Shown here: positions 1-64,000 of the stretch, piece after piece
Numbering within the stretch: position 1 is the stretch's first letter
How the letters are laid out: every line of letters begins with the position of its first letter
Assembly: GCA_009784375.1 (NCBI GenBank)
Contig: WRBV01000002.1
Coordinates: 62,001 to 126,000, forward strand
Direction: 5' to 3'
DNA length: 64,000 nucleotides
Origin: Bacillota bacterium
GTDB lineage: Bacteria > Bacillota > Clostridia > Christensenellales > UBA1242
Made by a program: the position numbers and the translations under genes
The notes under the pieces: model-generated
Databases searched by the model: none
What the model saw: the letters and a program-made list of their open reading frames with translations, nothing else
What the model was told of the DNA's origin: nothing

Positions 1-1
1 G

Positions 2-1978
2 CATGGGACGGTGCTTGGTAATGCTTTTGAAATTGAGTCCGAGCTTGAAAAATTTACCTGTATAGGTTTTCAAAGTGTGGGGGCGTTGCCGCCATTGTTC
101 AAAGTTAAAAAAACATTTTCATTAAAGACTTTGCCGACTGCCAATTATTTCTCGGCTCTCGGGGTCTTGGTTCCAGACATAATTCGAAATGTTAATACTC
201 ACAAAAAGACGGTTGTTGTATTTGCATCTAATTCAAAGTCACTCGAGAACTATCTTGGTTCAAAAGGTGTTGAATTCAATGTATCCACGCTTGATAAAAT
301 AAAGGATGGTGTTGTAAATATTATTTATCGGACGCTTGGGTTGTCGTTCGAGATAGCTGGTTCTAATATTGTTGTATACTCGATTACAAGTCCGTCTAAA
401 CAGATAAAACCCAGCACCCCTGAGAAAATGTCTGGTGAATTCGTTATGCCGAGTGTTGGAGAAATTGTAGTACATGATTTTCACGGAATTGGGCGGTATT
501 TGGGAACAAAGAGTCTTGTACTCGGGAGTGAAGAAAAAGATTACATGGTATTGCAATACGATGGGGGGGCATTTGTATATGTGCCACTTGAACAAATGGG
601 AGTTTTAAGCAATTATCATGGCGAGCCTACGCGACTAAACAGAATAGGGGGGAAAGACTTTGCAGATGCAAAGCAACGGGTTCGGCGAAGATTAAAGGAA
701 CTTTCATTTAAACTTGGCGAATTATATGTAAAACGTGCAAAAGCAAGACCAAGTATTTATGATTGTGAAGAGATAATAATGGAAGAATTTTTTAATTCGT
801 TTCCATTTGATTATACACGAGACCAGTTAAAAGCGCTTGAAGACATTAAAAATGATATGACAGGCTCGTCGGTTATGGACAGGCTTGTATGTGGTGATGT
901 TGGTTATGGGAAGACCGAGGTTGCGTTACATGCGGCGTTCAGAGCGATTATGAGCGGATACCAGGTCGCGATGTTGTGTCCAACGACTATTTTAAGTGTC
1001 CAACATGGGAATACGGCAAAGTCAAGGCTTGGTAAATTTGGTGTGCGGGTAGAGGTATTAAATCGATTCAAAACGGATTCCGAGGTCAGAGAGATTTTGG
1101 ACGGGTTGAAAAGTGGTTCGGTCGATATGGTGATAGGGACACACAGGTTATTATCAGGTGATATATTATTTAAAAACTTGTCTTTATTGATACTTGATGA
1201 AGAACAACGATTTGGTGTTTCACACAAAGAAAAAATAAAAACTATTAAGTCCAACATTGATGTGTTAACATTATCGGCGACACCTATTCCGCGGACTTTG
1301 AATATGGCTCTTGTTGGAATTCGTGATATTTCAAATATTACGACCGCTCCAGTTAATAGAACTCCGATTATTACTTATGTGAGTGAATACAGCGAAGAGC
1401 TTGCACTTGACGCCATTTTACGTGAACATTCACGTGGGGGACAGGTTCTTGTACTATTTAACAATGTAAGTGGAGTTGAAGCATATGTTGCTCGACTTCG
1501 AAAAATTTTGCCTGGTGGAATGCGTGTTGATATTGCTCATGGACAGATGAGTGCCACAAGGCTCGAGGACACGATTTACCGAATGTATAATCGTGAAATT
1601 GATGTATTGGTTGCAAGTACAATAATCGAAAATGGAATTGACATTGCAACGGCTAATACGTTGGTTGTAGTTGATTCAGACAGGCTTGGTGTTGCGCAGA
1701 TGCACCAGCTGCGGGGCAGAGTTGGTCGAAGTGATGTTCAGGCATATGCATATTTTACATACCAACGTAACAAGGAAATATCCGAGATTTCAAGAAAACG
1801 GCTTGATGCTATTCAAAAATTTGCAGGAACAGGAGCAGGGTATAACATAGCAATGCGTGATTTACAAATTCGTGGAGCAGGAGATTTATTGGGTGCCGAG
1901 CAAAGTGGGCATATTGACCAAGTCGGGTTCGAAGTATATATGAAAATATTAAAAGAAATTGCAGATGAAATAAAGTAG
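2..1978 (+). CDS. mfd: Transcription-repair coupling factor Mfd, partial at the window's left edge; apparently lacks the C-terminal D7 domain
   Basis: CarD/RID-like 'PSVGEIVVHDFHGIGRYLG', helicase motifs GDVGYGKTEVA, DEEQRFGV, LSATPIPRTL, QLRGRVGRS, LLGAEQSGHIDQVGFEVYMKIL. Frame is open to the left edge. Confidence 0.95.
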   Translation, partial: HGTVLGNAFEIESELEKFTCIGFQSVGALPPLFKVKKTFSLKTLPTANYFSALGVLVPDIIRNVNTHKKTVVVFASNSKSLENYLGSKGVEFNVSTLDKIKDGVVNIIYRTLGLSFEIAGSNIVVYSITSPSKQIKPSTPEKMSGEFVMPSVGEIVVHDFHGIGRYLGTKSLVLGSEEKDYMVLQYDGGAFVYVPLEQMGVLSNYHGEPTRLNRIGGKDFADAKQRVRRRLKELSFKLGELYVKRAKARPSIYDCEEIIMEEFFNSFPFDYTRDQLKALEDIKNDMTGSSVMDRLVCGDVGYGKTEVALHAAFRAIMSGYQVAMLCPTTILSVQHGNTAKSRLGKFGVRVEVLNRFKTDSEVREILDGLKSGSVDMVIGTHRLLSGDILFKNLSLLILDEEQRFGVSHKEKIKTIKSNIDVLTLSATPIPRTLNMALVGIRDISNITTAPVNRTPIITYVSEYSEELALDAILREHSRGGQVLVLFNNVSGVEAYVARLRKILPGGMRVDIAHGQMSATRLEDTIYRMYNREIDVLVASTIIENGIDIATANTLVVVDSDRLGVAQMHQLRGRVGRSDVQAYAYFTYQRNKEISEISRKRLDAIQKFAGTGAGYNIAMRDLQIRGAGDLLGAEQSGHIDQVGFEVYMKILKEIADEIK

Positions 1979-1983
1979 GGTTA

Positions 1984-2478
1984 ATGGTACAATGCCACAT
2001 GCAAGTTATAGCTTATTTTTGGGCTTTGTTAATTGCTTACTGTTTGGCGGGTTTTACCACCACAATAGTATCAAGGACAAACAAAGGTTACAAGACACAT
2101 GTTTTTGATCCATTTAAAGAATGTTTTTGTGATGGTTGCGGTAAAGGTATTCCATTCGTACTTACTATTCCATTAATTCCTTATATTTTGTGTGGTGGCA
2201 AGGCAAAGTGTTGTGGTGCGAAAATTCCCATTGTATTTCTAATATTAGAGTTTACTGCTCTTGCCGTATTTGTTGTTACGATTTTTCTTCTTGGTCATGA
2301 TCCAGTAATGTTGTTAATTGTGAATTCGGCGTTTGTTACTGTTCTTGTTACGACAGCTTCTCTGGTTTGGCACAGGGGACGTATTAAATATTTGAACCTT
2401 GTACTAGGAATTCTTTTTTTACTTGTATTGGTGCTTATGATAAGTTTGGCACTTGCGGTTCCGTTGATTTTTTCTTGA
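1984..2478 (+). CDS. Small membrane protein resembling the N-terminal (CxxC...CxxC) domain of type IV prepilin peptidases, without the catalytic part
   Basis: 'CDGCGKGIPFVLTIPLIPYILCGGKAKCCGAKIPIVFLILEFTALAVF' follows the CPxC-x-Pxx-x-RGxCxxCxxxI pattern; multiple TM segments. Confidence 0.6.
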   Translation: MVQCHMQVIAYFWALLIAYCLAGFTTTIVSRTNKGYKTHVFDPFKECFCDGCGKGIPFVLTIPLIPYILCGGKAKCCGAKIPIVFLILEFTALAVFVVTIFLLGHDPVMLLIVNSAFVTVLVTTASLVWHRGRIKYLNLVLGILFLLVLVLMISLALAVPLIFS

Positions 2479-2554
2479 TAAATCCTCCAAAATTTTACAA
2501 TAACTTGTATGTATTTTGTTTGGATTTTTTACCTTGTTCTGCTAGAATGTTTTT

Positions 2555-2812
2555 ATGGAAAATTCTAAAGTTACAACATCTCTTGACAAGGTCGCAGCGG
2601 TAATTGCAAAGCAGCTTGGTAAAAAAGTCGAGGACATCAAGGCAGAGCACAGGATTGTAGAAGACCTTAATGCGGACAGTTTAGACGTTATCGAGATGCT
2701 TATGACACTTGAAGATGATTATGGTGTTGCTATCCCAGATGAAGAGGCACCCAAGTTAAATACGGTTGGCAAGATCGTCGAGTATCTTGACAAGAATGTA
2801 GCGAAAAAATAA
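2555..2812 (+). CDS. acpP: Acyl carrier protein
   Basis: EDLNADSLDVIEMLMTLEDDYGVAIPDEEA phosphopantetheine-site motif DSLD. Confidence 0.97.
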   Translation: MENSKVTTSLDKVAAVIAKQLGKKVEDIKAEHRIVEDLNADSLDVIEMLMTLEDDYGVAIPDEEAPKLNTVGKIVEYLDKNVAKK

Positions 2813-2867
2813 CATATAAGATATTGTTTAAGTTTGGGGCACTTACGCATACTAACCTGGGTGATAA

Positions 2868-3284
2868 ATGAAAACAATAACGAATAAAAAATATAATGGC
2901 GAGGATAAACCCTCGGGGCGGATGCCGATGGCTGTTCCGCTTTTATCTGTTGTTGGTTTGTTTTCGGTTATGATTTTTGGAATATTTTTGGTGTATACAG
3001 TAATCGGATTTGCTCAACCTCAAAGAATTCATAATGTTTCTGTGCATATTTCGGGCGCGGGCGAGGCTGATATTGTTTTGCGTATACCAAACGGTGAGAG
3101 TTTTGAATACAGCTTTCTTGAAATGATAGAAAAGGCATGGAATGAAAAACAAGTAATTATAAGTGTTCCGACAGATATGGCTTTTGTAGGTTGGTACACA
3201 GACACAGAAAGACGTACGCGCTATGACGGTGAAGCGATACTTGGAAATATGAGTTTATTTGCAAGGTTCGCAGTAATTGGTTGA
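2868..3284 (+). CDS. Membrane-anchored protein with InlB/B-repeat-like tail
   Basis: One TM; 'FVGWYTDTERRTRYDGEAILGNMSLFARF' B-repeat-like. Confidence 0.55.
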   Translation: MKTITNKKYNGEDKPSGRMPMAVPLLSVVGLFSVMIFGIFLVYTVIGFAQPQRIHNVSVHISGAGEADIVLRIPNGESFEYSFLEMIEKAWNEKQVIISVPTDMAFVGWYTDTERRTRYDGEAILGNMSLFARFAVIG

Positions 3285-3376
3285 GTAGTTTGATTTTGAA
3301 CACGCATAAAATCATTTTGATGTGTACAGATAAAATGCTATATTAAGTATGTAACTTACACAAACTAAGGAAAGAC

Positions 3377-4852
3377 ATGGGGACGTTTTTTGGGGCAATT
3401 GGTAACATGGGCGCCAGAATGAATGGTTTTTTTTCCATGCTTGGTAACGTTATGGATGCGGCGGACGATACAGGTTTTGCCGAAGATCTTTTCGAGATAT
3501 TGGCGATTATATTTGGTGTTCTTGGTGCGATAGCATTGCCGTTTGCCATTTATCTTTATTTTAAATTGGTAAGTGCTCCCGATGAACAACAAAGGGCTGC
3601 GGTTAAAAAGCGTTTTGTTAATGTTCTTGCAAGTATGATGATAATCGTCATTTTGGTCGGCATGATGTTGACGATACCGTTAATGGTTAATTTCCAAGGC
3701 GGTGGTGGACCAGGCGGTCCAGGGCTTGGTAGGACATATACAATCCATGGACCAACAGGTGTCCCAGTAAATGAATCTCGTGAGATCATAGTTCGACGTG
3801 GAAACAGTAATATTCGTTCGATATCTAATTATAATTATCATGTTGTGATATCGATAACTTCTGGTGCTGAATTTGCCCGACTCTCGCCAGCTGATGGTAT
3901 TATGACTAGTACAAGCGCTGTCAGGCTTGAAGCCATAGCTGTGGGAACAGTTACGCTCCAGGCGGTGATAACAAGACCAGGCGACGCTGATTTCACTACA
4001 CGTACGATTACAAGAAATACGAATACTATTCCACAGGGTGAAGAGGGAGGTCCTGGTGACCCTGGTAATGGAAACAATAATGATCCAGGATATGGTCACG
4101 ATGGCGGAGGTGGACCAACTCATGCAAGTGCACATGCTGGTGCAAGGTGGCCAATTGCTTCAAGAGGGGCACACTCATATAACCATTTTGGTTCTTGGCG
4201 AGGACCTCTGTCAAGTGGAGGAAATGATCGACATCATATAGGTATAGACATGCCAGGAGGAAACTTTACAAATACAAATTTTGCATTTTTTCCGATTTTA
4301 CCTGGAACAGTTGTTCGGGTGGGTTCAAGAAATCCTAATGTACATGACACAAATTGGCATTATAGTGTATTGATTGAACACAATATAAGTCATGATCCTC
4401 TCCAATTTCCTCATTTGAATAATGGTAATCCGATAACTAGAATTTGGTCATTTTATTTGGTATATGCTGCAAATTCTAGAATAGATGTAAGTCCTTCGCA
4501 AACTGTACAACCCAATGTTACAATTGGAAGAATTGGTAGATTATTGCATTTTGAAATTTATTGGCATTCTGCAAATCCGCCTGCGAATACTACACCTGTA
4601 TTTCAATCAGGGAGAAGTACAAATGACCTTGAACGATTATCAGGACGATTGCACCCGCTTCGTGTATTAGGTGGAACGATACCAGGTGTCACACCAAGTA
4701 TGGCAACGATATGGGGTGATGAGTTTGTTGAGGATATGGATGTGGTTATTGCTGAGTGTTGTGAAGACTATCCAACAAAGCCAAAATCAATGTTATATCT
4801 TGATACAAGAAAAGAATATTATTCTGTTCTCGCAAAGGATAAAAACCGTTAA
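3377..4852 (+). CDS. Membrane-anchored protein with Ig-like segment and M23 (LytM)-like domain
   Basis: N-terminal TMs, 'DRHHIGIDMPGGNF', 'VLIEHN', 'LLHFEIYW'; Gly-rich linker. Confidence 0.6.
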   Translation: MGTFFGAIGNMGARMNGFFSMLGNVMDAADDTGFAEDLFEILAIIFGVLGAIALPFAIYLYFKLVSAPDEQQRAAVKKRFVNVLASMMIIVILVGMMLTIPLMVNFQGGGGPGGPGLGRTYTIHGPTGVPVNESREIIVRRGNSNIRSISNYNYHVVISITSGAEFARLSPADGIMTSTSAVRLEAIAVGTVTLQAVITRPGDADFTTRTITRNTNTIPQGEEGGPGDPGNGNNNDPGYGHDGGGGPTHASAHAGARWPIASRGAHSYNHFGSWRGPLSSGGNDRHHIGIDMPGGNFTNTNFAFFPILPGTVVRVGSRNPNVHDTNWHYSVLIEHNISHDPLQFPHLNNGNPITRIWSFYLVYAANSRIDVSPSQTVQPNVTIGRIGRLLHFEIYWHSANPPANTTPVFQSGRSTNDLERLSGRLHPLRVLGGTIPGVTPSMATIWGDEFVEDMDVVIAECCEDYPTKPKSMLYLDTRKEYYSVLAKDKNR

Positions 4853-4895
4853 TTTGTTTCAATAATAAAAAAAGCCTTTGAAGGCTCTTTTTATG

Positions 4896-6305
4896 TTAGA
4901 CAACTCTTTCTATTTCATTAACAACCGAACTAGTCAGGCTATTAACTCTGCTAAACTCTTGATCAATTACTTCAAGAGCAGTTTGCTCGCCCAATGTTTC
5001 GTATACCTGAGTCACAAAGTCTAGTATCTCCTGGAACCGTATATGCCCGTATTCTTCGTCCTGTATATATGGTGAATTAATAATATGTTCTATGAGTGAG
5101 TTAGCAATGTTCATATTTTGAGGGGTTACGAACATGCGACCATTTACACGTACATTAATTGGGTCACTTGGCATTTGAGTTTCTTGTTGTTGTGTGGGTT
5201 CTTGGGTTATTTGACCTTGGCGGCGTAGTTCCTTGAATGTGTCCATTTGATATGTAATCATCAAGCGAGGGTCATTTTGATGGATATGGGTAGCCTTGCC
5301 ATCACGTACTTGAAGAATGAAATCTAGTATAAATTCATTAAACGCTTGGTTAAATTCGGCATCGTTCATATTTAGTAATGGAAATAATTCATTATTAGTG
5401 AAATCAAGAATATGTTGGGTTAAAGTATCTATGTCAAGGTCTGTGAGTGGGTGCATTGCAACGTTAAGTGGGTGTAGGTGCGGTGCTTGGTCTCTGTTAA
5501 ATGCTTGGATAGCTTCTATATGTCGTACGGTATGAAGACGTGTATGTGTAGGTATGTCATTCAGGGTATACCTTTCATCAGGCCATGAATGAATTTGTCG
5601 TGTCACATGCGAAAGATTGTCTTCGAGATTCCTTGTCTGCCGAGGATTTAATCCAGCATCATGGAACAAGTTTTCACGCGCATAGGCTAAAGCACGTTCT
5701 ACGAAGTATTCTGCGGGCGGGAACTCGGCATCATCCTGTTCAGATAATTCCACAGAGTCTTTTGTCACCTCGTTTGGTGCAGGTGTGCTTGATGTGGATA
5801 CTTGGACGGGTGCTTCTTGTGTGATTGTTTGCTGGGTTGTTGGATTTGTTTGTGATTGTAGGCGTTCTGCTGCTGTCGTTGCACCTTCCGAAATTACATT
5901 TTGTGTGAATCCATTTGTGAACTTGTATTCAAATGCTTCGGTGACTCGTTCGAATACAAGATTTTTTTGAATGTCATTCAAAGATGACCAGTTCATGTTA
6001 AGGAACTCGTGGTTGAACCATTCGTATGATTGTTGAGCCAATGGTGAGATAAAATCCATGCGTTCGCGCGGGGTTATTTCCGTACCATTAAGGCTGTTGG
6101 TCAGTAAGTTGTCCACATAGTCCTCGATGACCTCGAACGCGTTTACGTTGCTTGCACAAGCGGTAAGTTTCGCAGTCAAAATCATTGCCGCGGCTACCTT
6201 TGTAAGCCTTGTGCCAAAGCCAGGTGTCGTTACCTGTCTCTCATTTGCTTGTTCGACCAAATTTTGATCAAGATGTGCTTGCGGGTTAAATTTTGTTCTT
6301 TTCAT
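4896..6305 (-). CDS. Predicted lipoprotein of unknown function
   Basis: Long ORF, hydrophobic segment ending in lipobox-like LTAC. Confidence 0.6.
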   Translation of the reverse strand: MKRTKFNPQAHLDQNLVEQANERQVTTPGFGTRLTKVAAAMILTAKLTACASNVNAFEVIEDYVDNLLTNSLNGTEITPRERMDFISPLAQQSYEWFNHEFLNMNWSSLNDIQKNLVFERVTEAFEYKFTNGFTQNVISEGATTAAERLQSQTNPTTQQTITQEAPVQVSTSSTPAPNEVTKDSVELSEQDDAEFPPAEYFVERALAYARENLFHDAGLNPRQTRNLEDNLSHVTRQIHSWPDERYTLNDIPTHTRLHTVRHIEAIQAFNRDQAPHLHPLNVAMHPLTDLDIDTLTQHILDFTNNELFPLLNMNDAEFNQAFNEFILDFILQVRDGKATHIHQNDPRLMITYQMDTFKELRRQGQITQEPTQQQETQMPSDPINVRVNGRMFVTPQNMNIANSLIEHIINSPYIQDEEYGHIRFQEILDFVTQVYETLGEQTALEVIDQEFSRVNSLTSSVVNEIERVV

Positions 6306-6492
6306 TATTTACTCCTTGAAGTTGCTTTATCATCTCTGGTGGGGGCATCGATGAAGATGGTACTTGGAAGAAGTCTTGTTACAATCTATATATGAATATT
6401 TACTATATTTTAATACATAAAGGAAAATTTGTCAACAAAAAATGCTTGACTAATGATAAAAACTTTGCTTTGTCGATTTTTGTCGCTCTGTT

Positions 6493-7578
6493 TTAAAACT
6501 TGTCGGTAAAGCCACAATAAGAGTCTGGGGCAGCCGATTCTTCTTGTTCAATTTGTTCGGATATTGATATTTGTTCAGGCTTGTCACGTACGATAAGATG
6601 CACAAGTTTATTAATAGGTTGTATGAAAAATAACAGGACTATTGCATTTGCAAGGTTAAGGACAAGGCTGAAGATTGATATTTGCCAGATTGGGTTTGGA
6701 ACAAGATTTTCAAAGAATGGGGCAATAACATGTTGCAATGGCCAAATGATTGGCAAGAATATAATCGTACCAAAGACATTAAATAAAAGGTGCATCCATG
6801 CCGCACGTTTTGCGTTACGATTTGCTGGAATTGCGGCAATCATAGTTGTAAGTGTTGTTCCAAGACGTGTTCCGAATACAAGGAAGATTATGCTTGTAAA
6901 GTCGAGTAGTCCGTTTGCGGCAAGTGCGATAAATATTGCGGTTGCCGCAGTAGATGATTGTATGATTGCAGTTAAAACAAAACCAAGCAAAATTAAAAGA
7001 AGAGGAAAGTTCACAGCCGCAAGCATATCCGAGAAGCCATTTGTCAATGCTTCGCTTCCCGAAAATGCACTTGACATCAATTCAAGACCTACGAAAATGA
7101 TACCGAAACTTATGAATATATCGGCGATGGAATTCAAACGCTTGTGCTTTGTGAGTATCTTTGTAAGCGCACCAACAAAGACAAGTGCCATGAAAAAATA
7201 TTTAATTCGGAATGCAGACAATGAAAGCAGCATGTTTGATAAAGCACTTCCTACGTTTGCACCAAATATAACTGCGGTGGATTGACCAAGAGTCATGACC
7301 CCAGCATTTACAAGTCCAACAACGATAACAGTAGTTGCGGTGGATGATTGAATTATCGTTGTGGCACCCGTACCGACCGCAAACCCGACCATGCGATTAT
7401 TTCCCATTTGTCTGAAGATTGCGCGGACTTTGTCATTTCCCGAAGTTTGTAATAGGTTCGAGAACTTTACAATTCCAACCAAAAAAACACCGATACCAGT
7501 CAACAGGAGCAATATGGAATAAAAAACTTCCCAGAACATTAGTTCATTATACAATGTGATATAGATAAACTCAAACAA
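6493..7578 (-). CDS. Na/Pi cotransporter family protein (no PhoU tail)
   Basis: Duplicated 'GTGATTIIQSSTATTVIVVGLV' / 'LTAIIQSSTAATAIFIAL' QSSTA repeats typical of NptA/PNaS. Confidence 0.93.
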   Translation of the reverse strand: MFEFIYITLYNELMFWEVFYSILLLLTGIGVFLVGIVKFSNLLQTSGNDKVRAIFRQMGNNRMVGFAVGTGATTIIQSSTATTVIVVGLVNAGVMTLGQSTAVIFGANVGSALSNMLLSLSAFRIKYFFMALVFVGALTKILTKHKRLNSIADIFISFGIIFVGLELMSSAFSGSEALTNGFSDMLAAVNFPLLLILLGFVLTAIIQSSTAATAIFIALAANGLLDFTSIIFLVFGTRLGTTLTTMIAAIPANRNAKRAAWMHLLFNVFGTIIFLPIIWPLQHVIAPFFENLVPNPIWQISIFSLVLNLANAIVLLFFIQPINKLVHLIVRDKPEQISISEQIEQEESAAPDSYCGFTDKF

Positions 7579-7580
7579 GA

Positions 7581-7937
7581 TTAATCTGTCTGAGAATTAT
7601 TTGCGGCATCTTTTGTCTTGTTTGGCTGCTCTTTATTTGATTGGGGTATTTGTGTTTTTTCTTTGTCGGTATTTTCTGGATTAGTGGTGGAGTCTGTTTT
7701 GGCTTTGCATTTTTCTTTTTCGGCTTGCTTGCGATTTTCGATACGTTCTCGTTGTCCAGCAAGCATTGTCAGATTATCTCCGAGTGCCGTAAAAAAATCT
7801 CCCCAAAAAGAAAGTGTGTCCGAATCTTTGATCGATTGTGCGAATTGCTTCGCGGTAAGTGTGGAAAATGCCAAGATATCGCATTCGGAAAAATCGGAAA
7901 TTTGTATGTTGCTCATGCCTAGTTTATGTTTAGGCAA
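7581..7937 (-). CDS. Hypothetical protein
   Basis: ORF overlapping the end of the upstream HD gene; same strand. Confidence 0.5.
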   Translation of the reverse strand: MPKHKLGMSNIQISDFSECDILAFSTLTAKQFAQSIKDSDTLSFWGDFFTALGDNLTMLAGQRERIENRKQAEKEKCKAKTDSTTNPENTDKEKTQIPQSNKEQPNKTKDAANNSQTD

Positions 7938-8605
7938 AGGTCATTGATACTGGTGGTGGATACTTGGTTTTTGTGATAGTTGTTTACCATTTGCAAATAA
8001 TTCGAGATAAAAAGGTCTTTGTCCGTTGTCATGGCTTTTATCTGTTGCAAGAAGGCAGAGTATTCTAAATCTGGAAAATACATCTTGTCGTTGGCATAAC
8101 CATCATTGCCGAATTTTTTAAGAGTATATAGATATGAATCATCGATTATTTTTTGGAGATCAAATTCTGGGGAGTTTGTAAGTCTATAGGTATATGTACT
8201 TTCAAGAAAATCGGTCATGCAAACGCGACGGTCAGCAGAAGATATAATCTTACCAATTGTGTTTCGTGGATCGCCGTCAAGGCTTGCGCGGTGGTCTTCG
8301 ATACCTTGGCATATCTGTATGATTTCGTCATGTGAAAAGAATCTGCGTAAACCTTTATCGTCTTCACATATTTGGGCAGATATCTCTTCGTGCTTTTTTG
8401 GATTGATATGGTGTGCAATATCGTGATACATTGTGCCGATAAAAACGCTTCGTTTACTTACTTCTTCGGTTGCTATATTTACAAAAGCCTGTCCTCGTGT
8501 AGTTACTGTATCACGATGACGCAAATCATGTCGCCCATCATTTTTTAAATAAAATGGGCTTGTAATCAAATTCGCATGAGTATAAAGCTTTTCACTTATT
8601 GTCAT
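7919..8605 (-). CDS. HD-domain phosphohydrolase-like protein
   Basis: 'FIGTMYHDIAHHINPKKHEEIS ... GIEDHRASLDGDP ... IISSADRR' HD motifs. Confidence 0.75.
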   Translation of the reverse strand: MTISEKLYTHANLITSPFYLKNDGRHDLRHRDTVTTRGQAFVNIATEEVSKRSVFIGTMYHDIAHHINPKKHEEISAQICEDDKGLRRFFSHDEIIQICQGIEDHRASLDGDPRNTIGKIISSADRRVCMTDFLESTYTYRLTNSPEFDLQKIIDDSYLYTLKKFGNDGYANDKMYFPDLEYSAFLQQIKAMTTDKDLFISNYLQMVNNYHKNQVSTTSINDLCLNIN

Positions 8606-8698
8606 TAGGCTTGATTTTATAATAAATCAGCGAAATTGTCAAGATAGGTATCATTTTTGGCTTGCAAATTGTGCAAGAATTCTTTATTTTAATATCAG

Positions 8699-9220
8699 AT
8701 GAAAGAAAGAATTATTGTGATTGCTTATACTGGGGCTGGGAAAACCGAGATGTTAAAACGCTATGAAGGAATTTATAATCCGAGCTCGGACGATTATAGA
8801 TATATCTTTGATAAAGACTTGCCGCCCGAGCAAAGAAAGAGTAATCCAGATCGCAAAGAAAATCCCGAATTCCCAAACAATTTTATTGACGCGATACATA
8901 GCGGACTTGATGATAATATTGTTCTTTTGCCGCTTACAAAAAAGTTATTTGAATTATACCTAAACGAAGATTTCAAGCAAAAGATGAAAGGTGCAAGGAT
9001 AATTGTTGCATGTCCTCGGAAAAATGATTTCGCAGAATACAAAAAGCGGTTTGAGGAAAGAGGGAACATCGAAACATTTATCGAAAACCGACAAAAAGAA
9101 TTTTCTTTTATTATGGACACATTTGAAAACATGCAGGATTTTGAAAAAATTATTATCAAGCCAGGACAATTTCTTGACCAAGCACTTATAGGTCATGGAA
9201 TTCAATTGAAGCCGAAATAG
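8699..9220 (+). CDS. P-loop NTPase/kinase-like protein
   Basis: 'IVIAYTGAGKTEMLKRYEG' Walker A near the N-terminus. Confidence 0.55.
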   Translation: MKERIIVIAYTGAGKTEMLKRYEGIYNPSSDDYRYIFDKDLPPEQRKSNPDRKENPEFPNNFIDAIHSGLDDNIVLLPLTKKLFELYLNEDFKQKMKGARIIVACPRKNDFAEYKKRFEERGNIETFIENRQKEFSFIMDTFENMQDFEKIIIKPGQFLDQALIGHGIQLKPK

Positions 9221-9279
9221 AGTCATGGAATGTATTTGAACTTTTACCTAATATACAAAAAATTGCCTTTACGGCAATT

Positions 9280-9354
9280 TGGTGACCCTGCCGGGAATCG
9301 AACCCGGGATACCACTGTGAAAGAGTGGTGTCTTAACCGCTTGACCACAGGGCC
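9280..9354 (-). tRNA. tRNA-Glu (anticodon TTC), CCA encoded
   Basis: Reverse complement GGCCCTGTGGTCAAGCGGTTAAGACACCACTCTTTCACAGTGG...TTCGATTCCCGGCAGGGTCACCA folds as a cloverleaf. Confidence 0.97.
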
Positions 9355-9413
9355 GATTAAGATACTTTTTATTATACGCTATGATTTTGATTTTTGCAAG
9401 TAGTTTTTTTGTA

Positions 9414-9563
9414 TCATTTTTTAGGTGTATTGTCAATATGCTTTTTAAGCAAAGTTTCTATGTAATTAGACAAAGTGCGGTTCTCACTTTCCGCAAGCTT
9501 TTTTAGCTTTTCAATTAATTCTTCATCCAAGCGCATGCTTAGTACTTGTTTTTCAATACCCAT
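9414..9563 (-). CDS. Ribbon-helix-helix small DNA-binding protein (49 aa)
   Basis: MGIEKQVLSMRLDEELIEKLKKLAESENRTLSNYIETLLKKHI RHH pattern; start taken inside the longer ORF. Confidence 0.75.
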   Translation of the reverse strand: MGIEKQVLSMRLDEELIEKLKKLAESENRTLSNYIETLLKKHIDNTPKK

Positions 9564-9605
9564 ATTCTTGTTTACATTTAACAGCATATGTATTACAATG
9601 ACAAC

Positions 9606-9620
9606 GTATACATTGTATAC
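9606..9620. promoter_or_regulatory. Perfect palindrome GTATAC-ATT-GTATAC between divergent small genes; overlaps a putative + strand promoter TTACAA-17-TATACA
   Basis: Direct reading of 9593-9621; likely RHH operator. Confidence 0.55.
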
Positions 9621-9638
9621 AAAATAAAAGGAGGTAGT

Positions 9639-9782
9639 ATGGAAGAAAGTATTATAGATTTGTTGAGTCAACTGGAAGTATATGTTCAACAAGAAAATAT
9701 TACTGGCATTAAAAATACACTTCGTGCTTTGAGTGAGATATTGAGGTCTGAGTTAATAAGAGTCAAAAATACTGTGAATTAG
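9639..9782 (+). CDS. Small protein (47 aa), divergent from the RHH gene
   Basis: SD AAAGGAGG upstream of ATG at 9639; MEESIIDLLSQLEVYVQQENITGIKNTLRALSEILRSELIRVKNTVN. Confidence 0.65.
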   Translation: MEESIIDLLSQLEVYVQQENITGIKNTLRALSEILRSELIRVKNTVN

Positions 9783-9815
9783 AAAACGAGCCACATGGCT
9801 CGCTTTTTGTTTTGA

Positions 9816-11240
9816 TTAATAGATTAGACTGCTCATGAGTGTTGCGACGAGGACGAAGTAGATAAGAAGTCCAAGAACGTCTTTGATTGTTGTGATAATT
9901 GGTGCTGAACCTGCGGCTTGGTCAAGCTTGAGTTTTACAAGGATCCAAGGTATAAGGAATCCAAGAAGGGCAGCAAGTGTCATATTAGCAATAAGAGAGA
10001 TTGCAACTATGAGACCGAATAACCAAGCATATGAATTTTCATATCCGATTCCTACCCATATCCATGCTATTGCGCCAACAATGATACCGACGATAAGACT
10101 TAGAATGAAACCGATGAATATTTCTTTTAATAATGCTTTTGAGAAGCGTCTGGTGTCAATATGCCCAAGTGCAACACCACGTGCGAATACCGTTGATGAT
10201 TGTGTACCTACGCTTCCACCCATATCCATAATTACTGGAATAAAGAATGCAACAAATACAAGAGAATCAAGTGTATCTTCGAATCCGCTCATCATAAAAC
10301 CTGCGGCAATACCTGCGAGCAGCGAGAATACAAGATAGGGCATGCGAACACGCAGAATTTTCCATATACTACCCTTGACTAATGCTTCACTTCGGTCGCT
10401 TTCTTTACCTGCAACATCGGCAAGACCAGCACGTGCAAACATGTCGTCCGTTTCTGCATCTTCCAAAATATCCATCGCATCATCAACGGTAACAATCCCG
10501 ACAATTCGGTCTTCAGAGTCAACGACTGGAACGGCAAGAAGGTCATAGTCTTTTAGAACATGGGCGACCTCTTCTTGATCAGAACTTGTTGACACCTTTA
10601 TAAGTGGGTCATACATGATATTTTCAAGAATATCGCCAGGTTCAGCAATAAGAAGTTTACGGAGTGAAATAACACCCTCGAGCTTCTTTTTTTCATCCGT
10701 GATATAAAGAGAATAGATTGTTTCCTTGTCTTCTTTTGCTTGTTTACGGACTTTTTGAAGAGCCTTTTCGGCCGTCATGTTGCGTCGAAGAGAAACAAAG
10801 TCTGGTGTCATTATACGTCCTGCGGTCTCGGCTTCGTAACCCATGAGCATGTGGGTTGTTTGCCTGTCCTCGGGAGAGAGAAGAGACATTAGACGTTTTG
10901 TAACTTTTGCAGGAAGCTCGTCAAAAAGCTCGACCCTGTCATCGGGGGACAGTTCCTCGATAAGTTCTTTTGCATATTCGTTTGTGAAGCTTGAAAGAAG
11001 CTCTTTTTGAAGAGTGGTGTCAAGTTGTTCGAATATTGCAAGTGCGTTATCCTTTGGCAAAAGTCGAAAGACAATTGCTTTTTCTTTGTCAGAGAGTTCG
11101 TTTATAACGTACAAAGTCTCCATGTTGTCTTCTATGCTTTGTAGAAGACTTTTTAGTGACTTCATGTCTTTTTCCTCGATAAGTTCGAGAATACGATTAT
11201 GAAGTCCTGTGATTTGGGTTGTTTCAATGATTGCGTTCAT
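9816..11240 (-). CDS. mgtE: Magnesium transporter MgtE
   Basis: MgtE N domain, CBS pair, C-terminal TM 'GGSVGTQSSTVFARGVALG'. Confidence 0.97.
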   Translation of the reverse strand: MNAIIETTQITGLHNRILELIEEKDMKSLKSLLQSIEDNMETLYVINELSDKEKAIVFRLLPKDNALAIFEQLDTTLQKELLSSFTNEYAKELIEELSPDDRVELFDELPAKVTKRLMSLLSPEDRQTTHMLMGYEAETAGRIMTPDFVSLRRNMTAEKALQKVRKQAKEDKETIYSLYITDEKKKLEGVISLRKLLIAEPGDILENIMYDPLIKVSTSSDQEEVAHVLKDYDLLAVPVVDSEDRIVGIVTVDDAMDILEDAETDDMFARAGLADVAGKESDRSEALVKGSIWKILRVRMPYLVFSLLAGIAAGFMMSGFEDTLDSLVFVAFFIPVIMDMGGSVGTQSSTVFARGVALGHIDTRRFSKALLKEIFIGFILSLIVGIIVGAIAWIWVGIGYENSYAWLFGLIVAISLIANMTLAALLGFLIPWILVKLKLDQAAGSAPIITTIKDVLGLLIYFVLVATLMSSLIY

Positions 11241-11298
11241 AGTGTTCCCCAGGAAATGAATAGTCTTGCATGTTGTAGAACTTTTGAAACGCTTGCTT

Positions 11299-11355
11299 TT
11301 ATATTAAAGAGCAGGCGGTGTTAATATCAAAGCGTCTACTATCGTATGTATCCAT
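11299..11355 (-). CDS. Short upstream ORF in the mgtE leader: MDTYDSRRFDINTACSLI
   Basis: AAAAGGAG SD with 7-nt spacing before ATG; 18 codons then TAA; lies between the mgtE promoter and mgtE. Confidence 0.5.
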   Translation of the reverse strand: MDTYDSRRFDINTACSLI

Positions 11356-11401
11356 TCGCCTACTCCTTTTATGTTTTATTTTGTGCGACGCACAACATTT
11401 T

Positions 11402-11431
11402 ATTATACTTTATTGTTAACGAATGTGTCAA
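11402..11431 (-). promoter_or_regulatory. Sigma-A-type promoter for mgtE (TTGACA-18-TATAAT)
   Basis: Reverse complement TTGACACATTCGTTAACAATAAAGTATAAT. Confidence 0.75.
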
Positions 11432-11477
11432 CAGCAATATCTCTTTTAATTATAGAGAATTCATTTATTACTATTAA

Positions 11478-12479
11478 TTGCCTAAATGGATGGAATATCG
11501 TATAATATATATTATGGGGCAATTCATTTGGAATATATTATATCGTCCAAATCGGGTTTGGGGACTTGACGAATTTCTAGAGCCCAATTATTCGTATTTT
11601 TCTGGTGGACATATTATGTTGCTTGTCCTTGGATTTTTGATTTTGGGGGCTGTGGCTGTTTTATCATTCAGAAAAAAAGCCGCAATTAACAAAGTCTTTA
11701 TTGCCTTATCAATTTTAATTTCATTGTGTGCGGCTACGTTAATAACGTATTCAATAATTTCGGGGATTTATAACGTTGAGTGGTATTTGCCTCTTCACAT
11801 ATGTAATGTTTTTATCATTATAATGCCACTTGCCTGTATTTTCCGTAACAAGTTCCGTACGTTTTTTATGGAGTACTTTGTATTCGCAGGCTTTCTTGGG
11901 TTTTTACTTGCTACGACTTTTCCGATGACTACCATGCTTTATTTCCCGCCACTTCATATTGTAAGTATTCTGAGCTGGTTTCACCATGTTATTATTGGTG
12001 CATTAAGTGTTTACTTGGTATGTAGCGGAAACTTTAAATTTACTAATTACAGATGGTACAGACCTATGAGTATGATTGGTATCTTGGTTGCACTTTCGAT
12101 TGTTGCAAATTATTTCCTTGGAACGAATTTCTTGTTTATGAATATGTCACGCGTACATTTTCCAATAAGTGCATTTGTCGAGGTTCTTGGAACGTTTGCT
12201 GTGCCTATTGTTTTAATTTTACTGGGGCTTGCGGCATACAGTATACAAGTTTGTGTGAAAATTTATGAGCGTATAAAGATACGTACAATTATAAGCTTTA
12301 TTAAATGGTTGGAACCAAGAATTAACAACGAAGGGTTGAAGAAATTTTTACAAGAAACTACGGTAGAGCAGCTCTTTGATATTGATTACATGCAATCATA
12401 TTTAAAAAAGTTAAATCTTCGTCGTGTTCGTCGTTTCTGCAGATTGGCGTATTCATCCGAACAAAAAGAAGCCGTTTAA
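11478..12479 (+). CDS. YwaF/TIGR02206-type integral membrane protein
   Basis: 'WYLPLHICNVFIIIMPLACIFRNKFRTFFMEYFVFAGFLGFLLATTFP' and TM arrangement. Confidence 0.7.
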   Translation: MPKWMEYRIIYIMGQFIWNILYRPNRVWGLDEFLEPNYSYFSGGHIMLLVLGFLILGAVAVLSFRKKAAINKVFIALSILISLCAATLITYSIISGIYNVEWYLPLHICNVFIIIMPLACIFRNKFRTFFMEYFVFAGFLGFLLATTFPMTTMLYFPPLHIVSILSWFHHVIIGALSVYLVCSGNFKFTNYRWYRPMSMIGILVALSIVANYFLGTNFLFMNMSRVHFPISAFVEVLGTFAVPIVLILLGLAAYSIQVCVKIYERIKIRTIISFIKWLEPRINNEGLKKFLQETTVEQLFDIDYMQSYLKKLNLRRVRRFCRLAYSSEQKEAV

Positions 12480-12489
12480 GGCTTCTTTT
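12459..12489. terminator. Bidirectional terminator AAAAAGAAGCC-GTTTAA-GGCTTCTTTTT
   Basis: Perfect stem with A/T tracts; stop codon of the + gene lies in the loop. Confidence 0.85.
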
Positions 12490-12492
12490 TCT

Positions 12493-13404
12493 CTAGTCGA
12501 AATTAATTTGGTCGCACATGTCTTTGATTGCTTTGATAGACTTGTTAAGTTTTTCTCGCTCGGACTGGGTCATGTCAAGATCCAATGTACGTATTGCTCC
12601 ACGCCTTGTTAAAATTGTTGGCATACCAAAGCATGTATCATGTTCTTTTGAGTAAACACATATTGTTTTTATTCCTCCAGAATCCTCGAGAATTGTTTCG
12701 GTTATGTCCTTTAAACATATGCCGATGCCGTAGTATGTGCTGCCTTTTTTTTCTATGATACCATATGCGCTGTCACGTACTTGTTGTTCAATTTGTGGGC
12801 ATTGTTCTTCGGTTAGAAACTGGCTTATTTTGTTTAATCCAATAAAGCTACAACTCCATGGAACCATTGAAGTATCTCCATGTTCGCCGATGACATAGCT
12901 GTGAATATTCTTAGGGTGAATAGATGTTACCTCACCAATAAGGTGGCGCAGTCGGGAAGTGTCTAGTGTTGTACCGCTTCCGATAACTTTGCTTGGTTTT
13001 GCATCGCTAAGGCGGTAAACCGCGTATGTCATAACATCGACAGGGTTTGTTGCAACAAGGTAAATACCATTAAATCCCGATTTTACAACTTCGTTAACAA
13101 TGCTTTTCATTACTTTGTAATTTCTGTTTAAAAGTTGGGGGCGCGTTTCACCTGGTGCTTGGGTTACACCCGCACATATACAGACAATTTTGGCGTCGGC
13201 ACAATCTTGATAATCGCCCGCCTTGATTTTTATACGCGTTGTGTTATAAACGGCAGCATGTTGCAAATCCAATGCCTCGCCTTGTGCTTTTTTGTGGTTT
13301 ATGTCAATCAAGACAAGTTCAGATACTTTGTTTTTTGTTGTGACCAAAGAATAGGCATAGCTCATACCTACATTTCCACAACCAATTAATACTACTTTTC
13401 CCAT
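12493..13404 (-). CDS. ldh: L-lactate dehydrogenase
   Basis: GCGNVGMSYAYSLV, VATNPVDVMTY, 'GEHGDTSMVPWS'. Confidence 0.93.
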   Translation of the reverse strand: MGKVVLIGCGNVGMSYAYSLVTTKNKVSELVLIDINHKKAQGEALDLQHAAVYNTTRIKIKAGDYQDCADAKIVCICAGVTQAPGETRPQLLNRNYKVMKSIVNEVVKSGFNGIYLVATNPVDVMTYAVYRLSDAKPSKVIGSGTTLDTSRLRHLIGEVTSIHPKNIHSYVIGEHGDTSMVPWSCSFIGLNKISQFLTEEQCPQIEQQVRDSAYGIIEKKGSTYYGIGICLKDITETILEDSGGIKTICVYSKEHDTCFGMPTILTRRGAIRTLDLDMTQSEREKLNKSIKAIKDMCDQINFD

Positions 13405-13450
13405 AAAATTAAATATAGACTAAAAACTGTGAATGGTCAAGGAAGTAGTG

Positions 13451-15370
13451 TTAGATGTTGACTTTTATTGTTCGGAAAAATTGAATCGAGTGAGTAAACG
13501 TTGCGATAAGATTGCCGTCCATGTCAAATTCGCGCGTTATTCGTCCGCCTTGGCTTGTCGCGACTATGTTTGTAGAATTTCCATGCAAATGGTCATCCAG
13601 ATTGTGTACGCCTGACATAATCATTGAAAATGGCATTTCCATCGAGTTGACAAGCCATGCATTACCAGTACCATCTTCGATGAACCATGTTTCGGCAAAG
13701 CTTGTTATTCCAAGTCCTGTTAAATCAAGAAGAGGAAATTGTGTAAAGTCATATTGTTCATTGTGACTTGCCGTCGCTATTGGGTTAACAAAATTATTGA
13801 ATACATGCAATAAATATCCGCCAGTCGTACGTTGCATTGTCGGAGTGTGTTGACCAGACGTTGGTCTTGGGCTTTGTCCTGTTGTTGGATTGTTGATTTT
13901 ATCAATGAATGTCAAGTTGGTGTGTTGTCTCATGACTGGGTCTTCTGTCATTACCCATTCGACTGTTGGATTGTTATAGATGTCTGTGAAGAATATGATG
14001 CTGTTTGTGTGGCGCGAGCTTACTACAAGTCCGTATGTGCTTCCTTGTTTAACCAAATCAAGCGAATTCAAATGGAACCAGTTATTTGTAACATTGTTAA
14101 CACTTTGTGCAAAAGAAAGTGGAAAGAAATCACGCATGTTAAGTAGTTCTTCATGGCTGAGTTGCCCAGTTGTTTCACATCTTGACATCCGTAATACGAT
14201 ATCCATCCATCGGATTGATGGGTTATAGGTTGCACTTGCCAAAATATCATTATTTGGACCAAGTACAAATGAATGTGTAAATGTATAGCCTGGTGCATGG
14301 TACAATCCAACAACTTCACCCAAACGGCTTACACGTGTGATGATTTGGTTTGTTGCACCGAATACGAAATTACCGTCATTATCAATTTCAAAGCCATGTG
14401 CTGATAGATTTGATCGTAGTGCCAATCTTTGGAATCCATCGTTACAGAAAATCGCGATGTCTCCCATAATACTTCCATGGTTTCCGTATTGTTTAACAAA
14501 CATACCGTCGCTGAGGTCTTGTTCTCTTCCAGCTTGGATGGTGACAGTCAGATTATCAAGTGCGCCTGCATAAGTGACAACTATATCTTCGAATACGCGG
14601 GTAAAGATTACGTTGTTTGCTGCGTTAAGTGTTTCAATACGAAGTGTTGCTGGACGACCTGAGACAAATCCCATTGCCATGAATTCGTGTGTATTTGTAA
14701 GGTCTCCGCCTACGTATCGTGTAAAGTCGGGAACTCCGTCAATTATTACTGTGTATCGGATTGTTGCCTGAGCTGCTGGTGTTATAAAGTACACAAAAAC
14801 ACCAAGTGGGGTAGTCCCAAAAGGATTATGGATAAGTAATGGTCCCATATGATGGTCGGTCTGGGACAAGGCACGCGGGAATAATGTTTTAAGATGATCG
14901 ATTTCATAGCGGACTGCTTGTTGATTGTTTTCGTTGTATATTTCATGTATGCCACGACCATGCAGCGAACTTTGGATATGTGTAAGATGTGAAAATGCTC
15001 TGTCGTATCCAGCGTAAAGTGTTATATCTTGTGTTACGGTACGAGAAGTAAAATTCCATTGTGTTGAACGATCCCATGTCGGAGCTTCGGAATGTGAGAG
15101 GTCAAAATGACTTTGTGGAATATTTGTTGCAAACCATCCAACAAAATTATGACCAAGTAATTCGGGTTCAACGGGAGGTCTTATATGTCCGCCCGAATTT
15201 ACTATATAGACAAGGTCATTTTCTCCGTTATTAAATCGAAAGGTGACTCGAAATTCATCTTGGTTTGGTGTAAACCATCCAAATAATGCCATACCCATAC
15301 TTGTAACGGTTATTGCAACAAGTAATGTCGCACTCACCAGCAATAAAATTAATCCCGCTTTTGTTTTCAT
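13451..15370 (-). CDS. Secreted/anchored protein with InlB B-repeat-like N-terminal domain
   Basis: N-terminal TM; 'VTFRFNNGENDLVYIVNSGGHIRPPVEPELLGHNFVGWFATN'. Confidence 0.65.
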   Translation of the reverse strand: MKTKAGLILLLVSATLLVAITVTSMGMALFGWFTPNQDEFRVTFRFNNGENDLVYIVNSGGHIRPPVEPELLGHNFVGWFATNIPQSHFDLSHSEAPTWDRSTQWNFTSRTVTQDITLYAGYDRAFSHLTHIQSSLHGRGIHEIYNENNQQAVRYEIDHLKTLFPRALSQTDHHMGPLLIHNPFGTTPLGVFVYFITPAAQATIRYTVIIDGVPDFTRYVGGDLTNTHEFMAMGFVSGRPATLRIETLNAANNVIFTRVFEDIVVTYAGALDNLTVTIQAGREQDLSDGMFVKQYGNHGSIMGDIAIFCNDGFQRLALRSNLSAHGFEIDNDGNFVFGATNQIITRVSRLGEVVGLYHAPGYTFTHSFVLGPNNDILASATYNPSIRWMDIVLRMSRCETTGQLSHEELLNMRDFFPLSFAQSVNNVTNNWFHLNSLDLVKQGSTYGLVVSSRHTNSIIFFTDIYNNPTVEWVMTEDPVMRQHTNLTFIDKINNPTTGQSPRPTSGQHTPTMQRTTGGYLLHVFNNFVNPIATASHNEQYDFTQFPLLDLTGLGITSFAETWFIEDGTGNAWLVNSMEMPFSMIMSGVHNLDDHLHGNSTNIVATSQGGRITREFDMDGNLIATFTHSIQFFRTIKVNI

Positions 15371-15427
15371 AGTTATAGTGTAGGATATTTTTGCAAAAAT
15401 ATGAAATTGTTTTATTAAGATTAATTT

Positions 15428-17704
15428 TTATGGTCTTGGACCAAATACATAATTTGCCATGTCTGGGAAAGAATTTGCTTCGTGAAATGCACGCAGCTTG
15501 TATATAGTGTGCATATATTGATTAATATGTTGCCTTGCCAATGCGATTGTTCGTTGGCTTGGTATTGTTGTTGGACCGTGGTGACGTGCGTTAAAGTGTA
15601 CAAAGTCGCGTGTTCCCCAAATAACTCCAGTATCAAGACATCTTCCAGCAAACAAGCCGCCGATTATAAATCCTATACCAATTGAAAAGCTTTCTTCTTC
15701 GAAAATAGAAACACCCAAGGTTAAATTTGAATGAGTATGAATACCAAAGAGATGTGCGATTGTAGGATAAACATCTATGTTTGCCATGAACCTTTCGATG
15801 CGTCTGCCGACAGTTGGTGGTTCTACACGTGTTCGTGGGTCATGGCTGTAGATTACTGGATTAAATGGGCGGGTGGAGAAGAAGCTTGAAACATCATTCC
15901 ATCTCCAATCACGGGGAAGTGCACTACTTCGCAAACCAGTCTCGCGGGGATTATACACAATAAATGCTAATTGTTCGCCAAGGGGACGGTTGATGCGAGT
16001 GTTTGACAACTTGCCTCCGCCTGGGTTGCCTGAGTGTGTATACCATGAATGGTTAAAGTGATCCGAATACAAGACAAGTGCAGTTGTATCGATTAACATG
16101 ACTGTACCACATGGATGGCGTGCAAGGTCTGGTGTTGTTTCAAGATGTTCAAGCAAACGTCCGATACCTCGGTCAAGATTGTGAACTTTTACAAGATATT
16201 GGAACGCAGCAATACGTTCAAAGTCTGTGCCTATTGCCAGTTTTGGGAAAAATTGTGCAAGATAGTATTCCATAGATGAAATTGCAGCAATGTCATCCAT
16301 AAAGTTTTGAGTATAGTTGTCTGGAACAGTTGTGAATGCACGTCTTTGAAGTGGTTGTGGCAAATCTGCAAACACGGGTTGTCCGTTTTCATATTTGTTT
16401 TGAAGATGGATGCTTATACCGTGATGAGTTGATACCGTCAACACATAACTCATAAATGTTTTGTTTGATGGCGCAATGTCATCTATGGCGGCGTCTATCA
16501 TCAAAAAGTCAGAGTTTCTGTTGGTGTGACCTGTGATGCTGTTTGGGATGTAATGATTTGTTGTACGAAAAAAATCAAACCCCATAGCGGGTAGTTTTTC
16601 ACTACGTAAAAACTGACGTTCGTGGAAGTTATGAAAAGAACCCATCTGGTCATAGCCCATGCGACGGAAAATGTTAGGAATACTTTGTGGTACATCATTA
16701 TTTGTATATGTAAACCACATTTCTTGTCCCATTGTGTGTCCGCCTGTTAACGAGACATATTCTGTCATTACTGTACGTTCAAATGCGTGATAACCGTCGA
16801 CCCATGTTGACATACTTTTAAGTCTCCACAAATTTGGTGTAACAAGTGGATTAATTGCATCAAATTCCAAGGTCTCCATCATGAGCATAATCAAATTGTA
16901 ATTTTCATCCAAGCCATAAGTGAGCGGAGTAGGTTCATTCCAAAATCCTTCCTGTGGTGGAATATTAATGCCAAATGATGGGCGAGCATTCAATATTTCA
17001 AGCAAATTTGTAATATAGAAAAACGAAGGTCCAAATCTTTGCAAAAAGTGATGACGATTAAGGAAAGTTGATAATACAAATCTGTCGTTATTCATGTTGT
17101 TAATAAAAAATTGTTCTTCATTATCGTCGATTGGTCCCATGATTGAGAATGTTCCGCCTATTGATGTCGCCATTATTATTACAAGTACAAAACTTGCAAT
17201 CAAGCCACGCTTTCTGTATCTTGTGCGGTGGAAATCACGTTTAAGGCGACGATGTAAAATTATACTTGCGGTCAAAAAAGCAATAACAATTGCGGCAACA
17301 AATCCTGTGAGCAAAAACGGAACGTATGATGCGTTTCCAAATTGGGCGATTTCGGATGCTCCACGTAGGCTTTCCAAGATAAATAATTCACCAAGAGCTT
17401 CGCTAGCAATTGCATTTGCTACGACAATAATTGCTCTTAGAGTTAAAAACGTGGTGAAGATAATAATTTGGATTATGCGGTTGGGTATACAACCTACAAG
17501 GGTTGCAAAAATAATAGTAATACCAAGTGAGAAAATATAAAACCTTGGGAAAGACCAACCCAAGTTAATGTACAGAATTAAATCCAAAATAACAGACACA
17601 AGTAAATATAATGATGGTATTGCAAAAGATCGGAAGAGTCTCGACCTGCAAAATCCATCATCTGGAGCAGTTAGTGATATATCTGAATTTTTATATTCGT
17701 TCAT
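15428..17704 (-). CDS. LtaS-like sulfatase-family membrane protein
   Basis: N-terminal TM bundle, 'NLIMLMMETLEFDAINPLVTPNLWRLKSMSTWVDGYHAFERTVMTEYVSLTGG', 'LYSDHFNHSW'. Confidence 0.85.
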   Translation of the reverse strand: MNEYKNSDISLTAPDDGFCRSRLFRSFAIPSLYLLVSVILDLILYINLGWSFPRFYIFSLGITIIFATLVGCIPNRIIQIIIFTTFLTLRAIIVVANAIASEALGELFILESLRGASEIAQFGNASYVPFLLTGFVAAIVIAFLTASIILHRRLKRDFHRTRYRKRGLIASFVLVIIMATSIGGTFSIMGPIDDNEEQFFINNMNNDRFVLSTFLNRHHFLQRFGPSFFYITNLLEILNARPSFGINIPPQEGFWNEPTPLTYGLDENYNLIMLMMETLEFDAINPLVTPNLWRLKSMSTWVDGYHAFERTVMTEYVSLTGGHTMGQEMWFTYTNNDVPQSIPNIFRRMGYDQMGSFHNFHERQFLRSEKLPAMGFDFFRTTNHYIPNSITGHTNRNSDFLMIDAAIDDIAPSNKTFMSYVLTVSTHHGISIHLQNKYENGQPVFADLPQPLQRRAFTTVPDNYTQNFMDDIAAISSMEYYLAQFFPKLAIGTDFERIAAFQYLVKVHNLDRGIGRLLEHLETTPDLARHPCGTVMLIDTTALVLYSDHFNHSWYTHSGNPGGGKLSNTRINRPLGEQLAFIVYNPRETGLRSSALPRDWRWNDVSSFFSTRPFNPVIYSHDPRTRVEPPTVGRRIERFMANIDVYPTIAHLFGIHTHSNLTLGVSIFEEESFSIGIGFIIGGLFAGRCLDTGVIWGTRDFVHFNARHHGPTTIPSQRTIALARQHINQYMHTIYKLRAFHEANSFPDMANYVFGPRP

Positions 17705-17744
17705 GATTACATTATTATAAGATGCTTATTGGTTTTGTCAAGTA

Positions 17745-18239
17745 TTGGTGGATATGATACCATATATTATGAACAAAAACTTTAAAACGCATTCGGCTTC
17801 GATGGTCTATTTGTTGCGTGAATTGGATGGCAAAAAACAAATACTTTTACAAAAAAGGGGCAAGGGGACTTTTGGATCCGAAATGTGGGAGGCGTCGGCA
17901 GCAGGACATGTTGAACAAGGAGAGTCCTTGACGATGTGCGCCCAGCGTGAAGCACTAGAAGAAATAGGTATAAAGTTTAACCCAGAAGACATCGAATTCT
18001 TAACAATTATTCATGTATTGCCAGTAGAGCCACCGCCACTTGACAATCCATATTATAACGGTCATTTCTTTGTAACAAGATGGGATGGTGAACCGTATGT
18101 TTGTGAATGTGACAAATGTATGTGTCTTGAATGGTTTGATTTGGATGAAATGCCAAAAGAAATGTTTGCGGACAGAAGTACCGCAATCCATAATTACAAA
18201 AATAAAATAGCTTATTCAGAAAAAGGGTGGAGAAGATAA
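17745..18239 (+). CDS. NUDIX hydrolase
   Basis: Nudix box 'GHVEQGESLTMCAQREALEEIGIK'. Confidence 0.93.
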   Translation: MVDMIPYIMNKNFKTHSASMVYLLRELDGKKQILLQKRGKGTFGSEMWEASAAGHVEQGESLTMCAQREALEEIGIKFNPEDIEFLTIIHVLPVEPPPLDNPYYNGHFFVTRWDGEPYVCECDKCMCLEWFDLDEMPKEMFADRSTAIHNYKNKIAYSEKGWRR

Positions 18240-18258
18240 AAAAGACCGAAGTCTTTTT

Positions 18259-18684
18259 TTATATATTTATCTCTGGTTCTTGTGTTTTTCTTGGATTAAG
18301 TAAGTGTACTGAATCTTGACCAAGTTGCCTTTTAATATCTGCCTCCGCTTTTGCTTTTGCTGCTTCTATTGATGTATCAATATCTGCGGCAGTTATAAAA
18401 TCTTTATCGGTCATGCTTAGTATCCAGAGAATACTGTGTGCCTCGTTCTCGTGGTTAATAATTTGGTTTTCAAGATGGTCGTACGGTAAACTTATACCAA
18501 TCTTACAGGACATAGCGTTTCTTGCAAATACTTTTTCTTGTTTTATGTCGGCACTTGATCGATTATTATCTTCCATTGATTGAAGTTGACTTCTTTCGAC
18601 ACCTTGTGGGAATTTTTGTTCAAGATATGCTTTTGCCTTTATTGCGAATTTCTGTACTTCGTGCGGATAAAGATATGTTCTCAT
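18259..18684 (-). CDS. Hypothetical protein (start MRTYLYPHEVQKF)
   Basis: ORF with AAGGAGC SD upstream of the internal ATG. Confidence 0.55.
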   Translation of the reverse strand: MRTYLYPHEVQKFAIKAKAYLEQKFPQGVERSQLQSMEDNNRSSADIKQEKVFARNAMSCKIGISLPYDHLENQIINHENEAHSILWILSMTDKDFITAADIDTSIEAAKAKAEADIKRQLGQDSVHLLNPRKTQEPEINI

Positions 18685-18887
18685 TTTACGCTCCTTCAAA
18701 TTAATATTTACTTTCAAGTATATCATAAACGCCAAAAAAGTCGAAATATTTTTATGGTAGGAAAGGATTTTCTAACGCGAAGCGTATATAGCGAGCACCA
18801 TGCCATAATTTGTGATTTTTGAGAAATAAAAAAGACCGAAGTCTCTTTTTTGGTTGACCGATGTTTTGTTGTATTTTGGTGGGCAGA

Positions 18888-19181
18888 TTACTTTTCGATT
18901 AAGCCTTTACCAGCAGTTCCAAGTCCGCCAAGCCCAAGTAGCCCACCGCCGACTTTTGATATCACTCCACCAATTTTATCTTGCCAAACATCTTCAACAA
19001 GTTGAAAGCGAGCAAGTAAATTCAAGTCTACTTGGTCAAGTGTTCCGCATTCACAAAGGTCGATTGCAGTTCTCAATGCATTCAACTGATTAGCTGCTTC
19101 CAACTGCATACCGCCAAACGCATATAACCCAACACCTGCGCCTATCATTCCTGCACCGACTAAAATTTTCTTTTTATCCAT
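18888..19181 (-). CDS. Small protein with Gly-rich hydrophobic segments
   Basis: MDKKKILVGAGMIGAGVGLYAFGG... ORF. Confidence 0.5.
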   Translation of the reverse strand: MDKKKILVGAGMIGAGVGLYAFGGMQLEAANQLNALRTAIDLCECGTLDQVDLNLLARFQLVEDVWQDKIGGVISKVGGGLLGLGGLGTAGKGLIEK

Positions 19182-19368
19182 GACTGTATACTACCATAAT
19201 TTGGGCGAAATGTCAATACAAGGCATTAAAAAAGAACCCAAATGGACTCTTTTTCTCTCGCAACCCTTGCGAACGGCCTTGGTAGACCGAAACCTAGGAC
19301 TAGGGTACTTTTGGGCGACTGCGAATTTTCCTTGGAACATATGATGTTTCGTTGTGTTTTAATGAAAC

Positions 19369-19734
19369 CTAGTCTCTAACTCGTTCTCTTGTTTCAGGCT
19401 CAACATTTGTCATAGTTTGTGGATCACACACTAGTGTTCCGCCAATTTCCAAACTTTCAAAAACTTCTTGACTTACGAAAATGGTTTCTCTTCTCCCATC
19501 ATCATGTTTAATTTCTACTGCCCACCTTTCTGGTCTTGTTTGAACAAAAGGCTGCATGATTGTAATATTCCCAACTCTCATTGGAATCAAAATTGTTGAC
19601 GTAGATTGCGGCCTATGGTCTAATCCTTTTACTTCGTGTTCACATCCATCGTGTTGACTTGATGAACACCCAGGAAGCGCAACAATTGTAGCAACTAAAG
19701 CAGCGGTTGCTAAAAACTTATTTAGTTTTTTCAT
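19369..19734 (-). CDS. Predicted lipoprotein
   Basis: Signal peptide and lipobox MKKLNKFLATAALVATIVALPGCSSS. Confidence 0.7.
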   Translation of the reverse strand: MKKLNKFLATAALVATIVALPGCSSSQHDGCEHEVKGLDHRPQSTSTILIPMRVGNITIMQPFVQTRPERWAVEIKHDDGRRETIFVSQEVFESLEIGGTLVCDPQTMTNVEPETRERVRD

Positions 19735-19897
19735 GGTAAAATCATATCACAAAATCAACAGTTTTGTCAATATTGAACATAAAAAGAATCCAAGCGGACT
19801 CTTTCTTCCTCCTGCAATTTTATCGAACGGTCTTGGTAGAGCAAATTATATGGTGAGTAAACTTTACAAACCATCTTGCAAAGTGATAAAATTAAGT

Positions 19898-20452
19898 ATG
19901 CAGGATATACAAAATTATAAAAAAATTTCGGTTCTCGGACCAACAGGAAGTGGTAAAAGTTTTGTTTCTGGCAAACTCAGTAAGATATTGGATTTGCCTA
20001 TAATCTATTTCGACCACTATACTTGGAACCCAGACAGAAGTCCGATTGATAAAAATATATTTGTCGAGAATGTTCTGTCAATGGCGGGCGACAAATGGGT
20101 AATGGACGGTAATCATAGTCGTGATGATGAATTGACGAAGCATCGTTTTACTCAGAGTGACTTGATTGTCTTTTTGGACTTTAATGAAAAAGATTGTGCC
20201 GAGGCGGTCAAACTTCGTTCAGGAACCGCCCGCCCAGACATTCCAGATTATCTCATCGAAGACGATAACGATACAGCGTGGTTAATCAACCACATTAAAA
20301 AATGGTTTGACGACAACAAGCCTCAACTGATACTTGCGCAAGCAGAAAAGTACGAAGCAAAAGAAAAATTTGTCACATTAAAAAATCGCCAGCAAGTTGA
20401 CGATTTTCTAAGTTTACTTAAGAAACAATTTGGTAGCGGGGACAGGATTTGA
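19898..20452 (+). CDS. P-loop NTPase, topology-modulation-protein/AAA-like kinase
   Basis: 'KKISVLGPTGSGKSFVSGKLSKILDLPIIYFDHYTWNPD', 'VMDGNHSRDDELTKHRFTQSDLIVFLDF'. Confidence 0.75.
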   Translation: MQDIQNYKKISVLGPTGSGKSFVSGKLSKILDLPIIYFDHYTWNPDRSPIDKNIFVENVLSMAGDKWVMDGNHSRDDELTKHRFTQSDLIVFLDFNEKDCAEAVKLRSGTARPDIPDYLIEDDNDTAWLINHIKKWFDDNKPQLILAQAEKYEAKEKFVTLKNRQQVDDFLSLLKKQFGSGDRI

Positions 20453-20507
20453 ACCTGTGACCTTTGGGTTATGAGCCCAACGAGCTGCCGTGCTGCTCCA
20501 CCCCGCG
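20431..20507 (-). tRNA. Initiator tRNA-Met (anticodon CAT), CCA encoded
   Basis: Reverse complement CGCGGGGTGGAGCAGCACGGCAGCTCGTTGGGCTCATAACCCAAAGG...CCCCGCTACCA; C1 unpaired with A72. Confidence 0.95.
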
Positions 20508-20594
20508 ATGACGATATTATATAGTATATAACTTTTCATGGGATTATGTCAAGGATTAGTTTTGCGATATTTGTGACAATTTCCGCGTTTTTTG

Positions 20595-20623
20595 TTGCAT
20601 AGCATTTTTGATTAGGTTATAAT
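20595..20623 (+). promoter_or_regulatory. Putative promoter TTGCAT-17-TATAAT with about 190-nt 5' leader to the gene at 20821
   Basis: Direct reading; exact TATAAT. Confidence 0.5.
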
Positions 20624-20820
20624 ATAGGATATGTTAAAGAAGTGAAGAACTTCTCTGGGCATTTATTATAGATATAAACAGAATAACTTATAAACTTATC
20701 TTGGGGCGGCGACGTTTCCGAGTTTGATTTTTTTACATTAAATAAAAACATAAAGCAAAACGCCAGAGTGTGTGACTTGTATTTAAGATATTCGGTTTAT
20801 ATAACACAAAGGAGAAAAGA

Positions 20821-21888
20821 TTGAAAACAGCAATTAAAAGAGTAATTATTAAAAGTGCAATGACAAAACGCAGAAAGGACGAGCATTTTGACGAAGTTGC
20901 GGCAGATTTAATGACATTGCCCGAGAACGCAGCGATTGATTATAATAACAGTTATTATTTTGCGGCACACGATATGGAGGGCAATGCATTCTTCTATCGT
21001 CTTGGACAACGTGGTGGAGTAAATGGTCCTGTTGCCGAAATTTGGTTTGGCTTTCAAACGCATGATGGAAAGATGTATATGAACAGCCAAATGTTATATG
21101 AACTTGACAAGAGCCCTTGCAAAGTGAAATGTATTGAACCACTTAAAAAATGGGAGTTCACATTTAATGGGGCAATGGTTCCAGTAAAACCAGGCGAGGA
21201 TTTAATTGCCGAACCATGTGGAAAAGAAGTTAATGTTGAATTCAGCGGGATATTTACATCAAGTGAAGGTATATTTGAATTTGGACGTGATACTCATGTT
21301 GATACGTTCTCGGCGGCAATAGCGGCAGAAAAATGGACAAAGGAGTTCAAAGAAAACCTTAAATCTGTGCGCTCACAAAAACGCACCGAACAATTTGGTT
21401 ATGTTGAATCAAAGGTCAAGGTCGAGGGCAAGGAATACGCGATTAATGCAACTTCTATACGTGACCAAGCATTCGGAAAACGTATATGGAGCGATATGAA
21501 TCATTATTCTTGGCTTGTTGGTGGATTGCAAGATGAGACTTGTTTCAATCTTGTTACCGTTTATTATCCAATTTTGAACAAAGTTGGACTTGCGACAGGA
21601 TATCATTTAAAGAACAAAGAATACGTTCCTTTGGTTGAATCACAATTTCCTAAGGAACAAAAGCTTGCGGGTATTGCACCGACAAGCGGAGTTGCAACCG
21701 CAAAATTTGCAGACAAGACAACATGCAAAGTTGAATTTGATACAACGATAATATTCCCATACGTTTTCACAGATGAACACGGTGGATACAATGTTTTCGA
21801 ATGTATTTCGACTTTTAATTTTAACGGCGTGAAAGGTGCGGGCATTACCGAATGGTCGTACAATCAAGACAGGAGTAGACTTTTATAA
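20821..21888 (+). CDS. Conserved protein resembling DUF7064/CrtC-like lipocalin-fold proteins
   Basis: TTG start after AAAGGAG SD; 'INATSIRDQAFGKRIWSDMNHYSWLVGG' similar to 'G-x-RDxSWGxRDW' family pattern. Confidence 0.5.
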   Translation: MKTAIKRVIIKSAMTKRRKDEHFDEVAADLMTLPENAAIDYNNSYYFAAHDMEGNAFFYRLGQRGGVNGPVAEIWFGFQTHDGKMYMNSQMLYELDKSPCKVKCIEPLKKWEFTFNGAMVPVKPGEDLIAEPCGKEVNVEFSGIFTSSEGIFEFGRDTHVDTFSAAIAAEKWTKEFKENLKSVRSQKRTEQFGYVESKVKVEGKEYAINATSIRDQAFGKRIWSDMNHYSWLVGGLQDETCFNLVTVYYPILNKVGLATGYHLKNKEYVPLVESQFPKEQKLAGIAPTSGVATAKFADKTTCKVEFDTTIIFPYVFTDEHGGYNVFECISTFNFNGVKGAGITEWSYNQDRSRLL

Positions 21889-21889
21889 G

Positions 21890-24280
21890 ATGAAAAAAAT
21901 TAATTTTGGTGAACTTGGCAAAGATTATGAAGATAGAGTAGGCGGTAAGGCACGTGGACTTGACCAATTGGTGAGTGCTGGTTTTAATGTTGCGCCTGGT
22001 TTTATTCTTGCCGAGGTGGATTTAGAAAAAAATTTTGACGAAGCCATAAAACATTACAATGAATCGGGGCTTGGGGTTGTGGCGGTAAGGTCATCGGCAA
22101 GTAATGAAGATGGTGCTGATTTTTCGTTCGCTGGGCAGTTTACTACTGTGTTAAATGTTTCGGGCGAAGAAGAATTTAAAAAAGCAATAATTGATTGTGT
22201 AAAATCATTGGAATCAAACACAGCAACATGTTATTCATGCCAAGTTGGCGGAAAACAACAAGCAAAGATGAGTGTAGTTGTACAGCAAATGATTGAAACC
22301 GATGTTGCGGGGGTTTGCTTTACGTCTGATCCGCAAAATGCGGGAAATATTCTTATAGAGGCGGTCGAAGGTCTTGGCGAACAGCTTGTGTCTGGAATGG
22401 TGCAATCTGTTCAATACAGTATTGCAAAGACGCAAGTAAATGAAATCGGGAAAGATAGTTTTGATAAATTGGTTCCGCATGAAATATTGAAACAAATTTG
22501 CTTGGAATCGCTCGAGATTTCAAAAATCTTCGGTACAGAACTTGATTTAGAGTGGGGAATAAAGGATGGCAAACTTTATTGGTTCCAGGCACGTCCAATC
22601 ACAGTATTAGAAGAATGTCGTACCGATGAATTTAATCCAAAATTTAATGTCGAAGGTCACACAATAACACGTTGTAATATATCCGAGATGCTGCCTGGGG
22701 CTGCGACACCTTTGTCAATTTATACAACCTTTTATGCGATTGATTGGGGTATAAGAAAGATGATTCACACAAGCGGTGCCAACAAAAAGATGAAAGCATT
22801 GCCTGATTTCGGTTGCGTGTTTTCGTCGCATGGACACTTGTTTTTGGATTTGAGTTCGCTTTATCGTATGACAAAGACAACATTGCTTGCGACAAAAGGT
22901 GACGTTGAGCTGTCGATTTGTGATAGGCATCTTGCCGAAGAAGAGCGTGGAGTAGTGCCAGGCAAAAAACTCTGGTTCGGGGCACGGGCGATTAATTCGG
23001 TTAAGTATCTTAAATTCATTCTATCGGTTGGCAAAGCAAAAAAACGTATTGCAAAGTTAAGTAATAATTTTACAATCGGCAAAGATGGAATGACAATGCA
23101 AGAGCTTTTTGATGCTATTATCAAAGCCCAAGATGTTTCGAATAAGGTAGCATATTATCATTATGCTACAAGTGGACATTCGGGTGCCATGTCAAGTGCG
23201 GCGACAAAGGAACTAGATAAAAAGTTTAATGACCGAGAAAAGAGCCGTGCCGTTCTTGCCCAGTTGCTTGAACGTATTGATGGAATTGAAAGTGTAGATA
23301 TCCTGGCATCACTTTGTCGACTTGCAAATGCAGTTGTTGTCGAGAATGCGGACGCAAAAAATTATAATAATGACCAATTACTTGAATACCTTGAGAATGC
23401 AAGTGACAATGTGAAAGACTTGCACAAAGCATTTATGACAAGACATGGACACAGGGCAATACGAGAGGCAGAATTACGTAGCAAGAGCTGGGCAAATGAT
23501 GACCAAGCATTTGCGGGTTATTTGAAAACGGTTATTGCGGGAAATATGGCGGTTCCAGAAGTACAGACTCCGCCTGATTTAGTACAGATTTTGCTTGATA
23601 ATGGCTTTACAAAGAAACAAGCAAAAAAGATTGCGTTCTTTGCAAGACAGGCACGTAATGGCGTACGAAACCGTGAATATTCAAAATCAAAACTTATCAA
23701 AGTCTATGATGGGTTTAAACAGGCATTTTCAAGGCTTGCCGCTATGATGGTCGAACAAGGATTGTTGCCTGATCAAGATGCAATTTACTTTTTAATCCCA
23801 GAAGAAATTGGAACATTGATAAAAGGCGAAAATCCAGCGTTGCACAAGAAAGTGTTACAACGCCGTCGTTTGTTAAAGGAACAACAGGAATTTAACTTCC
23901 CAGAGGTCTGCATAGGTATACCACAACCAATAGTTCAAGAGATTTCACTTGACGGTGGCGATGTGTTCAAAGGTACGGCGGTAAGCCGTGGAAAGGTTAC
24001 TGGGGTTGCGCGTGTTGTGAAGTCGGTAGAGGACGCGGCGCAATTACAGAAGGGCGAGATTATGGTTGCATCGTTCACCGATATTGGGTGGTCTCCGTTT
24101 TATGCGTTGATTGACGGACTTGTAACCGAAGTCGGTGGTGCATTGTCACATGGTGCGGTAGTTGCGCGTGAATATGCGTTGCCATTGGTATCCAACATTG
24201 TTGCGGCGACCCTTCATATAAAGACGGGGGACAGGATTACCGTCGATGGAAACGCGGGTACAGTTCAAAAGGTAAGTTAA
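21890..24280 (+). CDS. PEP/pyruvate-binding dikinase-family protein (PEP synthase / rifampin phosphotransferase-like)
   Basis: ATP-grasp 'VAVRSSASNEDGADFSFAGQFTTVLNV' and phosphohistidine 'GGALSHGAVVAREYALPLV'. Confidence 0.9.
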   Translation: MKKINFGELGKDYEDRVGGKARGLDQLVSAGFNVAPGFILAEVDLEKNFDEAIKHYNESGLGVVAVRSSASNEDGADFSFAGQFTTVLNVSGEEEFKKAIIDCVKSLESNTATCYSCQVGGKQQAKMSVVVQQMIETDVAGVCFTSDPQNAGNILIEAVEGLGEQLVSGMVQSVQYSIAKTQVNEIGKDSFDKLVPHEILKQICLESLEISKIFGTELDLEWGIKDGKLYWFQARPITVLEECRTDEFNPKFNVEGHTITRCNISEMLPGAATPLSIYTTFYAIDWGIRKMIHTSGANKKMKALPDFGCVFSSHGHLFLDLSSLYRMTKTTLLATKGDVELSICDRHLAEEERGVVPGKKLWFGARAINSVKYLKFILSVGKAKKRIAKLSNNFTIGKDGMTMQELFDAIIKAQDVSNKVAYYHYATSGHSGAMSSAATKELDKKFNDREKSRAVLAQLLERIDGIESVDILASLCRLANAVVVENADAKNYNNDQLLEYLENASDNVKDLHKAFMTRHGHRAIREAELRSKSWANDDQAFAGYLKTVIAGNMAVPEVQTPPDLVQILLDNGFTKKQAKKIAFFARQARNGVRNREYSKSKLIKVYDGFKQAFSRLAAMMVEQGLLPDQDAIYFLIPEEIGTLIKGENPALHKKVLQRRRLLKEQQEFNFPEVCIGIPQPIVQEISLDGGDVFKGTAVSRGKVTGVARVVKSVEDAAQLQKGEIMVASFTDIGWSPFYALIDGLVTEVGGALSHGAVVAREYALPLVSNIVAATLHIKTGDRITVDGNAGTVQKVS

Positions 24281-24302
24281 AAACGGCTCTCGCCGTTTTT
24301 TA
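24281..24302. terminator. Convergent terminator AAACGGC-TCT-CGCCGTTTTTT
   Basis: Stem plus T-tract. Confidence 0.75.
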
Positions 24303-24995
24303 TTTTGGTTTACATGTCATTGGTGTGAAGACTTTCTTGGTTAGAGGGCAAGTTATTGCTTTCTTTATTTTGATTTCTGTTGGAAGGACGCATATTGGTT
24401 TGATTAATGAGTGCTTGCGTTTTGCATTAAGAAATTTGATATAAAACAGAACGATTGCGCCGATGATTACAGTTTCGGTTAATATTGCCGCATAATTTGC
24501 AAACCAAACATGGTTAACAATTGCAAGCAATCCGAACGACGTACGTGATATTCTGATAAGGTGACAACCCTTTGCCCACGAGCCATATATAAGGAAGAAT
24601 GCGGTTAATTGCCATGCAAGACTTATTATCAAGTTGACTGTGCCTGCTTGCCAATCGATTGTGAATGCCGCGATGATTGCCGCACCGATAAGAAAGAACA
24701 GAAGTGTAGCAACAGATAGCTTTTTGTTATTCGGATATGCACGTTCTCGCCAAAAGTAAGTTAAATCTCGCATGACCGCGAACGAAAAGATACCAACTGC
24801 TTGCCAATTTTGTAATAATGAAAATGCAATAGTTAAAAAAACATTACATATTGCGGTACATACCAATGTTTTCCCTTTTGTCTTTGATTGAAAACCATAA
24901 AATATCCATGCAAGTGCAACTAATGTTACCGCTTGGCTTGTTATCCATAATGCGGGTGATACGTCCACACCAAGCCAATTTAAAAATCTTTCCAT
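24300..24995 (-). CDS. YgjV-family inner membrane protein
   Basis: 'ALAWIFYGFQSKTKGKTLVCTAICNVFLTIAFSLLQNWQAVGIFSFAVMRDLTYF'. Confidence 0.65.
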   Translation of the reverse strand: MERFLNWLGVDVSPALWITSQAVTLVALAWIFYGFQSKTKGKTLVCTAICNVFLTIAFSLLQNWQAVGIFSFAVMRDLTYFWRERAYPNNKKLSVATLLFFLIGAAIIAAFTIDWQAGTVNLIISLAWQLTAFFLIYGSWAKGCHLIRISRTSFGLLAIVNHVWFANYAAILTETVIIGAIVLFYIKFLNAKRKHSLIKPICVLPTEIKIKKAITCPLTKKVFTPMTCKPK

Positions 24996-25069
24996 AAGCT
25001 AATTGTATGTTATTGTCGAATGTTTTGCAAGTGGGATTTTTGATGGGGACGAGTGAGGGATACATAATC

Positions 25070-25255
25070 GCACGTCATTGCGAGGAACGGAGTGACGAAG
25101 CAATCCAGCGGGCGAGATTATAGGAGGTGTAGAAGAATTCTTCGAACACAGTATTTTGTAAGGCACTACTGTCTATTTCCCATATACAGAACAAATCTGT
25201 ATCTTTTACAAATCCAATACCGCTGGATTGCTTCGCTTCACTCGCAATGACGTGC
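25070..25255. repeat. MITE-like inverted-repeat element, arms GCACGTCATTGCGAG...GCAATCCAGCGG / CCGCTGGATTGC...CTCGCAATGACGTGC
   Basis: Arms of about 36-42 bp read directly; intergenic. Confidence 0.8.
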
Positions 25256-25336
25256 TAGGGAGTTTTTTCTGTGCCAACTTACTTGACCGATGTACGTATT
25301 TTTATTACAATGGGATAAAGTTATGGAGGATATATT

Positions 25337-25645
25337 ATGCCATTAAGACATGTTGGAGCAGGGCTTGGTATGGGTTTCGGAGTAGGAATAGGTGCGGCGG
25401 TCGCAGGTCGTATGATGAACGGAATTGGACGCAATCCAAGACAACAAGAACGTGATATAACCGAAGTTGTGTGTAACGAATGCAGTACGCTCAGTCCCGA
25501 GGGTGCAAGATTTTGTGTAGGTTGCGCAGCACCAATCGTACCACAACAATGCAGACACATAAGGGGGTCTCGTTGCGGATGCGGGGCATTGAATAACGTA
25601 GGCAGCCGATTTTGTAACCAATGCGCATCGCCACTTGAACAGTAG
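25337..25645 (+). CDS. Double zinc-ribbon protein with Gly-rich N-terminus
   Basis: CNECSTLSPEGARFCVGCAAP and CGCGALNNVGSRFCNQCASP. Confidence 0.8.
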   Translation: MPLRHVGAGLGMGFGVGIGAAVAGRMMNGIGRNPRQQERDITEVVCNECSTLSPEGARFCVGCAAPIVPQQCRHIRGSRCGCGALNNVGSRFCNQCASPLEQ

Positions 25646-25757
25646 AATAAAAAAGAGCCATGTGGCTCTTATTTTTAATATTTAAAGACGAGATTTTGCG
25701 AGACAAAGGTCGTTTTGTAGGGTTTCACATTGTGCTTTATAGTGTCAAATGTCAATA

Positions 25758-26192
25758 CTAGGCTTTGGGTACAAGTGCAAAGGAAAGTTCGCAGCGGGCG
25801 ACAAGTTTGTCACGAACAAGTGCCTCGGCAGATGCGAATGTGAAGATACGGTTGGTTTTTATGAATTTTGCACGAAGTTGAATTGTGTCGCCAGGGCGGA
25901 CTGGGTTTTTAAATTTTACGCTATCAAGTGTTGTAAGATATGTGTCGACATTGGTTTCTTTGCCGATAAAAAATACACAACACGCCTGTGTCATCATTTC
26001 GCATAATATTACGCCTGGGACTACTGGGTTATTTGGAAAGTGGCCCTGCAAGAAAAATTCGTCGCCGCGGACTGTGTAATGGGCGATACTGAGGATATCT
26101 TCGCCGTTTTGAATTAATTCCACATCGTTGATAAGTAACATAGGATCGCGATGTGGTAGAAGGTTGTGTAATTGTTCTTTGTTGAATTTCAT
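25758..26192 (-). CDS. fabZ: 3-hydroxyacyl-ACP dehydratase FabZ
   Basis: LLPHRDPMLLIND, GHFPNNPVVPGVILCEMMTQ. Confidence 0.95.
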   Translation of the reverse strand: MKFNKEQLHNLLPHRDPMLLINDVELIQNGEDILSIAHYTVRGDEFFLQGHFPNNPVVPGVILCEMMTQACCVFFIGKETNVDTYLTTLDSVKFKNPVRPGDTIQLRAKFIKTNRIFTFASAEALVRDKLVARCELSFALVPKA

Positions 26193-26203
26193 GGTGATTC
26201 CTT

Positions 26204-27175
26204 TTATTTAAGCAATGCTGTTGCCTCTTGCATGATTTCTTCGATAATTTCTTTGCAAGTTTGCTCTTTGTTTACAAGACCAGCAATCTGACCACAAAGG
26301 AAACAACCACGTTCCATATCGCCGCTTTCCACCGCAAGTTTATATGCACCTTTACCCATTTGTTCAAGTTCGCTGTGTTCTATTGTTGAATCGAATTCTT
26401 TTTGAAAAAAATCACGGCTCATAGTTGTTTTAAGACTTCGTACTGGGTGCAGACCTGGGCGTTTGCCTGTGACTATTGTTGAGATATCTTTTGCTTCCAA
26501 CACGCCATTACGATAGTTTTCGTGAATAGGACATTCTTTTGCAACAAGAAATCGTGTTCCAATTTGTATGGCATCGGCACCAAGCATATATGATGCCGCC
26601 ATCCCACGACCATCGGCAATGCCGCCTGCCGCGATTACGGGGATTGAAACCGAATCAACGACTTGGGGGATGAGGCACATTGTGGTGGTTTCGCCAACAT
26701 GACCGCCCGCTTCCATGCCTTCGGCGATTACGGCATCGGCACCGCTTTTCTCCATCTTTTTTGCATGTGCGGTCGATGCAATTACTGGGATTACTATAAT
26801 TCCCGCTTGTTTCCATTTTTCTATATACTTGGCGGGTGAACCAGCTCCTGTTGTGACAACCGCTACCTTTTCTTCAATTACAATGTCGGCTATTTCATCC
26901 GCATATTGTGATAAGAGCATTATGTTGACCCCGAAAGGTTTGTCTGTTAGTTTTTTTGCCTTGCGAATTTCATTACGAACCCATGCAGGCTCATTAATTC
27001 CCGCCGAGATTATGCCAAGTCCACCTGCGCTAGATACCGCACTTGCAAGTTCGGCGGTTGCTATGTATGCCATTGCACCTTGGATTATTGGATACTTTAT
27101 TCCCAATAAATCAATAATTTTTGTATTTGAATTAATCATGGTACAAGAATAATTCGGAAAGGGTATGGTGGTCAA
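26204..27175 (-). CDS. fabK: Enoyl-ACP reductase II FabK (start may be the downstream Met)
   Basis: KYPIIQGAMAYIATAELASAVSSAGGLGIISAG; FMN-binding GGIADGRGMAASYMLGADAIQIGTRFLVAKEC. Confidence 0.9.
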   Translation of the reverse strand: MTTIPFPNYSCTMINSNTKIIDLLGIKYPIIQGAMAYIATAELASAVSSAGGLGIISAGINEPAWVRNEIRKAKKLTDKPFGVNIMLLSQYADEIADIVIEEKVAVVTTGAGSPAKYIEKWKQAGIIVIPVIASTAHAKKMEKSGADAVIAEGMEAGGHVGETTTMCLIPQVVDSVSIPVIAAGGIADGRGMAASYMLGADAIQIGTRFLVAKECPIHENYRNGVLEAKDISTIVTGKRPGLHPVRSLKTTMSRDFFQKEFDSTIEHSELEQMGKGAYKLAVESGDMERGCFLCGQIAGLVNKEQTCKEIIEEIMQEATALLK

Positions 27176-27210
27176 GGGGTTTTTGTTCTGATAGGGTTTG
27201 TGGCGGTAAT

Positions 27211-28206
27211 ATGTGGATGATTGTTTATATTTTTCATACGATTTTAATTTACATTATTTTAGGTAGTGCTATTATTATCTTAAGACTTTCACAGAGGGGT
27301 TTAAATGTTATGACTTTTCTTGGTGCGACGATTGATGTTGCTTTGCATTGGTTTATAATTGCACAAGTTCTTGGTGTAATTACAATTATATTTGATTTCA
27401 TTTCTTACCAAATAAGAGATCAAAGAAAATACCTTCTTGTCTTTTCGATTGGAAGTTTCTTTTGGATGTTGATGTTTATTGCCATTGGTGCCGAAGTTTC
27501 TCCAATTTTGGCTGCTGCATTTTCTGTGCTTCGTGGGATGGTGTTTTGGTGGATATTTGCAAAGAACACACCTAAACGCAAATTAGGCGGTCGGATATTT
27601 TTGTATGTCGCATTGTTAATTGGTCTTGGTGGGGCGGGTATTGGAATTTTAAATTCACAGGATTATGTTGTGCTGCAAATCGTCATGCTTGTAACCGCGC
27701 TATTATTTGTTGTGGGTCAATATCTTCCAAGTAAACACTATGTTCGTGCATTCGCGATTTTGTACGCGGTTTCGATGTTGTTAATAAGTACACCTCTTGG
27801 AACATTTAATCCAATGGGTATATTTATTGAAGTTGCGAAAATTGTTTCTATTATAGTATTTTATATAATCTTGGCACGAAGAAGTTATTTTGCGATGAAA
27901 CTGAAACAAATCAAGCTTGTCGTTAATTGTGAAATGGATAAAGTTAATTCATGCTCGGAAGTAGATGCAGTCGCCGATGTGATGCCAAAAGAAAAGCTAG
28001 AGCGGCTTGTTGCAAAGATGGTAAAGTATGAACTTGCAACTATTGATACAAGCAGGCTTGTTGATTTCCAAGGTGTAGAAGGCGAGATCCAGGCTGTGCT
28101 TGATGATTTGAAAACTGTGCAAGATGTAAAGAATGTTTTGCAAGGGGCAATTAATATCAAAGACGAAAAACTGGAACACATGCATCCAAGAGGGACAAAT
28201 AATTAA
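27211..28206 (+). CDS. Multi-pass membrane protein with cytosolic tail, unknown function
   Basis: Seven or more hydrophobic segments. Confidence 0.6.
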   Translation: MWMIVYIFHTILIYIILGSAIIILRLSQRGLNVMTFLGATIDVALHWFIIAQVLGVITIIFDFISYQIRDQRKYLLVFSIGSFFWMLMFIAIGAEVSPILAAAFSVLRGMVFWWIFAKNTPKRKLGGRIFLYVALLIGLGGAGIGILNSQDYVVLQIVMLVTALLFVVGQYLPSKHYVRAFAILYAVSMLLISTPLGTFNPMGIFIEVAKIVSIIVFYIILARRSYFAMKLKQIKLVVNCEMDKVNSCSEVDAVADVMPKEKLERLVAKMVKYELATIDTSRLVDFQGVEGEIQAVLDDLKTVQDVKNVLQGAINIKDEKLEHMHPRGTNN

Positions 28207-28249
28207 AAGGGCATAAAGCCCTTTTTTTAATAATCTTATTAAAAGGCAT

Positions 28250-28274
28250 TTTTATCGACATTTCTGTCGATAAA
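28250..28274. promoter_or_regulatory. Perfect inverted repeat TTTATCGACA-TTTC-TGTCGATAAA with further TGTCG repeats downstream
   Basis: Direct reading upstream of TTGACT...TATTAAT promoter-like sequence. Confidence 0.5.
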
Positions 28275-28484
28275 AGCGACAAAAATGTCGGTATAAATGT
28301 GTCGTGGGGGTATTGACTTTTTTATTTACCGTGCTGTATATTAATATGATAATGCATATTCATAGATAAATATGTATGTCATATTGTTTGCATACTTGTA
28401 AACACGAAAAATTGTCTGCGTTGGGGGGTGGCGTTTGATAGGAAATTAATTTTTCCTAACTTTAACTAAAAAGGAGAAGAGAAA

Positions 28485-28973
28485 ATGTCAGAAAAAATCC
28501 CAACACATCAAAAGGCAGCACAAGTGCGAACATTGCTGGCGATATGGCCACAAATAGACAGGCGAATAAAGCACAACGAGAGACTTGTCCATTTAACGGC
28601 ACAACATAGCTTCTCGTCTGATGTTTCGGCTGAGAATATTGTTGATAAAATAATAGAACGCATTTATCAAAAAGAAAGACTACAAATCATCAAGAATAAA
28701 ATCGAAAAACTTGTAGAAATGCTTGGCGAGCATCATAAACAAGTTATTCGATTTTATTTTTGGGACAAAATCCCCGCAATTGAAATTGCATCAAAAAATA
28801 ATGTTAGTGTAAGGACAATATTTAGAAAACTAAAATCGGGTATTGATGAGTTGGCTTGTTCGCTTGATAAGGCGGGGTTTAATACATTTATATTTAATAG
28901 CTTGCTTGAGAACAAGTGGATTTATAATATTCACGATAGTATTTTGAATGGAGAATTGTCCGAAGCAATTTAA
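28485..28973 (+). CDS. Sigma-70 region 4-like HTH protein
   Basis: 'LGEHHKQVIRFYFWDKIPAIEIASKNNVSVRTIFRKLKSGIDELA'. Confidence 0.6.
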   Translation: MSEKIPTHQKAAQVRTLLAIWPQIDRRIKHNERLVHLTAQHSFSSDVSAENIVDKIIERIYQKERLQIIKNKIEKLVEMLGEHHKQVIRFYFWDKIPAIEIASKNNVSVRTIFRKLKSGIDELACSLDKAGFNTFIFNSLLENKWIYNIHDSILNGELSEAI

Positions 28974-28980
28974 AAGAGGC

Positions 28981-29523
28981 TTATGCCTCTTCAAAGTCTT
29001 TATATAACATACTTGCTTTGATATCATTGAGTTTGTTGTATTTTCCACTATTGTTACCCGTTTCACCGTATGGGATGAATTCACCTTCGACGGTGTGAAA
29101 ATAAATTTGCCCGATACGAACGCCAGGATATACACGGATTGGGTGGATGACCTGGATTTCAAGCGTCCAAGTGCCGTCATAACCAACGTCTCCAAAACCC
29201 GCGGTTACGTGAATGAAGATACCGAGACGACCAATTGAACTGCGTCCCTCTAGCATTGGGGCGTGTTTTTTTGATGTGGTCCATTCTGTGGTTCGACCAA
29301 GGTATAATATGCCTGGCTCGAGTACTAATCCTTCGGCTGGAATCTTTATCCGTTTTGTTGCATTTGGTTGCTTCATGTCCAATACCTTGTCAGTATAGAC
29401 AAGCAATTCATCGTGCAGCGTTAAATCATAGCTGTTGGGACCCAGATTTTTTTCATCAAAGTCGGTTATGAAAATATTGCCTTGTTCGTATTGTTTTTTA
29501 ATTTCAATCCCAGATAAAATCAT
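28981..29523 (-). CDS. dcd: dCTP deaminase
   Basis: LEGRSSIGRLGIFIHVTAGFGDVGYDGTWTLEI. Confidence 0.95.
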   Translation of the reverse strand: MILSGIEIKKQYEQGNIFITDFDEKNLGPNSYDLTLHDELLVYTDKVLDMKQPNATKRIKIPAEGLVLEPGILYLGRTTEWTTSKKHAPMLEGRSSIGRLGIFIHVTAGFGDVGYDGTWTLEIQVIHPIRVYPGVRIGQIYFHTVEGEFIPYGETGNNSGKYNKLNDIKASMLYKDFEEA

Positions 29524-29547
29524 GATACTTTTCCTTTTGTTTAAATA

Positions 29548-30603
29548 TTATTTCTTAAGTGGGGCATAGAACATTTCACCATCATGGCTTTGGAAGTAGA
29601 CACCGATGATAAGTTTCTTTCGGCTGTTTATAATTGTGTATGCCGCACGTTTGCGGGCACCACCTATGACTCCGCCGCTTGTACGAAGGTTTGCCTCGAC
29701 AAAGACATTATAGGCAAGAATGTTTCCAGCATTGTCGACAACGGTAATGCCATCCAATTCAAGCATGGACATGAATACGTTTGCAATTGCGGTAAGCTTG
29801 GGTTCGACGTTATGTTGACCTTGGATATATAATTTTGAAAATGATATAGGCTCCTTAAGCCAAATGCCGTCTTCAAGGAAATCATCACGATGCTCGGAAG
29901 TAGGGTAGTCCTTGTCAACAACGACGCATATAGTACCATGAATGTTTCGAACTACGTTTTTAAAGATGTTCTTGTACATTGTTTTAACTTCATTTGCTTT
30001 TTTTGTACTCGCTTTTAATTTGGAAAAGCTTGCTTCGACGAATTCATTAATTTCTTCATCAAGGTCGTTTACAACCTTGATATCCAAGGCAAAGTTAACA
30101 TTTATTTCGTTGCCTTTGATTGATTTCATTGTAATTGCCCACGCATTCTCGGGGTAGGCATATATACCAAAGACTTTTTCATCACGGTCACGCAGATATT
30201 GGCTCTTGAAAATTATGTCTTCGAGACCTTCTTCTTTTATACTGTTGATATTTTTAAAGATACCATAGCTTACACCAATCTCTCCGCTGTTTATATATAT
30301 GCACCAGTCATGTTTAGTAAACGGAACAAGAGCCTTTAGTCGAGATGCAAACATGTGTTCGTTAGTATCACGGAACAGTTCAATTTTCGACGGTGAGGGA
30401 AGTGATCGCATGATTTTATCTATATCGTTTGTGAATAGAAGTCGAGGTCTATACTTTGCGCCTTCTTCTTCGTAATTGACCATTTTGGGAAAGAAGTTAA
30501 GGAAACGATTTTGGAGCTTTATTGGAAAGTCGTCAAAATTGTCGTTCAAAAAATCAACGATTCTATTTTTCGCGTCCAGATAGAAAATGTTTTCGTTTAA
30601 CAT
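29548..30603 (-). CDS. Protein with possible degenerate DisA_N/DAC-like C-terminal domain
   Basis: 'MLELDGITVVDNAGNILAYNVFVEANLRTSGGVIGGARKRAAYTII' resembles the DGA...RHR arrangement. Confidence 0.4.
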   Translation of the reverse strand: MLNENIFYLDAKNRIVDFLNDNFDDFPIKLQNRFLNFFPKMVNYEEEGAKYRPRLLFTNDIDKIMRSLPSPSKIELFRDTNEHMFASRLKALVPFTKHDWCIYINSGEIGVSYGIFKNINSIKEEGLEDIIFKSQYLRDRDEKVFGIYAYPENAWAITMKSIKGNEINVNFALDIKVVNDLDEEINEFVEASFSKLKASTKKANEVKTMYKNIFKNVVRNIHGTICVVVDKDYPTSEHRDDFLEDGIWLKEPISFSKLYIQGQHNVEPKLTAIANVFMSMLELDGITVVDNAGNILAYNVFVEANLRTSGGVIGGARKRAAYTIINSRKKLIIGVYFQSHDGEMFYAPLKK

Positions 30604-30732
30604 TTAAATCGCCGTCCTTTGTCTATATTTTAAGAAACAAATCTCTTTACTATACTATAAAAGTATGCGTTAGTCTTGTCAATAAATTTCTCATTATTTA
30701 GTAATTAAAAGCGGAGTAATCCGCTTTTCAAG

Positions 30733-33081
30733 TTATGTATTATCCACAGGAAAGTTATTTAATTTTAGGTGGTCGACGATTGCTTGCCAAACGACCTGGA
30801 TTTCTTCGGAAGTTAGTGTTTTTTCATAACTGCCAACTGTGAACTGGATTGTATAACTTGTTGTGCCATCTTCGCGTTTATAGATATCTTTCAGATGATA
30901 TCCGAATGATAGTAGGTGCGAGAATTTATCAAGAGCAAATTCAAGGTCACCATATATAGAAGAAATTGTAATTGTAAAGTCGAGTGTTGTTTTTGGGAAT
31001 TTAGATGGTTTTTGAGTTATTCCCATATTTGATGTTTCTGGCATTCGTTCAAGGCGAATCCATGTGGCAACCGCATCAAGCTTGGGGTCAATGGCAGCCA
31101 TAACAGCGGGGTGGATAATTCCGATTTTTCCAACTGTTGTTTCATTAATTTTGATGTCTGCATTGTTTTTTGGGTGTATGTATTGTTGTTTTACCTCGCC
31201 AAGGTTGAATTTTGTATCATAACAAAGAATGCCAAGCAAGTCTTTTATTAGGTTGCTGAGTTGTGTATAAAGTTCTTCCTTTGGATTTGTCTTTGAAGCA
31301 AGAATAATTCCAAGGTATTTGTATTCCTTTTCGTCCTTTGCAAAGACTTTCCCGATTTCAAAGATTTTAATATTGTCTTGATTTTTATTTTTTGAAACCA
31401 CATTGATAAGTGATGGGATGATTTCACTACGGATATCATCACAACCTTGAGCGACGCTGTTGGTTATTTTTAGGTAACTTGGTGTTTGGATTTTAAGGTC
31501 CTTTAATGCACGTGCATCATTCCAAATATAGGTATGTACTTCGTTCAACGCGTATTTGTCAACAAGAAGATTTTTAATTGCGTCTTCGCGTTTTTTTACT
31601 AGTGATGTTTGAATTGGATTAATCGCAACGGTAGGTGGGGTTGGGAGTATTTTATCATAGCCATGGATACGTACAATTTCTTCGATGATATCAACAGGCA
31701 GGGTAATATCCTTTGTTGCACGCCATGATGGTACGGTGACGACTATATCGGTTTTTGTGATTACTGGTGAGAAACCAAGTGATGCAAGGTTTTTCTTTAC
31801 AATTTTATAATCGAACGATATTCCAGCATATCTTTCGAGCGTGGCTTTTGATAATGTGATTTGTTTTCCAGTAGTTGGTTGGGTTACCTGCCAATTGAAA
31901 TTAGATGCAACTTGGGCTTTTTTATCATATTGGGTTAATAACCTTATTGCACGTGCTGCACCAAGTGTATTTAGATGAGTATCAAGAGATTTTTCATAAC
32001 GAGTGCTTGAATCACTTCGTATACCAAGTTCGGTAGATGTTTTACGAATATTGCCCGCGTTAAATGTTGCGAATTCGAAAACTACGTCTTTTGTTGATTC
32101 ACAAATAAGGCTGTTTGCCCCACCCATGATTCCAGCAAGTGATACTGGTACACCGTCACTTTTGATGAAGAGGTGATTTGGTTTGATATCAAATGTCTGG
32201 TTTTTTAATGTTGTAAATGTGCCGCCGTTAACGTGACCTGCGGAAAGTTTGCCAATTTTGCCTGCATCGAATGCGTGGTTGGGTTGTCCAAGTTCTAACA
32301 TTATATAGTTTGAAAGGTCGACAAGAAAACCGTGGCTGTTGATGTCACAGTAAAATAATCTTGTCTTCATACTAATAGGAGAAATTTTTGTTGTTATATT
32401 TTCAACTTTGAATGCACCGAAAGAATAGCATTGGTCACTTTCTATTTTTACAGAAACGGGTGGCAGTTCATTATATTTATCAAGATTAGTTATTGGTAGT
32501 GGTTTTAATTTACGATTAAAGATAACACCAAGTTCACGTGCAAATCCGTAATGCCCCCAAAGGTCTGGGCGGTTTGTAAGGGACTTGTTATCTATTTCAA
32601 AAACAGTATCAACAAGATCAGGCATAAGTACGGTAATAGCTGTTCCATTAGGTAAATCGGTGTCTAAATCAAAAATTGGATCACCATTGGATGAAATTCC
32701 CAATTCATCAGGGGAGAGGCACATACCATGGCTTGGTTCGCCAGCAAGCATTGCTTCACCAACCTTGAAACCATTAGGAAGGGTTGCACCTACTTTTGAA
32801 AATGCCACACGCATTCCGACTTTCGAGCTTGTAGGACAGCCGCACACAACAGGAACGATTGCTTCGCCATTGTCTACCGTTAATATATTAAGAGGCTTTT
32901 TGGATGATGGATGTGGTCGAGATGTGATAATTTGTCCCACAACAACATTGGCAAGATTATGGGCATGTTGTTTAAATCCCTCGACTTCTGCCGTTTTCAT
33001 GCTTAGCTCGTTTAAAATTTCTTGTTCGGTGATTCCGCTTAGGTCTACGAATTCTTTTAACCAATTAAGACTTAGTTTCAT
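30733..33081 (-). CDS. pheT: Phenylalanyl-tRNA synthetase beta subunit
   Basis: tRNA-binding EMAP-like N-terminus, 'LTNRPDLWGHYGFARELG', C-terminal FDX-ACB domain. Confidence 0.97.
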   Translation of the reverse strand: MKLSLNWLKEFVDLSGITEQEILNELSMKTAEVEGFKQHAHNLANVVVGQIITSRPHPSSKKPLNILTVDNGEAIVPVVCGCPTSSKVGMRVAFSKVGATLPNGFKVGEAMLAGEPSHGMCLSPDELGISSNGDPIFDLDTDLPNGTAITVLMPDLVDTVFEIDNKSLTNRPDLWGHYGFARELGVIFNRKLKPLPITNLDKYNELPPVSVKIESDQCYSFGAFKVENITTKISPISMKTRLFYCDINSHGFLVDLSNYIMLELGQPNHAFDAGKIGKLSAGHVNGGTFTTLKNQTFDIKPNHLFIKSDGVPVSLAGIMGGANSLICESTKDVVFEFATFNAGNIRKTSTELGIRSDSSTRYEKSLDTHLNTLGAARAIRLLTQYDKKAQVASNFNWQVTQPTTGKQITLSKATLERYAGISFDYKIVKKNLASLGFSPVITKTDIVVTVPSWRATKDITLPVDIIEEIVRIHGYDKILPTPPTVAINPIQTSLVKKREDAIKNLLVDKYALNEVHTYIWNDARALKDLKIQTPSYLKITNSVAQGCDDIRSEIIPSLINVVSKNKNQDNIKIFEIGKVFAKDEKEYKYLGIILASKTNPKEELYTQLSNLIKDLLGILCYDTKFNLGEVKQQYIHPKNNADIKINETTVGKIGIIHPAVMAAIDPKLDAVATWIRLERMPETSNMGITQKPSKFPKTTLDFTITISSIYGDLEFALDKFSHLLSFGYHLKDIYKREDGTTSYTIQFTVGSYEKTLTSEEIQVVWQAIVDHLKLNNFPVDNT

Positions 33082-33089
33082 TTTGTCTC

Positions 33090-34109
33090 CTATTTTATTG
33101 CTCTTAGTGAATCAAGGTTGCCTGAATTTAATACTCGGATGTCTTCTATTCCATATTTCATCATTGCAAGGCGTGTAAGACCAAATCCGAATGCAAAGCC
33201 TTGGTACTTATTTGGGTCGACACCGCCCATTTCAAGAACGCGAGGATGAATCATTCCACAGCCACAAAACTCAATCCATCCACTTTGTTTACAGATAGAG
33301 CATCCAACCTGGTTACAAAAAATACAACTTGCGTCCAGTTCAAACGATGGCTCGGTAAAAGGGAAGAATCCTGGACGAAGTCGAACTTTGATATCTTTTT
33401 TGAACACAGCGGTTAGTGCCGTTTTCATAAAGTATATAAGGTTAGAAATAGAGATGTTTTCGCTTACCATCATACCTTCGACTTGGAAGAATGCCATTTC
33501 GTGTGTTGCGTCAAGGTTTTCGTTTCGATAACATCTTCCTGGGAAAATTGCACCAAATACAGGACCATGTTTTTTAAGCAAAATGTTTTGAAGTGCGCTT
33601 GTATGTGTTTTTAATACATCCCCATTAGATAACCAAAACGTGTCCTGCATATCACGAGCAGGGTGGTTAGCGGGAACATTAAGGCTCTCGAAATTTTCGT
33701 ATTCGGTTACAATTTCGCGACCATTTTCTATGTGAAAGCCCATTGATTGGAAGACCTCTTCAACTTCACGAGAAATCCGTGTTATTGGATGAAAACTTCC
33801 AACTTCGTGATTGATGTTTGGAATTGTAATATCGACAAGTTTATCTTGCATGAGTTTTTCGTTTAATTCACGGTCTTTAATTTCGCGTTGCAATGTAAAA
33901 AGACGTGATTCGGTGTCACGTTTCAATGTATTTATTTCGGCACCGACTTTGCCACGCATTTCGGGTTCAAGATTACGAAGAGTAGACATAAGGTCGGTAA
34001 TCATTCCGTTCTTTCCAAGAAACTTTTGGTGAAAGGTTACACAATCGGCGTCTGTTTTCAATGCAACAATTTCGGATTCAATTTGGGTTCTGAGTTTATT
34101 TAAGTCCAT
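33090..34109 (-). CDS. pheS: Phenylalanyl-tRNA synthetase alpha subunit
   Basis: 'HTSALQ', 'CYRNENLDATHEMAFFQVEGMMV', 'GFAFGFGLTRLAMMKYGIEDIR'. Confidence 0.97.
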   Translation of the reverse strand: MDLNKLRTQIESEIVALKTDADCVTFHQKFLGKNGMITDLMSTLRNLEPEMRGKVGAEINTLKRDTESRLFTLQREIKDRELNEKLMQDKLVDITIPNINHEVGSFHPITRISREVEEVFQSMGFHIENGREIVTEYENFESLNVPANHPARDMQDTFWLSNGDVLKTHTSALQNILLKKHGPVFGAIFPGRCYRNENLDATHEMAFFQVEGMMVSENISISNLIYFMKTALTAVFKKDIKVRLRPGFFPFTEPSFELDASCIFCNQVGCSICKQSGWIEFCGCGMIHPRVLEMGGVDPNKYQGFAFGFGLTRLAMMKYGIEDIRVLNSGNLDSLRAIK

Positions 34110-34163
34110 GTGGGTATTTTACTATTAAATCCATGTTTATGTAAAGAATAATTGAGAAAAATA

Positions 34164-34192
34164 AAAACCGCCTGTGTACTTTAGGCGGTTTT
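34164..34192. terminator. Hairpin AAAACCGCC...GGCGGTTTT
   Basis: Perfect 9-bp stem. Confidence 0.7.
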
Positions 34193-34217
34193 AATCTATA
34201 TACAAAGCGGCGACTAT

Positions 34218-34523
34218 TTAAAATCGACCGCATTCAGTTGTGTCTTCAAATCCACAGCGTGAGTGTTCGTGTTCATGACGACCATGTCCACCATGATGGT
34301 GTCCATGTTTGTGGCAACGGCAACGATGCTCTTCGCGTTCTTCTCGTCTTTCTTCTACCATACGGCATCTGAATTCGCAACGGCATACGCGACGTGGTTC
34401 TCGTCTTTCTTCGCGTCGTGGGCAACAAATCACACAGCAATGATGGTGGTGGTGTCTATGGCAATGGCAACGGTGTTCGTGTCTTTCGCGATTGCAAATT
34501 AAATCTCTTAAACAATGAAGCAT
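34218..34523 (-). CDS. His/Cys/Arg/Glu-rich small protein, possible metal chelator
   Basis: About 20 His and 15 Cys in 101 aa; GGAGA SD upstream of ATG. Confidence 0.6.
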   Translation of the reverse strand: MLHCLRDLICNRERHEHRCHCHRHHHHHCCVICCPRREERREPRRVCRCEFRCRMVEERREEREEHRCRCHKHGHHHGGHGRHEHEHSRCGFEDTTECGRF

Positions 34524-34630
34524 ACTTAAAAATCTCCTCTTGGAAAGTCTCTAGAAAACTTTCTACTTCAGTCTATGTATGTTGATATTTTCTTGACTAT
34601 TTTATGGTAATAATCTAGTATTAATTTGTA

Positions 34631-36478
34631 GTGAAAAAGCCCGCAAAGATAAAAAAGGATTATAATAAAGGGATAAGAAAATTCCTGTTTTTGTCTATGT
34701 TCTTTTTAATTGTTGTCGAGATTGTTGGTCTTCTTTTTCCGCTTATATTGCAGAGTGTAGTTGTCGCAATAAGTAATGACGCAAGCACGGCAGAGTTATT
34801 TGGTCGAAGTGGGCTTGTTCTTGGTTTTATTGTATTGATATTCATAGTAAATCTTATCGCTACCTATTTTATTTCGATTTATGCTAACAAGTATGCACAA
34901 AATGTAAGGCGAGAAGTATTTAACAAATTTCAACGAGTAAGTACCGAGACTATTGAGAACTTTGGAAAAGGAAAAGTTGTTCCAGCCGTATTGAACGACC
35001 CGTCTTGGATTGCGGTATATCAACGTAGGTTTATTGTTGCCGCTATTGTTGTGCCTGGTACTGTGTTCGGAAGTATGTTTATGATGTTCCAAGCAAATGT
35101 GATGTACAGCTTGATTGCCTTGGCAGCGGTTCCAATTATTGCTTTGTTTTATTTTATTAACATACGAAAAATGAACAAAGTAATTCCACCAAGTGTTGAG
35201 GCATTTGACGAGTACTTTGAAAATATAAAAGAAGGTATTACTGGGGCAAAGGACATACGTATTCTTGGAAAAGCTGAAGAGCGGTCACGAAAGTTTGAAA
35301 AGGTCGTAGATTTACAAAGACGGCAATCGATGAATGCCGATATGAGAAATAACTTCTCGGCGTCATTTAATTCTATTTTATTTACCATTATTACTGTTGG
35401 TATTATTATCTATGGTGTTAACACGGGTAATACCGAGACTATGTATCAACTTGCCGTGTTGAACACGGTTCTTATGTATATTGCTCGTATTCAATGGGCG
35501 TCTCACCAGGTCTTTGTATGGTTTGTCGAACATATGCCAAGGATATGGGTTACCAAAAAAAGATTACAAGAGGTCTATCGTTTGCCCGAAGTTCCTAACC
35601 AAGGTGGGCTTACATATATAACAAAGCCAGCAGAACCAACATTGTCTTTATCAAATTTGGAATTTATTTGGCCAAATGGTTCGCGGGGTATTAATCTCAG
35701 CCTTGATATTCCGTATAATACTCGCATAGCAATTGCGGGTGGAGTTGGAAGTGGGAAGAGTATATTGCCAAAGCTCTTGCTGCGGATGGAAGAGCCGTCT
35801 GGTGGTTGTATAAATTTGAATGGTATTGATATATCTTCGATTAATCAAGAATATTTACGTCGTGAAATTCTTGGTTACTGTGGTCCTAATTCACGTTTTA
35901 TCAATGGAACAATTCGAGACAATATGAAGATATTGTCGCCTAGTGTTTCGGATGAAGAGATATTAAGTATTTTCAACGCTTTGGGTGCCGATGATTTTAT
36001 AAAGAAATTCGGTGATAACTTCCTTGATTATCAATTAAATATAAATAAAAAACTTAGCGATGGAACGCGGAATATTTTGGGAATTGCTCGTTGTGCATTA
36101 AAGCCAGCATCAATTCATATATTCAACCAATGTTTCGACCATGTAAAACAAGAATACATTATTAATTTGATGGAATACCTCAAACAAAATTCAAAAACAT
36201 GTCTTTTCATATCATATGATCCATGGGTTTGCAGAAATTCAAATGAAGTCTATGTGTTAAAAAATGGAAAAATTACTGGTCAAGGAAAACATGCCGAGCT
36301 GTTGCGAGAAAATGCGGATTACAAGCGATTCTATCAATCTACAAGCGGAACAATTCCACAAGACGATGTCGCGGATGATTTAACATATGTGCAAGAAGTC
36401 ATTGATGAAGTGGTTGGAGAGCGAGAATCTTTTGATGGTATTACCCGAACACCAAGTGGTGGGGAGGTGGTGATATGA
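34631..36478 (+). CDS. ABC exporter half-transporter with degenerate NBD
   Basis: 6 TM, Walker A GGVGSGKS; signature LSDGT; Walker B region IHIFNQCF; H-loop position Tyr. Confidence 0.85.
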   Translation: MKKPAKIKKDYNKGIRKFLFLSMFFLIVVEIVGLLFPLILQSVVVAISNDASTAELFGRSGLVLGFIVLIFIVNLIATYFISIYANKYAQNVRREVFNKFQRVSTETIENFGKGKVVPAVLNDPSWIAVYQRRFIVAAIVVPGTVFGSMFMMFQANVMYSLIALAAVPIIALFYFINIRKMNKVIPPSVEAFDEYFENIKEGITGAKDIRILGKAEERSRKFEKVVDLQRRQSMNADMRNNFSASFNSILFTIITVGIIIYGVNTGNTETMYQLAVLNTVLMYIARIQWASHQVFVWFVEHMPRIWVTKKRLQEVYRLPEVPNQGGLTYITKPAEPTLSLSNLEFIWPNGSRGINLSLDIPYNTRIAIAGGVGSGKSILPKLLLRMEEPSGGCINLNGIDISSINQEYLRREILGYCGPNSRFINGTIRDNMKILSPSVSDEEILSIFNALGADDFIKKFGDNFLDYQLNINKKLSDGTRNILGIARCALKPASIHIFNQCFDHVKQEYIINLMEYLKQNSKTCLFISYDPWVCRNSNEVYVLKNGKITGQGKHAELLRENADYKRFYQSTSGTIPQDDVADDLTYVQEVIDEVVGERESFDGITRTPSGGEVVI

Positions 36479-38211
36479 TGAAAAAGCTTCGAACCAAGCC
36501 ATTGTTTCGTGTTCTTTCAATGTTCTCGGATCTTAAATGGAGAATTGTTTTATTCATATCTTTGGGTGCGATTGGTATTGTCCTGTTTTCATTCATGCCG
36601 TTTTTTACAAGAAACATATTCGACAGTCTGGAAGAATCTATCTTGTATGGAACTAATCCCGAACTTTCATTTATATATAGACAGTTATTTTTGTTCGGGT
36701 TACTTGCTTTGTTTAACGAAGTTTTCCAGGTAGTAGGTTTGCTAACGATAATCAAATACGAAGCCGAGATTAAAGAAAAGAATATTATAAATGCAAAAAG
36801 AAAGCTTGACCTTGTTCCGATAAGTTTTCTCGAGAACTATGCCGAGGGTGACCTTGCAAGACGTGTTTCGGCGCTTGCTGGACAGATTGTAAGGAATTTA
36901 CTTTCTATTATATATCGTGTTGTACGTACTGTTTTCTTCTTTGTGACTACCGCTATAATTATGTTCTCGATTAATTGGATTCTTGCACTTGTTGTTATTA
37001 TATCGGTACCACTTTGTTTGTTCGGCATACGCTTTATTTCAAAAAGAACCCAAAAGCTTTTCAATAATAACAATGCCACATTGAACGAAGTTTCGGCATA
37101 TGTTGACCAGAAAATGTCACTTCACCAGTTCAACAAAGTTCATGGCATCGGTGGAGCAGAAGAAGAATACGAAGTATATAACAAGCGCGAAGTCAAATCA
37201 CGAGTTGGCGAGGAAATGGCTATGGAGCTTAACACCATATTCATTTTCTTTATTCAAAATTTCATGGCATTACTTGTTACCGTTGTATTTGGATTATTGT
37301 TCTTGAATGGTGCGGTAGCGATTGGTGCGTTACCTGCCTTTATTATATTCTCGTCAAGGTTCTTGGCAAATTCGGTTATTGTAAGTGAAACGACGAATAT
37401 CTTGCAGGCTCTTAATGCTCGTGCGCCTATGGTTTTCGAAATCTTGGATTATCCAGACACATTGACCGAAAAAGAACATATCGATATTGACAAAATCAAG
37501 GACATTGAATTTAAAAATGTAAGCCTTGAATCACATGGCGAATTGGTATTAAAAGATATTAACTTTACAATACCAAAAGGTTCAAGTGTCGCAATTGTAG
37601 GTCCGACGGGTGGTGGTAAAACAAAGATAGTTGATGTATTGTCAAAGATGGAGCTTGTAACATCGGGTGAGGTCATCATAAACGATGTGAACCTTGAAGA
37701 AGTTAACCGAGATTCATATTACAAGTTAATCGGTATTGCGTTTGAGCGTCCGTTTATTTTCAAAGGAACAATTGCCGAGAACGTACTTTACGGAGTTCGC
37801 CGTGCAATGCCTGAACAAGTTATGAATGTAACCCGAAAGCTTGGCAGTCATGATTTCATCGAAAAATTGCCGCAACGTTACGAGACCGAACTAACACCCG
37901 AGACCCACTTACTTACGACTTCTCAAAAACAGGCGATTAATATCGCACGTACTGTGTTAAAGGCAAATGACCTTGTGATATTTAATGGTGCGTATTCAAG
38001 TGTTGACACAGTAACCGAGAAAGAAACCTTTGAAAAAATTATGAGTACCAACGCAAAACAAACAAAGATTTTTGTTACCAACCGTCTTTCAAGTGTTGAA
38101 AAATGCGATCACATTATATTGATGGAAGGCGGCGAAGCGGTAGAGCAAGGCACACATAAAGAACTTATGCGAAAGCGTGGCAGATATTACGAAGCGTTTA
38201 TTAATGGGTAG
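36475..38211 (+). CDS. ABC exporter half-transporter with degenerate NBD (partner)
   Basis: 6 TM, Walker A GPTGGGKT; LTTSQKQ; LVIFNGAYSSVD; VTNRLSS; 4-nt ATGA overlap with upstream gene. Confidence 0.85.
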   Translation: MMKKLRTKPLFRVLSMFSDLKWRIVLFISLGAIGIVLFSFMPFFTRNIFDSLEESILYGTNPELSFIYRQLFLFGLLALFNEVFQVVGLLTIIKYEAEIKEKNIINAKRKLDLVPISFLENYAEGDLARRVSALAGQIVRNLLSIIYRVVRTVFFFVTTAIIMFSINWILALVVIISVPLCLFGIRFISKRTQKLFNNNNATLNEVSAYVDQKMSLHQFNKVHGIGGAEEEYEVYNKREVKSRVGEEMAMELNTIFIFFIQNFMALLVTVVFGLLFLNGAVAIGALPAFIIFSSRFLANSVIVSETTNILQALNARAPMVFEILDYPDTLTEKEHIDIDKIKDIEFKNVSLESHGELVLKDINFTIPKGSSVAIVGPTGGGKTKIVDVLSKMELVTSGEVIINDVNLEEVNRDSYYKLIGIAFERPFIFKGTIAENVLYGVRRAMPEQVMNVTRKLGSHDFIEKLPQRYETELTPETHLLTTSQKQAINIARTVLKANDLVIFNGAYSSVDTVTEKETFEKIMSTNAKQTKIFVTNRLSSVEKCDHIILMEGGEAVEQGTHKELMRKRGRYYEAFING

Positions 38212-38214
38212 GGA

Positions 38215-38369
38215 CACGTCATTCTGATCGCGAAGCACACGAAGTTACGACCGAGTTTACGAGCGAGTGAAGGATCTAGGCGAAGCCGCATAAAGTAGCT
38301 TTCTTTAATAAGTTTATTTTTTACGCTTCGCTAGATTCTTCACTCGCTTCGCTCACTCAGGATGACGTG
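38215..38369. repeat. MITE-like inverted-repeat element CACGTCATTCTGA...AGGATCTAGGCGAAGC / GCTTCGCTAGATTCTT...CAGGATGACGTG
   Basis: Arms read directly. Confidence 0.75.
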
Positions 38370-38537
38370 ACCGAGTGTTTCTGTGTAAATATAGTTGTTG
38401 GTTTAAAAGAAAAAAACGGGAGAAACAAGAATGCATAACGTCATATGAGTGATGTTTTATGATATATATAAGACGATATTAGTCATAGACAACCTATTTT
38501 TCTATTGATATACTTTAGTAATAGAAAGGGGAAACAT

Positions 38538-39203
38538 ATGAAAAAATTACTTGTTATGTTGCCAGCGGTATTGGCAATTGTGTTTGCATCAGTATTCTTG
38601 GTTGGATGTCGAAATCGTGATGGAATTTATGACCCTGGTGGAGAGTTTTGTTATGAACGCGTTTGGGTTTTTTTAAATGAAGAATTTATTTATCCTGGTA
38701 GGATTTGGACATACAAAGATTTTCCAATATTAAATTTATCGTATGTTGATAATGATCCATTTCGAGACTATCATTTTCCGTGGGAATCAATTAATCCAGA
38801 TACAGTAAGTTCACTAGCTCTTCATATAGCACAACCAGGTAGACAAAATATATTGCGTGCAAGGCATGAATTAAACAAAATGGAAGTAGTTGATACTGCG
38901 TATTTAAGTAACGAGTTTGGTATGGGTGGTGGCATAAATCCATCTGTGGTGAGTCGTGCTAATGGTGGGGGAGCATTTATTTCGCAAGATGCAATTTATT
39001 ATTCAGAAGAAGATTTTACATTTACAGAAATACTGGTTGTATTAACTGATGAATACTATCATGATCTTGCAGGTCGAGGGTCTATTTGGCCAATTTTTGT
39101 CGTGCTTGGTTTTATAGCTACTATTGTTTTAATATTCGGAGTATTAGCTATTTCGAGCGTTATAAAAGCAAATAAAGAAAATAAAAAAGAGGATAAGAAA
39201 TGA
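38538..39203 (+). CDS. Predicted lipoprotein with C-terminal TM
   Basis: MKKLLVMLPAVLAIVFASVFLVGCRN lipobox; C-terminal hydrophobic segment and KKEDKK tail. Confidence 0.65.
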   Translation: MKKLLVMLPAVLAIVFASVFLVGCRNRDGIYDPGGEFCYERVWVFLNEEFIYPGRIWTYKDFPILNLSYVDNDPFRDYHFPWESINPDTVSSLALHIAQPGRQNILRARHELNKMEVVDTAYLSNEFGMGGGINPSVVSRANGGGAFISQDAIYYSEEDFTFTEILVVLTDEYYHDLAGRGSIWPIFVVLGFIATIVLIFGVLAISSVIKANKENKKEDKK

Positions 39204-41623
39204 AAAATATATTTGCAAAGTTATTTGGAATTACTGTATTGACTGGGCTTGCTTTATTTTCTTGGGGGTTTGCACCTGTAAATGAAGAGTATGAACAGCC
39301 AGTAATTGTTGTATGTGATGAAACTTTTGCTCGAAACCTTGAAAGAGGCAAGGCACTTGTTGATGAGACATTGGAAAGATATCGTACATTGACAAGAAAT
39401 GGTTTGGTATATGATGACCAGTTCGCGGGCATTTGGTTTTGCGGTGATGGGCACTTGAATATTGGTATAACAAACCAATTACAAAATATAACAAGAAATT
39501 CCTATGTAATATATCATGTGCGTGAATTCTCATACAATTTTTTAAATGATATGCATAGTGTAATTACAAATTTGATGCCAAGATATTCAATTTGGGGAAG
39601 TGCAACCACATCAAGATATAATCGAGTTGAGATAAGTTTCAGTAATATAGAATACAAAGCAAGGATTATTAATCATCTTGAGAGATACTCACTTTTTGAG
39701 GAAAATGCAATTTTATTTATCGAAGCAGAACGTGGATTTGTAATGCCAGATCCTCACCTTGTTGTGCCACCGCCTATTATTAATCCCCCTGTACGCGATA
39801 TACGTGCTGGTCAACAGGTATCTCATAGTATAATTAATTTTGGCAGTATAGGTGCGAAAGCAGTTTGTAACAGAACTGGGAGAAGAGGAATTTTAACCAA
39901 CGAACATGTGATTCCTGCAAACACTCGTTTAATGCATGGGAGTAGATATACTAATCTTATTAATCCAATGCCAATTGGAATAAGGGCACAAGCACAAATC
40001 GGAGGAAAAGTGGATGCGGCATTTGTTCCTTTTGATAATCCAAACCATTGGTATTTTACATCGTCTGCATCATATGGTAATACGGTAATTCCGAGGACCT
40101 ATATGTCAAATCGAAATTCGATTATCGAAGGTCTTCCTGTTGTGAAATTTGGTGCTACTACTGGACGGACATATGGAATAATACAAAATACTGATGTATC
40201 CTTTATTAGTACGGATGACAGGCAATTTACAAATAAAATTAATCACAATGCTTTTGCCTTACGTGGGGATAGTGGCGGGCCTCTTTTCTTGGTTGGTGGA
40301 CATGGAAGGCATATTCTATTGGGAATAAATTCGCATGTTTTAGGTGCATCTACAATGGCAAGTAATATCCACAATGTTATAGAGGCGTTGGACATTACAA
40401 TAGTAAGTGAAGGTGAGGTGCTTAATTTAATTGATGATTATCAGACGCAATATTTACCAGTCGCAGGGAGCGAAATATTATTCCAACACAATTACGCATC
40501 ATTCATGGTAGAGATGTTTGCAAATGATGGCAGTATAAAATCATTTAGCTTTAGTGGTGATGGAGAGCGAACAACAATTTCTAGTCCAAGTTGGGGTAAT
40601 GGTTTTTTAAATGATAAGTATCTCTTTATAAGAGGAAGACTTGTTTTTTATGAAGATAGATTTAGAATAAATGCAACAATAAGTGAAACAGAAGCATTTC
40701 ATCAAACCTTTTTTGGTAATCCAGGTGCAAGATTTACATTTATGAGAATTGTGTCAACAACAATGTCCGAATGGAGTGTTATAAGTGGACCGCTTGCTCA
40801 TACAATTCATACCGCAGAAGAATTGAATAATATTCGTAACAACTTGAACGGTGTTTTCATCCTTGGCGATAATATCGACTTACGAGGGTTTGAACAATGG
40901 AATCCGATTGCGAATTTTCGGGGGATATTGGATGGCAATGGGTTTTTTATTTCCAATATGCATATAAACCGTGTTGGGGCGAATTGGTCGTCGCATGTGT
41001 TTCTTGGGTTGTTTGCAAACCTTGGTGGGACTGTGCGTAATTTAGGAATTTGCAGCAGTACGATAACGGTAACAAATAACCAAAATGGGGTCGGTTGGGT
41101 GTGTGCAGGATTTATTGCGGGGACACTTGAACCGAATGGACGGGTCGAGGATGTTATTATCGTGGACACAAATTATTTAAGTGTATATCGCCACAGGTCA
41201 CAAATTGGTATGGTTGTTGGATATTCATATGGAACGATTACTGGGAATTGGGTTATTGGTGCGCGGCTTTCTGGGAATGGTGATATGGGTGGAATTGTTG
41301 GGGGAATGTATGGTGGGGTTGTCGAGGGTAATGTGGTTAATTGGTTGACAATATCTCATACGCATAATAATACTAACCGAGGTGTTGGTGGTATTGTCGG
41401 CTATCAAAACAGGGGGAGTGTTATAAATAACCGCGTGGACAGAGGTGGGATAAGTTGGATGAATACGGGCGGTCCATTTATAGGAACTATATCAGGTCGG
41501 AGCAGAAATGGGGCTTTTGATGGTAATTCTGCAAGCTCGATTAACCTTACAACGCGAGATCCGCGCGGTCAATTCAGCAGTTATACGCGACCACTTGTCG
41601 TTCAACGCGGTCTAATTGGGTAA
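39200..41623 (+). CDS. Secreted trypsin-like serine protease with C-terminal GLUG-like repeats
   Basis: 'LTNEHV', 'KVDAAFVPFD', 'RGDSGGPLF' triad contexts; 'GGIVGGMYGGVVEGN...GGIVGYQNRGSVINN'. Confidence 0.75.
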   Translation: MKNIFAKLFGITVLTGLALFSWGFAPVNEEYEQPVIVVCDETFARNLERGKALVDETLERYRTLTRNGLVYDDQFAGIWFCGDGHLNIGITNQLQNITRNSYVIYHVREFSYNFLNDMHSVITNLMPRYSIWGSATTSRYNRVEISFSNIEYKARIINHLERYSLFEENAILFIEAERGFVMPDPHLVVPPPIINPPVRDIRAGQQVSHSIINFGSIGAKAVCNRTGRRGILTNEHVIPANTRLMHGSRYTNLINPMPIGIRAQAQIGGKVDAAFVPFDNPNHWYFTSSASYGNTVIPRTYMSNRNSIIEGLPVVKFGATTGRTYGIIQNTDVSFISTDDRQFTNKINHNAFALRGDSGGPLFLVGGHGRHILLGINSHVLGASTMASNIHNVIEALDITIVSEGEVLNLIDDYQTQYLPVAGSEILFQHNYASFMVEMFANDGSIKSFSFSGDGERTTISSPSWGNGFLNDKYLFIRGRLVFYEDRFRINATISETEAFHQTFFGNPGARFTFMRIVSTTMSEWSVISGPLAHTIHTAEELNNIRNNLNGVFILGDNIDLRGFEQWNPIANFRGILDGNGFFISNMHINRVGANWSSHVFLGLFANLGGTVRNLGICSSTITVTNNQNGVGWVCAGFIAGTLEPNGRVEDVIIVDTNYLSVYRHRSQIGMVVGYSYGTITGNWVIGARLSGNGDMGGIVGGMYGGVVEGNVVNWLTISHTHNNTNRGVGGIVGYQNRGSVINNRVDRGGISWMNTGGPFIGTISGRSRNGAFDGNSASSINLTTRDPRGQFSSYTRPLVVQRGLIG

Positions 41624-41674
41624 AGTATGTAAAATCGCTTGCAATAGTGGTCAAGTTAATGTATATAATATACT

Positions 41675-42118
41675 ATGGCAACAAGTACAATCATGATTAT
41701 AGTATGGGCGTCGTTGATGGCGATTGCTCTTTTAATAGAAGTTTTCACTTATGACTTGGTTTCAATCTTCTTTGTCCCTGCGGCATTACCAAGTTTATTA
41801 CTTGCGGTGTTCGAAGTTGATATTGCTTGGCAGATTGTTTCATTCATAGTATTGGCAATTGTGTTTATACTTGCGTTTCGTCCGCTTCTTAAAAAGTGGC
41901 TTATTAAAGAGACCATTCCAACAAATATCACCGATGTGAATTATGGAAAGAAGGTCAGGTTATTACAAGACACCGTCGACGGGCATTCAACAATAAAGGT
42001 TAACGACGTAACATGGAGAGCAAAGGTAACAGAAGGCGGAGATCTACCGAAAGACAGCCTTGTTGAAATCGTGAGCTCGGAATCTAACAAGTTTTTGGTA
42101 AAAATTGCATCTGAATAA
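41675..42118 (+). CDS. NfeD-family membrane protein
   Basis: Short TM protein with OB-like C-terminus directly upstream of an SPFH gene. Confidence 0.85.
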   Translation: MATSTIMIIVWASLMAIALLIEVFTYDLVSIFFVPAALPSLLLAVFEVDIAWQIVSFIVLAIVFILAFRPLLKKWLIKETIPTNITDVNYGKKVRLLQDTVDGHSTIKVNDVTWRAKVTEGGDLPKDSLVEIVSSESNKFLVKIASE

Positions 42119-42169
42119 GATGCATTTTTACATAAACTATAAAAATTAAAAAAGGAGATTAATACTAGA

Positions 42170-43063
42170 ATGGAAACAGCGTTGATTGTACTTGGGATTA
42201 TTGGTGCGGTTGTAATTATAATCCTTATCATGCACATTCGTATTGTGCAGCAAGGTGAAGCAGTAGTTGTGCAGAGACTCGGTAAATATAGCCGAACATT
42301 GGATACAGGTCTAAGGTGGCTTGTGCCTTTCTTTGACAGAGTGCGTGCAAAAGTTCTTCTTAAGGAACAGGTTGCGGACTTTGACCCGACCGCAGTTATT
42401 ACAAAAGATAACGTGCGTATGATGATTGACTCGGTTGTATTCTTTCAAATCGTAGAGCCAAAATTGTTCGTTTACGGTGTTGAAAACCCATTGAAAGCGA
42501 TTGATAACTTGACAGCAACTACACTTCGTAACATAGTCGGTGAGTTAGAGCTTGATGAAACACTTTCAAGCCGTGAACTTGTTAACAATAAGATGCAGGC
42601 AATCATTGACGAGGCAACAAACCCATGGGGAATTAAAGTTCACCGTGTCGAGCTTCGTAACATTATTCCACCAGCATCTATCCAGGACAGCTTGGAAAAG
42701 CAAATGCGTGCAGAACGTGAAAGAAGACAAGCAATTCTTCAGGCAGAGGGTGAAAAGCGTGCAAACATTCTTGTTGCAGAGGGTGAAAAGCAAGCGGCTA
42801 TCCTTCGTGCAGAAGCGCGTAAGTTCGCACTTCTTACTGAGGCTGAGGGTCAGGCAGAGGCTATTAAGAAAATTGTTCAGGCAAAACCAGACGCAAGTTA
42901 CCTTACATTACAAGGTTTCGATGCGTTGAAAACACTTGCTGACGGACAATCTACAACAATTATTGTTCCAAGTGAAATCCAGAATGTTGCGTCGATGTTT
43001 GCATCTATGAGCGGAGTATTACAAGCAAAGAAAGAAGCCGCAGCGAAAGTAACAAAGAAGTAA
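42170..43063 (+). CDS. SPFH/band 7 (stomatin/QmcA-like) protein
   Basis: 'VQQGEAVVVQRLGKYSRTLDTGLRWLVPFFDRV'. Confidence 0.95.
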   Translation: METALIVLGIIGAVVIIILIMHIRIVQQGEAVVVQRLGKYSRTLDTGLRWLVPFFDRVRAKVLLKEQVADFDPTAVITKDNVRMMIDSVVFFQIVEPKLFVYGVENPLKAIDNLTATTLRNIVGELELDETLSSRELVNNKMQAIIDEATNPWGIKVHRVELRNIIPPASIQDSLEKQMRAERERRQAILQAEGEKRANILVAEGEKQAAILRAEARKFALLTEAEGQAEAIKKIVQAKPDASYLTLQGFDALKTLADGQSTTIIVPSEIQNVASMFASMSGVLQAKKEAAAKVTKK

Positions 43064-43153
43064 GTCTTGAATTAATTAAAAACTCGTCTTCCACAGGCGG
43101 GTTTTTTGTTGTATTGACATTTTGAACCAGATATGGTATAGTTTTTTATATTT

Positions 43154-43203
43154 AGGAGGTCTCCAACAGGAGGTCTCCAACAGGAGGTCTCCAACAGGAG
43201 GTC
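43154..43203 (+). repeat. Tandem repeat AGGAGGTCTCCAAC x 3 plus AGGAGGTC, immediately upstream of ATG 43210
   Basis: Direct reading; each unit carries an SD core. Confidence 0.95.
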
Positions 43204-43209
43204 TTTTTT

Positions 43210-43791
43210 ATGGAAAAGAAAAGTAAATTGCGTGAGTTTGTTAAAGGTTTGAATGAAGATGTAGTAGGACTTGGTGTAGGAGCAACAATATTTGTTGGAG
43301 GTATTGCAGTCGGTGCATCAATGGGGCATGCGAGTGATGTGGCGTTTAATGAAAGTTATGAACAAAGATTGCAAAATTCATATGAGCGAAGATTGAATGC
43401 AGATGAACGTGAGTTTGAACGAACAGCAATTATGTTGAGAAACATGGGCGTAGAAATTGATGAAAATGGTGAACAATTTTTGATTGATTCTTCAGAGCAA
43501 CGTATGGTCGATGCGACGAATGCGACAACAGAAACCAGGTCTGGCACAGCGTACGCTACTGGAATTGTAGGAGGGCTTGTAGGGTTGCTTGGCGGAATGG
43601 CAGGTGGTTTTGGTGCTTCGATTGGAGTAGAAAAAATGCAAGACTATATAAGAGATAAAGAATGGGAAGAAAGACGAGAGGCAAGAAGACGCAAAGAAGA
43701 AGAGTTGGAGCGTGTAGAAGAGGGCAAGAGACAAGATGCTCGTGATGATACATTGGCACTTGGTGGGAATATAATTGAACGCAGTCTATGA
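43210..43791 (+). CDS. Membrane protein with glycine-zipper-like segments and charged tail
   Basis: 'VVGLGVGATIFVGGIAVGASMGHA', 'GIVGGLVGLLGGMAGGFGASIG'. Confidence 0.65.
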   Translation: MEKKSKLREFVKGLNEDVVGLGVGATIFVGGIAVGASMGHASDVAFNESYEQRLQNSYERRLNADEREFERTAIMLRNMGVEIDENGEQFLIDSSEQRMVDATNATTETRSGTAYATGIVGGLVGLLGGMAGGFGASIGVEKMQDYIRDKEWEERREARRRKEEELERVEEGKRQDARDDTLALGGNIIERSL

Positions 43792-43798
43792 TAATCAA

Positions 43799-43820
43799 AC
43801 CGAGCAAATGCTCGGTTTTT
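43799..43820 (+). terminator. Intrinsic terminator CCGAGC-AAAT-GCTCGG-T6
   Basis: Perfect stem and T-tract. Confidence 0.9.
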
Positions 43821-43822
43821 TG

Positions 43823-43852
43823 TTGACTTTGGTGTGGTTTTTATCATATAAT
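43823..43852 (+). promoter_or_regulatory. Sigma-A-type promoter TTGACT-18-TATAAT
   Basis: Direct reading; -10 ends 5 nt before the leader-peptide ATG. Confidence 0.75.
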
Positions 43853-43857
43853 ATATT

Positions 43858-43896
43858 ATGAACTTTTATTCCTTGAACCAAGAACAACAGCAGTAA
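43858..43896 (+). CDS. Putative Gln-rich leader peptide MNFYSLNQEQQQ
   Basis: ATG...TAA with four Gln codons in the last five sense codons, followed by hairpin 43896-43919 and terminator 43968-44000. Confidence 0.5.
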   Translation: MNFYSLNQEQQQ

Positions 43897-43967
43897 GTGT
43901 GTGGAAGAATCCGCGCACTATTTGTAGTTGCTCGGAGAATTTCAAGGATATAATAACTTGATTTGGA

Positions 43968-44000
43968 ACACCTGGGCAAAATGCCTGGGTGTTTTTGTTT
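43968..44000 (+). terminator. Attenuator-like terminator ACACCTGGGCA-AAA-TGCCTGGGTGT-TTTTGTTTT
   Basis: Fully paired stem with two G-U wobbles, then T-tract. Confidence 0.8.
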
Positions 44001-44046
44001 TAATTGGTTAAAGGAATAAAAGTTCATAAAATAAGGAGATTAAAAA

Positions 44047-44232
44047 ATGAAAACAAATTATGTTGATGATGATAATTACATGGACTTGTACGAGAGTTTA
44101 AAAGGTTTTCGACATTATGGAAATGACTGTATGGATGGTAAAACACCAGTCGATTATATTCCTGTCGAGGGAGCCAAGTTGACGAAAATGCTTGAGAAAT
44201 TTAGAAAGGAGTCAGAAAATGAAAAAGGATGA
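44047..44232 (+). CDS. 61-aa protein overlapping the glutamine synthetase start
   Basis: AAGGAG SD upstream; ATG of next gene (44219) lies inside. Confidence 0.6.
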   Translation: MKTNYVDDDNYMDLYESLKGFRHYGNDCMDGKTPVDYIPVEGAKLTKMLEKFRKESENEKG

Positions 44233-45380
44233 AATCATTGAAATAATAAAAAATGAAAATGTAAAATTCATAAAGATGATGTTTGTGGATTTACGGGGGT
44301 GTCCCCAAAGCCATCGAAGTGACAACACATGTGTTGGATGATGTTTTTGCAGGTTTGATTACTATTGATGGGTCGAGTATTTACGGTATGACGGATGTGC
44401 ATAATTCGGACTTGTTGCTTGTTCCCGATTTAAATTCGTTCAGGATTTTGCCAATATGTAACAGCGAAATTGGAAATGTTGCTGTATTTATGTGCTTTGT
44501 TTGTAACCCAGATGGGACACCAGCCAAAGGTTGTACTCGATCAATCTTGAAAAGAGAATTAGATGTGCTGGGCAAGTGTGGCTTTGACAAAATGAATGTG
44601 GGTTTTGAACCCGAGTTCTTTTTGTTGCGTGATGGAAAGATTTTAGATGATGAAAGTTATGCCGATATAACAGAAGTCGATAGAATACTTCGTGAGATGA
44701 TGTTTGAATTTGAACGCGTTGGAATAATTCCGCTTACTTGCCATCATGAAAGGGCACCATCACAATTTGAAATTACATTTAAATATGAAGATGCTATGCG
44801 AAGTTGCGATAATCTTGTATTGTATAAAATGATTGCAAAGCACGTTGCATGTAAAAATGGGTTAGATTTGATTTTTGATCCAAAGCCTTTTGAAAGTGTA
44901 AACGGAAGTGGATGTCATACAAACATATCATTGGCAAAAAATGGTAAAAATGCCTTTGCAAAGGATGATGGATTGTCCGATATAGCAATGTGTTTTATTA
45001 GTGGAATTTTGGAAAATGCGGGGGCAATTACTTGGCTTGCAAATTCAAGCGAAGATTCATATAAAAGGCTTGTGCCGAATGCCGAGGCACCAACTAAAAT
45101 TTGTTGGGGATATCATAATAGAAGTGCGATGATACGTATTCCAAAGGCAAGTGAAAATGCGACAAGAGTAGAACTGCGAAGCCCAGATATGATGATGAAT
45201 CCATATTTATGTGTTGCGGGAATTTTGAGAGTAGGTCTTGATGATGTCAAACGCATGGCATTGCCACCAAAACCGATTGGAGATGTATCGGACAATGATG
45301 AAATTAAACATTTGCCCGCAAGTCTTGAAGATGCAATGCGAGAATTTAAAGCGTCAGAATTATTTCGTGGATTTTTATAA
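44219..45380 (+). pseudogene. glnA: Glutamine synthetase, frameshifted in a G5 run near 44295 and short at the C-terminus
   Basis: Frame 1 MKKDEIIEIIKNENVKFIKMMFVDLRG joins frame 2 VPKAIEVTTHVLDDVFAGLITIDGSSI; 'VNGSGCHTNISL', 'SYKRLVPNAEAPTKICWGYHNRSAMIRIP'. Confidence 0.8.
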
Positions 45381-45415
45381 ATTGGAATTTTAAAATGCTA
45401 TGCTATAATTAAAAT

Positions 45416-46144
45416 ATGTCTGAGCCGAACAAAAGAATAGTTGTTGATGAAAAGTTGGACAAGCTGTATGTAAAAAACGTGCGGTGTCCATATTGTCGTG
45501 CATTGATTCCAAAATTCACAACGACTTGTGTTCAATGTGGTGTTACAAAGGAACAAATTTCGGCGGCAAGTCATCAAGAAGCTAAACAAATTCTTGAGGG
45601 TAAAGCACAAGGCAAAGTCATAATGAGCAAGCGTCGTCCCGATGATTTGCAATTTGGGCGGTTTGTTATAATACTTATATTCTTTGGAATGTTTGGTGCA
45701 CATAATTTCTATGTTGGGCGAAAGATACGTGGTTGGATAATGTTATGTTCTATGCTTTTGTTAATTGCTTCGTTCTTTATATTTAATGTGGGAACAGCGG
45801 CAGAGAATTTCCAAGACATGCATCCATGGCGACGAACATTCAGGGGAGTTTGGTTTCCGTTTGATGCGCCTGGGATTATTGCTATAATAGTTTGGTTTTT
45901 TGATTGGTTTGCGGTTGTGGTTTTTCATCAATTTAAATATCCTGTGCGATTGTCTACGGATGGGGCTGTTATTGGGGCGACAAATTTCAGTAGAAAGAAA
46001 AATGACGGACAAGAAAATATCGCGGTCGATACAGACACCCAGGTTACTCTTGATGATTTGACAAAGCCTAATGATATAGGGATGCCACAAAAGAAGAAGA
46101 GTAAGAAAGAGACCTATGTAAAACAAGGAAAGGCGAAAAAGTAG
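45416..46144 (+). CDS. Zinc-ribbon + TM2-domain membrane protein
   Basis: CPYCRALIPKFTTTCVQCG; 'IFFGMFGAHNFYVGRKIRGWIML' TM2 motif. Confidence 0.8.
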   Translation: MSEPNKRIVVDEKLDKLYVKNVRCPYCRALIPKFTTTCVQCGVTKEQISAASHQEAKQILEGKAQGKVIMSKRRPDDLQFGRFVIILIFFGMFGAHNFYVGRKIRGWIMLCSMLLLIASFFIFNVGTAAENFQDMHPWRRTFRGVWFPFDAPGIIAIIVWFFDWFAVVVFHQFKYPVRLSTDGAVIGATNFSRKKNDGQENIAVDTDTQVTLDDLTKPNDIGMPQKKKSKKETYVKQGKAKK

Positions 46145-46175
46145 TAAATTTTGCACTTTGGTGCTACAATAAAAT

Positions 46176-47354
46176 ATGCTCGAGAAGTATGGTTTTAAAA
46201 AGCTTTATAAAGATAACGATGGGCCGACGGTAGTTGTTGGTATGAGTGGCGGTGTGGATTCAAGTGTTTCTGCCGCAGTTTTGAAATGGCAAGGTTATAA
46301 TGTAATTGGGCTTTTTATGAAGAATTGGGAAGAAGTTAGTAATGCTGGGTTCTGTACCGCTGAGAGCGATTATGCCGATGTAAAACGGGTTTGTGAGGCA
46401 CTTGATATTCCGTACTATGCGGTAAATTTTTCGAAAGAATATATGAACAATGTGTTCAAGGTTTTTTTGAATGGGTTGGAACGAGGGTATACACCAAATC
46501 CAGATATACTTTGCAATCGTGAGATAAAGTTTGGACCGTTTCTTGATTATGCCAAGAAAATTGGGGCGGATTATATTGCAACGGGACATTACTGCCGTTC
46601 TGCGGCATCTTTTGGGTTAAATTGCGATTCTTCGTTGGTCACTTGCTCTAGCAAGCTCCTTGCGGATAGCTTTCTTTTAAAAGGCTTGGATGAAAAAAAA
46701 GACCAGAGTTATTTTTTGTGTGCGTTGTCACAAGAGCAATTGAGTAAAGTTATATTCCCGATTGGCGGGATACAAAAGGCACAGGTTCGCGAGATTGCGG
46801 CGAGTCTTGGTCTTGTTACCGCAGAAAAGAAAGACAGTACTGGGATATGTTTTATTGGTGAGCGCAAGTTCCGTGATTTTATCAAAGATTATTTTGGTAA
46901 CCAAAGTGGAGATATCAAAACCTTGGATGGACAAGTTGTTGGGCGACACGAGGGATTAATGTATTACACAATGGGGCAGCGCAAAGGTCTTGGGATAGGT
47001 GGAATAAAACAGGTCGCAGACACCGCGCGATGGTTTGTTGTCGGAAAAGATTTGGAAAACAATGTGTTACTCGTCAATAATGGTGAATGCGAGCAAATGT
47101 TTACAAACGAACTAACGGCAATAGACTTTAACTGGATAAGTCGCCCAAGTACAAATGCTTTTACTTGCATGGCAAAAACAAGATACAACCAACCAGACCA
47201 AGATTGTAGTGTTATGATTCAAGACGATGGAAGTTTGCAAATTGTCTTTGCGAAAAAACAACGTGCGGTGACGCCTGGACAATGGGTGGTATTGTATGAT
47301 GGTGATGTGTGTTTGGGTGGGGGAATAATTATGCCGAACAAGGAGTGTGGATGA
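46176..47354 (+). CDS. mnmA: tRNA 2-thiouridine(34) synthase MnmA
   Basis: GMSGGVDSSVSAAVL, NPDILCNREIKFG, GICFIGERKFRDF. Confidence 0.97.
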   Translation: MLEKYGFKKLYKDNDGPTVVVGMSGGVDSSVSAAVLKWQGYNVIGLFMKNWEEVSNAGFCTAESDYADVKRVCEALDIPYYAVNFSKEYMNNVFKVFLNGLERGYTPNPDILCNREIKFGPFLDYAKKIGADYIATGHYCRSAASFGLNCDSSLVTCSSKLLADSFLLKGLDEKKDQSYFLCALSQEQLSKVIFPIGGIQKAQVREIAASLGLVTAEKKDSTGICFIGERKFRDFIKDYFGNQSGDIKTLDGQVVGRHEGLMYYTMGQRKGLGIGGIKQVADTARWFVVGKDLENNVLLVNNGECEQMFTNELTAIDFNWISRPSTNAFTCMAKTRYNQPDQDCSVMIQDDGSLQIVFAKKQRAVTPGQWVVLYDGDVCLGGGIIMPNKECG

Positions 47355-47794
47355 AAATTTTATTCGTATGCACAGGTAATATTTGCCGAAGTCCGATGGC
47401 AGAGGTCATTTTTGAAAATCTTGCAAAAAAGAATAAACGCAAAGACATAGTTGTCAAAAGTGCGGGAGTTATGACGGTAGGTGGGTTGCCTATGACTCCG
47501 ACTGCGTTCGAGGCTTTGTTGCATTGTGGTGAAAAGATGGGGCGGAAAACTCGGAAGAGTACCTTGTTTAGCGAAGTGATGGTCTATGAATATGATTATG
47601 TAATTTGTATGACGGGTGGTCATAAGGACCGTATTGGTATGTTTGATAATGTTTACACTTTGGATGACTTGGTTGGTTGTGGTGATATAAATGATCCGTT
47701 TATGCAGGGGTTGAAGACTTATACGGGCGTGTGTAAACAATTACAGGATGCACTTGGGAAGTTATATGATAAGATAGTTGAGAACAAAAATTGA
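47351..47794 (+). CDS. Low-molecular-weight phosphotyrosine phosphatase family protein
   Basis: MKILFVCTGNICRSPMAEVIF. Confidence 0.93.
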   Translation: MKILFVCTGNICRSPMAEVIFENLAKKNKRKDIVVKSAGVMTVGGLPMTPTAFEALLHCGEKMGRKTRKSTLFSEVMVYEYDYVICMTGGHKDRIGMFDNVYTLDDLVGCGDINDPFMQGLKTYTGVCKQLQDALGKLYDKIVENKN

Positions 47795-47819
47795 TGTTTG
47801 TTTATAGAGGTAGTTTTAT

Positions 47820-47864
47820 GCGGCTTTGCCTAGATTCTCGTCGCCTTGCTCCTCTGGATGACGT
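47820..47864. repeat. Solo arm resembling the right arm of the 38215-38369 inverted-repeat element
   Basis: GCGGCTTTGCCTAGATTCTCGTCGCCTTGCTCCTCTGGATGACGTA vs ACGCTTCGCTAGATTCTTCACTCGCTTCGCTCACTCAGGATGACGTG. Confidence 0.6.
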
Positions 47865-47881
47865 AAAGTGGAGGTAGTATA

Positions 47882-48307
47882 TTGAAACCAATAGTACTGG
47901 CAAGTGACCATGGTGGTTATGAATTAAAAGAAAAGTTAAAGACCTATTTAATGTATAAAGATTATCGTGTCGAGGATGTTGGCACGCATTCGGCGGATAC
48001 AACCGATTATCCAATCTGGGTAAAAAAGGGTGTATCGCAGGTTCTTGCGGACAATACATATGGAATTTTTGTATGCGGTGCGGGTATTGGTGTAAGTATT
48101 GCTGCGAACCGTAACAAGGGGATACGTGCCGCTGTTGTTCATTCCGAGGACACGGCAAGGCTTGCACGCGAACATAATAATGCCAATGTATTGTGTCTTG
48201 GTGGGCGATTTTTAACAGAAAGCCAAGCCGAGAAAATTGTAGATATATTCCTTGAAACGAAATTTGACCAAAGACATGTAAAGCGCGTTGAAATGTTGGA
48301 AGGATAA
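47882..48307 (+). CDS. rpiB: Ribose-5-phosphate isomerase B (RpiB/LacAB family)
   Basis: ASDHGGYELKEKLK, GIFVCGAGIGVSIAANRNKGIRAA. Confidence 0.96.
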   Translation: MKPIVLASDHGGYELKEKLKTYLMYKDYRVEDVGTHSADTTDYPIWVKKGVSQVLADNTYGIFVCGAGIGVSIAANRNKGIRAAVVHSEDTARLAREHNNANVLCLGGRFLTESQAEKIVDIFLETKFDQRHVKRVEMLEG

Positions 48308-48404
48308 TAATGATAATGCAGATTATTATTTGCCGATTTGCTTTAAATAGACCTACAAAATTCTTGACAACGCAAACCCAATCATCTATAATGGTAGGGT
48401 ATAT

Positions 48405-48479
48405 TCCCCTGTAGCTCAGTGGTAGAGCGCTCGGCTGTTAACCGATCGGTCGCAGGTTCAAATCCTGCCGGGGGAGCCA
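48405..48479 (+). tRNA. tRNA-Asn (anticodon GTT), CCA encoded
   Basis: TCCCCTGTAGCTCAGTGGTAGAGCGCTCGGCTGTTAACCGATCGG...CCGGGGGAGCCA. Confidence 0.97.
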
Positions 48480-48488
48480 ATTCTAGTG

Positions 48489-48513
48489 ACGACCTTTATA
48501 CGGGTCGTTTTTT
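48489..48513 (+). terminator. Terminator after tRNA-Asn ACGACC...GGTCGTTTTTT
   Basis: 6-bp stem and T-tract. Confidence 0.75.
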
Positions 48514-48609
48514 GTATCCAGTAAATTAATTGAACTTAAAGATGGAAAAATTATTTCCGATGAAACAAGGCGTCCGATACCAGCAGACAAGATTTCTGAA
48601 AGTATTTCA

Positions 48610-50655
48610 ATGTCTGGTAATACCATAGTAATCAAACCAAAGCACGAGTTAACAGTTGGTGAACAAAAAATATTATTAGAGAAAATTTCAAAGAATCCAG
48701 ATGGGATTACTATTAAACATGCGGATGAATTACCGACACAAGCAGTATATACACAAACACAAGACGGTGATATCGAACGCGATAAAAAAGGTGAGTTCGA
48801 ACTTATAAAAAGCAGGTTCAAGTTTTGGGATAGTTTCAAGATGGGTCTAAGTGGTCTTAAGGTGAAAAAAGTAAGATTGGCGTTTACAATATTACTTACC
48901 GCTCTTGCATTGACTTTTTTTGGTGTTGCTGATACTGCAGCTAGTTTTGACGCGGTAAGGGCAATGCATGAGAGTATAAACGCAAATGGTGACAATATGA
49001 TAGGTGTCAGTAAACGAATTCCGTCAGATTGGGGTCGAGAATATGTTAATCTTGATTCAGAGGATTTAGGTTTTTTACAATCACGTTTTCCACAGCACAA
49101 TTTTGTTGGTGTTCATGCAATTGATCAAATAACATTTACATATGATGCTCCGCAACACTTTGGCTATTATCATCCTGTTACGAGTGCCGCTACACTAACG
49201 CAACAACAATTTAATGCTTTCGGTCTTTCTTTCATTGGTGGTTTGGGAAGTTTGCCAGCTGCGGTTAACCAAATTGCAATAACAGACTACCAATTTGAGG
49301 CATTGCGAGAGCTTGGTTTAAGAGACGGTAACTCCAGGGTAGAGATAACAAATATAGGTAACGTACTTAACACGACATTTAATGCGGGAGCACAAAGTAT
49401 AGAGATAGTTGGAGTTATAAATACAGGTTTTGACTTTGAAAGATACAGGAGTCTGCGCGAACACGGTATGGGTCATACACTTGAAGATTGGATGTTAGCG
49501 AACGAGTTGCAACATGTTCTTGGATCCACTTTTTCTAATACCTTGTTTATTTATGCCGATGGCAACCCGTTGCTTGATCGATATGTGTTATTACGTAATT
49601 TTGGTACATATTGGTTCGATTTTCCTGCTCTTTCTGGGTGGTCAGATATGTGGGACTTTACTTCGGCTTTGATAGAGCAACGCGACATAATGGATAATGT
49701 TGTTTTCTTTGATGGAACACGAACAGAAGCTGGAATAAACGAAGTTGTCGTATCGCATAATGCACTTCGATTTATGCCTGGAAATGATATAGAGGTTCAA
49801 CTTGTTTCTCCATTTCAAGTAAGGATTACGTCAACAAGGTCAAATATTATAACCATTCAATATTTTCTTGTAACACAGCTTGAAAATGAATTAATAACGT
49901 TGATAAGAGACTTTTATTCGGAAAACAGAATTGCAACAGACCTTCGTGCAAGTGGTTGGGCATCTGGGACTGTGGACCCTCTATTGCGTGAGTTTGATAT
50001 TGTTGGTGTTTATATAAGTATCTTTAGCGACAGCCAAGTAATATATTTTAACGAGGAAACTGTACGAGATTGGGGCTTTATGTATTTGTTTGCTCCATAT
50101 TCTATGATACTTGCGACGCTACGTGGAAATATGAGTGATAGAGGGCTCATTCGGATATTAATGGAATACGATAATAGCGGTCCGTATCTTGTTCTCAGAA
50201 ACCAATTTTCTTCGTTCTTTGATAATTTTACACAAATGGTTGAGGTGTTCGCGTCGGTATTTCTTTGGATTGGACTTGTGTTTGCTTTGTTTTCGGCTTT
50301 GCTTATTATGAGTTATATTACAATGACTATTTCTCATAAGAAACACGATATAGGGATATTGCGTGCGATGGGTGCAAGACGTATAGATATTTTTAAAATT
50401 TTTATGAATCAAAGCCTTGTGATAACGGCTATTCAATGGATGCTCTCTATAATTCTTACTTTAGTGGTTGTAATAATACTGAATTCGATTGTGGGAAGTG
50501 AACTTGGTATGCCAGTTGTTTTACTAAGTTTTGGAATACGACAGATTGCGTTACTTTTGGCTGTTGCGTTGTCTATTGCAGTAATTGCAAGTTTTTTACC
50601 GACAAGAAAGATATCTAAAATGAAACCGATTGATGCAATTCAAAATAGGAAGTAA
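48610..50655 (+). CDS. FtsX-like ABC permease; N-terminally truncated, lacking the expected fused ATPase
   Basis: FtsX C-terminus 'ITMTISHKKHDIGILRAMGARRIDIFKIF...FLPTRKISKMKPIDAIQNRK'; upstream in-frame 'SSKLIELKDGKIISDETRRP'. Confidence 0.75.
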   Translation: MSGNTIVIKPKHELTVGEQKILLEKISKNPDGITIKHADELPTQAVYTQTQDGDIERDKKGEFELIKSRFKFWDSFKMGLSGLKVKKVRLAFTILLTALALTFFGVADTAASFDAVRAMHESINANGDNMIGVSKRIPSDWGREYVNLDSEDLGFLQSRFPQHNFVGVHAIDQITFTYDAPQHFGYYHPVTSAATLTQQQFNAFGLSFIGGLGSLPAAVNQIAITDYQFEALRELGLRDGNSRVEITNIGNVLNTTFNAGAQSIEIVGVINTGFDFERYRSLREHGMGHTLEDWMLANELQHVLGSTFSNTLFIYADGNPLLDRYVLLRNFGTYWFDFPALSGWSDMWDFTSALIEQRDIMDNVVFFDGTRTEAGINEVVVSHNALRFMPGNDIEVQLVSPFQVRITSTRSNIITIQYFLVTQLENELITLIRDFYSENRIATDLRASGWASGTVDPLLREFDIVGVYISIFSDSQVIYFNEETVRDWGFMYLFAPYSMILATLRGNMSDRGLIRILMEYDNSGPYLVLRNQFSSFFDNFTQMVEVFASVFLWIGLVFALFSALLIMSYITMTISHKKHDIGILRAMGARRIDIFKIFMNQSLVITAIQWMLSIILTLVVVIILNSIVGSELGMPVVLLSFGIRQIALLLAVALSIAVIASFLPTRKISKMKPIDAIQNRK

Positions 50656-50766
50656 CTTGAAAAAGTCTATCTCGTAATTCTTAATTTGTTAAACATAAAA
50701 ATGTTCTTGGTCGTCACTAGGGTGCAATGTGCACTGGGGGAGTCAGATACTATTAAAAGAGATGCT

Positions 50767-51063
50767 TTACGGCAACCATGGCATCTTTTTTTGTGTCTTC
50801 CTTTGTTGCTCTCTTATTATTTCAATTTCTTCTTTATCTTTTTTCGAGAATTTTACAATTTGGAATATGAACCATGCTGTCCAAATAACGAAAAATCCTG
50901 TCATAATTGAACCAACCACAATCATCGCAATAATTCCTTCTGCGATACCTATCCAAAGTATTGGAATACCTAAGGCACCCAAGATTTCAAGTATGCCGTA
51001 AAACAAAAGTTCTCGACCACCGTTTTGCCAATTTTCTCTCCAACTCATATCAAACTGTATCAC
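50767..51063 (-). CDS. Small membrane protein
   Basis: Two hydrophobic segments. Confidence 0.55.
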   Translation of the reverse strand: MIQFDMSWRENWQNGGRELLFYGILEILGALGIPILWIGIAEGIIAMIVVGSIMTGFFVIWTAWFIFQIVKFSKKDKEEIEIIREQQRKTQKKMPWLP

Positions 51064-51143
51064 TTTTTGCGACTTGACGCAACATTTTGCAAATTATCTC
51101 TTACAGGCGTGTCTGGTGAGCCAGTCATTTTTCTAAGCCAACT

Positions 51144-51665
51144 CTAACGGGTTGGTTTTTCATTGGTTATATTATTTTTGATAAAGTTGGAAACTTCTTC
51201 AAAGTTTTCAATATTCTCTAAGCTTCTCTTGCTTTCATATGTTCCGTCCTCGTCATCTCCGAAATCATCATCAATAAATTTTGCTACTAAAACTAGAGTT
51301 CCAAGATTTCTCTTTTGTTGGAATCTACTTTGCTTCGTATCCACAGAAATAACTTGTGAATACGATATAGTTTCTTTGCTGCTCATTCGCCATATCGTAA
51401 GTTCATGTTCACCAATCAAAAATTTTAATCTATGTGGTTTTTCAATTATGAAACATAAAACAAGTGGAACGCCAATTACCACCCAACCAACACAAAGGCA
51501 TATGATTGCAATTGTATTATTCTCGTCTGTTTCTAACACTAACCATATGCATAATGCTGTCAATCCAAGCAGTATGAAAACACATAGGCACACTACATAT
51601 AATGGCTTCACCCAAGCATATTTTGAATTGCATATAAAAACTGGTTTAGATGTTTCTTTTTCCAC
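51144..51665 (-). CDS. Membrane protein, PH-like cytosolic part possible
   Basis: Two TM then soluble domain. Confidence 0.55.
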   Translation of the reverse strand: MEKETSKPVFICNSKYAWVKPLYVVCLCVFILLGLTALCIWLVLETDENNTIAIICLCVGWVVIGVPLVLCFIIEKPHRLKFLIGEHELTIWRMSSKETISYSQVISVDTKQSRFQQKRNLGTLVLVAKFIDDDFGDDEDGTYESKRSLENIENFEEVSNFIKNNITNEKPTR

Positions 51666-51869
51666 GCTTCATTTTACAACGAACAATCATATATTTCAAC
51701 AAGAAATTGTATTGACCCAAAAAGTGGGCTTGGATAGTATTTGGTGAGTAAGGACGGACCTAGACGAACATCATCGTTTGGGTCATTTTTTTGTCTGAAT
51801 ATAAAAATTGTAGTCGTTATTGACCACTTTAACGAAATTTAGTACACTTGTAATAAACAAGGAGGAGTA

Positions 51870-52121
51870 ATGTATTCAAGATTTGAAAAAGGTAATACAA
51901 TAACTATGCCTAGTGGTTATCTTGGTCGTGTTGTAAGTAGTAAATTTTGCGAGAATAGACGATGTTTTGTATATGTAATAAAGCCAATTGGAAAGATGGA
52001 TCAAATTCCAGAGGTAGAATTTCGTGAAGATGAAATTGATGCTTTGGGTTGGTATCCAGACAATGATCAACCCACCTATGGAAGAGTTGAGTGCGAGCGT
52101 AATAGTGAATCATATTATTAA
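51870..52121 (+). CDS. Hypothetical protein (83 aa)
   Basis: AAGGAGGAG SD. Confidence 0.6.
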   Translation: MYSRFEKGNTITMPSGYLGRVVSSKFCENRRCFVYVIKPIGKMDQIPEVEFREDEIDALGWYPDNDQPTYGRVECERNSESYY

Positions 52122-52146
52122 GGACCAATAAAATGAGGAGAAAAAA

Positions 52147-52452
52147 ATGTCAGATTTAAACGTAATATTAGAAAATGGATTTGGTGAAGTGATTTATGCA
52201 CGAGGTAACAAGCAATATAGTGTAGTTGTAGAATCGGAATTGTTTAGTATTTTTGATACTGAAACTGGTAAGGCACTTTCTTTGAATAATCCATACAAGA
52301 TGAAGAATCCTTCTGGATTGCAAGGAACTCAATATGTTGATTTTGCCATTGATGGAATAAGATTGGAGAATTTCAAAGGAGACGACAAGTGTGCAGGTGA
52401 AAAATTTCAATCAATGTTAAGGGCAAGTTCGACCGACGAAAAACAAATCTAA
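52147..52452 (+). CDS. Hypothetical protein (101 aa)
   Basis: GAGGAG SD; follows previous ORF closely. Confidence 0.6.
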   Translation: MSDLNVILENGFGEVIYARGNKQYSVVVESELFSIFDTETGKALSLNNPYKMKNPSGLQGTQYVDFAIDGIRLENFKGDDKCAGEKFQSMLRASSTDEKQI

Positions 52453-52555
52453 ACCAAAACACAAAGACCCAGATAATTGTCGGGTCTTTTTAGATTGTTT
52501 TTTAATAGCTTTTGAGATATGTTTATATCAGAGAAGTATTCAAAGGGAGAAAAAT

Positions 52556-52897
52556 ATGGACAAAGAAATTATGGAACAACCATGTAAAAAGTCGGCATTT
52601 AAACATATGTTATTAAATATATGTGTTGTTGGATTTGCCGTGGTGTTAACCTTGGCGGCGCTTGTGACATTTTTTGTTGCAATATTCAGAGAGGGAACAA
52701 GTTCGGCATATTACATAGCAAGCATATATATACTTTGCATGCTTTTGGCGGCACCTACGTTAAAAGTGTTTCTTGATAAAGTAAATTGCGTTGTTATGAG
52801 ACGACTTAATATTATTGGGATTATTTCAATATTTGCGACCATTCTTGTCATTACTGTAACCATTTGTATTTCGTTTGCATTTCCGAATTTATTTTGA
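52556..52897 (+). CDS. Small membrane protein
   Basis: Three hydrophobic segments; GGGAG SD. Confidence 0.55.
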   Translation: MDKEIMEQPCKKSAFKHMLLNICVVGFAVVLTLAALVTFFVAIFREGTSSAYYIASIYILCMLLAAPTLKVFLDKVNCVVMRRLNIIGIISIFATILVITVTICISFAFPNLF

Positions 52898-53005
52898 TTT
52901 TAAAGCTCTTCGGAGCTTTTTTCTTGAATCTACCATTGTTCGACTTAATTCTATTGTTTGTTGACATGATACAGAATATAATTATCAACGTATAAGGAGG
53001 TAAGC

Positions 53006-53710
53006 ATGAAGCAAATGCTTGGCGAAAAGATTTATAATCTGCGAAACAAAAAAGGATTAACGCAGACTCAACTTGGAGAATTGGTGGGGGTAAGCAACAA
53101 GGCGGTTAGCAAATGGGAAACAGATGAAGCTAATCCAGATATTGGTATTATCCCGAAATTGGCAAAGGCGTTGGATGTTTCTATCGGTGAACTTTTTGAC
53201 GAGAAAGTTGAGGAAGAATTGAATGATTCGAAAAAGGTGGTGAAGTTTGGGTTTGTCGGGACAGAGACAAGGGTTGATGGAAGATATGAATTTGTGTCAG
53301 ACAGACGAACAAAGAAGGGAACACCACATCTTCATATAAATCATGGGAAAGGTGCAAAAGCCAGAGGTATTGTGGCAATTGGAAACAATGCGCGCGGCAT
53401 TGTTAGTATGGGTTATGTAAGTGTTGGGATAGTTAGTACGGGACTTGTTTCGGTAGGGATTGTATCGCTTGGTTTAGTTGCATTTGGATTAATCGCAACG
53501 GGAATTATTTCAATTGCCTTGCTTGTTGGAACTGGGCTTGTTGCTACTGGTGTGGTTGCAACTGGCGGAGTCGCGGTTGGCATGCTTGCCGTTGGTGGGG
53601 TTGCCATTGGTGTTTGGGCGCATGGTGGGCTTGCAATTGGTTATTGGGCGTATGCAGGTGAACATGGCAAAGCAATTGGAAATTATATTGGCAGATGGTG
53701 GAGTAGATAA
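53006..53710 (+). CDS. XRE-family HTH protein with long Gly-every-fifth-residue C-terminal repeat
   Basis: 'LRNKKGLTQTQLGELVGVSNKAVSKWETDEANPD'; 'GIVSMGYVSVGIVSTGLVSVGIVSLGLVAFG...'. Confidence 0.8.
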   Translation: MKQMLGEKIYNLRNKKGLTQTQLGELVGVSNKAVSKWETDEANPDIGIIPKLAKALDVSIGELFDEKVEEELNDSKKVVKFGFVGTETRVDGRYEFVSDRRTKKGTPHLHINHGKGAKARGIVAIGNNARGIVSMGYVSVGIVSTGLVSVGIVSLGLVAFGLIATGIISIALLVGTGLVATGVVATGGVAVGMLAVGGVAIGVWAHGGLAIGYWAYAGEHGKAIGNYIGRWWSR

Positions 53711-53822
53711 AAAAGGCGACTTCGTCGCATTCTTCGAATGCCCTCTATGCCTTTTTTGGACATTATGGATTTTGTATATATGAAAAATCGTTGAGCGATT
53801 TTTCTTAGGTCATAAAAAAGAC
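53707..53822. repeat. Dispersed terminator-like repeat, copy A (inverted relative to copy B at 60769-60880)
   Basis: AAAAAAGGCGACTTCGTCGCATTCTTCGAATGCCCTCTATGCCTTTTTTGGACATTA...ATGAAAAATCGTT...TAGGTCATAAAAAAGAC. Confidence 0.8.
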
Positions 53823-53913
53823 AACTGTGTTGCTTCGCTCGCTTGATGCATTTCTTGAAAGGGGAGTCATCCCTTTTTTACTTTTTTAAAAAAGTTAATA
53901 TTTACTGTTGACA

Positions 53914-53944
53914 ACATAATACTATGTATAGTATAGTATTATGT
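53914..53944. promoter_or_regulatory. Perfect 12-bp inverted repeat ACATAATACTAT-N7-ATAGTATTATGT overlapping a TTGACA promoter
   Basis: Direct reading; upstream of ABC operon. Confidence 0.7.
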
Positions 53945-53985
53945 ATAAGGAAGTATATATACTTGCTATTTAATTGGAGGAAAAA

Positions 53986-54726
53986 TTGGATAACACGAAA
54001 GGTGTAATAGTTGTCGAAAATCTGACAAAAGACTATGGAAATAATCAAGGAATCTTTGACGTATCGTTTAGAGTTAACAAAGGTGAAGTTTTTGGTTTTC
54101 TTGGTCCTAACGGTGCTGGTAAGACAACAACTATAAGGCATTTGCTTGGTTTTATAAAAAGTGAAAACGGAAGCTGTAAAATTCTTGGACTTGATTGTTG
54201 GGAGAAGCCAGAGGAGATACAAAACTATATAGGATATGTTGCAGGCGAAATTGCATTGCCAGACAGCATGAATGGGCAAAAGCTTATCGAACATGTTGCA
54301 AAGTTGCGTAAAATCAAGCTTGACAGGGCGAAAGAGCTTTGCGCATATTTTGATATAAACCCAAAGAACAAAATAAAACGTATGAGTAAAGGTATGAAGC
54401 AAAAAATTGCTCTTGTTCTTGCACTTATGCATGATCCCGAAATCTTGATTTTGGACGAGCCGACAAGTGGTCTTGATCCGCTTATGCAGGAAAAGTTTTG
54501 TGAACTTCTCTTGCGTGAAAAGGAAAGAGGAAAAACGATAATGTTAAGCAGTCATATTTTTAACGAGGTTGAGAAAACTTGTGATCGTGTAATGATTATA
54601 AAGCAAGGAAGAATTATTACAGAAGTTGATATGAAAGACATTGACAAGAAGCGTCCCGAGTTCGTTGTAACGAAATTTAGTCTCGAGCAATATTTCATGG
54701 ACTTTTACAAAAAGGAGAAACAATGA
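53986..54726 (+). CDS. ABC transporter ATP-binding protein (probable TTG start after GGAGG)
   Basis: GPNGAGKTTTIRHL, SKGMKQKIALVLALMHDPEILILDEPTSGLD. Confidence 0.93.
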   Translation: MDNTKGVIVVENLTKDYGNNQGIFDVSFRVNKGEVFGFLGPNGAGKTTTIRHLLGFIKSENGSCKILGLDCWEKPEEIQNYIGYVAGEIALPDSMNGQKLIEHVAKLRKIKLDRAKELCAYFDINPKNKIKRMSKGMKQKIALVLALMHDPEILILDEPTSGLDPLMQEKFCELLLREKERGKTIMLSSHIFNEVEKTCDRVMIIKQGRIITEVDMKDIDKKRPEFVVTKFSLEQYFMDFYKKEKQ

Positions 54727-55448
54727 GCAAATTATTTTCTTTTCAAATTATAAAGCGAAGTTTCAAGAGTGTTTGGGTATGGGTGCTTGTCGCCGTATTT
54801 GCCCAATCGGTAAACTATTTCGCTCAATCATCACAGGCTGATAACGCAACCGAGTTGCTGGCAAATGCTTTTATTAACGGTAATATAATGTTTAATGGAA
54901 TGATTTTCCTAACGCTTGTTTCTATTTTCTTTTCGACCGCTTTGATTACCAACGAAGTTGACAGGGGGACCTTGGCAATTACTCTGAGTACACCAATCAC
55001 ACGAAAGCAAATATTGTTTTCGAAAGGTTTAGTTCTTGTGAGTGCTTTGGTTTCAATGAATCTCCTTTTGGGTGTGCTTGGGTCTTTGACTACTTTGATG
55101 TTTGGTATTCAATTCGATCATGGAACTTGGTGGACAGTAATTGCACTATGGCTTGTGTATACATTAGTGGTGGCAAGTATTGCATTCTTTATTGGCTGTT
55201 GGTTTAATAAAAGTCGATATGCAATGGTAACTATTGCATTAATTCTTGGTGGATTTTACTTGCTTGGTATGCTTTCCACAATTGATAATTTTGAATTCCT
55301 TCGATTTACAACATTGCAAACACTCTTTAACACAGATGCAGTTATCAACGGAGATTTCCTTTGGCAATTCATAGCATTACCATTGATTGCAATTCCATTC
55401 TTTGTTGGTGGGGCTGTTAAATTCTTGAGAAAAGATTTACCTTTATAA
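54723..55448 (+). CDS. ABC-2 type permease
   Basis: Six TM, 4-nt overlap with ATPase gene. Confidence 0.85.
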   Translation: MSKLFSFQIIKRSFKSVWVWVLVAVFAQSVNYFAQSSQADNATELLANAFINGNIMFNGMIFLTLVSIFFSTALITNEVDRGTLAITLSTPITRKQILFSKGLVLVSALVSMNLLLGVLGSLTTLMFGIQFDHGTWWTVIALWLVYTLVVASIAFFIGCWFNKSRYAMVTIALILGGFYLLGMLSTIDNFEFLRFTTLQTLFNTDAVINGDFLWQFIALPLIAIPFFVGGAVKFLRKDLPL

Positions 55449-55534
55449 AATTGTGATGTTAGGGGGATTAGAAAGAGGGGTTATGACCCTCTTTTACTTT
55501 GACAAAATATTGGATTTATCCGATACTTGTAACC

Positions 55535-57763
55535 ATGGAAAATATTGAAATTGTCGACAGGCTCGACCAAGAAGAAACCAAGTCAAAGAAAGAACCGACT
55601 TTCAGAAAAGAACATGTCAGCATTTTGTCGAAAGAGTTTAATGTAACGCCCGTGCATTCGGAAAACATTATCAAGTTGATTGACGAGGGGAATACGATTC
55701 CCTTTATTGCGCGTTATCGTAAAGAAATGACAGGTGGTTGTGACGATCAAGTCTTGCGTGAATTTGCCGATAGATTGGAATATTTGCGTAAATTAGACGA
55801 CCGAAAAGATGTTGTTCGTAATTCTATAACCGAGCAAGGTTTTATGACGGATGAAATTAACAAGGCATTAAATGATGCAAAAACGCTTACCGAAGTGGAG
55901 GATATTTATCGTCCATATAAACCAAAGCGAAAGACAAGAGCTACCGTTGCTATTGCAAAGGGGTTGAAGCCGCTTGCCGAATTGATTCTTGAACAGCGTA
56001 AAGATACAAAAGACATCATGAAAATCGCCGAAGAGTATATAGACGAGGAAAAAGGTGTAAAAACAGCACAAGAAGCAGTTGACGGTGCAAAAGATATAAT
56101 CGCCGAGATTATATCGGACACAGCCGAACTCCGAAAAATTATGCGTGATCAATTGTGGGAACATGGTGTTGTGTTTACGACTTTGATAACCAACGAAAAG
56201 ACCAAGGACAAGGTAAAAACTTACGAGATGTACGATAATTTCCGCGAGCCAGTAAACAAGATTGTTAGCCACAGAATTTTGGCAATTAACCGTGCAGATA
56301 AAGAAGATTGTTTGAAATGTATAATTGAAATTAACGAAGAATTGCCGTATAACTTGATTTATCAAATGTTTGTACAAGACGCTCCGACAAGTTACTTGGT
56401 TCGCGAGGCGGGAGAAGATGCATATAAAAGGCTCATAAAACCATCTATTGAAAATGAAGTGCGTGGTGAATTATTTGAAATGGCAAGTGAACAGGCAATC
56501 AAAATGTTTGATTTGAACCTTCGTCCACTTCTTCTGCAACCGCCTGTGAAAAACCGAGTTGTATTGGGACTTGACCCAGGATATCGTACGGGTTGTAAAA
56601 TTGCGGTGGTAGATGGTAACGGAAACGTGCTGGACAAGACGACTGTATTTTTTACCGAGCCGCATAAAAAAGTTGATGAATCAAAAGCGATTTTAAAAGG
56701 ACTTATCGAAAAGTATAAAGTTGGTGTTATTGCAATTGGTAACGGTACGGCAAGTAAAGAGAGCGAGATTTTCATTGCTGACCTTATAAAAGAAATTCCA
56801 AATAAAGTCGAGTATATAATGGTGAACGAGGCGGGTGCATCGGTTTATTCGGCATCAAAGTTGGCATCCGAAGAGTTCCCGAATTTAGAGCCTGCTCATC
56901 GAAGTGCGGCAAGTATTGCTCGTCGCTTGCAAGACCCACTTGCTGAACTTATTAAAATTGACCCAAAATCCATAGGCGTTGGGCAATACCAGCATGATAT
57001 GCCACAGGCACGGTTGACCCATGTTCTTGGCGGTGTAGTGGAGGATTGCGTTAACAGCGTAGGTGTTGATTTGAACACGGCAAGTGCGGCGTTATTGTCT
57101 TTCGTTTCGGGATTGAATGCAAGTATTGCAAAAAATATTATTACATATCGTGCAAGTAACGGTGGGTTTTCATCACGTGAACAATTGCTAAAAGTTCCAA
57201 AGCTTGGTGGAAAGGCATATGAACAATGTGCGGGATTCCTTCGAATTGCTGACGGTGATAATATCCTTGATAATACTGCGGTTCATCCAGAAAGTTATGT
57301 TGCCGCGACAAAGTTATTGCAATTATTTAAACTGGGGCTGGAAGCGGTTGCACAGAACAAATTAGCAATGTTGGAAAGTACAATATATAACTATGGTATA
57401 GAACGCGCGGCAAAAGACGTTGGTGTAGGTGTTCCGACACTAGAAGACATAGCACGTGAACTTATGCAACCTGGGCGTGATATTCGTGACCAATTGCCTG
57501 CGCCAATGCTTCGAAGTGATGTTATGGATATGAACGATTTGAAAGAGGGGATGGAATTAACAGGCACCGTTCGTAATGTTATAGACTTTGGTGTGTTTGT
57601 GGATATAGGGGTTCATCAGGATGGACTTGTGCATATAAGCCAAATTGTAGACAGATACATAAAACATCCGTCAGAAGTTCTAAGCGTTGGCGATATTGTA
57701 AATGTAAAAGTTCTGGGAGTTGACAAAGAACGCAAAAGAATAAGTTTGACTATGAGATATTGA
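55535..57763 (+). CDS. tex: Tex-family S1 RNA-binding protein
   Basis: 'TIPFIARYRKEMTGG', 'GLDPGYRTGCKIAVVD', C-terminal S1 domain 'LTGTVRNVIDFGVFVDIGVHQDGLVHISQI'. Confidence 0.97.
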   Translation: MENIEIVDRLDQEETKSKKEPTFRKEHVSILSKEFNVTPVHSENIIKLIDEGNTIPFIARYRKEMTGGCDDQVLREFADRLEYLRKLDDRKDVVRNSITEQGFMTDEINKALNDAKTLTEVEDIYRPYKPKRKTRATVAIAKGLKPLAELILEQRKDTKDIMKIAEEYIDEEKGVKTAQEAVDGAKDIIAEIISDTAELRKIMRDQLWEHGVVFTTLITNEKTKDKVKTYEMYDNFREPVNKIVSHRILAINRADKEDCLKCIIEINEELPYNLIYQMFVQDAPTSYLVREAGEDAYKRLIKPSIENEVRGELFEMASEQAIKMFDLNLRPLLLQPPVKNRVVLGLDPGYRTGCKIAVVDGNGNVLDKTTVFFTEPHKKVDESKAILKGLIEKYKVGVIAIGNGTASKESEIFIADLIKEIPNKVEYIMVNEAGASVYSASKLASEEFPNLEPAHRSAASIARRLQDPLAELIKIDPKSIGVGQYQHDMPQARLTHVLGGVVEDCVNSVGVDLNTASAALLSFVSGLNASIAKNIITYRASNGGFSSREQLLKVPKLGGKAYEQCAGFLRIADGDNILDNTAVHPESYVAATKLLQLFKLGLEAVAQNKLAMLESTIYNYGIERAAKDVGVGVPTLEDIARELMQPGRDIRDQLPAPMLRSDVMDMNDLKEGMELTGTVRNVIDFGVFVDIGVHQDGLVHISQIVDRYIKHPSEVLSVGDIVNVKVLGVDKERKRISLTMRY

Positions 57764-57771
57764 TTTGTTTG

Positions 57772-57807
57772 AAAAAGACCACAGGTTTAGATTCTTGTGG
57801 TCTTTTT
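57772..57807 (+). terminator. Terminator AAAAAGACCACA...TGTGGTCTTTTT
   Basis: Perfect stem. Confidence 0.85.
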
Positions 57808-57834
57808 ATTATGGTTTATACGGTTTATCTAGAA

Positions 57835-57936
57835 TTACCAACAACATCTGTCATGACATCTGCATCGATCGCGATGACAACAACTGCAACCCCAAAGTCC
57901 GCCAATAAGCAAACCAGCGAATAGTGGATAAATCAT
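57835..57936 (-). CDS. 33-aa Cys-rich small membrane peptide MIYPLFAGLLIGGLWGCSCCHRDRCRCHDRCCW
   Basis: TAAGGAGGT SD upstream of ATG; read on the minus strand, too short for the ORF track. Confidence 0.5.
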   Translation of the reverse strand: MIYPLFAGLLIGGLWGCSCCHRDRCRCHDRCCW

Positions 57937-57949
57937 TTAATACCTCCTT

Positions 57950-57974
57950 ATACATACCACAGGGTGGTATGTAT
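57950..57974. promoter_or_regulatory. Perfect 11-bp inverted repeat ATACATACCAC-AGG-GTGGTATGTAT
   Basis: Direct reading immediately upstream of the 33-aa ORF's SD. Confidence 0.6.
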
Positions 57975-58026
57975 GGCGGATATTTCATTTTATGAATTAT
58001 TGAAAAATAATGCTTGTTATTACCAG

Positions 58027-58341
58027 TTAAGTTGATTTGCGTCTGTTACTGAATAATAAAACGATTCCTGTGATTATTAATGGTAATGCTATTATTGCTG
58101 CGATAAAGTAAATTATTGCAATAACAGAATAACCGCGTAGGTCGTAATTTTCAGATATGAACATTGTAAATAGGTCAAGTGGGCTGTAAAAACCTGTTGT
58201 TGCCATTGCTCCAGCAAGTTCCGCTTTATAAAAGCCAGATGTATCAGGATGATGAACCATTATCATTGGCAAAAATATTGACACGGCAATTACGATTCCG
58301 AATATAATAAAAGCTATTCCCCAAGTTTTCTTGTGTTTCAT
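58027..58341 (-). CDS. Small membrane protein starting 8 nt after tRNA-Val
   Basis: MKHKKTWGIAFIIFGIVIAVSIFLP...; start chosen downstream of the tRNA. Confidence 0.6.
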   Translation of the reverse strand: MKHKKTWGIAFIIFGIVIAVSIFLPMIMVHHPDTSGFYKAELAGAMATTGFYSPLDLFTMFISENYDLRGYSVIAIIYFIAAIIALPLIITGIVLLFSNRRKST

Positions 58342-58348
58342 TTTGTTT

Positions 58349-58424
58349 TGGTGGACGCAATAGGACTCGAACCTATGACTTCTTGCGTGTCGAGCAAGTA
58401 CTCTACCAACTGAGTTATGCGTCC
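58349..58424 (-). tRNA. tRNA-Val (anticodon GAC), CCA encoded; anticodon loop TCGACAC (C33)
   Basis: Reverse complement GGACGCATAACTCAGTTGGTAGAGTACTTGCTCGACACGCAAGAAGTCATAGGTTCGAGTCCTATTGCGTCCACCA folds cleanly. Confidence 0.85.
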
Positions 58425-58613
58425 TTGAAGCGAATGTCGTAGGCGTGCTTGCACGCATATGACTGAGCGAAAGGACGTAATACGTAGTATGCGTCCTATT
58501 GCCGTGAATGGGCGGCATACGTAGTATGTCGTCCGAAGTGAGTGTATTGTATAGTAATTTTTAAAGTTTGTCAAATGCCTTTTGGGTTCTTACGGTACAT
58601 GTTATAATGCTTT

Positions 58614-59192
58614 ATGAAAAATAAAACACGCTGTCCGTGGCCAGATGGTGATGAAAAGATGACTAAATATCATGACGAGGTATGGGGAGTACCAGTATAT
58701 GATGACCAAAAATTGTTTGCCAAGTTAAGCTTGGATTTGATGCAGGCAGGACTTATGTGGCGTACGATTTTGCATAAACAGGAAAACTTTATGAGGGCTT
58801 TTGATAATTTTGATATTGATATTGTAGCCAATTATGATGAATTAAAATACGAGGAACTTATGCAGGATGCTGGCATAGTTCGTAATCAATTAAAGATAAG
58901 GGCAATTATAAACAATGCTAGGTGTTTTCAAGAAATACAAAAAGAATTTGGAAGTTTCAGTAATTATATATGGGGCTTTGTAGATGGAAAGACAATTCAA
59001 AATAAATTAAATACGTTGGACGAAATCCCAGCAAAGACACTACTTAGTGATACAATTTCAAAAGATTTGTTAAGACGTGGATTTAAATTTGTCGGCAGCA
59101 CGATTATATATGCATGGATGCAAGCAATTGGTATGGTCAATGATCACATGATAGATTGTTTTAGATACAAAGAACTTGGAGGCAAAGAATAA
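58614..59192 (+). CDS. tag: DNA-3-methyladenine glycosylase I
   Basis: 'RCPWPDGDEKMTKYHDEVWGVPVYDDQKLFAKL'. Confidence 0.92.
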   Translation: MKNKTRCPWPDGDEKMTKYHDEVWGVPVYDDQKLFAKLSLDLMQAGLMWRTILHKQENFMRAFDNFDIDIVANYDELKYEELMQDAGIVRNQLKIRAIINNARCFQEIQKEFGSFSNYIWGFVDGKTIQNKLNTLDEIPAKTLLSDTISKDLLRRGFKFVGSTIIYAWMQAIGMVNDHMIDCFRYKELGGKE

Positions 59193-59261
59193 AATAGATG
59201 CAACAATTTGTTGCTTGTTTTTTGTTTTAGGGTTGTGATAGACTTGTGGCTGGAGTCTCTG

Positions 59262-60764
59262 ATGGAAGAAATAAAACAAGAAGAAGTAATAGAAGAGCAA
59301 AAACAGGAAGTTCTTGACGAAGATGATTTAAAAGAACAAGAAGCAAGGGCAGCTGAAGAATCTGCGCTTAATAAAAATGTTACTGTTAAATTTTTGTTGA
59401 AATTCACAATACCTACAATATTGTCTTTTTTTGTTATGAATGTGTTTTTCGTGGTGGACGGAGTTTTTGCGTCTCGTGGCGTAAGTGTCATTGCTCTTAG
59501 CGCGATTAACGTTACAACACCATTTTTTACGTTTGCGGCTGCTATCGCGGCGATGCTTGCGATGGGTGGGTGTGCTTTGGTTGCCAAGAAAAAAGGTATG
59601 AAGTTAAAGCAAGAAGCACGAGAGAACTTTACACTCATAACCATTATTACTTTTGTTACAAGTATGATAATTTCTGTGCTTGGTCTTATTTTGATCGAGC
59701 CAATACTTCGAATGCTTGGGACTGATGATTTTATTCATGATTCGGCAAGAGAATATTTGCGAGTGATTATTTTGTTTATTCCGTTCATCATGCTTGGTTA
59801 TTTTCTTGTTCAATATGTTATTGCAGACGGACGTCCGATGCTTGGGATGATGATTTCGTTTACGGGGACAATCATTTCTACCATTTTAAACGCATTGTTT
59901 ATTTTTGTATTTGATTTGGGTGTTACTGGGCTTGCGCTTGCAACAGGTATAGGCTTTGGTTTTATATCGGTAGTTTGTGTATTTTACTTTTTATTTTATC
60001 GCAAAGGCACACTATATTTTGTTCGTCCTAAATGGAATATTCGTGCGCTTGGAAGGGCATCGCTTAATGGTATTTCCGAAGCGATCACAATGATGGCGGT
60101 TACTGTAACCACAATAGTTATGAACAACGTACTTGTTCGTATTGTAGGGTTTGAAGGAATCGCGGCTGCTGGGATTGTTCTTGTACTGCAAGGTGTGTTT
60201 ATGTCGCTGTACTTTGGGTACTCGGCTGGGGTTGCACCGCTTGTAAGTTATAATTATGGAAAGCAATTATCATCGGACGACCCTAAATATGCCGACCGTT
60301 TGAAAAAATTCTTTAAAAAGAGTCTTATCATTATCTCAGTTATCTCTGTAATAAGTATTATAGCAATACAAGCCTTTGCACCATTGCTTGTACAAATATA
60401 TGTGCCACGTGAAGATGAAGTTTATGGGATGGCATTACGTGGGTTACGTATAGCATCGACAGGATTTTTGTTGATGGGCTTTAATATATTTGCAACGGCA
60501 TTGTTTACTGCGTTTAACGATGGAAAAATTTCAGGGTTCTTGTCTTTGATGCGGACTTTGGTGTTTATGTTAACGTTGATGATTTTGTTGCCTATGGCAT
60601 TTGGATTAACAGGCGCATGGATAGCTATGCCACTTGCCGAAGCATTATCAATTGTACTTACAATTATTTTCCTTGTATTGATGGGTAAAAAATATAAATA
60701 TCTTGATGTAAAAAAATCAACTGTCTTGGAATCCAATCGTCAAGAAAATTTAAAAGACTCGTAA
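59262..60764 (+). CDS. MATE-family efflux transporter
   Basis: 12-TM MATE pattern 'FTIPTILSFFVMNVFFVVDGVFASRG'. Confidence 0.9.
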   Translation: MEEIKQEEVIEEQKQEVLDEDDLKEQEARAAEESALNKNVTVKFLLKFTIPTILSFFVMNVFFVVDGVFASRGVSVIALSAINVTTPFFTFAAAIAAMLAMGGCALVAKKKGMKLKQEARENFTLITIITFVTSMIISVLGLILIEPILRMLGTDDFIHDSAREYLRVIILFIPFIMLGYFLVQYVIADGRPMLGMMISFTGTIISTILNALFIFVFDLGVTGLALATGIGFGFISVVCVFYFLFYRKGTLYFVRPKWNIRALGRASLNGISEAITMMAVTVTTIVMNNVLVRIVGFEGIAAAGIVLVLQGVFMSLYFGYSAGVAPLVSYNYGKQLSSDDPKYADRLKKFFKKSLIIISVISVISIIAIQAFAPLLVQIYVPREDEVYGMALRGLRIASTGFLLMGFNIFATALFTAFNDGKISGFLSLMRTLVFMLTLMILLPMAFGLTGAWIAMPLAEALSIVLTIIFLVLMGKKYKYLDVKKSTVLESNRQENLKDS

Positions 60765-60768
60765 CCGA

Positions 60769-60880
60769 GTCTTTTTTATGACCTATGAAAAATCGTTCTA
60801 GATTTTTCATAAATCAATTTATTAATGTCCAAAAAAGGCATAGAAAGCATTCGAAGAATGCGACGAAGTCGCCTTTTTTA
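60769..60880. repeat. Dispersed terminator-like repeat, copy B
   Basis: Reverse complement closely matches 53707-53822. Confidence 0.8.
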
Positions 60881-61678
60881 TTATCCTTTTCTCCCGATTG
60901 CCTTGAGAATTTGGGGTAGTGCGGCAATAGTTGCATCACGCCCAGCTTTGATTAGTTCCTCGTTCTTTTTAAATCGGAATGATGAACGATTACCCATATT
61001 GGGTGTGATAAGAACATCGGCGTCCTTGCCTTCGTTTTGTGCGGTACGCCAATCAATCATTTGATAAGACACATCAAGTATTCGAAGAGTTGAGCTTGAT
61101 AGTAATTGTTTTGGTGGTCCAAGAGCGTCCACAGCAATTATTATGTCTGCGCCAAGTTCTCGTGCTTCGGATATGGGCATTCTTTTAATAACCGCACCGT
61201 CTACAAGTAACATGCCTTCATGTTGAACGGGGCAGAAGACTCCTGGGATTGACATGCTTGCACGTACTGCTTGCCATAATGGACCTGTTTTAAAAACATG
61301 AAGTGAGTGGCTCTTTAGATCGGTTGCGATAAATGCACATTTTATCTTGGTATCTTCGATGAGGCTTTCACCTACGTATTCTTTATAAAGCTTCATTGCA
61401 CGGTCGCCTTTTGCAAAGCCACCTCTTTTACGAATGTTTAAAATGTCGATGTCAAATACGGTATGATTTGTGACTCGATTTGCGACCTCGCGCATTTCTT
61501 CACAAGATATTCCAAATGCAAGTCCGCCTGCGACCATTGCCCCCATTGAACATCCGGTGACTATGTCAATTGGTATGTTATTTTCGCGCAGGACTTCGAT
61601 AACGCCGATATGACAAAAGCCACGCGCTCCGCCCGCACCAAGAACAAGTCCAACTTTTTTTGTTTTCTTCGGAAACAT
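60881..61678 (-). CDS. Patatin-like phospholipase family protein
   Basis: LVLGAGGARGFCHIGVIEVL, GCSMGAMVAGG, 'LVDGAVIKRMP'. Confidence 0.95.
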   Translation of the reverse strand: MFPKKTKKVGLVLGAGGARGFCHIGVIEVLRENNIPIDIVTGCSMGAMVAGGLAFGISCEEMREVANRVTNHTVFDIDILNIRKRGGFAKGDRAMKLYKEYVGESLIEDTKIKCAFIATDLKSHSLHVFKTGPLWQAVRASMSIPGVFCPVQHEGMLLVDGAVIKRMPISEARELGADIIIAVDALGPPKQLLSSSTLRILDVSYQMIDWRTAQNEGKDADVLITPNMGNRSSFRFKKNEELIKAGRDATIAALPQILKAIGRKG

Positions 61679-61755
61679 ATTTCTATTATAGCACTAGATT
61701 CATATAATTTAGTAATATTACTTTGTATATTAGTTGAAGATTGTTATCATTACTT

Positions 61756-62928
61756 ATGAAGTTAAGAAAATACTTGTTGATATATTTCACTATTATGGTG
61801 ATTGTCGCTGGGATTGCTGTTGCCGTTATATTTGGAACTGGTCCTGATTTTTCTAGTTTACAAACAATGTTACCTTTTATATTTTTAATACTTGTATTTG
61901 TGGGTGTTCTGGTTAGTTTTCTTATCGGCTTGCCTGGCAAAATTTTGTTCACAAAAATTATGTTAAAGGGTATCGAAACCACGGCAACCGCAACCAGAGT
62001 GTTTAATAATGGCAGTTCAAATGTCGGACGTGGAAATGATAGACACAGAAGGCATTGGGGATTTTCAGTAAGGTTAACATACATTGACGAAAGTGGAAAA
62101 AAGGTCAATGCAATATCACGAACAACATATACAGACAGGGCTATTGCTGATGACGTGGTGTCCATAAAGCAAATAAGGATAAGGTATCTTGGAAGACACG
62201 TAGAAATATTGCCTGAGGCATTAAATGAATTTTATAAAAAACATCCACATAAAAGACCAAAGCGTTTTGGACTTGATGAATTAGAAGGAAGTCATCATAA
62301 AAGTAGAAAGCAAATTGAAAGAGAAAGAGCGCGAAAAAAAGAACTATCAAAACTATCCAAGAAAGAGCGTGAAAAAGAACATATGAAAGAACATGGGGTT
62401 GCAACTAGGTCAGTTTATTGGTTCGGAATTTTTGTTGCAATTACTGTTGTTGGGGCTCTTGGTTATTCCATATCGTTACTTGTTCGCGGATACGAGTTGT
62501 TTGGTTTTCTTGCATTTGGCGGTACTTTTGTGTATGTAATATTAATAGGTTTGGTTTATTTAAGGTTAAAAACCCGACAAAGTTACAATGTAAAAAGAGA
62601 TAAAATGGCACGAGAGTTTACTGGTGTTGTTGAGGAAATTACTCCCACAAGTAGTACTCTTCGCGGCATGATTTGGAGTGTTAGAATAGCGGTCGGTGAC
62701 AAAAAACCTATTGCTATTTATCAAAATTCAGAGCTTGATAGATTTATAAGGATAAGTGAAACAGGGCGCATTAGCTTTGAGGAGGACATAGAGGGTATGG
62801 TGGATATTGATGGTTTAATTGCAATAGGCAAAAAAGTGCGAGTTTTGTTCAATCCGCAGAAACCAAATATTTGTAAAATAGTAAGAGTCATTAAGGATGA
62901 GGAAGAAATTTTTCCCGAATTAATTTAA
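61756..62928 (+). CDS. Membrane protein of unknown function
   Basis: TM segments N-terminal and central; start MKLRKYLLIYFTIMVIVAG. Confidence 0.6.
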   Translation: MKLRKYLLIYFTIMVIVAGIAVAVIFGTGPDFSSLQTMLPFIFLILVFVGVLVSFLIGLPGKILFTKIMLKGIETTATATRVFNNGSSNVGRGNDRHRRHWGFSVRLTYIDESGKKVNAISRTTYTDRAIADDVVSIKQIRIRYLGRHVEILPEALNEFYKKHPHKRPKRFGLDELEGSHHKSRKQIERERARKKELSKLSKKEREKEHMKEHGVATRSVYWFGIFVAITVVGALGYSISLLVRGYELFGFLAFGGTFVYVILIGLVYLRLKTRQSYNVKRDKMAREFTGVVEEITPTSSTLRGMIWSVRIAVGDKKPIAIYQNSELDRFIRISETGRISFEEDIEGMVDIDGLIAIGKKVRVLFNPQKPNICKIVRVIKDEEEIFPELI

Positions 62929-63279
62929 AAAGAGCACGATGCTCTTTTTTGAATAAAAATAACACTTAATTATTTACCGAGTCGTGTCAACTAATATCAT
63001 CATCCTGCCAAGATAGTAGGTCTATTTTGATTAAAGTCGTTGACTATTTCGGCGGTGATATTGTATAATAATATGTTCGTGCACTCGTACTGTGTGCATA
63101 CACTATCCGACTTTGTCGTTTGACATTAAGGATAATTTATCCAGAATGTTCGCTTCACGAATAGGGTCATGCGAAAGTTTACTTTCGCGCGACGCTTGCT
63201 TTGCTTGTGCACCGTACTTCGTACTGTGTGCACTCGTTCGGTCATATTCGTGCAAGCACGTCTACGACTCTCACTTCGT

Positions 63280-63356
63280 GCACCCGTAGCTCAATTGGAT
63301 AGAGCGTTAGTCTACGGAACTAAAGGTTTGGGGTTCAAGTCCCTGCGGGTGCGCCA
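63280..63356 (+). tRNA. tRNA-Arg (anticodon ACG), CCA encoded
   Basis: GCACCCGTAGCTCAATTGGATAGAGCGTTAGTCTACGGAACTAAAGG...CGGGTGCGCCA. Confidence 0.96.
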
Positions 63357-63557
63357 AATGTATTAAGTAAAAAGCCGCATTTGAGTTTGCGGCTTTTTTC
63401 TTGCAAGAAACACAAGATACAGGGTTTTGACGCCTATGCTATAAAGTAACCAATGATGTTGACATTGGAAATGAGTGGAGTGAACCAAAAGTTAAAAAAT
63501 ATTTACTGAACTCGATTGAATCTTGAATTTTGGTGTTGAGGATGATATAATGAGGAT

Positions 63558-64000
63558 ATGATTGATTTGCATATGCATACTTCGTTTTCTGATGGTAATT
63601 CGTCTTTGGAAGAAATGCTTGTTGCTGCTGAGCGAAAAAAGTTGCGGTATATAAGTATTACTGATCATTATTCGATTGGGGCATACGAAAAATTAAAAGA
63701 TTCAAATATTAGAAAACTTTTTAGTGGGATTATCATTCCAGGTGCAGAGTGGGGGTTTAACAATGGTGGCGATTTCTCGTCAGAGTTACTTGCATATGGA
63801 ATTGATGTTGACAGCATTGAACGTTTGTCTTGGGGTGAACCAGACCCATATCCATGTAATGCAAATCGCGATAGAAGACATTTACTTGGTCGTGGCACTT
63901 TAGAAGAAGTTTCAGGACGCATTCACAAAGTGGGTGGTCTTGTTTTTGTTGCACATCCATTTATTGTGCGGGATTGGTTTGATTATGCGTGTAAGAAAAA
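63558..64000 (+). CDS. PHP-domain metal-dependent phosphoesterase, partial at right edge
   Basis: MIDLHMHTSFSDGNSSLEEMLVAAERKKLRYISITDHYSI ... VFVAHPF; open to window end. Confidence 0.9.
   Translation, partial: MIDLHMHTSFSDGNSSLEEMLVAAERKKLRYISITDHYSIGAYEKLKDSNIRKLFSGIIIPGAEWGFNNGGDFSSELLAYGIDVDSIERLSWGEPDPYPCNANRDRRHLLGRGTLEEVSGRIHKVGGLVFVAHPFIVRDWFDYACKK

Follow-up and report, generated by a model that had tools for sequence, protein, structure and literature searches.

The gene pair and its layout

Many ABC exporters have one dead ATPase site, and the question of why such a site is tolerated has long been asked. The gene pair analysed here raises a further one: whether an exporter in which both sites are apparently dead is still kept by selection, and for what job. 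The window is a stretch of 64,000 nucleotides (G000:C2:62001-126000) from an assembly of 1.08 Mb that is 85% complete. Subunit 1 (SU1, 34631-36478, + strand) has a GTG start and encodes 615 aa, and subunit 2 (SU2, 36475-38211, + strand) has an ATG start and encodes 578 aa. Each is a half-exporter with the Pfam domains ABC_membrane and ABC_tran, and two such adjoining half-transporters form the layout of a heterodimeric ABC exporter. Both ORFs were verified as intact, as the original prediction had stated, and the two frames share 4 nt (36475-36478). This overlap was seen again in most genomes with the pair, which suggests translational coupling that would supply SU1 and SU2 in equal amounts.

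Upstream of SU1, 9 nt separate its GTG start from putative promoter-like hexamers TTGACT-17-TAGTAT (34593-34621, + strand); promoter-like sites in this upstream region were no more frequent than in shuffles. A ribosome-binding site was not evident before the GTG in 34593-34640. Considering this together with the position of the hexamers, a leaderless SU1 transcript is an unproven possibility.

Catalytic motifs of the window pair

The motifs of both subunits were aligned to those of solved exporters, and each motif column fell where it had been placed originally. All the catalytic motifs of SU1 and SU2 in the window were changed except Walker A. In SU1, Walker A is retained as GGVGSGKS (35738-35761), the Q-loop region LGYCGPNSRF (35870-35899) carries Pro419 in place of Gln, and the signature reads LSDGT instead of LSGGQ (36053-36067). 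The Walker B of SU1, IHIFNQ, has Asn499 in place of Asp, followed by Gln500 (36125-36130), where ordinary relatives have Asp-Asp, and its H-loop has Tyr529 (36215-36217), where ordinary relatives have Gln. In SU2, Walker A is retained as GPTGGGKT (37600-37623), the Q-loop Gln is replaced by Glu424 (37744-37746) and the signature reads LTTSQ instead of LSGGQ (37912-37926). The Walker B of SU2, LVIFNG, shows Asp changed to Asn504 and the catalytic Glu changed to Gly505 (37984-37989), and the H-loop His is changed to Asn536 (38080-38082). All these motifs are on the + strand. A change of Walker B Asp to Asn has been termed hydrolysis-deficient in the TAP1 NBD (PMC4242082).

The same columns were read in 83 subunits of ordinary exporters from the same order (36 of SU1 type and 47 of SU2 type), taking only the rows which cover each catalytic column. 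Every column had the expected residue with a single exception, an Asp for Glu, whereas in the clade of dead pairs these columns showed either free variation or fixation of dead residues. The alignment to solved exporters and these ordinary relatives together rule out that the motif columns were misassigned. No composite ATPase site of the pair has the Walker B Asp, catalytic Glu, His, Q-loop Gln and LSGGQ together.

Distribution in related genomes

A search for the same degeneration in related genomes had been proposed earlier and was run with a profile against 309 genomes of the family. SU1 was found in 17 genomes of three genera (five in g1, two in g4 and ten in g51), which is every genome examined of these genera. 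SU2 adjoins SU1 in every region read, and short ORFs were seen only in G224 and G226, at contig ends. Four other genomes of the window genus have an intact orthologous pair with 48-55% (SU1) and 58-61% (SU2) identity to the window, and G007, of another genus, has an intact pair with 43% and 49% identity respectively. All the genomes with the pair are metagenome assemblies, reduced to about 1 Mb.

A wider search with strict cut-offs, scoring only the best candidates per genome, gave no further member among 396 sampled genomes of the order or 391 of the class; the two best order matches (G393 and G577) had ordinary motifs in the SU1-type subunit. The search for related loci with a single sequence found none, while that with an alignment gave six named records, all MAGs. 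Four of these are named Lab288P1 and come from Labiotermes labralis (hindgut compartment P1), one is Co191P1, from P1 of Cornitermes, and one is a Christensenellaceae bacterium. These sample codes are explained in a study that describes P1 as highly alkaline (PMC7024585). The carriers of the pair are related gut bacteria, several of them demonstrably from termites.

Erosion of the ATPase sites across the clade

The SU1 signature was degenerate in all the clade members. The Asn-Gln of SU1 Walker B is fixed in all seven genomes of g1 and g4, and the H-loop Tyr is present in six of these seven; in g51 the Walker B region reads IFDGSF, IFDRSF or similar. The SU1 Walker A Lys is present in 8 of 16 dead-clade sequences, being lost in G004 and replaced by Arg in seven of the nine aligned g51 genomes. 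Among the SU2 sequences of the clade, Asn, His or Ser takes the place of the Walker B Asp, which one genome retains, and Glu, Asp or Gly that of the Q-loop Gln. The SU2 Walker A Lys is present in all seven g1 and g4 sequences. Both NBDs of the window have a P-loop, whereas in g51 the P-loop pattern is absent from its place in every SU2 sequence covering it, including that of G230, the most divergent member of the genus. The SU2 subunits of G002 and G004 are less eroded, with Glu and His present and the Walker B Asp and Q-loop Gln lost, so that the clade offers an erosion series from partly eroded sites to a subunit free of the P-loop.

Since the motifs are altered in all the clade members read, the earlier claim that both sites are apparently catalytically dead held at the level of sequence, and it is strongly supported that SU1-SU2 would not hydrolyse ATP. 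A slow non-canonical ATPase at one site, with which the pair would still be an ATP-driven exporter, is very unlikely. The Glu and His kept beside the lost Asp in G002 and G004 and the D-loop Asp kept in 16 of 16 SU2 sequences (D511 in the window) would agree with it; however, these two genomes are the least eroded, the window and g51 also lack Glu and His, and the matching SU1 signature is degenerate everywhere.

It is also improbable, though less so, that nucleotide is bound and not hydrolysed, its binding and release acting as the switch of a sensor or a nucleotide-gated facilitator. The Walker A Lys counts given above for SU1 and for SU2 of g1 and g4 are consistent with such a switch, and Asp to Asn and Glu to Gln are ATP-trapping changes used in exporters (PMC4242082). 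Against it, SU2 of g51 has no P-loop, SU1 of g51 has mostly Arg for Lys, and the usual magnesium ligands are altered (Walker B Asp and Q-loop Gln, with the Walker A Ser/Thr altered in several g1 sequences of SU2 and SU1). Nucleotide sensing, which the original prediction had offered as a function, therefore appears unlikely as one shared by the clade, because g51 lacks the usual means of nucleotide binding at SU2 and mostly at SU1, yet its pairs are orthologous and equally constrained.

Selection on the pair

The dN/dS of the pair was calculated across relatives, as had been proposed. Among g51 pairs with dS of about 1.3-1.8, it was 0.07-0.13 (SU1) and 0.04-0.11 (SU2), and NBD and TMD gave similar values; these ratios point to purifying selection and are approximate because dS is near saturation. 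Amino acid identity within g51 was 73-87% for the dead pair, as compared to 89-92% for SecA, 80-84% for SpoIIE and 74-82% for the amidase. NBD identity was 72-81% within most of the genus.

It is hardly credible that the pair consists of decaying pseudogenes or is an assembly artefact. The free variation of the SU2 motif residues and the origin of the pair in reduced, metagenome-assembled genomes would fit decay or artefact, but the ORFs are intact in 17 genomes under the low dN/dS given above, the 4-nt overlap is kept in most of them and the SU1 Asn-Gln is fixed across seven genomes. Neither relaxed selection nor interrupted frames were observed, and pseudogene decay is ruled out by the intact frames and dN/dS unless dS is badly misestimated. 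The earlier view that simple decay does not account for the pair is thus borne out.

The balance of constraint was compared with that in ordinary pairs, in which the NBD is better conserved and the TMD/NBD identity ratio is 0.53-0.56 across genera and 0.84-0.91 within genera. In the dead clade this ratio is 0.85-1.06. The shift indicates that the membrane domain now bears a larger share of the constraint, with the NBD still constrained. The equal constraint on NBDs and TMDs speaks against the function proposed below, since it points to a role of the NBDs which that function does not explain.

Ancestry and structure models

The tree of 115 exporter subunits was built with FastTree. The dead SU1 and the dead SU2 sequences each form one clade with support of 100, and the two clades show matching internal branching. 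The SU1 clade lies in that half of the exporter tree which holds the degenerate-site subunits of ordinary TM287/288-type exporters, and the SU2 clade in the opposite half, with their canonical subunits; the exact neighbour of SU2 is subject to a long-branch warning. This placement implies that the ancestor already had one degenerate site, and that the new step was the loss of the other. The ancestral type of SU1 had Asp-Asp and Gln and was already without the catalytic Glu and His, as is the degenerate half of TM287/288-type exporters. The double loss claimed at first is therefore correct in that both sites are dead, but it does not represent two independent losses: the exporter lost its single remaining competent site. 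In the favoured explanation, hydrolysis had been lost in both composite sites before the three genera diverged.

The AlphaFold model of SU1 was good in the NBD only, where the blocks had pLDDT mostly of 80-90. A Foldseek search with this model ranked MsRv1273c/72c and TM287/288 first, with global TM-scores that were low because the domain arrangement is uncertain. The SU2 model was poor (mean pLDDT 53.7, from a seven-row alignment), and SU2 matches TM288 by sequence. Like SU1-SU2, TM287/288 of Thermotoga maritima and MsRv1273c/72c consist of two TMD-NBD half-exporters, and their degenerate/canonical asymmetry is the one inherited by the pair; these exporters keep one competent ATPase site, whereas SU1-SU2 has lost that too, and SU2 of g51 the P-loop as well. 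The window genome also has an ordinary pair (G000:C5:55490-59052) with the same order of gene types and the same fold family, in which the Walker A motifs, LDEATSSVD, AHRLST and the signatures are intact. An ordinary paralogue with its motifs intact thus coexists with the dead pair in one cell. CFTR and SUR2 are reported with one degenerate site, not two (PMC7756269). In a literature search, with most subscription journals outside its reach, no description of a conserved ABC exporter dead at both sites came up.

Membrane domain residues and proposed function

Residues specific to the dead clade were located in the membrane domains, with helix numbers taken from hydropathy. Over 15 dead sequences, 32 of 319 TMD columns of SU1 and 36 of 318 of SU2 were invariant. 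SU1 Glu30 in helix 1 (34718-34720, + strand) was found in 15 of the 15 dead sequences covering the site, and ordinary relatives have Val, Ala, Thr or Ser there, never Glu. SU2 Arg151 in helix 3 (36925-36927, + strand) is invariant in the clade; ordinary relatives have mostly Ser, Thr or Asn and only 4 of 47 have Arg. In helix 6 of SU2, Arg295 and Asn299 (37357-37371, + strand) are both invariant, and Asn299 takes the place of the Pro found in 41 of 47 ordinary relatives. Asn253 in helix 5 of SU2 is likewise invariant and clade-specific. In a cytoplasmic loop of SU1, one that contacts the NBDs in exporters, Asp208 stands for a universal Val (V208 to D) and Arg218 for a common Glu (E218 to R). 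The membrane helices of the clade therefore carry conserved charged residues, as would be looked for in a transporter derived from an exporter TMD.

As the pair is intact and under strong selection despite its dead ATPase, its job is probably independent of ATP hydrolysis. Judged from sequence, SU1-SU2 may be an exporter with a dead ATPase that has taken on a new role as a membrane protein working without ATP. A passive facilitator or an ion-coupled transporter would be its most likely form, and this reading is considered to have about an even chance of being correct. The dead exporter would be kept for the job of its membrane domains. The NBDs, with their conserved fold and the rewired loop, could have become a structural dimer that serves as a scaffold for coupling. 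The membrane dimer could move a substrate or ion without ATP hydrolysis through the new membrane charges, with SU1 Glu30, SU2 Arg151 and SU2 Arg295 with Asn299 proposed as an intramembrane charge cluster. There are precedents for such movement. The membrane domains of MsbA and LmrA without NBDs showed ion-coupled transport (PMC4979069, PMC6155054), and the TAP D-loop mutant D674A, dead in hydrolysis, works as a nucleotide-gated facilitator (PMC4242082). The MsbA and LmrA domains are, however, engineered truncations of working ATPases, whereas in SU1-SU2 catalysis was lost naturally and the NBD fold was kept. The TAP mutant, CFTR and SUR show exporter folds acting as facilitator, channel or regulator, and the TAP mutant requires bound nucleotide (PMC4242082).

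The narrower reading, that a natural ABC exporter clade has turned into a secondary (ion-coupled) transporter or channel with a new charge cluster fixed across both subunits, is offered tentatively and is somewhat doubtful. The new membrane charges would suit a path for a substrate or ion no less well than the non-transport role that the original prediction had suggested; stabilisation of the dimer or binding of a partner protein would explain them equally. SUR subunits, which regulate Kir6 channels, are the model for a pair that does no transport. On such a reading SU1-SU2 would act as a scaffold, receptor or regulator in the membrane and would bind a partner protein through its NBD dimer and membrane charges. 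This is rather unlikely, even though the SU1 NBD is predicted to be folded, the NBDs are conserved within most of g51 though catalytically empty, and the changes at positions 208 and 218 fit a rewired interface. The clade-specific charges sit within membrane helices, no partner gene consistently adjoins the pair, and the amidase is not beside it in four of the five g1 genomes. Nor was a clue to the substrate obtained, as no single gene neighbour was common to all the genomes with the pair.

As a natural experiment, a clade that has lost its last live site and is still selected could show what a membrane half and an empty NBD dimer can do without ATP. If the pair transports, it would be a natural case for the disputed idea of ABC exporter membrane domains driven by ion gradients.

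Neighbouring genes

A small Cys/His-rich protein of 101 aa (34218-34523, - strand) is divergent from SU1. Its relative in G002 (L067:11980-12330), which has no Pfam family, lies in the equivalent divergent position, and no counterpart turned up next to the pair in the remaining genomes compared. Downstream are two genes that overlap by 4 nt. The first (38505-39203, + strand) encodes a putative lipoprotein whose C-terminal part has a membrane helix, and the second (39200-41623, + strand) a secreted protein of 807 aa with a trypsin-like match that is weak; relatives of these two were not found in the neighbourhoods compared.

Genes for SecA, SpoIIE, RecR and a peptidoglycan amidase lie near the g51 pair and in parts of g4 and g1, and were rejected as shared partners since they are not near the window pair. 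SpoIIE and the peptidoglycan amidase (Amidase_3, CwlD-like) occur near the pair in L067, L070 and L109-L118, all in genomes of about 1 Mb, which hints that spore formation, or remnants of its programme, may persist in these reduced bacteria. Adjoining the amidase in g51 (L109:7402-8073 and equivalents) is a gene with no Pfam match that evolves fast, showing 41-52% identity against the 73-87% of the dead pair.

Follow-up and report, generated by a model that had tools for sequence, protein, structure and literature searches.

The glutamine synthetase gene (glnA) contained in the window, i.e. the whole stretch of 64,000 nucleotides analysed here, is probably controlled by a two-stage sensor of charged glutamine tRNA, a reading for which no expression, ribosome profiling or protein data are available. 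Its parts were graded separately. The presence of a glutamine-codon attenuator before glnA is held with high confidence on computational grounds, its regulation by glutamine being inferred. That glutamine synthetase (GS) is made through a +1 frameshift is very likely, the frameshifting itself being again an inference. The response of the shift to Gln-tRNA, also inferred, is favoured with more reserve. Sequence elements, their conservation, alternative folds, a coding constraint acting on two frames and colinearity with a known GS were all observed directly, and this support is drawn from few independent lineages. The features identified are reported in Table 1.

Table 1. Features of the glnA locus, in window coordinates.
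Feature	Position	Strand	Remarks
Sigma-70-type promoter TTGACT-18-TATAAT	43823..43852	+	TTGACT 43823-43828, 18-nt spacer, TATAAT 43847-43852
Leader-peptide ORF, leaderless, attenuator segment 1	43858..43896	+	MNFYSLNQEQQQ, 4 Gln codons; homologues in other loci
Stem 1:2 (protector), 5' arm CCTTGAA	43871..43877	+	leader codons just before the Gln codons; compensatory changes
Hairpin beginning at or just after the leader stop codon	43896..43919	+	stem retained in six loci
Attenuator segment 2	43928..43947	+	TTGCTCGG 43928-43935, antiterminator arm; TTCAAGG 43941-43947, 3' arm of stem 1:2
Intrinsic terminator, segments 3:4, plus U-run	43965..44001	+	43965-43995, then the U-run; CCTGGGCAA 43971-43979, antiterminator partner
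61-aa ORF	44047..44232	+	overlaps the glnA start codon; no family match, not conserved
glnA, zero-frame part	44219..44305	+	29 codons, MKKDEIIEIIKNENVKFIKMMFVDLRGCP; unshifted product 40 aa, TGA 44339-44341
+1 frameshift site CGG GGG TGT CCC CAA A	44294..44309	+	SD-like CGGGGG 44294-44299, 3-nt spacer, P-site CCC 44303-44305, A-site CAA 44306-44308; sequence shared with relatives
glnA, +1-frame part	44307..45380	+	resumes at AAA 44307; joined protein P0001, 386 aa, type I glutamine synthetase

The upstream unit, its leader peptide and its alternative structures

The genome to which the window belongs (G000) measures about 1.08 Mb, is 85% complete and falls in a family of genomes of about 1 Mb. 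Two relatives (WRBO01000028.1 and WQZR01000012.1) are public termite-gut MAGs labelled Bacillota, from which a termite-gut source of the window was inferred. Genes of the window's glnA type are scarce, a good GS match being found in 9 of the 309 genomes of the family. The closest three relatives, two from the window's genus (G046 and G069) and one from a different genus (G018), all contain an upstream unit like that of the window. A covariance model built from these four loci was used to find further copies, and added two, both in the congener G006 (C2 and C16). The unit, composed of promoter, leader peptide, stop-codon hairpin and intrinsic terminator, is therefore represented by six loci from two genera.

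Beyond these, the covariance-model search revealed no further convincing copy in the family and in 396 genomes of the order; weak family matches scoring below those of G006 turned out to be unrelated hairpins. The order-wide search with the RNA model gave a single weak match, lacking both leader and GS. Of two scans of genome contigs, the first was empty and the second yielded nothing beyond the already known G046 and G018, and no convincing Gln-rich short ORF was found upstream of GS genes belonging to the order's other families. In the five loci besides the window, the leader precedes either glnA or the start of a glnA remnant, while the neighbouring genes vary, indicating that the leader travels with glnA. 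Such a recurrence in five more loci shows that the arrangement in the window is no accident.

The promoter, leader, hairpin, terminator, 61-aa ORF and end of the GS gene at 45380 had been proposed by an earlier, sequence-only reading of this DNA, and all were recovered at the same coordinates. A TTGAC element and a TATAAT-like box, similarly spaced, are also present in G046, G018, G069 and both G006 loci. The window leader starts with an ATG located 5 nt past the TATAAT and ends with TAA; the homologous leader peptides are MTRKTLNQQEEMQ, MIFKTLNQQQQQ, MSFKTLNQQEN, MEFRNLNQQEF and MKLLNLIQQQII. An L-(N/I)-Q-(Q/E) core is invariant across the six peptides, whose translation is inferred, and Gln codons occur in all six, upstream of glnA or of its remnant start. 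The sequence-only reading would have been refuted by homologous loci keeping the terminator and losing the Gln codons; the two are retained together in 6/6 loci, and the idea of attenuation at a Gln-codon leader is supported.

At all six loci the start codon lies about 5-6 nt past the -10-like hexamer. A promoter-like -10 was found 5-7 nt before the ATG for 69 of the 730 ORFs of G000, the count elsewhere being about 1-2 per position; such a genome-wide peak indicates that leaderless transcripts are normal in this genome. The earlier suggestion that the leader ATG sits near the expected transcription start, as a leaderless ORF, fits this peak, and the leader is best read as leaderless. One example among the many leaderless genes of G000 is the gene for a 242-aa protein following glnA, whose ATG (45416) lies 6 nt past a TATAAT (window 45382-45418).

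The RNA spanning 43853-44046 is predicted to fold at -74.9 kcal/mol, shuffled sequences giving -36.6 +/- 4.0 (z = -9.6, 0/200 shuffles). Part of this stability is supplied by a 19-bp inverted repeat confined to the window's species. The repeat is perfect (43855-43873 / 44013-44031) and flanks the entire attenuator, so that pairing is possible between the region around the leader start and the sequence immediately preceding the 61-aa ORF; it is possibly a 5'-end stabiliser of the readthrough mRNA. Its interpretation as a MITE was dropped, because only one copy of the element exists in the genome and the other loci lack the repeat.

When the RNA is free, the leader codons immediately preceding the Gln codons (CCTTGAACC) form a stem with the downstream GGTTCAAGG, enclosing the stop-codon hairpin, and the terminator forms. 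Since the MAFFT alignments of the leaders contained too many gaps for covariation to be counted formally, base pairs were compared by means of anchored stems. The comparison revealed compensatory changes in stem 1:2, from C-G to U-A in G006 C2 and from G-C to A-U in G018, and many more in the stop-codon hairpin. An intrinsic terminator lies between leader and gene in all six loci, that of G006 C16 being weaker (-8.0 kcal/mol).

No convincing antiterminator had been seen by eye in the window. Constrained folding does reveal one, obtained by masking the leader to 13 nt past the start of the first Gln codon, as a mimic of a stalled ribosome, and by including RNA only up to the 5' arm of the terminator. 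Under this rule segment 2 pairs with the terminator 5' arm in all of the first four loci: the pairing is TTGCTCGG/CCTGGGCAA in the window, CGTTGC..AGG/CCTGGGCAACG in G046 and GTGCCTAGGGTTCAA/TTGAAC(A)CCTAGGTAT in G069. Shuffling of segment 2 gave P = 0.039 for the window, 0.005 for G046 and 0.001 for G069; in G018, where a repeat is inserted at the locus, the pairing is not significant (P = 0.65). The test had been fixed on these four loci and was applied unaltered to the two found later, both in G006, yielding P = 0.002 and 0.012. Over the six loci the combined Fisher P is 4e-7, with significance reached in five. By folding, the 1:2, 2:3 and 3:4 alternatives are mutually exclusive, with the reservation that 2:3 is not significant in G018.

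Two other possible leaders were encountered. In the window's genus, L010 (G089:C7, about 960-1290) contains a promoter, a short Arg-rich ORF (MKTNKEIMFQANARRARQRRHTL) and a terminator-like repeat ahead of the binding protein of an amino-acid ABC transporter, and is a possible Arg/His leader attenuator. In G000 itself (C3:174872, L209), a leaderless, Phe-rich ORF, MILIRRNFFFAFMSPHS, is followed by a strong terminator and may be a Phe-rich leader.

The probable frameshift site and the two reading frames of glnA

The earlier description of a 61-aa ORF followed by glutamine synthetase holds in that both are there. The ORF is, however, not conserved, being missing from G046 and G018 and replaced in G069 by a different 50-aa ORF; its role is possibly limited to translational coupling. 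Nor is the GS gene a simple ORF, as it truly begins with the ATG at 44219 and passes into the +1 frame at about 44303-44306. Between the window and G046, differences at codon positions 1/2/3 number 9/7/15 across 28 zero-frame codons and 113/87/235 across 358 +1-frame codons, a pattern indicating that both frames are coding. The joined protein matches PF03951 (Gln-synt_N) and PF00120 (Gln-synt_C), and its alignment with the solved GS 4lnf extends over residues 3 to 382 and is ungapped at the junction. Its score of 336 bits is under the NCBIfam GlnA equivalog cut-off of 429, suggesting a divergent, shortened GS.

The window, G046, G069 and the G006 C2 remnant share an identical site sequence (GGGGGTRTCCCCAAA) at the same codon; in the zero frame it reads (C/A)GG GGG TRT CCC CAA A. 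In these four loci an SD-like AGGGGG or CGGGGG followed by TRT is placed three nucleotides before the slippery sequence, the window having CGGGGG rather than AGGGGG. The P-site codon can re-pair in the +1 frame, CCC on CCC. The A-site codon is CAA (Gln) in all copies, and the prfB criterion of a TGA followed by C is unmet. The pattern occurs once in G000 and is absent from 395 other sampled genomes of the order; its 65 matches in viral contigs include none with a GS nearby. Among the 434 SD-like hexamers of the genome, only that of glnA precedes a perfectly re-pairing slip into a long +1 frame.

A single tRNA-Pro (UGG) and a single tRNA-Gln (UUG) were found in the 98% of the assembly examined, and CCC is used 2.9 times per 1000 codons (8% of Pro codons). 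Since gatB is present in four congeners, the supply of Gln-tRNA probably requires glutamine to donate the amide. Against the proposed shift stands the usually weaker +1 shifting seen with a sense rather than a stop codon in the A site (PMC5009743).

The only otherwise intact frameshifted glnA genes are those of the window and G046. The G069 gene (L017) carries an in-frame TGA and a deletion of roughly 25 residues near codon 90, being otherwise conserved; either decay or readthrough may be involved. The G006 copies are truncated remnants only, and together with the G069 lesions they point to decay of the system in some members of the genus. In G018 the leader is present and glnA is unshifted. 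Both G006 remnants (C2, L097, and C16, L081) are preceded by intact leaders and shift sites; in L097 the remnant is followed by a DppA-like gene and a divergent GS-like gene, which may have inherited the Gln-responsive leader.

Proposed mechanism and alternative explanations

As a first stage, glnA would undergo ribosome-mediated transcription attenuation. RNA polymerase is proposed to start at or next to the leader AUG, and a ribosome to load onto the leaderless ORF. With ample Gln-tRNA, the ribosome would complete the leader and leave, 1:2 would pair, terminator 3:4 would form and transcription would end. When Gln-tRNA is scarce, the ribosome would stall at the Gln codons covering segment 1, 2:3 would pair and glnA would be transcribed. 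The second stage would be a prfB-like programmed +1 frameshift within glnA. After 29 codons, the P site of the ribosome is predicted to hold CCC and its A site CAA, with the SD-like GGGGG three bases upstream. Where Gln-tRNA is present, CAA would be read and a stop soon reached, giving the 40-aa peptide; where CAA remains unread, the peptidyl-tRNA-Pro would slip from CCC to the overlapping CCC, AAA would enter the A site and full GS would be made. Both stages would thus act in the same direction, scarcity of Gln-tRNA causing antitermination and provoking the shift. Transcription start, ribosome stalling, frameshifting and glutamine response are inferred.

Even with a real attenuator, the shift in glnA might be no glutamine sensor, constituting either a constitutive, set-ratio event or a tolerated indel rescued by a slippery site. 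This is unlikely, yet it has substance: CCC is shift-prone by nature, natural +1 shifts at CCC_UGA being known in Listeria phages and E. coli pheL (PMC5009743), and with tRNA-Pro(UGG) as the sole tRNA-Pro found, CCC would be read by a near-cognate. A shift of that kind does not account for the conservation of a whole prfB cassette, with its SD-like element, its spacing and CAA in every copy. The degenerate G006 C16 locus (AGG AGG TGT CTT CAA) likewise keeps SD, spacing and CAA, its slippery codon being CTT. A shift sensing Gln-tRNA is preferred.

It is very unlikely that the structured leader is a metabolite riboswitch, a T-box or a small RNA instead of a ribosome-sensing attenuator. The high stability of the window leader RNA would suit such elements, and in cyanobacteria glutamine riboswitches do control GS inactivating factors (PMC6316151). 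Conservation of the leader, however, tracks codons and base pairs and not an aptamer-like core. No Rfam family reached threshold either in the window scan or in a relaxed scan of the region, the best sub-threshold matches being unrelated sRNAs, and no Rfam covariance model matched at gathering score across the attenuator region. Ribosome-sensing attenuation remains the better description.

Hardly credible, too, is the idea that glnA is a pseudogene, or the shift an assembly error, with the leader as a relic. The extra TGA of G069 and the truncated G006 copies could be cited for it, and a GGGGG...CCCC run is the sort of place prone to indel errors. The same extra base nevertheless occurs at one and the same position in four loci from four genomes, third codon positions of the new frame diverge 2-3 times more than second positions, and the catalytic residues of GS are invariant. 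In addition, 348 intact long ORFs contain 242 runs of at least four C and 703 of at least four G, showing that homopolymer indels are no general fault of the assembly. Internal initiation, in which GGGGG would serve as a genuine Shine-Dalgarno for another start site in the +1 frame, is barely tenable: an SD-like sequence does sit just upstream of the +1-frame region, but G046, G069 and G006 have no in-frame ATG, GTG or TTG at a usable distance, and the N-terminus encoded in the zero frame is conserved in its own right and can be aligned with GS.

Relation to known systems

Within the literature searched, limited to open-licence papers, neither a Gln leader peptide before glnA nor a glnA frameshift was found, and glnA goes unmentioned in a large survey of prokaryotic frameshifts. 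The leader stage amounts to attenuation of the trp/his type operating through glutamine codons. It shares control-codon logic, segments 1-4 and alternative 2:3 / 3:4 pairing with the trp, his, leu, thr, ilv and pheA attenuators (PMC1183508), and differs from them in having glutamine codons before glnA, in being leaderless and in occurring in a Bacillota lineage. Leader-peptide attenuators have rarely been described in Bacillota, one case being the His leader before hisS/hisZ (PMC2965389). If the present reading is true, glutamine joins the amino acids sensed by leader-peptide attenuation, and a full leaderless attenuator is placed in a reduced-genome Bacillota lineage.

In mycobacteria, leaderless poly-cysteine attenuators were reportedly described by Canestrari et al. 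in 2020 (cited in PMC9031893). These likewise consist of a leaderless short ORF with control codons for one amino acid; the present system has glutamine in place of cysteine, plus an intrinsic terminator and an antiterminator. Glutamine riboswitches of types 1 and 2 are also RNA elements linking glutamine status to GS control. Unlike the leader described here, for which the window gave no Rfam match at threshold, they are aptamer-based, described only from cyanobacteria and directed at inactivating factors (PMC6316151).

The frameshift stage would be a new form of the prfB principle. The prfB (RF2) shift has the same SD-like AGGGGG, 3-nt spacer, slippery P-site codon and slow A-site codon, the last of which reports the level of the gene's own product, as it is proposed to do in glnA (PMC12421855). 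The glnA site has CCC C in place of CTT T, the consensus slip of the prfB family being CTT on TTT (PMC12421855), and the sense Gln codon CAA in place of TGA: it would work like prfB but lies outside the stop-codon family. The prfB genes of the window's genus (L065, L066, L068, L069) have lost the +1 shift; that of G018 (L064) keeps it, with the site CGG GGG TGT CTT TGA C, compared with which the glnA cassette of the window chiefly has CCC for CTT and CAA for TGA.

The trigger, an unread A-site codon when aminoacyl-tRNA is scarce, is that of hungry-codon frameshifting in starved E. coli, which is a laboratory phenomenon, unlike the natural case proposed for glnA. A review of 2016 knew of no natural trans-frame protein specific for starvation (PMC5009743). 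The evidence tilts, without being decisive, towards glnA being under natural hungry-codon frameshift control, by a prfB-like cassette having a Gln codon for the stop and working in series with a leaderless attenuator. If true, this would be, to the knowledge of that review, the first natural hungry-codon frameshift yielding a protein needed in amino-acid starvation, and the prfB cassette would be a module open to reuse, with the codon in the A site defining its input.
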